Assembly (NCBI GenBank): GCA_020627945.1
Contig: JAHDFW010000007.1
Span: 4,039-51,823, forward strand
From: Cytophagales bacterium
GTDB taxonomy: Bacteria; Bacteroidota; Bacteroidia; Cytophagales; JAHDFW01
Length of the DNA: 47,785 nt
Reading direction: 5' to 3'
Shown: piece by piece, positions 1 to 47,785 of the stretch
Numbering within the stretch: the first letter of the stretch is position 1
Layout of the letters: every line of letters begins with the position of its first letter
Position numbers and translations under genes: made by a program
The notes under the pieces: generated by a model
The model's database searches: none
What the model was told of the DNA's origin: nothing
Seen by the model: only the letters and a program-made list of their open reading frames with translations

Positions 1-92
1 AAGTTTGAGCAAGCGTAGCTGTGACAACTTAAGCCTTACAATAAAGATCAGTTTCTAACTGAGACACCTCTCATTTCAAATCAGCCAACAAA

Positions 93-100
93 TAACTTTG
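93..100 (+). promoter_or_regulatory. Candidate Bacteroidota -7 promoter element (TAACTTTG) upstream of accC
   Basis: Exact match to the TAnnTTTG -7 consensus 78 nt before the GTG start; no convincing -33 TTTG at ideal spacing. Confidence 0.35.
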
Positions 101-177
101 TCTTTAACACAATTCTTAGTTTTTTTACAACATAGAATCGAATGGTTATTTCGTAGAAATAAAAGAATAAAGAAAAG

Positions 178-1659
178 GTGAAAGAGATCAACAAAATTTT
201 AGTGGCAAATCGTGGTGAGATTGCAATGCGTGTATTGAAATCTGCCAAAGCGATGGGAATTAAAACAGTGGCTATTTATAGTGAAGCTGATAGAAATGCT
301 TTGCATACTCGTTATGCTGATGAATCAGTTTGTGTTGGACCTCCTCCTTCTTCTGAATCTTACTTACAAGCTGACAAAATCATCGAAGTTTGTAAAGAAC
401 TAGGGGTTGATGGAATTCACCCAGGATATGGTTTCCTTTCTGAAAACGCTGATTTCGCAAGAAAAGTGACCGAAGCTGGAATAACTTTCATTGGTCCTTC
501 TCCAGAGTCTATTGAGGTTATGGGTGATAAACTTGCTGCTAAAGCAACTGTTACTAAGTTCAACATTCCTCTTGTTCCTGGTTCGGATGGAGCAATTACT
601 GACATAGCTGAAGCTAAAAAACTTGCAGGTGAAATTGGATTCCCAATTATGATTAAAGCAAGTGCCGGTGGTGGAGGTAAAGGAATGAGAATCGTACGTA
701 GTGAAGCTGAATTCGAAGAGCAAATGGATCGTGCGGTAAGTGAAGCGGTTTCTTCTTTTGGAAACGGTGAAGTGTTTATTGAAAAATACATAGGCTCTCC
801 AAAACATATTGAAATTCAAGTCCTTGCTGATACTCATGGAAATACGGTATATCTTTTCGAAAGAGAATGTTCCGTTCAGCGACGTCACCAAAAGGTAGTT
901 GAGGAAGCTCCTTCTCCAGTTGTGGATGAGGCAATGCGTAAAGCGATGGGTGAATGTGCTGTTGATGTAGCAAAATCTTGTAACTACGTTGGTGCTGGTA
1001 CGGTAGAGTTTATTGTTGATGAAGATCTTAATTTCTACTTCCTAGAAATGAATACGCGTCTTCAAGTGGAGCACCCTGTGACTGAACTAATTACTGGAGT
1101 TGATCTTGTAAAGGAACAAATCAATGTTGCAAAGGGTGAAAAACTTGCCTTTACTCAAGATGATTTAACGATAACTGGACATTCGGTAGAACTTCGTCTT
1201 TATGCGGAGGATCCAGAAGATAACTTCACACCAGATATTGGTGTGCTAGAAGAATTCGAAGCTCCTAATGCTGATTTCGTACGTTTGGACACTGGTTTTG
1301 TAAAAGGAATGGAGATTCCGATTTACTATGATCCAATGTTGGCTAAAGTTATAACCTATGGTAAAGATCGTGCTGAAGCAATTCAAAATATGCTTTGGAC
1401 GATTGAAAACTTTAAGCTTAAAGGGGTTAAAACTACCCTCCCATTCGGAAAATTTGTACTTACACACCCAAGTTTCCTTTCAGGGAAATTTGATACGCAT
1501 TTCGTTGCCAATTATTGGTCTCCTGAGATTCTTGAAAATGAGCATAAGGAAAATGCAGAAGTGGCAGCGTTATTTACTGAACACTTATTGGAACAACCTA
1601 GATGGAACAATTTTGATCGTGAAAAGAACGAATCAAATTGGACCGCGCGTAAAGCATAG
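178..1659 (+). CDS. accC: Acetyl/propionyl-CoA carboxylase, biotin carboxylase subunit
   Basis: Translation begins MKEINKILVANRGEIAMRVLKSAKAMGIKTVAIYSEAD; ATP-grasp motif KASAGGGGKGMRIV, EMNTRLQVEHPVTE. GTG start. Confidence 0.95.
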   Translation: MKEINKILVANRGEIAMRVLKSAKAMGIKTVAIYSEADRNALHTRYADESVCVGPPPSSESYLQADKIIEVCKELGVDGIHPGYGFLSENADFARKVTEAGITFIGPSPESIEVMGDKLAAKATVTKFNIPLVPGSDGAITDIAEAKKLAGEIGFPIMIKASAGGGGKGMRIVRSEAEFEEQMDRAVSEAVSSFGNGEVFIEKYIGSPKHIEIQVLADTHGNTVYLFERECSVQRRHQKVVEEAPSPVVDEAMRKAMGECAVDVAKSCNYVGAGTVEFIVDEDLNFYFLEMNTRLQVEHPVTELITGVDLVKEQINVAKGEKLAFTQDDLTITGHSVELRLYAEDPEDNFTPDIGVLEEFEAPNADFVRLDTGFVKGMEIPIYYDPMLAKVITYGKDRAEAIQNMLWTIENFKLKGVKTTLPFGKFVLTHPSFLSGKFDTHFVANYWSPEILENEHKENAEVAALFTEHLLEQPRWNNFDREKNESNWTARKA

Positions 1660-1683
1660 TTAACCTCTTAATATTATATAACT

Positions 1684-2766
1684 ATGCCTGTAAAAAAGCA
1701 TAACTTCTCCGCTGGCCCTTCAATACTGCCAGAATACACGTTTGAGCGATGTTCTCAAGCTGTTTTGGAATTAAATGAAATGGGTCTTTCATTGCTTGAA
1801 ATTTCTCATAGAAGTGACGAATTTGTTGACATTCTAAATCAAACTAAAGAACTTATCAAGGAATTACTAGATGTCCCTTCTTCGCATGAGATTCTTTTCA
1901 TACAGGGTGGAGCTAGCATGCAGTTTTGTATGATTCCTTACAATCTTTTGCCTGTAAATGGTAAGTGCGGCTTTGTGGATACTGGTACATGGTCTTCCAA
2001 AGCTATTAAGGAAGCTAAAATATTTGGTGAAACTCATGTATTGGCTAGTTCAGATGATAAAAATTATTCTTACGTACCAAAAGAATACAACATCCCTGAA
2101 AATCTAGATTTTCTACACATCACAACGAATAACACAATTTACGGTACCCAACTAAAGGATCTTCCTAAAACTGATGTTACACTCATAGCAGACATGTCCT
2201 CCGACATCTTTAGCAAACCTGTGGATGTTTCCAAATATGGATTAATCTATGCTGGAGCGCAAAAGAATATTGGTCCTTCGGGAATCACATTGGTAATTAT
2301 CCGAAAAGATTTATTAGGTAAAACTGGAAGAACAATTCCTTCGATGTTAGATTATCAAAATTATATTGATAAGGAATCGATGTTCAATACACCTCCTACT
2401 TTTGCGATCTATGCAATGCTGCAAACCTTAAAATGGTTAAAAGAAGAAGGTGGTGTTCCTGCGATGGAACTTCGAAATGAGACCAAAGCGGATTTACTTT
2501 ATTCGGAGATTGAACGTAATCAAATGTTCGACGGTGTTTCGGAAGTAGAAGACCGTTCATTAATGAATGTTACATTCCGTCTTAAGGAAGAGTACAAAGA
2601 ATTAGAGACAGCATTTTTAAAACATTGTGAGCGTAGATTAATCTCTGGAATTAAAGGACATAGATCTGTTGGAGGGTTTCGAGCTTCAATCTACAATGCT
2701 ATGAATATTAAAAGTGTAATGGCTCTAGTACATTGTATGGAGGAGTTTGAGAAAGCTAATAATTAA
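1684..2766 (+). CDS. serC: 3-phosphoserine/phosphohydroxythreonine aminotransferase
   Basis: MPVKKHNFSAGPSILPEY..., GGASMQF, ADMSSDIFSKPVDVSKYGLIYAGAQKNIGPSG (PLP-lysine region), GGFRASIYNA. Confidence 0.96.
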   Translation: MPVKKHNFSAGPSILPEYTFERCSQAVLELNEMGLSLLEISHRSDEFVDILNQTKELIKELLDVPSSHEILFIQGGASMQFCMIPYNLLPVNGKCGFVDTGTWSSKAIKEAKIFGETHVLASSDDKNYSYVPKEYNIPENLDFLHITTNNTIYGTQLKDLPKTDVTLIADMSSDIFSKPVDVSKYGLIYAGAQKNIGPSGITLVIIRKDLLGKTGRTIPSMLDYQNYIDKESMFNTPPTFAIYAMLQTLKWLKEEGGVPAMELRNETKADLLYSEIERNQMFDGVSEVEDRSLMNVTFRLKEEYKELETAFLKHCERRLISGIKGHRSVGGFRASIYNAMNIKSVMALVHCMEEFEKANN

Positions 2767-2774
2767 AACTGAAG

Positions 2775-2811
2775 ACAAAAAAACCGACCTGTTTCCAGAT
2801 CGGTTTTACAT
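2775..2811 (-). terminator. Rho-independent terminator-like hairpin, copy 1
   Basis: Minus-strand RNA AAAACCGAUCUG-GAAA-CAGGUCGGUUUUUUU: 12-bp stem with one G.U, GNRA (GAAA) tetraloop, U-run. Essentially identical to 4155-4193. Confidence 0.8.
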
Positions 2812-2831
2812 ATAAGAACAATTTAATATTT

Positions 2832-4061
2832 CTATTTTCTCACTACTTGTGAAGAGTGTAACTCTCCATTATTGGTTCTTAGTTCTAGAATATAAGTCCC
2901 TTGTTCCAAACCACCTAAATCTATTGTACTGTCCTCTTCTTGTAAACGCCCTATCATTTTTTCTTGATTGGTAGATTTACTGATTAATCGATATGAAACT
3001 TCCTTCCATGAATCAGGTCTTGAAATTTTAATCTCACCATCCGTTGGATTAGGTGTAACTTTAATTCTATGAACATTATCTAAGCTAGGTCTACTTAATT
3101 TATGTAGATCTTGAAAAGTAAACCAACAATAACCTAGCACATTAACATTGGAAGAAGGCAAATCATTATACCCTTGATTGCAACGCATCCATACATTATA
3201 TGGCATTTTCCACCTAGAAGAAAATGGCTTAGTAAGATCATCAAGCCATTCATACATATCATCACCAGAATTTTGAGCCTTAAACAATGTTATAATATTC
3301 GAATTACCCGCGGCGTTTTCTAGAAAGTTCCATCGGTATTGTTTCGAACCAAAAATATTATTGGTAGAGTGATCATAAGGGCTTTCTAAAAAGTAAGCTA
3401 CGTAAGTTCGATCAGACAATAAAGTGATTTGATCGATTTGATTTTGACCATAAATGTCCTTCTGAGCTGTTCCGTTTGAAGGGTTTCCAATATAAGTTTC
3501 ACATAATATAGAGTTATTATCACACAACGTACTGATATGTTGCAAGAGAGGCAAATAAACTTGAAACCCTATCTGTGGTGTTGAAAAGTTGCTACTTTTC
3601 CAAAATTCAAATTCAAACTGAATTCCATCAAACCTCTCAGCGCTAGTCGGGGCTGGAGTTAATAGGTCATCCACAAGTAAATCGGCATCTTCATCTGATC
3701 CAGTTATAACACTAACTGTTACATTACGAGAATGTGCGTATTCCATAAAATCCCAAAACTTAGGAGGAAAAGAATTCGGGTAATTTGAAACCCCTCTAAT
3801 TATACCATATAAAACTAAATGGTTAAAATCATGATTAACAGCCCAATTCACCAAAGATTTAGAGGTTACCTGCCTGTAATAATACGGTGGATCTGCATAG
3901 ATAATATGATCTGCATTGGAAACATACATTGCTCTAACTGATGCCGGAGCATTAATATTTTCACAAGCAATACTGTGTGGTAAGTCTTTTTTGTGCGTTG
4001 TCTGACCAAAGGCACAAGAAAAACTAATTAAGATAAAGTAAGCAAAAATGTATTTTTTCAT
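2832..4061 (-). CDS. Secreted protein with T9SS type A C-terminal sorting domain; TIM-barrel/glycosidase-like body, function unknown
   Basis: N-terminal signal peptide MKKYIFAYFILISFSCAFGQ; C-terminal VTPNPTDGEIKISRP...GTYILELRTNNGELHSSQVVRK typical of a Por secretion tail. Confidence 0.8.
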   Translation of the reverse strand: MKKYIFAYFILISFSCAFGQTTHKKDLPHSIACENINAPASVRAMYVSNADHIIYADPPYYYRQVTSKSLVNWAVNHDFNHLVLYGIIRGVSNYPNSFPPKFWDFMEYAHSRNVTVSVITGSDEDADLLVDDLLTPAPTSAERFDGIQFEFEFWKSSNFSTPQIGFQVYLPLLQHISTLCDNNSILCETYIGNPSNGTAQKDIYGQNQIDQITLLSDRTYVAYFLESPYDHSTNNIFGSKQYRWNFLENAAGNSNIITLFKAQNSGDDMYEWLDDLTKPFSSRWKMPYNVWMRCNQGYNDLPSSNVNVLGYCWFTFQDLHKLSRPSLDNVHRIKVTPNPTDGEIKISRPDSWKEVSYRLISKSTNQEKMIGRLQEEDSTIDLGGLEQGTYILELRTNNGELHSSQVVRK

Positions 4062-4154
4062 GGGAATTAATAATGTGATTGTTAAGCAAAGTAAACTTTT
4101 TTTAACAAAAACAAAAGCTAAATGTGCAGAATTTATTTACGAAAATGTATGTTA

Positions 4155-4193
4155 CACAAAAAAAACCGACCTGTTTCCAGATCGGTTTTACAT
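4155..4193 (-). terminator. Rho-independent terminator-like hairpin, copy 2
   Basis: CAAAAAAAACCGACCTGTTTCCAGATCGGTTTTACAT; same stem and GAAA tetraloop as 2775-2811 with an 8-nt U-run on the minus strand; just downstream of the TPR gene 4216..5385. Confidence 0.85.
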
Positions 4194-4215
4194 TTAATCT
4201 TATTTCTAAAACTTA

Positions 4216-5385
4216 TTACAGCTTTTTAGCCATTTCGTCTGCTTTAGCATCTTGTCCTACCTGAATATACGCATTCATTAATGACTGGATTACATCTTTG
4301 GCAACGGCTACTTTAGGGTTAGCAGCTACACGCATGTTGTTAATTTTGTGAGCCTCTTCAAAATAAGGAATTGATTTACCCATGTTCTCCTTTATCTGAG
4401 CCTTCATTTTTGCTCCATTCTTCTTGAATTCAGGATCTCTATAATCCATATTTCTCAGCTTCGTATCGATTTCAGCAGCTTGGTTGTAATAAATACTTCC
4501 AATTGAAAAGTAGATATACTCAGCAATTCCTGGATCTTTATCAACATCTACCAATTCCTTTGCCTTGGTATAAGTCGCTTCTGCTTCAGCACCAGACTGC
4601 AAACTACCTTTCAAGCAATACAACATTGGGTTACTTGGTTCTTTCGCAATGGCTGCTTCAATACTTTCTTTCGCTTCTGCTTTCTTCCCCATCGCCATGT
4701 ACATGTCAATTCTCCACTTTAAGAAGTTTGTTGACTCTGGGTTATCCGCAATTGCTCTATCTAATGTAGCTAAAGCAGCTGTGCTATCTTCTGCAGTTCC
4801 TTTCATCAATTGAGCAGCATAGATATTACGATAGTAATCCCCTTTTTTAAACCCTTGCTTAATCAAACGATCATTAATATCAACTACATCATCGTACTTT
4901 TTAAGGTTATTCATACAAATTGTACTTGCATAAACATACGCTAAAGTATCCTTAGGACTAACTTTCATTCCTACTTGATAAATTTCATATGCACCTGCAT
5001 AATCCTCAGCTTCGTACTTTTTAAACGCCTTGTTAATGATTTCGTTGTAGATGGCTCCTTTCTTTTCTTCAGCCTTCTCTACCATTCCTTTACTTTCGTT
5101 CAATTCAATGCTCTTCTCATACGAAGCAACAGCAGTCTCGAGGAAAGAAGGGTCACTTTTAGCGTCAGCTAATTTTTGATAAATCAATCCACGGTAAGTC
5201 CATGTTTTAGATTTCCCTTTTGTCTTATCATGATTTACTGCTTTATCAATGTAAATACGTGCATTATCATAATCACCTTCATCAAAGTAAAGCTTTGCAT
5301 TAGTAACCGCCCCGTTCTGCGCCATTGCTCCTAAAGAAATAAAACTTCCTAAGGCTAATGCTAAAGTCAATTTATTCATTCTCAT
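4216..5385 (-). CDS. Tetratricopeptide repeat protein, exported
   Basis: Signal peptide MRMNKLTLALALGSFISLGAMAQ; repeated TPR-type A/Y/G patterns (AKLYFDEGDYDNARIYIDKAV, FKKYEAEDYAGAYEIYQVGMKVSPKDTLAY). Confidence 0.85.
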   Translation of the reverse strand: MRMNKLTLALALGSFISLGAMAQNGAVTNAKLYFDEGDYDNARIYIDKAVNHDKTKGKSKTWTYRGLIYQKLADAKSDPSFLETAVASYEKSIELNESKGMVEKAEEKKGAIYNEIINKAFKKYEAEDYAGAYEIYQVGMKVSPKDTLAYVYASTICMNNLKKYDDVVDINDRLIKQGFKKGDYYRNIYAAQLMKGTAEDSTAALATLDRAIADNPESTNFLKWRIDMYMAMGKKAEAKESIEAAIAKEPSNPMLYCLKGSLQSGAEAEATYTKAKELVDVDKDPGIAEYIYFSIGSIYYNQAAEIDTKLRNMDYRDPEFKKNGAKMKAQIKENMGKSIPYFEEAHKINNMRVAANPKVAVAKDVIQSLMNAYIQVGQDAKADEMAKKL

Positions 5386-5472
5386 TTTAGTATTCTTTCA
5401 ATTTTAACTTTTTATAACAACTTACATGCCATAACGATTTGACATTCTGTTTGGTTGCTTAAATATTAACTT

Positions 5473-8073
5473 TTATTCTTCAGTTTTTTCTTCAGTACCG
5501 GAATCAGAAGCCGCTTCTTCACCACCTTCTGCGGTATTGGTAACGTCTCCATTTTCAGTTCCTTCCGCTCCTTCTACTCCTTCTCCATTCTCTTCGTCTT
5601 CGTCTTTTTCCTCAACTACTTTAGTTACCGAAGTAATTTCATCATTCTTGCCAAGTTTGATCAATCTAACTCCTTGAGTATTTCTACCCATAACTCTCAT
5701 ACTTTCCACACTTAGACGAATCGTAATTCCAGACTTATTAATGATCATCAAACCATCTTCATCCGTTACAGAAAGAAGCGCAACCATTTCACCTGTTTTA
5801 TCAGTGACGTTCAATGTTTTAACTCCTTTACCACCACGGTTGGTAATTCTATAATTAGGATCACCAGTTTCTGGGTCATCTAACCAAGTACGTTTACCAT
5901 ATCCTTGTTCTGAAACTACTAGAATCGTTTGATCTGTATCTTCTTTACTAGCACATACCAATCCAACTACTTTATCTTCTTCGCTTGCTAAAGTAACTCC
6001 TCTAACACCTGCAGCGCTACGCCCCATAGAACGAACTTTCTCTTCTGGGAAACGAATTGCTCTACCAGAACGAAGTCCAATTACGATATCACTGTTACCA
6101 TCAGTAAGTTTAACATTCATTAACTGATCTCCTTCTCTAATCGTAATCGCATTAATACCATTAGTTCTTGGACGAGAATATTGCTCTAATAATGTTTTCT
6201 TAATAACACCTTTCTCTGTACAGAATACGATGTGGTGATTATTGATATAATCCTCGTCTTTAAGGTTCTTAACATTAATTACTGCTCTAATAGAATCATC
6301 AGACTCAATGTTAATCAAGTTTTGAATTGGTCTACCTTTAGAAGTTTTGTTACCTTCTGGTATTTCAAATACACGTTGCCAGAACAATCGACCTTTCTCA
6401 GTAAAGAACAATAAATAATTGTGAGTTGTAGCAACAAACAGATGTTCAATGTAGTCTGTATCTTTGGTTTTGGCTCCTTTAGAACCTCTTCCTCCACGTC
6501 CTTGTTCACGATACTCTGTAAGAGCAGTACGTTTGATGTATCCTTCTGATGAAATAGAAAGTACCATTTCGTCATCTGGAATCATATCTTCTATAGAGAA
6601 TTCAGCCGAACTATACTCAATGTTAGTTCTACGCTCATCTCCATATTTTTCTTTCATTTGAATCAATTCATCTTTAATAATTTCCATTCTTCTGGATTCA
6701 TTATCAAGAATATCTTTCAAATCTTTGATGAGGGCCATTACCTCTTCGTATTCAGCTCTTAATTTTTCTTGCTCCAGACCTGTCAACTGTCTTAATCTCA
6801 TTTCAACAATTGCACGAGACTGAATTTCAGAAAGTTCGAAGCGCTCAATTAAAGCATTTCTTGCATCTTCCGGGTTCTTAGATCCACGGATTATTTTGAT
6901 TACTTCATCTATATTATCTGAAGCTATAATTAAGCCCTCAAGAATATGAGCTCTCTTTTCGGCTTCTTCTAATTCGTACTTGGTTCTACGAATAACCACT
7001 TCGTGACGATGCTCAACAAAGTAATGGATCAAATCCCTTAGATTAAGCAGTTGCGGTCTTCCGTGAACAAGCGCAATATTGTTAACACTGAATGAAGTCT
7101 GAAGAGCGGTATGCTTGAACAAATTGTTCAGTACCACGTTTGGCATTGCATCACGCTTTAATTCATAAACGATACGCATTCCATTACGATCTGATTCGTC
7201 TCTCAAATCAGAAACACCTTCAATCTTGCCTTCGTTGATCAATGCAGCAGTCTTTTCCAACATGGTCCCCTTATTTACCATGTAAGGAATTTCAGTAATA
7301 ATGATTTGCTCCTTATTTCCTGACTCTGTAGTTTCAATGGTAGATTTTGCTCTAACTACCACTCTACCTTTACCAGTTTCGAAAGCAGATTTAACACCTT
7401 CGTAACCATAAATAGTACCTCCTGTTGGAAAATCAGGAGCTGTGATATACTTCATTAACTCAGGAACCTCAATATCCTTATTCTCAATATAAGCAATAGT
7501 ACCATTTACCAATTCGGTAAGGTTGTGAGGTGCCATGTTTGTAGCCATACCAACCGCAATACCAGAAGCTCCATTTAAAAGCAGATTTGGCACTTTAGCA
7601 GGAAGAACAGATGGTTCTTTCAACGAATCATCAAAGTTTGGGTTAAAATCAACCGTTCTCTTATCAATATCGGAAAGCATCTCTTCGGCTATTCTCATAA
7701 GACGAGCCTCTGTATAACGCATTGCTGCTGGAGAATCACCATCAATAGAACCAAAGTTACCTTGACCATCTACCATTGGATAACGTAATGACCACTCTTG
7801 TGCCATACGTACCATAGTATCATATACCGAAGTATCTCCATGCGGATGATACTTACCTAAAACCTCCCCTACAATTCTCGCGGATTTTTTATACGGTTTA
7901 TTGTGTTGAACACCCAATTCGTGCATTCCAAATAATACTCGGCGATGTACTGGCTTCATACCATCTCGTACATCTGGAAGCGCTCTTGAAACGATAACCG
8001 ACATCGAATAATCGATGTAGGCTCCTTTCATTTCATCTTCAATATTAATGTTAATAATATTCCCGTCTGCCAT
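5473..8073 (-). CDS. gyrA: DNA gyrase subunit A
   Basis: [51 protein letters not shown] catalytic Tyr region, [10 protein letters not shown] GyrA-box-like motif, acidic C-terminal tail. Confidence 0.97.
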
Positions 8074-8328
8074 ATTGCTTTTATGAATTTTTCGTCACTA
8101 AAATTAAACCGTGAAGATACATTTTTTTATGTGAGAAAATGCCAAAAATTCGCAATAATTTGAGTGAAAAAATAGACGTTTTTTATTGAGATTTATTTGA
8201 TAAAAAAAACGCTGTGAAATACGATAAGAAAATCCTTGGAAAGAGAGGGTAAAAACGGACAATCCGAATGTCTAGGGATAAACTTTTCGATTCATTTCAT
8301 TCGTAATTTAATTGCACATTAGAAAATT

Positions 8329-8385
8329 GAAATCTGAATTCAGAAAACGGCCCAAATATTCATTAGAATGGGCTTTTCAGATTTC
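8329..8385. repeat. Imperfect intergenic palindrome upstream of gyrA
   Basis: GAAATCTGAA (8329-8338) / TTCAGATTTC (8376-8385) perfect 10-bp arms enclosing GCCCA (8350-8354) / TGGGC (8369-8373). Confidence 0.6.
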
Positions 8386-8503
8386 CAGTTTTCGGATTTC
8401 ACATTTTTTTGTTTCAGCTCTAATAAACAAAAAAGGTACGTAAATATTATTCCTCCCCAAATTTTCCGCTTGATCCGTTAAAACCCTCTATACAAAACCA
8501 CAT

Positions 8504-8530
8504 AAAAAAGCCCAAACGATACGTTTAGGC
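8504..8530 (-). terminator. Rho-independent terminator of the small lipoprotein gene
   Basis: Minus-strand GCCUAAACG-UAU-CGUUUGGGC followed by UUUUUU; one G.U pair. Confidence 0.75.
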
Positions 8531-8554
8531 ATATATTATTGTAAACTGGTTATT

Positions 8555-8791
8555 TTACAAAGTCTTTGGACGATCCGGCTTAGGCTTTTTCCAGAATTCT
8601 CCTGTCAGTGGATTTTGTTTCTTACAAATAGGCATACCTCTATAGTACTTCTGACCTCTAGGGTGAGAATGCACCATACGGGTTCTACACTGTTTAATTT
8701 TACATTTCGGGTAAAGCCCAAATAGCTTACCACACGACGTAGTTCCAACAGTTAAGGATAGTACCAAAAATATTTGGAGAAATCGTTTCAT
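8555..8791 (-). CDS. Small putative lipoprotein, about 78 aa, function unknown
   Basis: Internal ATG at 8791 gives MKRFLQIFLVLSLTVGTTSCGKLFG, a lipoprotein signal (TTSC lipobox). Upstream 58 codons of the listed ORF overlap the structured RNA and do not look like protein. Confidence 0.6.
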   Translation of the reverse strand: MKRFLQIFLVLSLTVGTTSCGKLFGLYPKCKIKQCRTRMVHSHPRGQKYYRGMPICKKQNPLTGEFWKKPKPDRPKTL

Positions 8792-8841
8792 TTTTTCTTT
8801 CCTAAGTGCAAAAATACAAAATTTATAACTAACTTCGTAAT

Positions 8842-9000
8842 GAAGGTCGGAATTATTGAAAAATTCAACGTTAACTAATATACCGGCTCCGCTTGTAACC
8901 CAAGAGCAAGCCCCCACTCTTTGAGTATTAAAGTCAGGGGAAGGTCGACGTCTACAATGGGCCAAATCCTGTTTATAAAGGAGTTTTTCATCCGACCTTC
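8842..9000 (+). ncRNA. Candidate structured ncRNA, 6S RNA-like rod; strand tentative
   Basis: Closing stem GAAGGTCGGA (8842-8851)/TCCGACCTTC (8991-9000), then TGAAAAATTC (8857-8866)/GAGTTTTTCA (8981-8990) with one G.U on the + strand, plus internal hairpins (ACTC-TTT-GAGT within CCCC...GGGG). T-rich sequence follows 9000. Confidence 0.5.
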
Positions 9001-9127
9001 GTTTTATATTTTAACACGTAATTTCCTTAATTTCCTACTCCATCAACGTACTATACGCAGAAATAGTGCCAATAGTTAGGTTTTAATATGAATAAAACTG
9101 CAGTCAAGTGCTCGCTTCCTTCTTTAA

Positions 9128-11512
9128 TTAAAAGAAAATCTGATATAGAATTATTGGAAAAAATCCACGCTGATAGGTAGTATCCAGCTCGTTGGTGTCC
9201 GAATTGTATTGAACTAAAAAGATATTCTGACGATTAGTAATATTTTGAATGTCCAACATAAACTTCTGAGATACTTTCTTCCCATTCCATTGAACTCCAA
9301 TTTTCACATCCCATCTAAAATAGGGTTGATACTGCTCCTCGTATATACTCGTTAAGTCTCGAACCTGTCGCATTTGAATTCTAGACTGAGCAGTATCAAT
9401 TGGTATAAACCTCCTCCCTCCTGAATGAGTCAATCGCGTATCTAATGTGAAGTTAACTTTCTCACTTAGTTGCCACTCTTTTCCTGTTAATCCATTGACT
9501 ACATAACGACCATTAAAAACGGTATTCCTTTCAACTCCATCACTTCCTTTATATCGAGAATCAAATATAGAAGTGGTTAGTAAGTAGTAAAATCCATTAC
9601 TCAACGATTTTTCTAACGTAAATTCTGCACCATAGTTATACCCTTCTCCTTCGTTTACATAATTATACCCTTCTGGCAAACCAAAATCTGCACCTTCATT
9701 CAGCATTGAAAAGAAGCTTGGATTATTTTCAACTGGGACACCAAAAAGTCGCTGATAGTAAAGCTCTGTTTTTAAACTTAGCTTTTCGGTAATTTTATAA
9801 TCATGGGCAATTACTGAATGAAATGCTTTGGAAAAACCAAGCTGCTGATTAGGAAAATTACTAAGTGAATCCTCAATAAAATAAATTGGAATGGGTTGTA
9901 ACTGACTATGAACACCTAGCCCCAAACTCAACTTATGTTGAGCATTAGGTTGGAAAGACAAGCCCACTCTAGGTTCAACAGCTACATTATTGGTCAACTG
10001 AAACCATTGCTCATGTAATCCTGAAGTAAGTGTTACTTTTTTGCTAAATCTATGCTTCCAATTCAGGTACCCTTGTTGTAACAATCCATGTCCTTGATTA
10101 TCGGAAATAACCACATAAATATCGTTTGGAATAATAGAATCAGCTGCTCTTGCCAAGCCACTGTCTAAAATATCCACAAAGTAATTGTCTAAGATAAGGC
10201 CGGTCGAAAGGGTATTCTTCTTATCTATCTTGCTATTCAACTTTAAATGGTTAGAAACTTTAGCTTGAATTTGATCTAATTCTAAAAGTAGCGTTCGTTT
10301 ATCTGTCTTAAAATTAACTCGAGTTGAGGTTCCTTTGGTTTGTGCTCTAGAATAAGCTCCCGACCAACTTATATAGGTTTTATCACTTAGAAATTTAAGC
10401 CATTTTGCGCCTGTAATAATAGTCCCTGACTTAAATTTTGATTCTTGATCGTTATCATTGAAAAGGTTCGTAGAATCAACTTCTGGAGTAGCCTCAAACT
10501 CTACGTTACTATTTCCCAAGATTCCCCAAACCGAAAAACGTCCTGCTTTTTCGGTTGGTAAATCTAATTTAAAATTAAGATCTCGGTATTCTGGTACTGC
10601 TGTTCCTACGCCAAGGTTCCACCCTAATGCACTCATTACACCAAGCGTAGAATAACGACCATTAATCAAATAAGAACCCTTCCCCCCTTTTTTAAAAGGC
10701 CCTTCCGCCCCTAGTTCAAACCCATTGAAGCCAAGTTGTCCTACATATTCGCGAGAATGGCTATTACCTGGACGCATTTGTAAATCAAACACTCCTGATA
10801 AAGCATTTCCATAATCTGCTGACCATGCTGAAGTCATAAAATCGGAATTAGCCAGATTATTAACGTTCAACATACTGATTGGACCACCAGTTGTACCTAA
10901 TGTAGAAAAGTGATTTGGACTAGGAATATCAACGCCCTCCATTCTCCACAACACTCCTAATGGTGAATTCCCTCGAATTATAATATCATTACGATTATCG
11001 GAAGCTCCACTAACACCCGCAAAATTCTGTGCCATTCTGGATGGATCTTGAAGGCTCCCAGAGTATCTGGTCGCTTGTTCCATTGAAAGTGTTCTTGCAC
11101 TCACTGTAGACATTTCGTTATTTAACTGATCAGCTGGCTTCTCTGCAATCACTTCAACCGCCTCGATCTGATCAATTTCTTCAATCATGGCTACATTAAC
11201 GAGAAGTTCCTTTCCACTTACCACAGTAAGGTTAGGAATCGTAACTGTTTCATAACCAATAAAACTGACTCTTATCGCGTGTTTACCTACTGGAACATTC
11301 TCAAGTCTAAAGTTGCCATATGGGTCAGTTGCTACGGCTTTTAACGGATCTGTATTGAGTAATACCACAGTAACACCAGGAAGGGGCATTTGAGATTCCT
11401 CGTCTTTAATCGTACCACGAATGGCACTTTTATACTGCTGCCCGTTTATTTTCTGTACGAAAGAAAACGTAAGTATTAGTAAAATTAACGTTGTTAATCT
11501 ATTCCAATTCAT
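9128..11512 (-). CDS. TonB-dependent receptor with N-terminal carboxypeptidase-regulatory-like domain and plug
   Basis: IRGTIKDEESQMPLPGVTVVLLNTDPLKAVATDPYGNFRLENVPVGKHAIRVSFIGYETV; plug-like RMAQNFAGVSGASDNRNDIIIRGNSPLGVLWRMEGVDIPSPNHF. Confidence 0.9.
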   Translation of the reverse strand: MNWNRLTTLILLILTFSFVQKINGQQYKSAIRGTIKDEESQMPLPGVTVVLLNTDPLKAVATDPYGNFRLENVPVGKHAIRVSFIGYETVTIPNLTVVSGKELLVNVAMIEEIDQIEAVEVIAEKPADQLNNEMSTVSARTLSMEQATRYSGSLQDPSRMAQNFAGVSGASDNRNDIIIRGNSPLGVLWRMEGVDIPSPNHFSTLGTTGGPISMLNVNNLANSDFMTSAWSADYGNALSGVFDLQMRPGNSHSREYVGQLGFNGFELGAEGPFKKGGKGSYLINGRYSTLGVMSALGWNLGVGTAVPEYRDLNFKLDLPTEKAGRFSVWGILGNSNVEFEATPEVDSTNLFNDNDQESKFKSGTIITGAKWLKFLSDKTYISWSGAYSRAQTKGTSTRVNFKTDKRTLLLELDQIQAKVSNHLKLNSKIDKKNTLSTGLILDNYFVDILDSGLARAADSIIPNDIYVVISDNQGHGLLQQGYLNWKHRFSKKVTLTSGLHEQWFQLTNNVAVEPRVGLSFQPNAQHKLSLGLGVHSQLQPIPIYFIEDSLSNFPNQQLGFSKAFHSVIAHDYKITEKLSLKTELYYQRLFGVPVENNPSFFSMLNEGADFGLPEGYNYVNEGEGYNYGAEFTLEKSLSNGFYYLLTTSIFDSRYKGSDGVERNTVFNGRYVVNGLTGKEWQLSEKVNFTLDTRLTHSGGRRFIPIDTAQSRIQMRQVRDLTSIYEEQYQPYFRWDVKIGVQWNGKKVSQKFMLDIQNITNRQNIFLVQYNSDTNELDTTYQRGFFPIILYQIFF

Positions 11513-11527
11513 GAAAAGCCTTTTGAA

Positions 11528-13519
11528 TTATGCCTCCGCATCAACCCAATCACCATGTTCTTTGATCAAGTCTATTAATTCCTCCACCGCATGTTCTGTT
11601 GGGATTCTTGGTTTTACAACCTCCTGACCTTTATAAAGCGAAATTTTACCTGGTCCAACCCCCACATAGCCATAATCGGCATCTGCCATTTCTCCTGGGC
11701 CATTTACAATGCACCCCATAATTCCAATTTTCAAGCCTTTCAAGTGACTTGTAACCTTTCTAATTTTAGCTGTGGTTTCTTGTAAATCAAATAATGTACG
11801 ACCACAGGAAGGGCAAGATATGTACTCGGTTTTAGAGATTCTTGTTCTACTAGCCTGTAGAATTCCAAACGCAGCACTATTTACTACTCCCATGTCTCCA
11901 CCGCCTTTACTTACAATACAAACTCCATCTCCAAAACCATCAACCAATAATCCTCCTAAGTCTGTTGAAGCTTCTAATTGTAAATCATCAGCATCCACCA
12001 TTTCGTACTTTCTCCTTATGATTACAGGTGTATCTACACCATGATTTATAAGCTTAAAGAAAGCGCCTCGCTGGTCTGCCATCCCATGAACATTATATGT
12101 ATTAAGAACCAACACAATATTGTTTCTGGTTTTCAATTCATTTAATAAGGATTGAGTCAACTCATGATTATTTAATTCTAGGAAGTTTAATTCTGGATGT
12201 AACTCTTTACCTTGACCAAACATTTCAGCGTTAAGAAGCGGGTAATTATTCTTATACTCCTTGTGTTCCAACCAGAATTCATGATCGCGAACTACTCCTA
12301 CTGCATCAGGTAATTCAAAACTAAGTTCCTCTGCTCCCAAATAAACGTAATCACACGCTTGATCTGTGAAGTTATATTTATCATTTTTAGCGTCGTAATG
12401 GAATCCTATTTTTGTTAAATCTTCTTGAAAAACCTCACCTTGACCAATGACATTAGCTAGCACTACAGGAACAGCATCACCTCCAATATTTATAACTTTT
12501 TGGGTTTTGCGACGCATATACATAATTGGTGAATACAGTTTTGTATCTACCTCTTGTATTGGATCATGAGCCGTTCTTGCCACGTATCTTGACACCAATT
12601 TACGAGCAACAGGAATTTCAAATTCAGGTTCTTCGGTTAATGACACTCTAACCGTATCACCTATTCCATCCTCCAATAATGTTCCAATTCCTAGCGCAGA
12701 TTTAATTCTGCCATCTTCTCCTTCTCCAGCCTCTGTCACACCTAAATGTAACGGGTAAGGCTTCAATCCTTCCTCGTTCAATCTATTTACCAACAAACGA
12801 TAAGCTTGAACCATCACCTGTGGATTAGAAGACTTCATGGAAAGAACAATATTGTAATAATCAAGGTCCTCTGCTATTCTTAAAAACTCAAGGGCAGATT
12901 CAACCATGCCGTTTGGAGTATCTCCATAACGACTCAGGATCCTATCAGACAATGAACCATGGTTGGTTCCTATTCTCATTGCTGTTCCGTATTCCTTGCA
13001 AATTTTCACTAACGGTGAAAAACGTTCGCGAATTCGTTGCATTTCAGATTCGTATTCAGCATCACTATATTCTATGATGTTAAATTTCTTCTTATCCGCA
13101 TAATTACCTGGGTTAACTCTAACCTTCTCAACTATTCTAGCCGCAATTTCAGCTGCTTTAGGAGTATAATGAATATCGGCAACCAAAGGAGTATTATAAC
13201 CTCTCTTTTTCAACTCAGCACGTATGTTACTTAGGTTTTCAGCTTCCTTCATACTAGGCGCGGTAAGTCTAACCAACTCACAACCTGCTTCAATCATTCG
13301 TATTGATTGCTCCACAGAAGCTATGGTATCCATAGTATCCGTAGTTGTCATTGATTGTAATCGAATTGGATTGTTTCCCCCGCAACCTAAATCACCGATA
13401 GAAACCTCCAAAGACTCCCTACGTTTATATTCAAAAAGGCTCTTGTTAAATGGCACCATATCCCGTAAATTATACGGCAAAGTTAGCCTAAAATTTGAGA
13501 AAGCCATAGGTTTTAACAA
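11528..13519 (-). CDS. ispG: 4-hydroxy-3-methylbut-2-en-1-yl diphosphate synthase, long form
   Basis: GGNNPIRLQSMTTTDTMDT, RVNPGNYADKK, YISCPSCGRTLFDLQ and GCIVNGPGEMADADYGYVG; 663 aa with the large insert typical of the long IspG class. Confidence 0.95.
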   Translation of the reverse strand: MLKPMAFSNFRLTLPYNLRDMVPFNKSLFEYKRRESLEVSIGDLGCGGNNPIRLQSMTTTDTMDTIASVEQSIRMIEAGCELVRLTAPSMKEAENLSNIRAELKKRGYNTPLVADIHYTPKAAEIAARIVEKVRVNPGNYADKKKFNIIEYSDAEYESEMQRIRERFSPLVKICKEYGTAMRIGTNHGSLSDRILSRYGDTPNGMVESALEFLRIAEDLDYYNIVLSMKSSNPQVMVQAYRLLVNRLNEEGLKPYPLHLGVTEAGEGEDGRIKSALGIGTLLEDGIGDTVRVSLTEEPEFEIPVARKLVSRYVARTAHDPIQEVDTKLYSPIMYMRRKTQKVINIGGDAVPVVLANVIGQGEVFQEDLTKIGFHYDAKNDKYNFTDQACDYVYLGAEELSFELPDAVGVVRDHEFWLEHKEYKNNYPLLNAEMFGQGKELHPELNFLELNNHELTQSLLNELKTRNNIVLVLNTYNVHGMADQRGAFFKLINHGVDTPVIIRRKYEMVDADDLQLEASTDLGGLLVDGFGDGVCIVSKGGGDMGVVNSAAFGILQASRTRISKTEYISCPSCGRTLFDLQETTAKIRKVTSHLKGLKIGIMGCIVNGPGEMADADYGYVGVGPGKISLYKGQEVVKPRIPTEHAVEELIDLIKEHGDWVDAEA

Positions 13520-13592
13520 GGTTCATGAGTGTAGTATTTAATATTTGACACTTAACAATTACTATCACTACAATCCAAAAATCAACATCACT

Positions 13593-14645
13593 TCAAAACA
13601 ATCTGGTTTGCCCTGTTCCGAGAGAGTAATGATACAACTCCAAATTATATTTCATTTTAGGTACTTCTTTGAAAAACTTCTGTTTTGAGACACGAAAGAA
13701 CTGCCTTATTTCGTCTGCTATATGACCTTGCCCTTTCATTCTAGTACCAAATTCTGAATTGGTTGTATTTCCTCCATGCACATTACGTACCTGTTTCATA
13801 ACCTTATCCGCTCGATCTGGTAGGTTCTTCCTTATCCAATCTTCGAATAGAATCGCAATTTCATCCTTCAACCTTACCATATGAGAATTAACATCTACGG
13901 CTCCATTTTCAGCAGATAGTTGTACCAACTTGGGAATTTCGTAGTTATTAATGCTTGGTATAATTGGCGCTATCATAACATTTACTGGTACTCCTGCATC
14001 CGAAAGTTGTCGAACTGCTTGAAATCTTCTTAGTCCTGTAGAAGTTCTTGGTTCTAATTTCCTTCGTATATTTTCATCTAAAGTAGTAATGCTTATGCTC
14101 ACCTTGACCAGATTGAGTTTCGCCATTTCAGCAAGAATATCCAAATCTCGTAAGATCAATGCATTCTTGGTAATTAAACCAACGGGGTGCTTAAACTTCC
14201 AAAGAACCTCAAGCATTTTCCTTGTTATCTTCTTCTCCTTTTCAATTGGTTGGTAACAATCTGTATTTCCTGCCAACATAATTGGAGAGGGAACCCAATT
14301 TTTAGAAGAAAGTTTTTTATGCAGCAATTCAGGTGCGTTTTGCTTAATTAAGATTTTCTTTTCAAAATCCACTCCTGCACTATATCCCCAATAATGATGA
14401 GTGACACGTGCATAGCAATAGACACACCCATGTTCACAACCTTGATACGGGTTCATGGACCACGTGAATGGGATATCAGGACTATCTACTTTGTTAACAA
14501 TAGATTTTGGAGAAACATCTATTAATTGAGTAGGAGCATTAAAATCATACTCCTCTTCCAATTCATCTCCAGAATAGTCATAGCGTCTTTTTTCGAATGG
14601 GTTGGAACTATTGAACTGTGCTCCTCTCCCTTTGATATAGGACAT
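13593..14645 (-). CDS. PA0069-family (SplB-like) radical SAM protein
   Basis: SMNPYQGCEHGCVYCYAR (CxxxCxxC), AGNTDCYQPIEKEKKITRKMLEV, GLITKNALILRDLD. Confidence 0.9.
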   Translation of the reverse strand: MSYIKGRGAQFNSSNPFEKRRYDYSGDELEEEYDFNAPTQLIDVSPKSIVNKVDSPDIPFTWSMNPYQGCEHGCVYCYARVTHHYWGYSAGVDFEKKILIKQNAPELLHKKLSSKNWVPSPIMLAGNTDCYQPIEKEKKITRKMLEVLWKFKHPVGLITKNALILRDLDILAEMAKLNLVKVSISITTLDENIRRKLEPRTSTGLRRFQAVRQLSDAGVPVNVMIAPIIPSINNYEIPKLVQLSAENGAVDVNSHMVRLKDEIAILFEDWIRKNLPDRADKVMKQVRNVHGGNTTNSEFGTRMKGQGHIADEIRQFFRVSKQKFFKEVPKMKYNLELYHYSLGTGQTRLF

Positions 14646-14720
14646 TTTTAATAATTGATTAATTTTTAATCTTTAAACTATTATTAATTAATCAAATTAT
14701 TTTTACAAATCCTATTATTT

Positions 14721-15389
14721 CTAGTTATTTCTTAATCTCAGATAATTAATGTCAAATCCTTTGTCATTGAATTTAACCTCAAAGTTTGTTTTGATCTGAA
14801 GTTCCTCCGTGTACAATGGGGAATCGTATAAAACCTTGGTGGCATGAACTACCTCCCAATCGTTCTTGTGTGCTTGAAGTAAGGAATAATCAAATAGATC
14901 GGAATTATCAGTTTTAAGATGAAGGAAACCACCAGGTTTCAGAATCTTCTTATACATTTCTAAAAACCTAGGTGAAGTAAGTCTCTTTTTTTCATCACGA
15001 GCCTTTGGGCGTGGATCTGGAAATGTAATCCAAATTTCACTTACCTCATTCTCGGCAAAGAGTTCTTGGGCCATTAAGATATCGGTTCTAAGAAAACCTA
15101 CATTTTGTAAATCGCTATTTTTAACTTCTTTACATCCCATCCACAATCTTGCTCCTTTAATATCAACTCCAATAAAATTCCTATTTGGCTGACGTGAAGC
15201 GAGGTTTGTGGTATACTCCCCTCTACCACATGCAAACTCTACTACAATATCGTTGCTATTATCAAAAAACAACTTATTCCAGTTGCCTTTGATTACTTCA
15301 AAGAGCTCTTTACCTGGTTCAAGTACTAAATCACTCTCCGCATTTTGGGCATATCTAAGTTTCTTATTTCTGCTCATTTCATAACTCAC
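14721..15389 (-). CDS. trmB: tRNA (guanine-N7-)-methyltransferase
   Basis: VVEFACGRGEYTTNLASRQPNRNFIGVDIKGARLWMG and EIWITFPDPRPKARDEKKRLTSPRFLEMYKKILKPGGFLHLKTDN. Confidence 0.94.
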   Translation of the reverse strand: MSYEMSRNKKLRYAQNAESDLVLEPGKELFEVIKGNWNKLFFDNSNDIVVEFACGRGEYTTNLASRQPNRNFIGVDIKGARLWMGCKEVKNSDLQNVGFLRTDILMAQELFAENEVSEIWITFPDPRPKARDEKKRLTSPRFLEMYKKILKPGGFLHLKTDNSDLFDYSLLQAHKNDWEVVHATKVLYDSPLYTEELQIKTNFEVKFNDKGFDINYLRLRNN

Positions 15390-16662
15390 TTAACTCCGAT
15401 AGCACAAAAGTACTACCTCCAATGAAAACTACATCGCTAGCTCCTGCATTTTCTACAGTAACCTTCACAGCTTCATTCACATCTTCAATTATATCTGCTT
15501 TAAGTCCAATTTCAATTGCTACTTGCTGCAATTCGTGTGCTTTAGCAGCGCGCTCTATCTTAGGTTGACATAAGATGTATTCAGCATTTTTAGGAAGCAG
15601 CCTCATGATTTTATTCATTTCCTTGTCGTTGCTCATTCCCCAAACCACATACAACTTTTCAAATGATTCGGACATTAATTGCTCAACCACCGCTATGATT
15701 CCATCTTCATTATGACCGCAATCACAAATTACCTTGGGAGCTTCTTGTAAAATCTGATAACGACCTTTTAATCCTGCATTTTTAACCACCTTAGCTAATC
15801 CTTGCTTTACAGCATTAGAAGAAACTTCTATTCCATATCGATCTTTTAATACATCAAGCGTTGTTATTACTCCAAGTACATTTCGAGTTTGATATGAAGC
15901 AATCAAGTCTAGTGTATATTTTTCATTCAATTCAGGAATTTCTATTTGCCGTAGTCCATTTTCGATACCGAGGTCAATTATATTATAATTCTGATCCGCG
16001 TAACTAATGGGAGCAGCAAGTGATTTTGCTTTTTGATCAAACACATGTTTAAGTTCTTCCTGAGTTTGAGAAATCACCACAGGAGTTTCGTCTTTAATGA
16101 TTCCTGCTTTTTCACCTGCAATTAATTCTAGAGTATCACCCAACAATGCGCTGTGATCCATGCTTATATTGGTAATCAAAGAAACTAAAGGGCTAAGTAT
16201 ATTGGTTGAATCTAACCTCCCACCTAGTCCAGTTTCAATTACAGCAATATCTACGTTGGAACGTTCAAAATAGGCAAATGCCATCAAGGTGGTTATTTCA
16301 AAAAAAGAAGGCTTCAGCTCTTCTATAACGGGTTGGATTCTTTCCACAAAATCCACTACAAACTCCTCACTTACCTCTTGTCCGTCCACCTTAATCCTTT
16401 CAGTGAAAGATTTGATATGTGGTGAAGTAAATACACCTACTTTCAGTCCTGATTCCATCAGAATTGAAGTAAGCATGGAAGCAGAACTTCCTTTACCATT
16501 TGTTCCAGCAATGTGAATTGATTTAAACTTCTCGTGAGGGTTATTTAAAAATTCAGCTAACCGAATCGTATTGTCTAATGTCTTAGTAAATGCTCCTGCC
16601 CCTTGACGTTGATAATTTGCTAGTCGGGTAAAAAGGTATTGACAGGTTTCCTGAAAGTTCAT
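15379..16662 (-). CDS. folC: Bifunctional folylpolyglutamate synthase/dihydrofolate synthase
   Basis: HIAGTNGKGSSASMLTSIL, FTSPHIKSFTERI, VIETGLGGRLDSTNI, CDCGHNEDGI. Overlaps trmB by 11 bp. Confidence 0.94.
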   Translation of the reverse strand: MNFQETCQYLFTRLANYQRQGAGAFTKTLDNTIRLAEFLNNPHEKFKSIHIAGTNGKGSSASMLTSILMESGLKVGVFTSPHIKSFTERIKVDGQEVSEEFVVDFVERIQPVIEELKPSFFEITTLMAFAYFERSNVDIAVIETGLGGRLDSTNILSPLVSLITNISMDHSALLGDTLELIAGEKAGIIKDETPVVISQTQEELKHVFDQKAKSLAAPISYADQNYNIIDLGIENGLRQIEIPELNEKYTLDLIASYQTRNVLGVITTLDVLKDRYGIEVSSNAVKQGLAKVVKNAGLKGRYQILQEAPKVICDCGHNEDGIIAVVEQLMSESFEKLYVVWGMSNDKEMNKIMRLLPKNAEYILCQPKIERAAKAHELQQVAIEIGLKADIIEDVNEAVKVTVENAGASDVVFIGGSTFVLSELSEL

Positions 16663-16677
16663 GAACTGAAGAAAACT

Positions 16678-17553
16678 TTATTTAGATTGTAAAATCACTG
16701 TATAGTACCCCTCTGAGAATGGCGCAGTACTATCGTTATTGTCCTTACGTTCAAACGAAAGACGTTCAACCTGCGCTTTATAATACAATTCAACGGTCGA
16801 ACTTACACTCTTTTCATGAGTTATAACGGAAATAACCTCTCCCTCATCGTCGATTTTAATCTTAAAAACAATTTTTCCTGTTTCCTTGAAGTTCGGATTA
16901 TCCTTGGGTTTACCTTCGGTATACCATCCAGTAATTTGTGCTCCAGCTCCCCCTCCACCTCCAGGTTTACCTTTATAAATATCAGAGTCATTTATTTCGC
17001 CATTCTCTTGACCCTTATCTCCAGGCACATCCGCATCATCTCCATTATTATTCTGTTGAGAAGTTGATTCGGCAGTACTTTCACTTTCTGTTTCTGTTTC
17101 AGATTCAGTTTCCGCTTCTTCAACCGTTTCCGTTGGTTCTGTCACTGGCTCTGTAACGTCCTCTACGGTTTCGCTAACTTCTTCCACGGTTTCAGATGTT
17201 TCACTCGCATTTACATCGGATTCTGCATCGGTTGTTTGCACATCTTCAACAATATCAGACTCCTCGGCCACTTCTTCAGCAGCAGCTGGATTTGCTTCTG
17301 CAGGAGCTTGTTCAGCAGGTGGTGTTTCTTGGATTTGCTCTGATTCTGTAACGGAAGGTGGAGCATCATTTTGAATATCTCCGCTTCCTTGATCATTTAC
17401 CCCAAAATTCACTGCTACCCCAAATTCTGGCATAATAGCTGGACTAAATGGCCAAATATTATAGAACCAAAAAAACAATAAAAGTATAAGATGCACGGTG
17501 ATACTCACTGCCCATCCTCTTCTTCTACTTTTTAATTCGTATGCTTCGTTCAT
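16678..17553 (-). CDS. TonB-like energy transducer with long acidic periplasmic linker
   Basis: RRRGWAVSITVHLILLLFFWFYNIW membrane anchor; E/T/S-rich linker; C-terminal GKIVFKIKIDDEGEVISVITHEKSVSSTVELYYKAQVERLSF; directly downstream of exbB/exbD-like genes. Confidence 0.75.
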   Translation of the reverse strand: MNEAYELKSRRRGWAVSITVHLILLLFFWFYNIWPFSPAIMPEFGVAVNFGVNDQGSGDIQNDAPPSVTESEQIQETPPAEQAPAEANPAAAEEVAEESDIVEDVQTTDAESDVNASETSETVEEVSETVEDVTEPVTEPTETVEEAETESETETESESTAESTSQQNNNGDDADVPGDKGQENGEINDSDIYKGKPGGGGGAGAQITGWYTEGKPKDNPNFKETGKIVFKIKIDDEGEVISVITHEKSVSSTVELYYKAQVERLSFERKDNNDSTAPFSEGYYTVILQSK

Positions 17554-17625
17554 GGCTATGATTTATTGGTTTATATCATCAAGATGTACTTACAGCTTAA
17601 ATTCCATAAACCTCTTTCACTTTTT

Positions 17626-18024
17626 TTAATCTGCCTTTGTTCCAATAGTCAATTTGGCTTTGAGATTAGCTGCTAATCCAGCAACCTTTACAAAGTGTTC
17701 CATTGGTACTTTCTTGTCTACATTCAATATTACTAGTCGCTCATCTTCAGGAGTAGACATAATCACCTCCTTAAGCTCTTGTTCGAAACTACTTTGATCT
17801 ATTACTTTACCGTTTATAGCATACTTCAAGTCATCCGAAATAGAAACGGTAATTTTTTGTAAATCGATACTAGAAGTTTTACTGGTAGGTAAATCAACTT
17901 TAAGTCCTAACGGAGTCACGATTTGCGAGGTAAGCATAAAGAATATCAACAGTAAGAATACAATATCAGTCATTGACGACATGCTAAACTCCGTGCTCAC
18001 CTTATTTTTTGATCTTAATCCCAT
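17626..18024 (-). CDS. ExbD/TolR family biopolymer transport protein
   Basis: TEFSMSSMTDIVFLLLIFFMLTSQIVTPLGLKVDLPTSKTS. Confidence 0.93.
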   Translation of the reverse strand: MGLRSKNKVSTEFSMSSMTDIVFLLLIFFMLTSQIVTPLGLKVDLPTSKTSSIDLQKITVSISDDLKYAINGKVIDQSSFEQELKEVIMSTPEDERLVILNVDKKVPMEHFVKVAGLAANLKAKLTIGTKAD

Positions 18025-18052
18025 ATCAATTTAATTTAAGTTGAACTTCGGT

Positions 18053-18730
18053 TTATTCTGATGTTGGTTCCTGCAACAAATCAATAAAATCGATTGAGGC
18101 GGCTTCCATGTTATGGACGGTCTTCTCAACCTTAGCTACCAAATAGTTATATCCCACATATGCGATAATTCCCACGAAAAGTCCTGCTGCAGTTGTAATC
18201 ATTGCTTCGTAAATACCAGCCGATAACAATTTAGGGCTAACCGCTGCTTCTGCTTCTGCCATACTCATAAAGGCTCTAATCATACCAATCACGGTACCAA
18301 AGAATCCAATCATAGGAGCTGCCCCCGAGATTGTTGCTAGAACGGATAAGTTCTTTTCAAGTTTAAAAATCTCAATCGTTCCAACATTTTCAACGGATTC
18401 GGCAATATTCTTAAGGGGGTTACCAATTCTCGAAACTCCTTTACCAATCATTCTGGCAAAAGGTGAATCAAATTGTTCGCATGTTGCCAATGCTCCACTA
18501 ACATCTCCTTTCAACATTTTATCCCTGATGGTTTCCATAAACGCTCCAGGATCTTTTGAAGCTTTCATAATAACTAGAAATCTATCTACAAAAATGTAGA
18601 CGGCACCAACGGACAAAAGAAACAATGGAAACATAGTCCATCCCCCCTTGCTGATCAACTCAAATAACGAAATTGACTCCTCTTTGTTAGGAACCATTTC
18701 TACTCCATCCTTAATAATCTGTAAAAGCAT
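18053..18730 (-). CDS. MotA/TolQ/ExbB proton channel family protein
   Basis: LSVLATISGAAPMIGFFGTVIGMIRAFMSMAEAEAAVSPKLLSAGIYEAMITTAAGLFVGI. Confidence 0.93.
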   Translation of the reverse strand: MLLQIIKDGVEMVPNKEESISLFELISKGGWTMFPLFLLSVGAVYIFVDRFLVIMKASKDPGAFMETIRDKMLKGDVSGALATCEQFDSPFARMIGKGVSRIGNPLKNIAESVENVGTIEIFKLEKNLSVLATISGAAPMIGFFGTVIGMIRAFMSMAEAEAAVSPKLLSAGIYEAMITTAAGLFVGIIAYVGYNYLVAKVEKTVHNMEAASIDFIDLLQEPTSE

Positions 18731-18842
18731 GTAATATCCAATTTTGTTTATTCTGTATTTAGACAGGTCTTAAAGGTTCTAAAAATAAGACCTGATGCGT
18801 TTGTTTCAAAACTAAAACGGCTTATAATTATTTTTATTATGC

Positions 18843-18886
18843 AAAACGGGTTATCGCATCTTGATAAAATGCAAATAACCCGTTTT
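18843..18886 (-). terminator. Strong terminator hairpin downstream of the SPOR-domain gene
   Basis: AAAACGGGTTAT (18843-18854)/ATAACCCGTTTT (18875-18886), perfect 12-bp stem, plus inner GCAT/ATGC. Confidence 0.75.
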
Positions 18887-18925
18887 AATTCTGACCTATT
18901 TTATGGTCTTAATATATATTATCTC

Positions 18926-20518
18926 TTAGTATCTTAATACCCAAAGAGCGTTTCCAAATTCAGGGTTCTCTTGATTTACTTTCCCCATTGCATCTCCTAA
19001 GTTAGAAAAATCTGCAATAGTAACTCGGTGTACATTTTTCACACCACGAGGTTCTAAAATCTTAGAGTCATATCCTTTTTCAGCTAAAGTAGCTCTATAT
19101 TTCCTTGCGTTTTCAGGGTTTTCAAATGCTCCTGCAATCACATAGTGTCTATCCGTTCTTGTAGAAACAACTACGTCACCTGAACTATTAACAGATGGTT
19201 GAACAACTGGCTCTGGAGTTGACTCTGGCTCTGAAGCTGTTTCTTCATCTTCTGAAGCCGATTCATCAGATGAATTGGTTTCTTCCTCCTCATTACTAGA
19301 ACCTTCATTAGATTCTTCTGAATCTGAATTATCCGATTCTTCCCATCCGTTATCTTGAGCTATGCTTTCATCTTCAGAATAGTCTTCTTCGTCTGCACCC
19401 ATTCCGAACCATCCTTTCACCTTAGCTATTAAACCATCAAAGAAACCTGGCTCTTCAGTATACTCCTCTTCTTCCATGTCTGATTCATCTTCATCCATAG
19501 TATCTTCCTCCATTGCCTCTTCATCTTCCGTTGATTCTTCTTCGCTAGACTCTGCTGCTTCCGTTTCACTTTCATCACTAGACTCCATGTCCTCTTCAGC
19601 ATCAGCCATTGCTTCTTCACTTGAATCTGAATCTGAATCAGTTGAAGCATCTTCAGAATCCTCTGATGAACTCTCATCTGTAGACTCTTCCGAATCATCA
19701 GAATCCATTGCAGAAGCAGAAGCTTCAGAAGATTCCCAATCATCCTCAGTATCGGAAATAGCATCGCCATTTTCATCTTCGACATCTACAACCTCAACGT
19801 CTTGACTATTCTTCTTCCAGAATGCTAAAGAAGAAAGGCTCACATTGTTTTGTGTTTGTACAAAGAATGCTCCCGCACCCCCAAGTAACAATACCAGCAC
19901 TAAAGAAATCCAAATCCAAGCTTTACCTCCGCCTGACTTTTCTTTCTTTTCACCTGATTTTTTCTCTACTTTTCTTTTTTCTACAGGCACCTTTTTACGC
20001 ATTGCAGGTTTTCCTGGCACTCGTTTCACTGGTCTTTTAGGTCTTTCTGGACTACTCATTAGGTCTGTACTTTTATTTCTTAATTTAATACTCTCTTCGC
20101 GTTCTATCGGTTTAATAAAAAACTCCTGACAACCAAACGCTTCCGCAATAGGAAACCTCTCCATTTCAGGCTCGAATTGAATACTTTTGTTAGCATTAAG
20201 GAATAGTTTCCCTATGCCCTCCAAAATGTAAAAACTGCTTTCCTGAATTTCTTTCTGAATAGAAGCAATAAAAGCTTCCAGTTTCGATTGAACCTCCGAT
20301 AAAGATAGCTCCTCTGATTTTGCGATATGGTCCACCAATAGACCATCGTTGGTAATTAATCTAGCATTAAACGCCAAAGATTTCGCTGGCGGTGTGAAAA
20401 TATGCGTGATAGGATGAATTTCAGCGCTTTTATAATTCCCTACAAACCCTCCAAGACCCGGCAGTATAACACAGTCCGATTCACACAGTAAGTCTCGTAT
20501 ATACCTAACTAAATTCAA
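18926..20518 (-). CDS. HU-CCDC81-like N-terminal domain, TM segment, long Ser/Asp/Glu linker, C-terminal SPOR domain protein
   Basis: N-term MNLVRYIRDLLCESDCVILPGLGGFVGNYKSAEIHPITHIFTPPAKSLAFNARL; TM GKAWIWISLVLVLLLGGAGAFFV; C-term DRHYVIAGAFENPENARKYRATLAEKGYDSKILEPRGVKNVHRVTIADF. Confidence 0.82.
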   Translation of the reverse strand: MNLVRYIRDLLCESDCVILPGLGGFVGNYKSAEIHPITHIFTPPAKSLAFNARLITNDGLLVDHIAKSEELSLSEVQSKLEAFIASIQKEIQESSFYILEGIGKLFLNANKSIQFEPEMERFPIAEAFGCQEFFIKPIEREESIKLRNKSTDLMSSPERPKRPVKRVPGKPAMRKKVPVEKRKVEKKSGEKKEKSGGGKAWIWISLVLVLLLGGAGAFFVQTQNNVSLSSLAFWKKNSQDVEVVDVEDENGDAISDTEDDWESSEASASAMDSDDSEESTDESSSEDSEDASTDSDSDSSEEAMADAEEDMESSDESETEAAESSEEESTEDEEAMEEDTMDEDESDMEEEEYTEEPGFFDGLIAKVKGWFGMGADEEDYSEDESIAQDNGWEESDNSDSEESNEGSSNEEEETNSSDESASEDEETASEPESTPEPVVQPSVNSSGDVVVSTRTDRHYVIAGAFENPENARKYRATLAEKGYDSKILEPRGVKNVHRVTIADFSNLGDAMGKVNQENPEFGNALWVLRY

Positions 20519-22155
20519 CGCAAAAATGTGTAATTAATTCCAGCGCTAAAATTAAATGCTTTTTTCGGGTAATTTATATAATATTGATATTTTTTTGCAA
20601 TTAAATTATTTCCGAGCAAGAAGATCGAAAAGCGTTTTGACAGGTTATATTGAGCCTGTAGTCTTAAATCGAGAATAGTTGGTACATCTTGAAATTCATC
20701 AGTTTCAAGGTTATATCCTTTCATACCTCCTAGAATGTTTCCGTTCAACTGAAACTCCACTTTATCTTGAATTTTGTAATGACCAAATAGCTCAATCTCC
20801 CAAGACGGCATATAAGATACTGATTCGTAATTTTCTACCTGGTAACCATTTAAGCGCAAACTAACTCCAGTGGCAAAAACCTTCTTAAGGTGATACTCAG
20901 CCCCCATTTTCACGTAAGGATTATTTACTACACCTGTATTCCATAATGGAATAAAGCGAGTGGAATCTTGCATACCTGCAAACATGTGGTGATTCTCAAA
21001 TGATTGGAATCCAGCTTGAGCATTCAAAAACAAACCGGTTGCTAAACCTAACTTCGCTCCTGCTTCAATCCCAAGTGTTCTATTATTATCAAACATGATT
21101 GAAGCGGTGTCAATAAATGGATTTTCCTCGGTGATCGTTTCATAATTATTACGTTCTAAATCTCCATCCACGTTTAGATTCAATTGTACTTTATCATTTA
21201 GATCGTAACTCGCGTTAATCACTGGATACAGGTGAACATTTTTTGCATTCAAAATGGTATCCTTGTTCATCGCTATGCGAGCTCCTCCAAATACTTTGAG
21301 TTTGTCTTTACTATATTCAAATCCAGCTAATGCTTTGAAGATCATACGTGATAGTGTTGAGTCCTGAATTGAGATTCCATCGGAACTTAATTCAGAAGCT
21401 ACTTTTATCAATTGACCTTGGTTCAAAGTATATTGTACCTCACCGTCATAACCCAATTTAGTTTCACTAAACCAAGATGATGAATAATTACTAATTGGCA
21501 ACTTAACATCATAACTTAATTTGCCGCTTGAACCTTTTGCAGCGTTCAATTCTAATCCAACTTTATTATAGATTTGACGTACATTTTCTGGATCTGTATC
21601 TTGGTCAAGGTTTTGGTCAAATCCATAAAAGCGAACCGCACTTCTATCATAAAGTAATTTTGCTCCCAACTCATGTCCATTAACAAATCTGGTAATATAA
21701 CCATCAATCGTATTATCAGAAATTCCGGAGTTTTCGACTGGACCGTTTGCACTTGCAAAATGATCGAGGTTCAAACCATACCTCCACTCCTTGCTTCTCT
21801 TATTCGCAAAATGATAGTTTAGGATGGTAGTTCCATAATTACCAAAACCTGCCGTAAGATAACACTGATATAATTTCTCTAAATCGTCTTTCTTAGTTGT
21901 AAGCACTCTAACCTTATGATTGGCAGCATCTACATTAGCTTGATAGCTACCTGCCTTTATATAATCATATGTCTGAGTTGGTTTGAACGATTTACTTTTA
22001 TATTCAAGGTTTTCAAATTCTCTAGAAATCTGAGGAAGTTCGATCTCTCGTTGCTTCCAATACACGACTTCTTCGGAATCAATATTTCCTTGCCCAAATC
22101 CCGGTAATACTACCCCAGATAGCAGCACCGCCAATATGCATGTTAATCTACTCAT
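20515..22155 (-). CDS. Outer-membrane beta-barrel protein (TonB-receptor-barrel-like, no obvious plug)
   Basis: Signal peptide MSRLTCILAVLLSGVVLPGFGQ; alternating barrel-strand pattern; terminal aromatic FNFSAGINYTFLR. 4-bp overlap with the SPOR gene. Confidence 0.72.
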   Translation of the reverse strand: MSRLTCILAVLLSGVVLPGFGQGNIDSEEVVYWKQREIELPQISREFENLEYKSKSFKPTQTYDYIKAGSYQANVDAANHKVRVLTTKKDDLEKLYQCYLTAGFGNYGTTILNYHFANKRSKEWRYGLNLDHFASANGPVENSGISDNTIDGYITRFVNGHELGAKLLYDRSAVRFYGFDQNLDQDTDPENVRQIYNKVGLELNAAKGSSGKLSYDVKLPISNYSSSWFSETKLGYDGEVQYTLNQGQLIKVASELSSDGISIQDSTLSRMIFKALAGFEYSKDKLKVFGGARIAMNKDTILNAKNVHLYPVINASYDLNDKVQLNLNVDGDLERNNYETITEENPFIDTASIMFDNNRTLGIEAGAKLGLATGLFLNAQAGFQSFENHHMFAGMQDSTRFIPLWNTGVVNNPYVKMGAEYHLKKVFATGVSLRLNGYQVENYESVSYMPSWEIELFGHYKIQDKVEFQLNGNILGGMKGYNLETDEFQDVPTILDLRLQAQYNLSKRFSIFLLGNNLIAKKYQYYINYPKKAFNFSAGINYTFLR

Positions 22156-25100
22156 TGTTTGTTGTGTCAGGGGTTAAAGAATCAGGTTGAAGGGGTATGT
22201 TCCCTTCTTCCATAAACAAAGTGTCCGATCCAATCGATTGATCTTCCTGTTCAAGGAAATCTAACTTATTCGTTGCCGCTTCGACAATTTCAGGATCCTC
22301 GGACTTTTCTTTTAGCGATACCAATGTCGCTTTAGCTTGATAACGTTCATCTAAAGCTATGTAGTTATCTGCAATCAATAAAAAGGATTTCCCAAGCCAT
22401 TTGTCAAAGCTTGCAAAATTCTCATTTAACTGTCTTAACAACTCTATTGAACGTTCGTAGTTTTTATTTTTATAATGATATTCAGCAGACAAATATGCCG
22501 CTTCGGCTCCTTGCTCAGTTTTGGATTCAAGCCTAACCTGATCCAAATCTTGCAATGCAGAAGAGTCTTGCTCTAACGCAAACTTACTTTTAGCTCTTGT
22601 AATTAGCGCTCCATGCAAATCTCTGCTTCTCACAGACGTCTTATTTATTAGATCATTTGCTCTCCAAACCGATTGTTCATAGTTTCCTAAGGCAAACTCA
22701 CAATTCATAAGCCCCTTATACCCTCTTACCTTATCTTTATTCTTAGTAGAATAGTCCAAGAGCAATTGATACTTAGTTTTTGCCAACTCCATGCTATCTA
22801 GTGCATAATAAAGATCTGCACATTTGTAAATAGCTCTACCAGCATAGTAACTCTTATTGTCTTTTATTACTTGTTCATAGGCCTCAACAGCTGCAGTTTT
22901 ATTGCCTTCTAGCCTATAACACTCTCCCATAAAATATCTAGCGTCATGAACATATGTTGATGTTGGATATCCTTTTATAAAACTGCTAAATGCTTGGGCT
23001 CCTCGTGGATACTTTTCTAGGGCAAATAAATTTTTAGCGTTCTCGTATTCAATGGTCTCCGTATTATTATCATCTGGGTTTGCTTTCTTATAAGCAGCAA
23101 GATATTTGTCAAACTCGTCGGATTGACCTAGACGATTAAGGGATTCTTGCAAGCTAAATACCGAACTTTTGGCTACCTCATGAGTTGGATAATTCTCAAT
23201 AATTCGCACAAAATCCTGCTTCGCACTTTGGAAATTCCCAAGGTTACTAAAGGCAATCCCTCTTTTCTCCAAGGCAAATGGAACTAGTTCTGAATTAGGG
23301 TACTCGTTTATTAGCTTTCCAAAATCATTGGATGCCTCTTGATAGTTAGCAATATCATAATTCACGATACCTGATTGAAAAACTGCATTATCAGCATAAC
23401 CAGATCCAGGGTGCTTTCTTACCATGGTTCTGAATCGGTTCTTTGACTCTTCGTAGTTTTTTGCAAAATAATTAGCTATTCCAGCTTGAAATAAAGCATA
23501 GTCATTGAGATACTTGGATTCGTTTGATGCTCTTTCATATAATTCAGCAGCTTTTACGTTCTCTTTCTTGATATATTGGCAGTCTGCTAATCGAATAACC
23601 GCATCATAATAGATGTCATCCTTAATTTTAACGTTATCTACGTAATACTTGTAGTGTCCTGCAGCTTTTGTAAATTCTTTATTGTTGTAATACGCGTGTG
23701 CAATTCCATATCTCGCACGATCATAATATTCCGACTGACGATTCTGATCCGTTTGAAACAATCCTGAATAATTCAAGATTGCCTGATTGTAATCCCCTTT
23801 TTGAGCCATCATCTCCGCTTTCAGGAAATATGAAGACGCCTTTACCGTTTTATCTGGAGTATAAACAAATGCCTTATCAAGATACGATTCGGTAGTTGCA
23901 AAATCCTGACAATTATAATATTTAATTGCCAACATAAAAGCGGCGTTTTGATAAGCTCCTTTTATCTTTTCACTTTTATTTCGAATGCCTGCAAGGTACT
24001 TAAGAGCATCTTCATAATTGTCCGATTTCAAATAAGCGTCGCTTAATGCTTCTCTAGCTCTGTTAGCATTTCGATCATCTGGATAAAGCTCTAAATACCT
24101 GGTCAACCCAATGATCGAATTTGCATAATTACCTGTCTCGAAACTTAACATTCCATAGTTGTACAATGCTTCTTTCTCAATATTCTTATCATAATCAAGC
24201 AAATAAGCCTGTTTATAAGCAGTTACAGCCAGATCATTACGTTTCGTGTTTTGATAACTATGCCCAAGGTAATACGCTGCCACTTGAGCAACAGAATCAT
24301 CAGGAATCATAGCTTTCTTTAAATTTTCAACCGCTAAATCGTATTGCTGGGCAGCAAAATATGAGTAACCCAATCTGTAATGTGTTTCTCTACCTTTAGG
24401 ACTAGCATCCTTTAGATACATTTTTGCCTTTTCATAGTCTTGTTTATCAAAATAAGCCGAACCAACGTAAAGCGAAGTAATACCACTATTAGACTTTTTT
24501 AGAATCGGCTCGCCATAACTAATTACCTTATCATAGTCTCCATTGTTGTAATAAGCCTTACAAAGCATCCCAGGAACGACTTTACCGTAACTTGAATTTT
24601 GCTTCAATTCTTCCAATGCATCTATGGCTTTAGGCCAATTCTCATTCTCCATATAGATATAGCTACAATAGTAAGCTCCTGCTGCCTTATACTTGCTATT
24701 TCTTAGTCTTGAGCGCTCAAACCTACCTAAGGCTTTATTGAACATTTTCTTACTGAAGTAAGAGTATGCTAATTTAAAGTTCAATTCAGAACGCTCCTCT
24801 TCAGATAATTCTGAACTTTCTACTCCAGCAAAATACTTAATTGCTTTATCATACTTGCTATTTGCATAGAAGTGCTTACCAAGCTGAAAATAAGTAAGTT
24901 TAGAAGTAAAGTGGGTAGGATTCTTTTCGGTGAAATCTACTAAATCCTGCTCGGCATTTGGATGAAATAAATATAAATGCGAAGTAAGTCGGTAGTAGTC
25001 TGCCCACACCTTGTGAGAGGCATCATCACTCCTTAGATAGTCTTCGAATCGCGAAATGGCCGCATTGTAATGACCACGTTCATACAATTCTACCCCTCTA

Positions 25101-25213
25101 TCATATGTTCTTTGAGAACTGCTATAGTAAACGGGATTTTGAGCCTTTGTGACTACATGAATCAATGAGATGCATGCAAATACCAATATGGATACCAGCC
25201 TTGGGTAATTCAT
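22148..25213 (-). CDS. Large exported tetratricopeptide repeat protein, 1021 aa
   Basis: Many TPR units, e.g. YDRGVELYERGHYNAAISRFEDYLRSDD, FAKNYEESKNRFRTMVRKHPGSGYADNAVFQSGI. Overlaps the barrel gene by 8 bp. Confidence 0.88.
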   Translation of the reverse strand: MNYPRLVSILVFACISLIHVVTKAQNPVYYSSSQRTYDRGVELYERGHYNAAISRFEDYLRSDDASHKVWADYYRLTSHLYLFHPNAEQDLVDFTEKNPTHFTSKLTYFQLGKHFYANSKYDKAIKYFAGVESSELSEEERSELNFKLAYSYFSKKMFNKALGRFERSRLRNSKYKAAGAYYCSYIYMENENWPKAIDALEELKQNSSYGKVVPGMLCKAYYNNGDYDKVISYGEPILKKSNSGITSLYVGSAYFDKQDYEKAKMYLKDASPKGRETHYRLGYSYFAAQQYDLAVENLKKAMIPDDSVAQVAAYYLGHSYQNTKRNDLAVTAYKQAYLLDYDKNIEKEALYNYGMLSFETGNYANSIIGLTRYLELYPDDRNANRAREALSDAYLKSDNYEDALKYLAGIRNKSEKIKGAYQNAAFMLAIKYYNCQDFATTESYLDKAFVYTPDKTVKASSYFLKAEMMAQKGDYNQAILNYSGLFQTDQNRQSEYYDRARYGIAHAYYNNKEFTKAAGHYKYYVDNVKIKDDIYYDAVIRLADCQYIKKENVKAAELYERASNESKYLNDYALFQAGIANYFAKNYEESKNRFRTMVRKHPGSGYADNAVFQSGIVNYDIANYQEASNDFGKLINEYPNSELVPFALEKRGIAFSNLGNFQSAKQDFVRIIENYPTHEVAKSSVFSLQESLNRLGQSDEFDKYLAAYKKANPDDNNTETIEYENAKNLFALEKYPRGAQAFSSFIKGYPTSTYVHDARYFMGECYRLEGNKTAAVEAYEQVIKDNKSYYAGRAIYKCADLYYALDSMELAKTKYQLLLDYSTKNKDKVRGYKGLMNCEFALGNYEQSVWRANDLINKTSVRSRDLHGALITRAKSKFALEQDSSALQDLDQVRLESKTEQGAEAAYLSAEYHYKNKNYERSIELLRQLNENFASFDKWLGKSFLLIADNYIALDERYQAKATLVSLKEKSEDPEIVEAATNKLDFLEQEDQSIGSDTLFMEEGNIPLQPDSLTPDTTNNE

Positions 25214-25259
25214 AACATTTACAATAAAGTTGCGTACTTTTTTTCCTTCCAGACTTCTA

Positions 25260-27569
25260 CTAGAATGACCAAGACATTCCGAAACTTGGAATGATTGGCA
25301 ATTGGTAAGTTTTTAAGCCTGTTACTCTATCAACGTAAAAAATATTGTTTCTATTGTAAGTATTGATAAGTCCACCATTGATTTCCATGGTAGTCTTGTT
25401 CTTAAACTTAATTACTTTCTTAACCGAAATATCTAATCTATGATAAGCGGGAAGACGGCCTCCATTAAGTGGACCATACACAATACCTAAATCTCCATTT
25501 TGAGTAGTAATATCCTGATCTAAATTACCTGAGAACTGATATTCTTCAAAAAATGCCTGTGTTTGTGTAAATGGGAAACCTGTTCCTAAATTCCATCTTA
25601 AGCTAAGTTCCCATGAATTGTTTTTACCAAGTTTTCTTGCCGCCAAAAAGTTTAGATTATGACGTCTATCAAAATTAGTTGGGTAACGTCTAATTAGTCC
25701 TGTGTTATCTGTAACACCATCTCGATATACATAACCTATGGAATAACCAGCTTGAACATATAAGGTTTTACGTTCATATCTGAATTGAATATCTACTCCT
25801 TGTGCTAAACCAGTTTCAACGATGTAATCAGCATCGATTTTGTAATCTCTGTTAACGTTTACCAGTTGTGTAAAGTCTTTCACATATGGCTCTACATCGA
25901 TCTCTATATAATCATTCAGGTCTATTTCCACCCCAAATAAGGCATGTCTCGCTGTTTGAAGTTTGTTTCTAACTCTATTTCCTCTTTCATCGATAAGAAT
26001 TCTTGGCGACGATAAAAACCCTGCAAATAAGTTTACCACGTCTCTATCCGATCGAGTTGCAATCAAGTTTTGAGTAAAAAAACCTCCTGCGAATTTCAAT
26101 CGTACTTTATCAGTCAGGTTGTACTTAAATCCTAAACGAGGTTCCGGACGGATATTATTCAATGAAGCATAATAATGGAACCTGATACTTGGCTCTAACA
26201 CATATCTTGTTTTTGCCACCTTGTAACGAGCATAAGCAGCTAACTCGGTATTATTCTCACGTAGTGGAGGCGTAAATTGCCCTCTATTATTAAATCCTTG
26301 AAAATCAGTAGTATTAGCTACAAAACTCACTCCATACCTTAACTCATTCTTTGCGATATTCTCAGTAAAATCGAGGTTAAAATTGAAGTTATCAACCACA
26401 CTATAACGTGGGCTGGAGCTCTCCTGGGAGATATTAATATCATATTTGGAATAACCCAAATGTCCCGTCATTACGCTTGAACTAGAGGTAGGCAAAAGAA
26501 GAAAGTTACCTCCTATCCCTCTGTTCGTCCAGCTTATGTTGTTCAATGAATCTAAGTTGGCATTATCTACAAAATTAAACGCTGAAACTGATGCTTTACT
26601 TCCAGACTCAGCTTGTAAAACTACTTTACCATAGGTATCACTAAAACTATAAGGAAGTCCATTATCATTCACGTATGAATACAGCAAAGGAGCTGTTCTA
26701 TTCAAATATGAGGTTCTTTGAGAAAACAAAAACGACATACCGCTATTCTCAGTTGCCCCCCTTGCAATAGGTCCCTCCAACACTAATTTTCCAGTAAACG
26801 GGTTGGCAGATATTTTACCTTTAACCTTTCTTTTATTCCCATCACGCGTTCTGATATCCATAACCGAAGAAATTCGACCACCATAATCAGCCTTAAAACC
26901 ACCTGTATACACATCCACACTTCTTAACAAATCTGTATCAAACACTGAAAAAAGCCCTATGGAGTGAAATGGATTGTATACCATCATTCCATCCAACAAA
27001 GTAAGATTCTGAACAGGACTTCCCCCTCTGATATATAATTGACCTCCTTGGTCACCTGTAAACACAACCCCTGGAAGTGTTTGAAGATATTGCGCTAAAT
27101 CAGGCTCTCCACCAATACTTGGCATTAGCTTAATTTTACGTGGAGTAACTTTAGTTACACCCACATTTACATTCTTGGTACGATCAATTTTCTCAGCAAA
27201 AACCTCTACCGCTTCAATTTCCTGAGTACCAACCTTCAAATTATAATTAAGAGTAGTTATTACGCCACCTCTAACCGTAATTGATTCTTTAACAGTATCA
27301 AAACCTATAGAAGTTACCATCAAGGTATAGTCTCCAGCTGGTACTTTAGTTAAGGAATAAAAACCATTAACATCAGTAGCAATACCAATTTGGGTTCCTT
27401 TCAAATATACATTAGAAAAAAGAAGGGGTTCACCAGTTTCCGCACTATATAAAAAACCACGAATCTCACCAGTATTATTTTGCGCATACAACGCTCCTTG
27501 AACCATCCCTACCAACAGTAAGGCGCAAACAATAATTTTACTTTTCACAACAACTAGAATTTGCTCCAA
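25260..27569 (-). CDS. TonB-dependent receptor with carboxypeptidase-regulatory-like domain
   Basis: GEIRGFLYSAETGEPLLFSNVYLKGTQIGIATDVNGFYSLTKVPAGDYTLMVTSIGFD; plug LAQYLQTLPGVVFTGDQGGQLYIRGGSPVQNLTLLDGMMVYNPFH. Confidence 0.92.
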   Translation of the reverse strand: MEQILVVVKSKIIVCALLLVGMVQGALYAQNNTGEIRGFLYSAETGEPLLFSNVYLKGTQIGIATDVNGFYSLTKVPAGDYTLMVTSIGFDTVKESITVRGGVITTLNYNLKVGTQEIEAVEVFAEKIDRTKNVNVGVTKVTPRKIKLMPSIGGEPDLAQYLQTLPGVVFTGDQGGQLYIRGGSPVQNLTLLDGMMVYNPFHSIGLFSVFDTDLLRSVDVYTGGFKADYGGRISSVMDIRTRDGNKRKVKGKISANPFTGKLVLEGPIARGATENSGMSFLFSQRTSYLNRTAPLLYSYVNDNGLPYSFSDTYGKVVLQAESGSKASVSAFNFVDNANLDSLNNISWTNRGIGGNFLLLPTSSSSVMTGHLGYSKYDINISQESSSPRYSVVDNFNFNLDFTENIAKNELRYGVSFVANTTDFQGFNNRGQFTPPLRENNTELAAYARYKVAKTRYVLEPSIRFHYYASLNNIRPEPRLGFKYNLTDKVRLKFAGGFFTQNLIATRSDRDVVNLFAGFLSSPRILIDERGNRVRNKLQTARHALFGVEIDLNDYIEIDVEPYVKDFTQLVNVNRDYKIDADYIVETGLAQGVDIQFRYERKTLYVQAGYSIGYVYRDGVTDNTGLIRRYPTNFDRRHNLNFLAARKLGKNNSWELSLRWNLGTGFPFTQTQAFFEEYQFSGNLDQDITTQNGDLGIVYGPLNGGRLPAYHRLDISVKKVIKFKNKTTMEINGGLINTYNRNNIFYVDRVTGLKTYQLPIIPSFGMSWSF

Positions 27570-27683
27570 AAGTAATCATTTTTTCCACTTATCCAGCGAT
27601 TTTGAACAATTTTGCATTGCTCAACCTTACTTTTTCTGAGAATCGATTATAGGTGAATTTTATTACGACCTTAACCTAAGATT

Positions 27684-28394
27684 TTAAAGAATCCTAATAC
27701 TATCATCAACTAACCCTGCAACTAGGTCATATTGATCCATTTTCATGCAAAATTTGATATCCTCATGATTCCGAAACGAATTCAATCTACGATAATGAGC
27801 TGCATTAGCTGAATAATCTTCCCAACCTTGTATTTTAGCTGAATTGCTCATCCCAATTGAAACAAAAACAGAGTCCGAATTATGTTCAAATCCTGCACCT
27901 AAAAGTAGCTCTGCCAAATAGCCCGCATATAGTGTATCCTCTAGACTAAATCTCCCCTTCCATCCTGCACAAAAGATTAGAACGTCTTTACCTACTTTTT
28001 TAAGATAGTTTAGAGTTGAAGAAGCATTTAAAAAAGATCCAATTAGCACTTGATCTGCATCTTTAGACAAATTAAGAGCCTTTGTCCCATTGGTGGTAGT
28101 CATTACCAATGTCTTTCCCTTTACATCTTCTCCCTCGTAATCAAAGGGCGAATTACCATAATGAAACCCTTCTACCTTTTTCCCACCTCGTTCTGCTGCT
28201 TTTATATATTCATTACCTTGGAAAGAGTTACAATGATCCAAGTCACTCACAGGTATGACCTTCGCTACCCCATTGCTCAACGCAGCAGTCATGGTAGATG
28301 TAGCTCTAAAAATATCCACAACCACAACTACTTTACCTGTCAGGTCGAATAAATCAATGGTCTTTGGTGTAAGACAAATATCTACGTTTGGCAT
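27684..28394 (-). CDS. comB: 2-phosphosulfolactate phosphatase
   Basis: VVVVDIFRATSTMTAALSNGVAKVIPVSD, GNSPFDYEGEDVKGKTLVMTTTNGTKAL, CAGWKGRFSLEDTLYAGYLAE. Confidence 0.92.
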   Translation of the reverse strand: MPNVDICLTPKTIDLFDLTGKVVVVVDIFRATSTMTAALSNGVAKVIPVSDLDHCNSFQGNEYIKAAERGGKKVEGFHYGNSPFDYEGEDVKGKTLVMTTTNGTKALNLSKDADQVLIGSFLNASSTLNYLKKVGKDVLIFCAGWKGRFSLEDTLYAGYLAELLLGAGFEHNSDSVFVSIGMSNSAKIQGWEDYSANAAHYRRLNSFRNHEDIKFCMKMDQYDLVAGLVDDSIRIL

Positions 28395-28409
28395 CTTTTG
28401 TTTTTAAAT

Positions 28410-29516
28410 TTACCCTTTATAGAATGGCAATTTGACAACCTGTGCCTTTAATTGCTTCTTTCTTACCTGAATAAAGATTTCAGAATCCACTGATGAATTA
28501 GCTTTTGCAACATAACCAAGTCCAATTCCCTTATCCAAACATGGTGATTGAGTACCAGAAGTTACGAATCCAATATCGTTACCTTCTGAATCACATATAA
28601 CATAATCCTTTCGTGGAATACCTCTTTCCAACATCTCAAATGCTACTAATTTTCTGGTAATTCCTTGCTCCTTTTGGTTAGTCAACCAATCTTTATCTAC
28701 AAAATCAGAATCTTTTTTCAATTTAGTAATCCAACCTAACCCAGCTTCCAAAGGAGAGGTTTCATCCGTTATATCATTACCATATAGGCAATACCCCATT
28801 TCCAATCTTAATGTATCTCTAGCAGCCAGTCCAATAGGCATAATTCCTTGAGATTTACCAGCTTCCATGATTTTATCAAACACATCCACTGCTATATTTC
28901 CAGGCACATAAATTTCAAATCCACCAGAACCAGTATATCCAGTAGCTGAAACTATAATATCCTGATGACCTGCAAAATCACTTATTTCGAACGTATAAAA
29001 GCCAAGTTCTTTCAAATCTACGGATGTCAATGACTGAATTGCCTCAGCTGCTTTAGGCCCCTGAATAGCAAACAATGATATATCCTCAGATTTATTCTCT
29101 AATTCAGCACCAAACTTTTCATTCTGCTTTACAACCCAATCCCAATCTTTATCAACATTGGCTCCGTTAACAACCAACAAATATTCTACATCACTAATCA
29201 TGTAAACAATCAGATCATCTACAATTCCACCTTTACCGTTTGGAAAACAAGAATATTGTGCTTTTCCTGGAAACAGTTTAGATACATCATTACTTGTAAC
29301 ATACTGAATTAGATCCAATGCTTTTTCTCCTCGAACGTAAAATTCACCCATATGAGAAACATCAAAAATCCCTACTCCCTCACGTACACAATTATGCTCT
29401 TCTATTACTCCTGAATACTGCACAGGCATCGAAAAACCTGCAAAAGGTACCATCTTAGCTCCTAATTCAATATGTTTTTCATCTAGAGCAATCTTCTTCA
29501 ATTCTTGAGTTTCCAT
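28410..29516 (-). CDS. gcvT: Glycine cleavage system aminomethyltransferase (T protein)
   Basis: GAKMVPFAGFSMPVQYSGVIEEHNCVREGVGIFDVSHMGEF, SATGYTGSGGFEIYV, GLAARDTLRLEMGYCLYGNDI. Confidence 0.96.
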   Translation of the reverse strand: METQELKKIALDEKHIELGAKMVPFAGFSMPVQYSGVIEEHNCVREGVGIFDVSHMGEFYVRGEKALDLIQYVTSNDVSKLFPGKAQYSCFPNGKGGIVDDLIVYMISDVEYLLVVNGANVDKDWDWVVKQNEKFGAELENKSEDISLFAIQGPKAAEAIQSLTSVDLKELGFYTFEISDFAGHQDIIVSATGYTGSGGFEIYVPGNIAVDVFDKIMEAGKSQGIMPIGLAARDTLRLEMGYCLYGNDITDETSPLEAGLGWITKLKKDSDFVDKDWLTNQKEQGITRKLVAFEMLERGIPRKDYVICDSEGNDIGFVTSGTQSPCLDKGIGLGYVAKANSSVDSEIFIQVRKKQLKAQVVKLPFYKG

Positions 29517-29724
29517 CGTATTTTCTTTTAGTTCTATTCGTAATAATTCACTGAATTGAATTATTCTATCATCAATTCGGTTATTATAAGGGCGAATGTA
29601 CCAATTTTTAGCATTATTTAAACACCTGTTTGAACCAATTTTCTAAATTTGTTTTTATAGATTAAAAAGGTGCTATTTTTTTTCGCCTTAATAGAATTAA
29701 TCTTACCGACTAATTATCTTAAAT

Positions 29725-30330
29725 ATGTTAAAATATATAGCACTGGGTGATTCTTATACAATTGGAGAAGGAGCTCAACCAAATGAAGCTTGGCCTAGTC
29801 TCTTAGAAAACGACCTCAATAAGTTGAACATACCTATTAAATTGGTCGCTAATCCTTCCGTTACAGGATGGACAACTCAAGATCTTATTGACAAGGAGTT
29901 GCCAGTCTTAAGAGAACATGGTGCTGACTTCGTAACACTACTAATTGGTGTTAATGATTGGGTGCAAGAAGTTACTATTGATACATTTAGTATCAACTTC
30001 ACTTACATATTAGAAGAAATCTATAAGAACTTATCCAATCGTAACAATTTACTAGTTATTAACATACCTGACTTTGGCATTACTCCAGAAGGTGGACAAT
30101 ACTCCAAGGGACGAGACATTTCAAAAGGACTTGAAGAATTCAATAACAAGATACAGGAAATTTGCGATGCTAGAAACATACCTGTCGTTGATATTTTCCC
30201 CTCATCCAAACGAATGGAAGCAGAAGCAGAATTGGTTGCTGAAGATGGAATTCATGGTTCAGCAAAAGCCTACGCTATTTGGGAAAAATTGATCCTACCT
30301 GAAGCCTACAAAATACTATCTAGAAAATAA
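29725..30330 (+). CDS. SGNH/GDSL-family hydrolase
   Basis: YIALGDSYTIGEGAQPNEAWPSLL (GDS block I), LLIGVNDW (block III GxND), DGIHGSAKAY (block V DxxH). Confidence 0.9.
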   Translation: MLKYIALGDSYTIGEGAQPNEAWPSLLENDLNKLNIPIKLVANPSVTGWTTQDLIDKELPVLREHGADFVTLLIGVNDWVQEVTIDTFSINFTYILEEIYKNLSNRNNLLVINIPDFGITPEGGQYSKGRDISKGLEEFNNKIQEICDARNIPVVDIFPSSKRMEAEAELVAEDGIHGSAKAYAIWEKLILPEAYKILSRK

Positions 30331-30918
30331 TTCCAGTTGATCTGGCAACAATTTAAATGACTTCCGGTGCAAATCGGTTAACCCATACTCTTTTATACCA
30401 GCCCTATGCTTCTTGGTTGGATAACCTTTATTACTCCCCCAATCATAATATGGATGTTTTTCAGCCAATTCAACCATTAGATCATCTCGATAAACCTTCG
30501 CCAAAATGGAAGCGGCTGCAATGGAAAGAAATTTACCATCTCCCTTGACAATACATTCATAAGGTATTTCTAAATTCGTTTTAAACCGATTCCCATCTAT
30601 CAACATAAGTTCCGGCTTCACTTTCAATTGATCTATAGCTAAATGCATAGCTTTATATGTTGCATTCAAAATGTTGATTTTATCTATTTCAACATTGTCT
30701 ACAATACCAATTCCCCATGCCAATGCTTCCTCTTTAATAATTGGATACAATTGATTTCTTTTAGAGTCAGTCAATTTCTTTGAATCGTTAAGCAAATCAT
30801 TACTAAAATCACGAGGCAGAATCACAGCCGCGGCTATTACAGGTCCAGCAAGACAACCTCTTCCAACTTCATCTACACCTACCTCAATCTTATCTTTAGT
30901 AAAATTACTTTCCAGCAT
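30316..30918 (-). CDS. rnhB: Ribonuclease HII
   Basis: VGVDEVGRGCLAGPVIAAAVIL, LMIDGNRF, IAAASILAKVYRDDLM. Confidence 0.96.
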   Translation of the reverse strand: MLESNFTKDKIEVGVDEVGRGCLAGPVIAAAVILPRDFSNDLLNDSKKLTDSKRNQLYPIIKEEALAWGIGIVDNVEIDKINILNATYKAMHLAIDQLKVKPELMLIDGNRFKTNLEIPYECIVKGDGKFLSIAAASILAKVYRDDLMVELAEKHPYYDWGSNKGYPTKKHRAGIKEYGLTDLHRKSFKLLPDQLELFSR

Positions 30919-30955
30919 ACGATATTCTTACTTTATTTGTCCAAACACTTTCCTT

Positions 30956-31498
30956 ATGAAAAACCCTTGGAAGACTAATTCAAAGAAACAAATATACGAC
31001 AATCCATGGATTAATGTCACGGAACATGATGTCACCAACCCATCTGGAAATCCTGGGATATATGGTGTGGTTTCTTTTAAAAACAAGGCCATTGGAATAA
31101 TCCCGATAGATAAAAATCTAAACACGTGGCTGGTTGGTCAATATAGATATACGCTTGAAGAATATAGCTGGGAAATTCCAATGGGTGGAGGCCCATTAAA
31201 TGAAGACTACCTTGAATCGGCAAAAAGAGAACTTAGAGAAGAAACTGGAATTACAGCAAAGAACTGGACCAATATTGCTAGAATCCACACCTCGAATTCC
31301 GTGACGGATGAAGAAGGGTTCATTTACCTTGCAGAAGACCTTGAGTTTGGAGAACCTCAGTTTGAGGATACTGAAGACATCCAAATTAAAAAGATTCCTT
31401 TCGATCAAGCCATAGAAATGATCATGCAAAATGAAATTACTGATGCTATTTCTATTGCGGGTCTTTTAAAAGTTAATCAACTCATTAAAACCAATTAA
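30956..31498 (+). CDS. NUDIX hydrolase
   Basis: Nudix box GGGPLNEDYLESAKRELREETGITA. Confidence 0.93.
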   Translation: MKNPWKTNSKKQIYDNPWINVTEHDVTNPSGNPGIYGVVSFKNKAIGIIPIDKNLNTWLVGQYRYTLEEYSWEIPMGGGPLNEDYLESAKRELREETGITAKNWTNIARIHTSNSVTDEEGFIYLAEDLEFGEPQFEDTEDIQIKKIPFDQAIEMIMQNEITDAISIAGLLKVNQLIKTN

Positions 31499-31509
31499 GA
31501 AGACCTCTT

Positions 31510-32673
31510 TTATCTACGTTCCACAGGTCCGCGCCCTCCCATAGGAACCGGACAAGGAAGAAACTTTTTAATTTTCGGAACCTTAGAATAGTGATGAGGT
31601 ACAAACGTAATATTAATTTCATGAGCTCCAAAGGTGTTAGCAATCTTCAGCTTTGAAACTATAAAGTCGTAACTATAACTGATATCTATTCCATTATAAA
31701 TCCAACCTACTACTCCAACAAAAGATTCGTTGTTATGCAATCCAGAAATAGGGTTTTCTGGATCTTGAGGAATCCTTAGTCCTGGATCCGGCAAACTTGG
31801 ATAATCAAACTCTACCAATCTCCAACGCTTTAACGGAATCCCTCTATACCATACCCCCACTAACAATTGATCAAATATTCCATATAAACCTAAGTCTAAC
31901 TGATCTGATTTACCTTGACTTTTGTAATGAAAAGTCGGAGTTATCGCATATGCTTTTGGTTTATTAAGATGAGAATACGCTCCCATTCCCGTTTCTCTTG
32001 GTAAAGGAATTCTGTAACCACCTACCAACGCATATTTAATTGGTAACAACCCATTCTGTTGACCTGTCGCTGGGTTTACCCCGTCAATATCAGGAATTCC
32101 AGCTATGGTGAAATCCGTGTTCGGTGTATTTAAATGATGCGCTGAAGCAGATATGTAGTAATTTTTATTATAAAACAAAAGACCTGAACTAATATCAGCC
32201 ATACCCTTTCTTAAAACTCTAGCCGAAGGTGGGTTTAAAACATTAATCCCAGTTGTTTGCAAGTTCTGTGGAAATACTAAACCGTAACCAACACTTCGAG
32301 CAAGATACCCCAATTGCATTCCAAACCTCAAAGAATGAGTTTCATCAACATGCAATTCATAAGAATACTGAAGACTTAAATCCGTGGTTCTTAAGTCATT
32401 TGAACCCTGAAAATCTTGAATAATCATCACACCAAAACCGCTTTGATACTGTTCAAAATAACGATCATATGCGAACATGGTGGTATTATACTTACCGTCA
32501 ATTTTAGGCCATTGCACACGTTGATGCATCATAATCCTATTATGATGATCACTACCAGCAAAAGCTGGATTCAAATACAAAGCCGAGGCATAAAACTGTG
32601 CAAATTGGATATCCTGTCCAAGCACCGATCCGCCTACCAAAAGACTAAACAATAAAACGTAAATTTTGCGCAT
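31510..32673 (-). CDS. PorP/SprF family type IX secretion system membrane protein
   Basis: QDIQFAQFYASALYLNPAFAGSDHHNRIMMHQRVQWP..., GFGVMIIQDFQGSNDLRTTDLSLQYSYELHV, SYDFIVSKLKIANTFGAHEI: typical PorP/SprF pattern. Confidence 0.92.
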   Translation of the reverse strand: MRKIYVLLFSLLVGGSVLGQDIQFAQFYASALYLNPAFAGSDHHNRIMMHQRVQWPKIDGKYNTTMFAYDRYFEQYQSGFGVMIIQDFQGSNDLRTTDLSLQYSYELHVDETHSLRFGMQLGYLARSVGYGLVFPQNLQTTGINVLNPPSARVLRKGMADISSGLLFYNKNYYISASAHHLNTPNTDFTIAGIPDIDGVNPATGQQNGLLPIKYALVGGYRIPLPRETGMGAYSHLNKPKAYAITPTFHYKSQGKSDQLDLGLYGIFDQLLVGVWYRGIPLKRWRLVEFDYPSLPDPGLRIPQDPENPISGLHNNESFVGVVGWIYNGIDISYSYDFIVSKLKIANTFGAHEINITFVPHHYSKVPKIKKFLPCPVPMGGRGPVERR

Positions 32674-32699
32674 AATTTTATGTGGTTCAGTTCAACAAA

Positions 32700-32730
32700 T
32701 AAAAGTACAAATAACTTAGAAAAGTACAAA
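32700..32730 (-). promoter_or_regulatory. Candidate Bacteroidota promoter for the porP/sprF gene
   Basis: Minus strand TTTG (32727-32730) - N19 - TACTTTTA (32700-32707); one mismatch to TTTG-N19-TAnnTTTG, about 27 nt from the start codon. Confidence 0.4.
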
Positions 32731-33067
32731 GCTTTGATTAGTGTTTTTACGAAAAAAATGTAAATTAATATTATATACACTACAAAAAAACCATTCTTTT
32801 CAAAGGTAAACTTATTGTACTATTCCATTATTTAATTAAAATATTCTTTAAAAACATTAATCAATAAAGAAATTATATCAACATTTTAATAATCTCTAAA
32901 TAAAGGCTACAAACACCATTTTCACCTATTATAAAATAGAACACAGAAGTGTACGACATCTCAAACTAAAAGGTTTCGTTAAAAAAATATTTATAATTTT
33001 TCCAACACATACCACACAAGTCCGACCAACTATAAGAACGAACATTAGAAAGTACAGTTTTTAATCC

Positions 33068-33098
33068 TTGTAAAAAAATAGAATTTTTAGTAGTTTTC
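33068..33098 (+). promoter_or_regulatory. Weak candidate promoter for the giant repeat-protein gene
   Basis: TTG (33068-33070) - N20 - TAGTTTTC (33091-33098); near match to the Bacteroidota consensus. Confidence 0.25.
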
Positions 33099-33214
33099 CA
33101 CTTGATTAGGTCTAATGCGTAACAGTTTATGAAGAACTTTTTGCATTTTTCCAATATTTTAAAACCAAATCAAAACGCATGCGTACAAGTCTACAGTTTG
33201 ATTCAAAAGGGATT

Positions 33215-36200
33215 ATGAAGAGATTTCTATTTTTTGCCACAAGTTGTGTATTAGCATTTTTCGTGGTCACCCCGACTAAAGCGGGTGGACCAGCGACTGG
33301 ATGTACCACCTTACCTATAGTTGAGGACCCTACGCTGGGCTCTGACCTCAATGAACATCCATGTGATGACAATGTTCCAGTCTTTGTTGTTGACCTTCGA
33401 GGTGACAATGATAGTTTATGGGACACACGAAACTTCGTCGGACAGGATATGGAAACGGGAACATATAACGGAATTCCCATTAACGGATTTGATCAGTTGG
33501 ACATCAACCTTCCGTTGGATGGTGTAGGTGTACGTCGTCATGGTGATAAGGATGCGCCATGTGAAACTTGTTGCGAATCGAATGTCATTAATCCAGACAA
33601 CGAATCATGTGTGGGAATCATTTTGTATTTGGACGATGCTGCAGCTGGGATGGCGTTTGACATTGTTTCTGGTGCAACGCCTGGATCTGGTGTTTTAGGA
33701 TATCGATTCATGTATCCAGATGGTAACGCAAATCCTTTTGACCCAGGAAATATAGGCTGTAGTCCAGAATATCCTGCCAACGGAACTGAGATTTGTTTAG
33801 CTGGAGGAGGCCCTTACTACCTGTCATTTTGTAAGCCAGGTGCAAACCCTAACCATTTCACAATAAGATCAGTACCTGCTCCAGAGGTTGGGCCAACAGA
33901 TGTTGTTTCGGAAGCATGTTTAGGTAAAGTATGGGCTACTGGATATAATCCAGCCACTATCCAATGGACTCCTGTCCCTACTGGAAGTCCATGGGCTGAT
34001 TCAGCTGTACTAACATGGATGTACTCTGATAGTGCTTATACGTCTCAAACAAATGGTCAATTCATAGACACCTTGTACGTTGCAATTGATGAAAACACAG
34101 CATTAAACTTTGCTGACTCATTACCTGACTCGGTATTTTTCGAAGTATGTGGTAGCCCTTTTGGATCTTGTGATAACCTAGTTATTTGTGATACTACCAT
34201 GATCCGATTCGTTAGTAACCTGGAAGTAGAAGTCACCCCAAAAGATCCCGCCATATGTTTTGGAGAATCCTTTGTAACCTTATTTGCTAATGGTTTAAAT
34301 GGTGATCCACCATACATTTACAATTGGTATTTAGATGGAGATCCTGTCCCCGTTTATGTCGGTATTGGTGATGATGACTCCATTAATGTATTCGGATCAG
34401 GAGCTATAAGTGCTGGACAATATGTCGTCACATTGCTCGATCAACAAGGGTGTAGTTCCAACAACGACACCACAAATGTACTTGTATATCCATCTCCTAT
34501 CAGCATAGATGTAGGACCAGACACCATTGCCTGTGCCAATGATAGTTGTGTTCAATTATCCGCCGAAATAGTCGTCGCAGGAGGTATGATTTGGGAAACC
34601 GCTGGGCTTACTGGTTCGTTCTCAGTTAATGATTCGACAGATTCTGTTGGCGTGTTAAACACTACGTATTGCCCTGGCTCTTCTGAAGTTACTAATGGCT
34701 CGGTTGAGTTAATTGGTAGAACTACAGAAAACCGTACTTGTGCGGCTGAATACGATACATTAGTGCTTTCTTTTGACCCTCCTCCTACGGTTGAAGCTGG
34801 ACCAAATGACACCGTTTGTGCTAACAATCTTGATGTTCAATTAGGAGGAACTTTTACCAATTCAACGGGTGGAGTCTGGTCTGGTGGTACTGGAGATTAC
34901 TCCACGTTCCCCCAGGACCCTAATGCCATTTATACCCCTTCAGACGGTGATACAATAGGTGGCGCGTTCACGTTATTTTGGGAAAGTACAGGACATTCAA
35001 CTTTTTGTGCTCCTGAAAGGGATAGCTTGGTTATTACCGTTGTGCCATCCCCTATCGTAGACGCAGGACCAGATGATACAACTTGTAACAACAATTACAA
35101 TACAACCCTAGCTGCATTCTCATCTACTGGGACTGGAGTATGGAGAAATGCAAATGGAGATAATAGTGGTTTTGTGGATGTTAATTCACCAACCAGCGGA
35201 TATACTCCTACTGCGGCAGATGAGTTAGCTGGTGAAGCAATACTTATTTGGGAATCAACTAACAACGGATTGTACTGTGTACTTGAAGCTGATACTATGC
35301 GTTTGGCCGTTAATATTGCTGCTACAGCAACTGCGCCAGATGACTTCAATGTTTGTCAAAATAACCCAGACTTCTCAGTAACGGGAATTACCAACCCTAC
35401 TAGTCTTAGCGTGTATTGGACCACGAACATGCCAGGTATGTTTACAGGAAATGATTCTACGAATTACACGGTTTCATATGAACCAAATGTTACTGTAAAT
35501 GATACTGGGACTTACGATTTATTATTTTGCATACCTAATCCTGGCGATGCATGTTTGTTAGAATGTGACACCACGGTAGTTGAAGTTACCCCTTCCCCAG
35601 TCGTTAATGCGTGTGAAGGATGTGGACCTTTTGCTTACAATTTCGTTTGTGTAGACAACTGTGTTTCTGATCAAGCTGCTTTCTCTGGATTGCAAGGATC
35701 ATTCGCTAATCAATCTTTCTTCCCTGGAAGTGGAATTGTATGGAGAGTTTATTATTCAACGGATTTAGCTGGTACAAATATGCAACCAGTTCCGGATCTA
35801 GATACTAGAATGACAGATTCGACGCTATTAACAAGTGATTATTGTCCAGGTACCGAAGAAACTCCAATTTTCCCAAACACTGGATATAGAATTCGTTTTG
35901 AAATAAGACCAACCAATGTAGGTAATTGTTTGATTCAACCTGCTACGGCGGACATGCTTGTTTTACCTGCTCCAGTAGTGGATTTAAGTCCTGATCTAAC
36001 TTTATGTGAAAACAACTTAACATCAGTTACGGTATCGCCTAATGTCAGCTTTGCTCCGAACGTAACGGTTGGAGCATCTTCTTGGACTTCAAACGGGTCG
36101 GCTACAGGTTTTTCCGCTCCTACCAGTCAAACCACAGATTATAATACTCCTTCGGATGCGGTAGCAGGAGATTCATTTAACCTAAAGGTTTGTGTGAATT

Positions 36201-39200
36201 CTTTAGTGCTTATTAGTGGAACACAATGTCCTACTATATGTGATAGTTTAACATTAGACATACTAGCAGCACCGACGGCTTATGCTGGATTGGATCAAGA
36301 AGTTTGTGCCAATAACCCAGAAGCTACATTAACAGGTGATACAACATCTGGGGACTCTCGAGGTGACTTGAACTTCCAATGGAGTAATATATTTGGTACA
36401 GATGGTACGTTTACTACCCCTACTGATCTTAGTACTAATTATACTCCTGATGCATCGCAAGTTATATCTAACTTAACTCCTCCTGGAGATAGTACGTGGT
36501 GTTTAGAATTTACAGTGGCCGATGATTCTAGTTTCTGTGCTCCTGTGTCAGATACGGTTTGTATTAAAGCAACACCATCTCCATTGGTTGAAGCAGGTCC
36601 TCCAGATACTGTCTGTGATAATAACAGACAAGCGTTCCTAAACGGTTCGGTAACTGAAGGTGGTTCAGCTGGTGTTTGGTCGGGTGGAACTAATGTTTTC
36701 CTACCTAATAGTAATACACTAGTGAATGCAGGATATAACCCTGTTACTCCAGATTCAGTAACACTATATTTATGTTCTACCGATGGTGTACTCAATGGAT
36801 GTTTAGAAGTATGTGACTCTGTTAAAGTATATGTTACTCCTTCACCTACTGTTAATGCAGGTCCTGATGATACATCTTGTGTCAACAACCCTAATATAAC
36901 ATTACAAGGAACATTCGATAACACTATTTCTGGTGGTATTGTATGGCGTAGTTTCGATGGCACGTTCTTACCAGCAAGTGATAGTACAAATCCAAATGGT
37001 ACATACCAACCTTCTGCTGCAGAATTGGGTGCTGGTAACACAACATCAAGTGTTATTATTTCAACCACCAATTCTGGAAATTGTTTTGAGGTAGTTGATA
37101 CTGTAGACTTATTCTATAACCCTACCCCAATCGTTGATGCTGGTAACAATGTTAATTCTTGTTCGAACAATCCAATAGCTTCAATAAGTGGTACAGTAAT
37201 AAACGCCGGCGGAGGAATATGGTCTACCAATAGTACCGATGTTACTATTACTTCTCCGACTACATTAGCAACCGATGTAAATTGGACCAATGGATTACCA
37301 ACTGCTGGAGACAGTGTAATAATGTATTTAACATCTAGTGATAACGCTAACTGTTTGCCAGTGGTAGACTCTATGACCATTCACTATACACCAGCTCCTA
37401 CTGTGGATGCTGGACCAGCCGATACTTCGTGTGCTAATAACACTCAGTTATGTTTAAATGCGAGCATGACATTATCTACAACTGCACTATGGTCAAACTA
37501 TGATGCTGGTGGGAGCTTCTCGGGTGGTTCTAACACCAACTTATCAGTATGTTACAATCCAACTCAAGCAGAGATTGATGCAGGTGGTGTATTGTTCCAT
37601 ATTACTACGACGGATAATGGAAACTGTTTACCAGTAAGTGACTCAGTATTCCTTACTATAATAGAGTCTCCAACCGTTGATGCTGGACCTCCTCAAACAT
37701 TATGTTTAGATGAATTACCTTTCACGCTTAATGGTTCATTTACCAATGACGGTTTGGATCCAGTTCCTTACGGTATAAACTGGATTGTTCCAGCTGGTGG
37801 AATAATTTCTTCAGTAACAAATACTGGTGCAACTTATACACCTCCATCTGGAGATTTACCAGTTATTGGAGCTACGACACCAACAACCTCAGACTTATAT
37901 ATTACAACGACTGGTGGACGTTATTGTAACGCGGTTACTGACTCAGTTACATTTACAATAATGCCTAGGCCTGTAGTGGAAGCTGGTGGAGATGTAGTTG
38001 TATGTACAGATGCAACTAGTATTGATCTTTCTGATTCAACTCTTAATGTTAATTCTGGAACATGGAGTTTAGGATCAGGTGCTACTGGTTCATTTAACGC
38101 AGGACAAACACAGTACTTAATCAACCTTCCTGGAGATTCTATAGGAGGTGACGCAATTACACTTATATACTGTGGAGATAATCCAACTTACGCTGGCTGT
38201 GGTGTTTATTGTGACAGTATCCAGGTATCTTTCCAATCTGCACCTACCGCTGTTGTTAATGCTCCTGGAACCGTTTGTAATAACGACTTCCCTATTGGCA
38301 TCACAGCCACAGGATCTGGTGCTGGAAGTTGGTCTGTAAGAAGAATTGGTGGTGGAGCTTCAAGTGCTACTTTTGGTAGTCTAACTGCACTTAATACAAC
38401 TGTAAATCCTCAGCCTGCTGATGTTACAGCAGGTAACATTATTGTGAGATGGACTACGGACATCATAGGTTCTTGTCCTTCTTTCTTTGCTGAAGATACC
38501 ATTAACTTATTACCTGGACCAATAGTTGAAGCTGGACCAGATGATACGCTTTGTTCAGACAATCTTGGAGTTGACCTTTGTGGTACAATTACTAATGCTG
38601 GCGGAACAGGTTACTGGAGTGTTTTATTAGGTCAACAGCCTGGAACTTTCATTAATGGTCCAGGAGCGCTTTGTCCTAACAGATATCTGTTCAGTAGCGG
38701 AAACTATGCAGATGGTACGGTTACTTTAATTTTACAAAACGATGATCTTACATTCTGTCCTCAGGCTACAGATACTGTAGTATTTACTTTGACACCAAAT
38801 GTAATAATTGATGCAGGTATTGACAGAACAATTTGTGGAGATCAAGATACTATTCAATTATCTGGAAGTGTTGCAACGGCAACTGGAGGTACTTGGACAA
38901 CCAACAGTACATGTAATGGTCCTATCGGAGCTTTCGACGATCCTAATATTTTATCACCTATATATACATGGTGTGCAAATGACACAGTAGGTAGCGCTGA
39001 TTCGGTAGTTATATATGTTACTTCAACAGGTAATGGATTATGTACTCCGGTGATGGATTCAATGGTATTGCATGTAACTCCTGTTCCTACTGTAGATGCA
39101 GGTCCTGACGATACTCTTTGTTATGATGAATTAAATATAACATTGAATGGTTCGGTTACGGTTGCAGCGCAGGGTGTATGGACAAATAACACAACAGGTC

Positions 39201-42200
39201 CAAACTCATTTACCAATGGTGGTGTATTCAATAACCCTACTGGTCCTGTAACTTATACTATAACTGAAGAAGACAGTTTGGCAAATGCCGCAGCAACTTG
39301 GGAATTCTATCTAAGTACTCAAGGTGCTGGGCAATGTAACAATGTAATGGACACCATGCTTCTAACAGTATTGCCTGCTCCAGTGGCTATTGTACAAAAT
39401 GACACAAGTACATGTTTTGATGCAGGAAGCTTTACACTGTGCGGAGACATGCTAAACTCTACTACTGGAATTTGGAGTAGTAATGGAGGTGGATCATTCA
39501 ATGGTACAGAAACCAATGTTTGTGGTGCCGTTTATACATTTAGTGCAGGTGACACAAACACCACTATTGTATTCAAACTATTAACTACGGACAATGAAAA
39601 CTGTTTTGCTGACTCGGCTACATTCACTTTGACAATTACTCCAAGTGTTATTGTAGAAGCTGGTCCTACACAAACTATATGTGCAACTGGAGATACAATT
39701 CAGTTGAACGGTTTTGTACAAAACGCTGGAGGAGGAACATGGTCTAATACTACTGGAGGTTCTTTCATAGATAATATAGATTTAACAACTTCTTATGTTC
39801 GTTCTCCTACCGACTCTACGAATGGTTTTACCTTTGTTTACTTAGATAGTAGACTTGAAGGACAATGTTTACCGCAACGTGATAGTATGCGAATCAACTT
39901 CACTCCAGTGCCAATAGTTGAGGCTGGACCAAATGATACGATTTGTGGTGATGCTGGAAGCGTAATGTTCTCTGGTACTGTGACCAATGCAACAGGTGGT
40001 CATTGGAGTTCTAGTGGAGATAGTGCATTCTTTGATAATGCAGATACATTAAATGTAACATTCGTTCCTTCTTCGAATGATACAAGTCAAGCTAATCAAC
40101 CATTAACTATTTATCTTACTTCAACTGGTAATGGCATATGTCAGCCAGTACAAGATAGTTTATTGTTAACAATCACCCCTATTCCAAGAATTGGAGTAGA
40201 CGATTTTGATACAGTTTGTGCGGATGTTGATACAGTATACTTATCATCAACGGTTGTAAATGCTGATGGAGTTTCATGGACGACGAATGGTTCTGGAACA
40301 CTAGTAGACTCAGCAATGTTAAGTGCTAAATATATATTATCAGATTCAGATACTTTGAATGGTAGTGTAAGATTCTTCGTTACTTCAACAGGTAATGGAT
40401 TATGTAATGCATATACAGAACAACTAGACCTTATTATCACTCCTGCTCCTGTTATGGATGCTGGGCCAGGTCTTACAATATGTAGAGATCAAGCTGCTGT
40501 TAATATTACTGGTACCGTGATGTTTGGAACTGGTGTTTGGAGCTCCTCTGATCCTGCAGGTGTATTTGGGGACAATACTCAGTTGAACACTACTTATACC
40601 CATAATACGACTGATCCTTTAATCCCAGATACGGTAACACTAACTTTACGTAATACTGGAGTCGGATTATGTCGTGAGATAACGGATAGCTTACAAGTAA
40701 TAATTAACCCAATTCCAATTGTAGATGCTGGTACTGTGGATACCGTTTGTGCGGATTCATCTTCGCTAGTACTTAATGGTACATTCTCGAATGCTGGTGG
40801 AGGTGTATGGACCTCTCCAACTAATGGAATCTTTAGTCCTGATTCGACTAGTACTACTCCTACGTATAACTTTAGCCCAGATGACTATACAAATGGTTCG
40901 GTTGTTTTAAGTTGGACAGCAACAAACACTGGTGTTTGTGATCCTGTTACTGATCAAATTGCAATCAATATTACTCCTGCTCCTACCGTTGAAGCAGGTG
41001 ATCCAATTAGAATATGTGCGGATGCTCCTGCAACCACTCTGGATGGTAGCGTAACTGTTGCTACAGGTGGTGCTTGGACAAGTAACGGACAAGGAACTAT
41101 TGCAGATACTGCTAACTTAAATAGTCTCTTTACAGCAGATTCAGCAGGTATTGTAGTATTAACTTTAACAACGGTTGGCAATGGGTTATGTAGACCTGTT
41201 TCAGACAATGTGGTAATTACTATTGACCCTGCTCCAACTGTAGGTGCGGGACCTGATCAAGTAGTTTGTGCGGATGTTACTGGTGTAACTATGTCTGGTA
41301 ACTTCACCAATGCAACTGGAATTATTTGGAGAGCATTTGGTACTGGAAGTTGGCAAGGTAATGATAGTACTTCTCTTGGAGCAGTATATCTACCTTCTCC
41401 TCTTGACATTACAGTAGGTACTATTCAAATAACTGCTACGACAACAGACTCTATTACAGGTTGTTTATCTATCGTAGATACAATGGCTGTGGTATTTAGT
41501 CCACTACCAACTGTAGACGCAGGAGATGCAGCTGCATGTTTTGATGAGTCTGGTGTGACACTTACTGCTGTAAGAACCAATGCACCTGGTGTAATCTGGA
41601 GCACATCTGGTTCTGGAGGTGGTAGTGAGTTTGGAGGAAATACAGCTAATGATGTAACATTCTTCACTCCTCACCCTGCGGACGTACCAGGAAATATTGA
41701 AGTTTATGTAAGAACTCAAGTTTCAGGAGGATGTCCAGCAGCCCATGATACTATTCAAGTTCAAATCAGACCTGAACCACTTGTTGAAGCTGGTTTAGAT
41801 TTAGTGATTTGCGAAGATGAACCGTCAGTAATTGTTGGAACTACAGCAGACACTACCAACTATAACGGGCCATTAGAATGGTTTTCTAGTGGTGCCACTC
41901 AAGGTAATTTTGCAGACTCAAGTTTGATACCTACTCAGTATGATCCTTCAGCAATTGATCTTGTAAATGATTCAACTATCATTTACCTATGTACAACTGA
42001 CAATGGTCTTTGTCCTGAAGTATGTGATTCATTGTTCATTTTCTATACTCCAGCGCCGGCAGTTTATGCAGGCCCTGACCTTACAAGATGTGCTGATGAA
42101 GACACGGTATGTCTTACAGGGGCAACGGTCAACACTATCCCTGGTGGGGTAATTTGGACTACTGATGGAGATGGATCTTGGTCTAGCAATGATTCCACAA

Positions 42201-45200
42201 TATTAGAACCTTGTTATGAACCAGGTATTGACGATGACACAACAGGAGGAGCTACATTAACCCTTTGTACAACGGACAATGGAAGATGTCAGACTTATTG
42301 TGATGATATGATTCTCAATATTACTCCTGCTCCAACATTTAACATGCCTCCACCAGATACATTCTGTTCAGATATTGGATCATACATTGTTTCAGTAACT
42401 GATTTGACAGTTGCAACTGGTGGACATTGGACATACAGTGGCATGCCTGATTCATTAGGTTCTCCATATGGTGATAGTTCATTAACTATAAGAACTTACT
42501 TCTCAGATGCTGATCGTGACACGGTTGATTTAGTTTATACTTTCTGTGCTGATCAAGGTAATGGTCGTTGTCAAGTTTATTGTGATACATTCACGCTTCA
42601 CTTAACTCCTGCCCCTACTTTAGATATTCTTGACTCAGCACTTTGTGCAAGTGATGATAGTTTAAGAGTTGGAGCTTCTTACACTATTGCAGGAGGAGTT
42701 GAATGGATTACACTAGGAGATGGATATTTTGTTGATTCCTTAGCGGACTCTACGTATTACTATTTCGGTAATCAAGATAAAATTGACCAAACTGTAATTC
42801 TTGTAGCCGAGACTAGAGATGTTGGAACATGTACCCCTATCTATGATACAGTGATCGTTAACTACACAGAACCATATGCTGTTACTGCAGGTCCTGATCA
42901 ATTAGTATGTAGCGATACCAGTGCGATTCAACTTGATGGAGGTCATAACACTCCAGTAACTTCAATCTTGTGGACCTCGCTCGGAACTGGCACACCAGTA
43001 TTCTCAAATAGTATTGATACCAATTCCACTTATATAGTTACTCCAGATGACATTGATTCAGGAGGCGTTGACATTGTAATTACTACTACTGTTGGAGGTC
43101 TTTGTCCAGAGTTAACAGATACCATGCGTATTAATATTTACCCTGCTCCTATTGTAGATGCTTCAGCACTTAATGCTTGTGCGGAAACAGATACTATAGC
43201 GTTAACAGGTACAGTAATTGATACAGCAGGAAATATTGGTACTGGTGTATGGAGCACAGTTGGAGATGGAATTAATAGTGGAGACGGTACTTGGTTCCCA
43301 AATACTACTACGTTAAACACTAACTATATAAGAGGATCAGCTGATTCCACTAATGGTACATTCCTGTTAAGGTTAACTGCTGACCCTTATGGTGATTGTA
43401 GAACGGTATTCGATACATTAAGAATCAACTTGATTCCTGTACCACAAGTATTCACTTCAGACACTGTTATATGTAAAGATGCCGATGAAATCGATCTTAA
43501 GGTTTATACGTTCTCAGATACAGTTAATACTTTAACTTGGTCTGGTGGAAACGGAACTTTTAGTATGGGAGACATATCCGCGGGCGTTGATAGTATCTAT
43601 AAGAACGATAGTTCTATGACTACCTATACTTTCAATCATCCAGCTGATACGAATGGAGTAGATTCGTTAGTTCTTTATGTTACAAGCGCGGGAGGAGAAT
43701 GTTCTGCAGTATTGGATAGCATTGTAATTAGATTTAATCCTGTTCCGATAGTTAATTCAACACCGGACGTAGCTTGTACAATTTTCGATACTATTAATCT
43801 TTCCGGTACAGTGCTAAATGCTGGTGGTGGAATTTGGTCTCATTCAGGTAACGGTAACCTAGAGTTTGCGAATACTATTTTAACAAACAACTATATTCCA
43901 AACGCTCTTGATACAACAGGAACTGCAGATTCGATCGTGGTTAGATTATGTTCAAGACTTGAAAATGGATGTAAAACTTACTGTGATTCTTCTGTAGTAT
44001 ACTTTACTCCTCCGCCAACTATATTTGCAGGTAACGACACTACCGTATGTGCTGATGTACTATGTGTGGACCTTAACGGGGTTTCAGTTGATACAACCGC
44101 TTCAGCTGGTGCGCGTTGGACCGTTGATGTAGGAGGTGTATTTGTTCCGAATGATTCAACATTCAACGGAGCTCAATATTGTTTCCCTGATACATTAATC
44201 AATGGTGACAATGACACTACTGCAACTTTAATACTTACTACTTATGGTAGTGGTAGATGTCCTGAGATTTCTGATACGTTATTAATGTCAATCACTCACC
44301 CACCATTGGTAAGTGCTGCAGACACTATAACAGTATGTGCCGATACATCTGGAATTCCTGTTGGAGTATTCAGTAACGATGTTCCTGATTCTATTGTATG
44401 GAGAGTTATCGAGGGTACGGGTACTTTTACCGATACGACCGCAGATACAACTATATACCAATTAACACAAGCTGATATCGACAGTGGTTATGCTATTGTA
44501 AGTTATTCTGCTTATGATATAGAAGGTTGTTTCCCTGTAGTTGATACGATTTACTTGGAAATTACTCCTGCTCCAACTGTGGATGCAGGACCTTCGGAAA
44601 TCTGTATTGATAATCCTACCGTACAACTGAATGGTACCATCACTCATAATGGTGTTTCAACACCGAATGATGGTTTCTGGACAAGTTCTACCCAAGGGTT
44701 AAATGGATTCACTGCTGGTAGTAGTGTAGCTAATTCATTCTACGCATTGGACCCTGCATCTGGAGATGTTAGTGGTGCTACTGTTGAGTTAATACTTACT
44801 ACAACTAACAATGGTCTATGTAGAACCTATAGAGATACAACAATTCTTAATATTATTCCTGCACCTTTTGCTGAGGCGGGTCCTAATTTTGCAATTTGTG
44901 GAGATCAAAATCAAGTGTGTATTACTGGTGCAAGTGTAACTACTACGAATAGCGTTTGGACAACTTCTACGGGAGACGCAAGTGGTTTTGTGGATGTAAA
45001 TGCGCCAAACACTTGTTATAATTTAAGTGCCGCAGATGCTGCAAATGGAGTTACTCTATACCTAACAACTACCTTCGATAACAGAGGTTGTAACCCAGGG
45101 TTTGATTCTCTAATTGTTCAGACTACTGCCCCTGCTGTAATTGATGCAGGTCTTCCAGATACGGTTTGTTATGAAAGTGCTCCGGGGGTTCCTAATACAG

Positions 45201-47785
45201 TTCAACTAAATGGTTCGTTCTCGTTTGATGTACCTGGTGCTGGTATTACATGGACCGCTGAAAACGGAGGTATCTTCAGTAGTGTTACAATGCCTGGACT
45301 AGGTAACACAGACACAACTGCTGTTTATAACCTGATCACCGCCGACTCTTGTGGAGCTATGATGCTGTATATTGAGAGTAATGGAACAGGAACCTGTCCT
45401 ACAGTTAGGGATTCAGTTGAAATATTTGTAAGATGTGTACCTGCCTTGACAGACAACGCCGATACAACAGTTTGTTCTGATATCGACAGTGTAGAGGTAT
45501 GTGTTACTCTTCAAAATGCAACTGGTGTAAACTGGACTACTAGTAGTACAACAGGAAGTTTCAGTAATAGTACATTGTTGTGTACTCAATACTTCCCGTC
45601 AATGGAGGATCGTAACGATGGTGTAGTAGAACTTACTCCTGCAACAACAGGAAATGAGCAATGTCAAACATATACTGAGAGTTTCTTATTGAACTTGACT
45701 CCTGCCCCAACGGTAGATGCGGGTCTTCCGCAAACTACATGTTCATGTGCTGGTGATAGTATATTCTTGAACACGGCTACGGCTACGGTCGCTAATTCGT
45801 TTGCATGGACAACCGATGGAGCGGGTACATTTGTAGACTCGACAGTTCTTAATGCTATCTACGTTCCAGCTTGTCCTGGAGATTCAGCGGTAACCATCAA
45901 CTTAATATTGGCTGCTTCGGATACTGTTACAGGATGTAAGACGTATATTGATACGGTTCAAGTTATATTCGAACCAGCTGTTGAGATTTCAGCTGGTGGA
46001 CCAACAGATACAGTATGTGCTGATAATAGAGTGGTTCAATTGAATGGTTCTGTTCTTGTGGCTCCTGGAGCTGAGTGGACAACTATTGATGGTGATGCTA
46101 ATCAGTTCAACCCTCTTCCGCCGAATATTGATACCGTAACATATACTCTGACTGATGCTGATACAACAAGAGGAGAAGTTACTTTCGTAATTAACTCTGC
46201 TGGATATGATAAATGTTTAACAGAGTACGATACTATAACAGTTTATATAGAGCAACCTCCAGTGTCTAGTGGTGGATTTGATGACACCATTTGTGCGGAT
46301 GAAATTGCCTATACATTATCTGGTGGAGTTTCCGTAAGTGGAACTGGTTTCTGGAGTACTTCTGGAGACGGGTCTTTCACCGTTGACAGTTCTCAATTAG
46401 ATGGTGATTACGTACTTGGAACTACAGATGCCATGGTATTCCACCCTACGGCTAATCAGATCTTCTTGACATTAACATCTACTAATAATGGAAGCTGTAA
46501 CGCTTCTCAAGATGTTGTTGAACTTATCGTAACTGCTTTACCAATAGTAAACGCTGGACTTGGAGGTTCAATCTGTCAGGATGATTCTACTTATGAATTC
46601 ATCGGTAACGGTGCGTATATATTAGATGGTGCATCTCAAGGTGTATGGAGCACAAGCGGTGATGGTAGATTTACTGATACGATCTTTAACTTCGGTAATA
46701 CCAATACCTACGTTCTTGGGCCTAACGATCTTCTTAGAGGAGACACAAGAGACTCTATCATGTTCGTGTTGACAACTTCAGATCATGGTCGTTGTGCACC
46801 TGTATCAGATACTATGTATGTGACTGTACTACCTAGACCTACGGTAAATGTAGATCTTACTCCAAACATGATTAATGACACTGTGACAATATGTGCAGAT
46901 CAGGATACGGTTACATTTGTTGGGCAGGTTACGAATACCCCTACTCAATTGTGGACTAGTATACCATTTGCATTGGCACCTTCACAACCATTTGATAATC
47001 CTACGGCACTTACGGTACTATATACTGTAGATGAGTCGTTGAAGCCTGCTGATGGTGCTAACTCTCCTACTTATGTTGGAATTACATTAAGAACAGTAGG
47101 AAACCAAAACGGTTGTCAAGAAGTAGAAGATGTACTTACGTTAGAAATAACTCCTAGACCTACGGTTACCGTTGTTGTTCCAGATTCAGTTTGTGCTGAT
47201 GTTGGATTCTTCGAAGTAGCTGGTGCTGTGGAAATTGCAAGTGGTGGAACATGGAGTTCTACGGACATAACAGGTTCGTTCGGTACTCCTACACTTTTAA
47301 ACACTGTTTATAACTATGGTACTAATGACCTTAACTTTGGTCAAGCTACCGTAACGCTTACTACAACTGGAAGTGGACAATGTAATGAGGTTTCTGCTAC
47401 TGAAGATGTACTGATTACTCCTGGTCCAGAAATTGGTGCAGGTACTGATATCACAATTTGTGCTGATACAGGTAGTGTTGTATTAAGTGGTCAAAGTTTT
47501 AACAGTGTAACAAGAGCAGTGCGTTGGATTTCTATTAATGGCTTCGGTACGTTTTCTGATCCTACTAGTCTAACAACTACTTATAACATTGCTCCTGCTG
47601 ATCTTCCAGAACGGGATGCTACAGTACCAACAGTATTGACATTTATACTACAGACAACAGACGTAGGCGATTGTCAAAATATCCAAGATACGGTACTTGT
47701 TATAATTGATCCAATTCCAGTTGTAACTGTAAGTGCAGGAGACATTTGTGCGGATTTAAGAGGACTTGAAGTAGTTGGTACTGAA
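33215..47785 (+). CDS. Giant secreted tandem-repeat surface protein (SprB/PKD-like repeat adhesin), truncated by the window end
   Basis: No stop was encountered while translating by hand from ATG 33215 (alternative ATG 33179, same frame) to 47785. Begins MKRFLFFATSCVLAFFVVTPTKAGGPATGC (signal peptide), then about 48 repeats of about 94 aa, e.g. PAPTVEAGDPIRICADAPATTLDGSVTVATGGAWTSNGQGTIADTANLNSLFTADSAGIVVLTLTTVGNGLCRPVSDNVVITI. Confidence 0.93.
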   Translation, partial: MKRFLFFATSCVLAFFVVTPTKAGGPATGCTTLPIVEDPTLGSDLNEHPCDDNVPVFVVDLRGDNDSLWDTRNFVGQDMETGTYNGIPINGFDQLDINLPLDGVGVRRHGDKDAPCETCCESNVINPDNESCVGIILYLDDAAAGMAFDIVSGATPGSGVLGYRFMYPDGNANPFDPGNIGCSPEYPANGTEICLAGGGPYYLSFCKPGANPNHFTIRSVPAPEVGPTDVVSEACLGKVWATGYNPATIQWTPVPTGSPWADSAVLTWMYSDSAYTSQTNGQFIDTLYVAIDENTALNFADSLPDSVFFEVCGSPFGSCDNLVICDTTMIRFVSNLEVEVTPKDPAICFGESFVTLFANGLNGDPPYIYNWYLDGDPVPVYVGIGDDDSINVFGSGAISAGQYVVTLLDQQGCSSNNDTTNVLVYPSPISIDVGPDTIACANDSCVQLSAEIVVAGGMIWETAGLTGSFSVNDSTDSVGVLNTTYCPGSSEVTNGSVELIGRTTENRTCAAEYDTLVLSFDPPPTVEAGPNDTVCANNLDVQLGGTFTNSTGGVWSGGTGDYSTFPQDPNAIYTPSDGDTIGGAFTLFWESTGHSTFCAPERDSLVITVVPSPIVDAGPDDTTCNNNYNTTLAAFSSTGTGVWRNANGDNSGFVDVNSPTSGYTPTAADELAGEAILIWESTNNGLYCVLEADTMRLAVNIAATATAPDDFNVCQNNPDFSVTGITNPTSLSVYWTTNMPGMFTGNDSTNYTVSYEPNVTVNDTGTYDLLFCIPNPGDACLLECDTTVVEVTPSPVVNACEGCGPFAYNFVCVDNCVSDQAAFSGLQGSFANQSFFPGSGIVWRVYYSTDLAGTNMQPVPDLDTRMTDSTLLTSDYCPGTEETPIFPNTGYRIRFEIRPTNVGNCLIQPATADMLVLPAPVVDLSPDLTLCENNLTSVTVSPNVSFAPNVTVGASSWTSNGSATGFSAPTSQTTDYNTPSDAVAGDSFNLKVCVNSLVLISGTQCPTICDSLTLDILAAPTAYAGLDQEVCANNPEATLTGDTTSGDSRGDLNFQWSNIFGTDGTFTTPTDLSTNYTPDASQVISNLTPPGDSTWCLEFTVADDSSFCAPVSDTVCIKATPSPLVEAGPPDTVCDNNRQAFLNGSVTEGGSAGVWSGGTNVFLPNSNTLVNAGYNPVTPDSVTLYLCSTDGVLNGCLEVCDSVKVYVTPSPTVNAGPDDTSCVNNPNITLQGTFDNTISGGIVWRSFDGTFLPASDSTNPNGTYQPSAAELGAGNTTSSVIISTTNSGNCFEVVDTVDLFYNPTPIVDAGNNVNSCSNNPIASISGTVINAGGGIWSTNSTDVTITSPTTLATDVNWTNGLPTAGDSVIMYLTSSDNANCLPVVDSMTIHYTPAPTVDAGPADTSCANNTQLCLNASMTLSTTALWSNYDAGGSFSGGSNTNLSVCYNPTQAEIDAGGVLFHITTTDNGNCLPVSDSVFLTIIESPTVDAGPPQTLCLDELPFTLNGSFTNDGLDPVPYGINWIVPAGGIISSVTNTGATYTPPSGDLPVIGATTPTTSDLYITTTGGRYCNAVTDSVTFTIMPRPVVEAGGDVVVCTDATSIDLSDSTLNVNSGTWSLGSGATGSFNAGQTQYLINLPGDSIGGDAITLIYCGDNPTYAGCGVYCDSIQVSFQSAPTAVVNAPGTVCNNDFPIGITATGSGAGSWSVRRIGGGASSATFGSLTALNTTVNPQPADVTAGNIIVRWTTDIIGSCPSFFAEDTINLLPGPIVEAGPDDTLCSDNLGVDLCGTITNAGGTGYWSVLLGQQPGTFINGPGALCPNRYLFSSGNYADGTVTLILQNDDLTFCPQATDTVVFTLTPNVIIDAGIDRTICGDQDTIQLSGSVATATGGTWTTNSTCNGPIGAFDDPNILSPIYTWCANDTVGSADSVVIYVTSTGNGLCTPVMDSMVLHVTPVPTVDAGPDDTLCYDELNITLNGSVTVAAQGVWTNNTTGPNSFTNGGVFNNPTGPVTYTITEEDSLANAAATWEFYLSTQGAGQCNNVMDTMLLTVLPAPVAIVQNDTSTCFDAGSFTLCGDMLNSTTGIWSSNGGGSFNGTETNVCGAVYTFSAGDTNTTIVFKLLTTDNENCFADSATFTLTITPSVIVEAGPTQTICATGDTIQLNGFVQNAGGGTWSNTTGGSFIDNIDLTTSYVRSPTDSTNGFTFVYLDSRLEGQCLPQRDSMRINFTPVPIVEAGPNDTICGDAGSVMFSGTVTNATGGHWSSSGDSAFFDNADTLNVTFVPSSNDTSQANQPLTIYLTSTGNGICQPVQDSLLLTITPIPRIGVDDFDTVCADVDTVYLSSTVVNADGVSWTTNGSGTLVDSAMLSAKYILSDSDTLNGSVRFFVTSTGNGLCNAYTEQLDLIITPAPVMDAGPGLTICRDQAAVNITGTVMFGTGVWSSSDPAGVFGDNTQLNTTYTHNTTDPLIPDTVTLTLRNTGVGLCREITDSLQVIINPIPIVDAGTVDTVCADSSSLVLNGTFSNAGGGVWTSPTNGIFSPDSTSTTPTYNFSPDDYTNGSVVLSWTATNTGVCDPVTDQIAINITPAPTVEAGDPIRICADAPATTLDGSVTVATGGAWTSNGQGTIADTANLNSLFTADSAGIVVLTLTTVGNGLCRPVSDNVVITIDPAPTVGAGPDQVVCADVTGVTMSGNFTNATGIIWRAFGTGSWQGNDSTSLGAVYLPSPLDITVGTIQITATTTDSITGCLSIVDTMAVVFSPLPTVDAGDAAACFDESGVTLTAVRTNAPGVIWSTSGSGGGSEFGGNTANDVTFFTPHPADVPGNIEVYVRTQVSGGCPAAHDTIQVQIRPEPLVEAGLDLVICEDEPSVIVGTTADTTNYNGPLEWFSSGATQGNFADSSLIPTQYDPSAIDLVNDSTIIYLCTTDNGLCPEVCDSLFIFYTPAPAVYAGPDLTRCADEDTVCLTGATVNTIPGGVIWTTDGDGSWSSNDSTILEPCYEPGIDDDTTGGATLTLCTTDNGRCQTYCDDMILNITPAPTFNMPPPDTFCSDIGSYIVSVTDLTVATGGHWTYSGMPDSLGSPYGDSSLTIRTYFSDADRDTVDLVYTFCADQGNGRCQVYCDTFTLHLTPAPTLDILDSALCASDDSLRVGASYTIAGGVEWITLGDGYFVDSLADSTYYYFGNQDKIDQTVILVAETRDVGTCTPIYDTVIVNYTEPYAVTAGPDQLVCSDTSAIQLDGGHNTPVTSILWTSLGTGTPVFSNSIDTNSTYIVTPDDIDSGGVDIVITTTVGGLCPELTDTMRINIYPAPIVDASALNACAETDTIALTGTVIDTAGNIGTGVWSTVGDGINSGDGTWFPNTTTLNTNYIRGSADSTNGTFLLRLTADPYGDCRTVFDTLRINLIPVPQVFTSDTVICKDADEIDLKVYTFSDTVNTLTWSGGNGTFSMGDISAGVDSIYKNDSSMTTYTFNHPADTNGVDSLVLYVTSAGGECSAVLDSIVIRFNPVPIVNSTPDVACTIFDTINLSGTVLNAGGGIWSHSGNGNLEFANTILTNNYIPNALDTTGTADSIVVRLCSRLENGCKTYCDSSVVYFTPPPTIFAGNDTTVCADVLCVDLNGVSVDTTASAGARWTVDVGGVFVPNDSTFNGAQYCFPDTLINGDNDTTATLILTTYGSGRCPEISDTLLMSITHPPLVSAADTITVCADTSGIPVGVFSNDVPDSIVWRVIEGTGTFTDTTADTTIYQLTQADIDSGYAIVSYSAYDIEGCFPVVDTIYLEITPAPTVDAGPSEICIDNPTVQLNGTITHNGVSTPNDGFWTSSTQGLNGFTAGSSVANSFYALDPASGDVSGATVELILTTTNNGLCRTYRDTTILNIIPAPFAEAGPNFAICGDQNQVCITGASVTTTNSVWTTSTGDASGFVDVNAPNTCYNLSAADAANGVTLYLTTTFDNRGCNPGFDSLIVQTTAPAVIDAGLPDTVCYESAPGVPNTVQLNGSFSFDVPGAGITWTAENGGIFSSVTMPGLGNTDTTAVYNLITADSCGAMMLYIESNGTGTCPTVRDSVEIFVRCVPALTDNADTTVCSDIDSVEVCVTLQNATGVNWTTSSTTGSFSNSTLLCTQYFPSMEDRNDGVVELTPATTGNEQCQTYTESFLLNLTPAPTVDAGLPQTTCSCAGDSIFLNTATATVANSFAWTTDGAGTFVDSTVLNAIYVPACPGDSAVTINLILAASDTVTGCKTYIDTVQVIFEPAVEISAGGPTDTVCADNRVVQLNGSVLVAPGAEWTTIDGDANQFNPLPPNIDTVTYTLTDADTTRGEVTFVINSAGYDKCLTEYDTITVYIEQPPVSSGGFDDTICADEIAYTLSGGVSVSGTGFWSTSGDGSFTVDSSQLDGDYVLGTTDAMVFHPTANQIFLTLTSTNNGSCNASQDVVELIVTALPIVNAGLGGSICQDDSTYEFIGNGAYILDGASQGVWSTSGDGRFTDTIFNFGNTNTYVLGPNDLLRGDTRDSIMFVLTTSDHGRCAPVSDTMYVTVLPRPTVNVDLTPNMINDTVTICADQDTVTFVGQVTNTPTQLWTSIPFALAPSQPFDNPTALTVLYTVDESLKPADGANSPTYVGITLRTVGNQNGCQEVEDVLTLEITPRPTVTVVVPDSVCADVGFFEVAGAVEIASGGTWSSTDITGSFGTPTLLNTVYNYGTNDLNFGQATVTLTTTGSGQCNEVSATEDVLITPGPEIGAGTDITICADTGSVVLSGQSFNSVTRAVRWISINGFGTFSDPTSLTTTYNIAPADLPERDATVPTVLTFILQTTDVGDCQNIQDTVLVIIDPIPVVTVSAGDICADLRGLEVVGTE
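34500..47785 (+). repeat. Tandem protein-coding repeat array, about 48 units of about 280 nt
   Basis: Unit starts read at about 34500, 34785, 35050, 35320, 35600, 35970, 36270, 36580, 36845, 37125, 37395, 37670, 37970, 38240, 38515, 38800 ... 46545, 46840, 47160, 47420, 47715. Each opens with a P-x-V-x-A-G / [TV]-C-[AG]-[DN] motif. Confidence 0.9.

Follow-up and report, generated by a model that had tools for sequence, protein, structure and literature searches.

The window, that is, the whole stretch of 47,785 nucleotides that was analysed, contains a giant gene whose product is very probably a surface protein secreted through the type IX secretion system (T9SS), built of immunoglobulin (Ig)-like repeats in which one disulfide is invariant and in which optional cross-strand disulfides, present in about 40% of the units, were repeatedly gained as matched cysteine pairs and likely stabilise the protein. 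The added bonds would lie across adjacent antiparallel strands: B with E, F with G and, once, C' with E. The sequence-only reading of this DNA had proposed three distinct intra-repeat disulfides, and these three predicted kinds, one invariant and two optional, are strongly supported by cysteine co-occurrence, even cysteine counts, sliding registers, couplings in relatives and modelled strands.

An Invariant Cysteine Pair and Even Cysteine Counts

The units of the array (Table 1) are about 90 residues long, and the start of a 48th lies at the contig end. Searches of Pfam and NCBIfam at E values up to 1 returned no family for the giant protein, and hence none of the known repeat models by which the SprB adhesin family is recognised. 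Residues 1–436 had no Pfam family, and a sequence search of the PDB gave one weak, unrelated match for this part.

Cys1 and Cys2 are present in all 47 units, which makes general what the earlier reading had seen in nearly every repeat, one cysteine near the start and one near the end. Cys1, the residue before strand B, would bond Cys2, in the F-G loop, within each unit. Twenty-seven units have these two cysteines only; the other 20 contain 44 extra cysteines in all. Units (cited below by their first nucleotide or by their label in Table 1) hold 2, 4 or 6 cysteines, with the sole exception of the adjoining units 45125 and 45431, whose counts of 3 and 5 reflect one pair divided by the unit border as drawn. 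These two odd-count units compare with 20 expected, and the minimum in 200,000 random placements of the 44 extra cysteines was 6. Two blocks consist of consecutive units without extra cysteines, 39638–41767 (eight units, at aa 2154–2774) and 45971–47707 (six units, at aa 4265–4747). The first of these blocks includes the units nearest to the family consensus.

Table 1. Features of the giant gene, its neighbour and the repeat units with extra cysteines. B/E registers give the B cysteine relative to Cys1 and the E cysteine relative to Tyr (Y); F/G registers are relative to Cys2.
Feature	Coordinates	Strand	Remarks
PorP/SprF family gene	31510..32673	-	outer-membrane partner of type B T9SS cargo; PF11751, E 1.2e-64; divergent neighbour of the giant gene
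Giant repeat protein gene	33179..47785	+	single open frame, 4869 aa, truncated by contig end
N-terminal part, aa 1–436	33179..34486	+	hydrophobic leader, 16 Cys
Repeat array, aa 437–4843	34487..47707	+	47 complete Ig-like units
u437	34487..34774	+	B/E, +5/Y+1
u713	35315..35587	+	F/G, -8/+4
u804	35588..35962	+	divergent, 6 Cys: B/E-like (+4/Y+1) plus CEGC near unit start
u929	35963..36265	+	F/G, -12/+4, longer F-G loop
u1030	36266..36571	+	F/G slid by -4/+4 (Cys2-12/+8)
u1132	36572..36835	+	F/G, -9/+4
u1404	37388..37657	+	B/E, +7/Y-1
u1595	37961..38236	+	F/G, -9/+4
u1778	38510..38791	+	B/E, +9/Y-4, one-residue bulge
u1872	38792..39076	+	third kind: C41 of the C' loop paired with C61 (Y+3) at the end of strand E
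u2065	39371..39637	+	B/E, +9/Y-4
u2864	41768..42046	+	F/G, -7/+4
u2957	42047..42322	+	6 Cys: B/E (+7/Y-1) and F/G (-7/+4); modelled unit
u3049	42323..42604	+	F/G, -8/+4
u3520	43736..44005	+	F/G, -7/+4
u3610	44006..44293	+	B/E, +5/Y+1
u3893	44855..45124	+	B/E, +7/Y-1
u3983	45125..45430	+	Cys at F start (-15); likely partner is RC at G-strand end (+13), drawn into u4085
u4085	45431..45697	+	B/E, +9/Y-3; Cys at aa 4086, first of the unit, assigned to u3983
u4174	45698..45970	+	B/E at ladder end, +2/Y+4

Optional Cysteines Come in Pairs That Slide along the Strands

Two optional sets had been described from the letters alone, and both co-occurrences were borne out across the 47 units. In set (a), the strand B cysteine of VCLTG or QLCLN accompanies the strand E cysteine of EPCYEP or SVCYNP: ten units have both, none has only the B cysteine and one has only the E cysteine (Fisher p = 2e-9), its partner cysteine lying at C'. 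In set (b), where the strand F cysteine of LTLCTTDNG accompanies the strand G cysteine of CQTYCDD, both occur in nine units, the F cysteine only in one (with its partner over the unit border) and the G cysteine only in none (Fisher p = 7e-9), so that units lacking one partner do, as had been noticed, usually lack the other. The sets occur independently of each other (p ~0.4–0.7). All 16 unit positions listed in the sequence-only reading were correct (eight for each set, with the unit at 42050 in both); its list lacked five units with extra cysteines, namely 35588 (a-like), 45698 (a), 36266 (b, slid), 45125 (b-like) and 38792 (a third kind).

Set (a) had been described as one pair of columns, and here the co-occurrence stands while the single register does not: the pairs occupy a sliding ladder with three main registers, Cys1+5 with Y+1, Cys1+7 with Y-1, and Cys1+9 with Y-3 or Y-4. 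The ten units have registers of +2/+4, +4/+1, +5/+1 (two units), +7/-1 (three), +9/-4 (two) and +9/-3. The two positions shift in opposite directions with a near-constant sum (r = -0.98, permutation P = 9e-5). Seven units have a sum of 6; the other three, which show local one-residue irregularities, have 5. Because the partners are displaced oppositely by equal steps, the bonds are predicted to run across adjacent antiparallel strands. In unit 36266 the set (b) pair has moved -4 on F and +4 on G; a relative (L121) shows shifts of -6 and +6, and the set (b)-like pair of unit 45125, measured manually on the alignment, shifts of about -8 and +9. The C'/E pair, the third kind, occurs once in the giant protein, in unit 38792, and also in several relatives. 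Chance as the source of the pairing is ruled out by parity, co-occurrence and register sliding.

Couplings in Relatives and a Modelled Unit

Units of other genomes, 2031 in all (effective number 1150), were the basis of mean-field couplings for 3570 column pairs; the set excluded the units of the window and any unit with more than two cysteines in aligned columns. The Cys1-Cys2 coupling ranks ninth. Within the F/G block, the strongest diagonal (i+j = 153) is the one that carries the main F/G cysteine pair, and column pairs 69-84, 67-86 (the register of u1030) and 71-82 (the main register) rank 5, 8 and 51. Ranks in the B/E block are 64, 68 and 261 for 20-55, 22-53 and 24-51, and the diagonal of the cysteine pairs (75) is second there to 77. 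Column pair 40-57, which corresponds to the C'/E kind of unit 38792 and several relatives, has rank 2.

A single-unit AlphaFold model had been suggested as a check, and the AF2 model of u2957 (pLDDT 94.3) places strand B at 21–22, E at 56–58, F at 68–75 and G at 85–91, limits that fit the pairs 22-56 and 74-85. The unit is an Ig-like beta-sandwich, with a Foldseek probability of 1.00 to titin, SraP and VL domains; it is a divergent one, the best Foldseek E value being 0.016.

Extra Cysteines Are Rare in the Repeat Family

The family profile (A1) spans about 89 positions, of which Cys1, Trp, Tyr and Cys2 are nearly invariant. It matches 46–47 units of the window, and its 2130 matches in total fall in the giant protein and some 94 others; 151 of 395 Bacteroidia genomes have a strong match. 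Outside the giant protein, 2040 full-length units were counted in some 94 proteins: exactly two cysteines are present in 1993 of them, four in 15, three in 10 and one in 22. Exactly two cysteines is thus common in the family without being strict, and 20 of the 47 window units depart from it. The extra-cysteine pattern is atypical of the family: more than two cysteines occur in 20/47 window units versus 25/2040 units elsewhere, a roughly 60-fold enrichment (odds ratio 60, Fisher p = 2e-23) in a test where units of one protein are not fully independent. At 3.2%, the cysteine content of the giant protein is the highest among the long arrays examined (median 2.2%).

Paired cysteines at the same positions were found in other genomes (L061, L060, L187 and L121). 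A profile of the set (b) units, searched for relatives rich in that set, matched only plain units outside its own genome. A peptide-pattern search of GTDB contigs found no orthologue of the giant gene, and none from the same family stood among the relatives. The closest sequences to the GyrA of the window are 66–73% identical; they belong to Flavobacteriales and to further Bacteroidota, often uncultured ones.

Secretion and Oxidation

The giant protein is probably a type IX cargo partnered by PorP/SprF, a route suggested by the neighbouring gene and by the sorting domain of its relatives. It has the adjacent PorP/SprF gene that marks type B cargo, and complete relatives, judged by eye, end in a type B sorting domain. 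The giant protein's own C-terminus is lost at the contig end; elsewhere in its genome TIGR04131, the type B sorting domain, is matched 32 times. Neither VKOR (PF07884) nor DsbB (PF02600) was found in this draft genome, which is 88.6% complete. The secreted proteins of the genome look disulfide-rich despite this.

Origin and Role of the Optional Pairs

That the pairs occupy multiple registers, and turn up again in other genomes, favours repeated gain. Matched pairs would arise again and again at any rung of the ladder that permits a bond, because selection in a secreted fold would act against a lone cysteine but tolerate or favour a pair able to bond. Ten units of relatives have three cysteines, so that an unpaired cysteine is tolerated at times. 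The extra disulfides would most likely make exposed domains more stable, both thermodynamically and against proteolysis.

It is quite conceivable, if not what we favour, that the pairs are neutral: adjacent cysteines drift in, bond in an oxidising compartment and are then hard to lose, with no role in mechanics or stability. The irregular positions, registers and kinds would suit such drift, as would the fact that relatives thrive although about 98% of their units have a single disulfide; against it stand the concentration of extra cysteines, about 60-fold by odds ratio, in one protein and the need for two cysteine gains, the first of them costly.

A mechanical role depends on where each bond lies. 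In u2957, Cys1-Cys2 closes residues 15–81, set (a) falls wholly inside this loop, and set (b) joins residue 74 to residue 85 outside it. Because the closed loop bears no load on end-to-end pulling, set (a) would be irrelevant to extension unless Cys1-Cys2 were reduced, and a stiffness role for set (a) while that bond is intact is unlikely; set (a) may still count for resistance to heat and to proteolysis. Set (b), in tying residue 85 to 74, can hold the terminal G strand. Set (b) would thereby fasten the terminal G strand, which bears load, to its neighbour F, and Cys1-Cys2 would shield set (a) mechanically. It is tentative, and to us rather doubtful, that the optional cross-strand disulfides, evolving unit by unit and sliding on the ladder, amount to a natural experiment and also to a mechanical code specific to each unit, with set (b) locking the load-bearing G strand.

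The sequence-only reading had gone further, with disulfide-rich and disulfide-poor stretches setting a pattern of stiffness along the fibre. Units with extra cysteines are slightly clumped along the array (18 runs versus 24 expected, P 0.05), there are the two all-plain blocks, and a two-unit model has a fairly well-defined arrangement, with a pTM of 0.76 that is no test of stiffness itself. These statistics are weak, and with residues 15–81 already shielded from end-to-end load, set (a) would be unable to alter extension; since set (b) alone lies on the load path, such a pattern is possible for set (b) only, and we consider it unlikely overall.

Descent of the pairs from a few ancestral units through repeat duplication, with co-occurrence reflecting shared ancestry and no bond, would draw on the fact that the units are mutual duplicates and that set (b) units adjoin (2864-2957-3049 and 929-1030-1132). 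Copying would not be expected to produce sliding, however, and one pair is found in several registers; pairs also recur in other genomes. When the units are placed on a tree built after masking the extra cysteines, the best topology requires at least 10 changes for the B cysteine and at least 8 for the F cysteine, and 4 of 44 inner branches are well supported; on this tree, whose resolution is too low for a statistical proof of independent gains, the labels are unclustered (set (a), 6 changes, shuffled mean 6.5; set (b), 5 changes, shuffled mean 6.7). We regard shared ancestry as very improbable. Hardly credible at all is a role of the pairs in binding metal or in linking separate chains into a bundle, given that each pair falls within one domain, at antiparallel positions that adjoin and are coupled, and that the partners slide together, with no accompanying His or Asp cluster seen by eye, even though paired surface cysteines could bridge chains and some relatives have odd cysteines.

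If the predicted bonds are real, one gene would offer some 20 extra cross-strand disulfides in one fold, apparently gained separately and in several registers, together with 27 plain sister units as an internal control for the effect of a disulfide on stability and unfolding force. It would also provide material on how a disulfide can be acquired while avoiding a harmful stage with a single cysteine, and a sliding set that evolved unit by unit would show which rungs of the Ig fold accept a bond.

Comparison with Known Systems

In the tandem Ig domains of the titin I-band, cysteines at B, F and G vary by domain, CysF-CysG is among the reported pairs, and disulfides alter elasticity (PMC5766482). 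The giant protein resembles titin in that disulfide-capable cysteines come and go by domain along a tandem array. Titin, in contrast, is an intracellular protein whose cysteine triad occupies fixed columns, with many cysteines single and with redox isomerisation (PMC5766482), whereas the giant protein has one invariant bond, extra cysteines that are almost always paired, and a distinct B/E kind with sliding register. The giant adhesin of Mobiluncus mulieris is likewise a giant bacterial Ig-repeat surface protein, for which the available part of the source describes 51 cross-linked Ig-like domains with intramolecular cross-links that include one disulfide between adjacent strands within one sheet (PMC10619420). 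It differs in that its cross-links are mainly ester and isopeptide bonds and the organism is Gram-positive; optional covarying cysteine pairs are not described in that part of the source (PMC10619420). The SprB/SprF system of Flavobacterium has a long surface adhesin held by SprF and the type IX type B route, and a PorP/SprF gene adjoins the giant gene here; its disulfides, however, join SprF to GldK and not strands inside repeats (PMC12635249).

Sequence searches of the PDB for relatives of the repeat gave only a weak match to the Aureispira grappling hook protein GhpA (PDB 9flp), where evenly spaced, weak profile matches cover about residues 4754–5720 at the C-terminal end; the best E value, 0.04, does not demonstrate homology. 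The literature searched, with most subscription journals outside it, gave no account of optional or sliding disulfide pairs in this repeat family.

Odd Cysteines in Relatives

In nine other proteins (L159–L164, L169, L177 and L184), neighbouring units have lost opposite cysteines, the first lacking Cys1 and the next Cys2, with one cysteine left in each (for example at aa 2840 and 2930 of the L163 protein). Such neighbours could possibly form an inter-unit bond, exchange strands or keep two free thiols. Five proteins have a third, conserved and apparently unpaired cysteine two residues past the E-strand Tyr (L170 aa 1264/1439, L183 aa 1014/1189, L173 aa 1442, L176 aa 1969 and L181 aa 1463), and in two of them a second odd cysteine (NFCAGG) lies two units upstream of the third-cysteine unit. 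The repeats also occur in an extremely large predicted protein, a listed open frame of 27093 aa at about 75000–95000 of G1056:C2 (L156).
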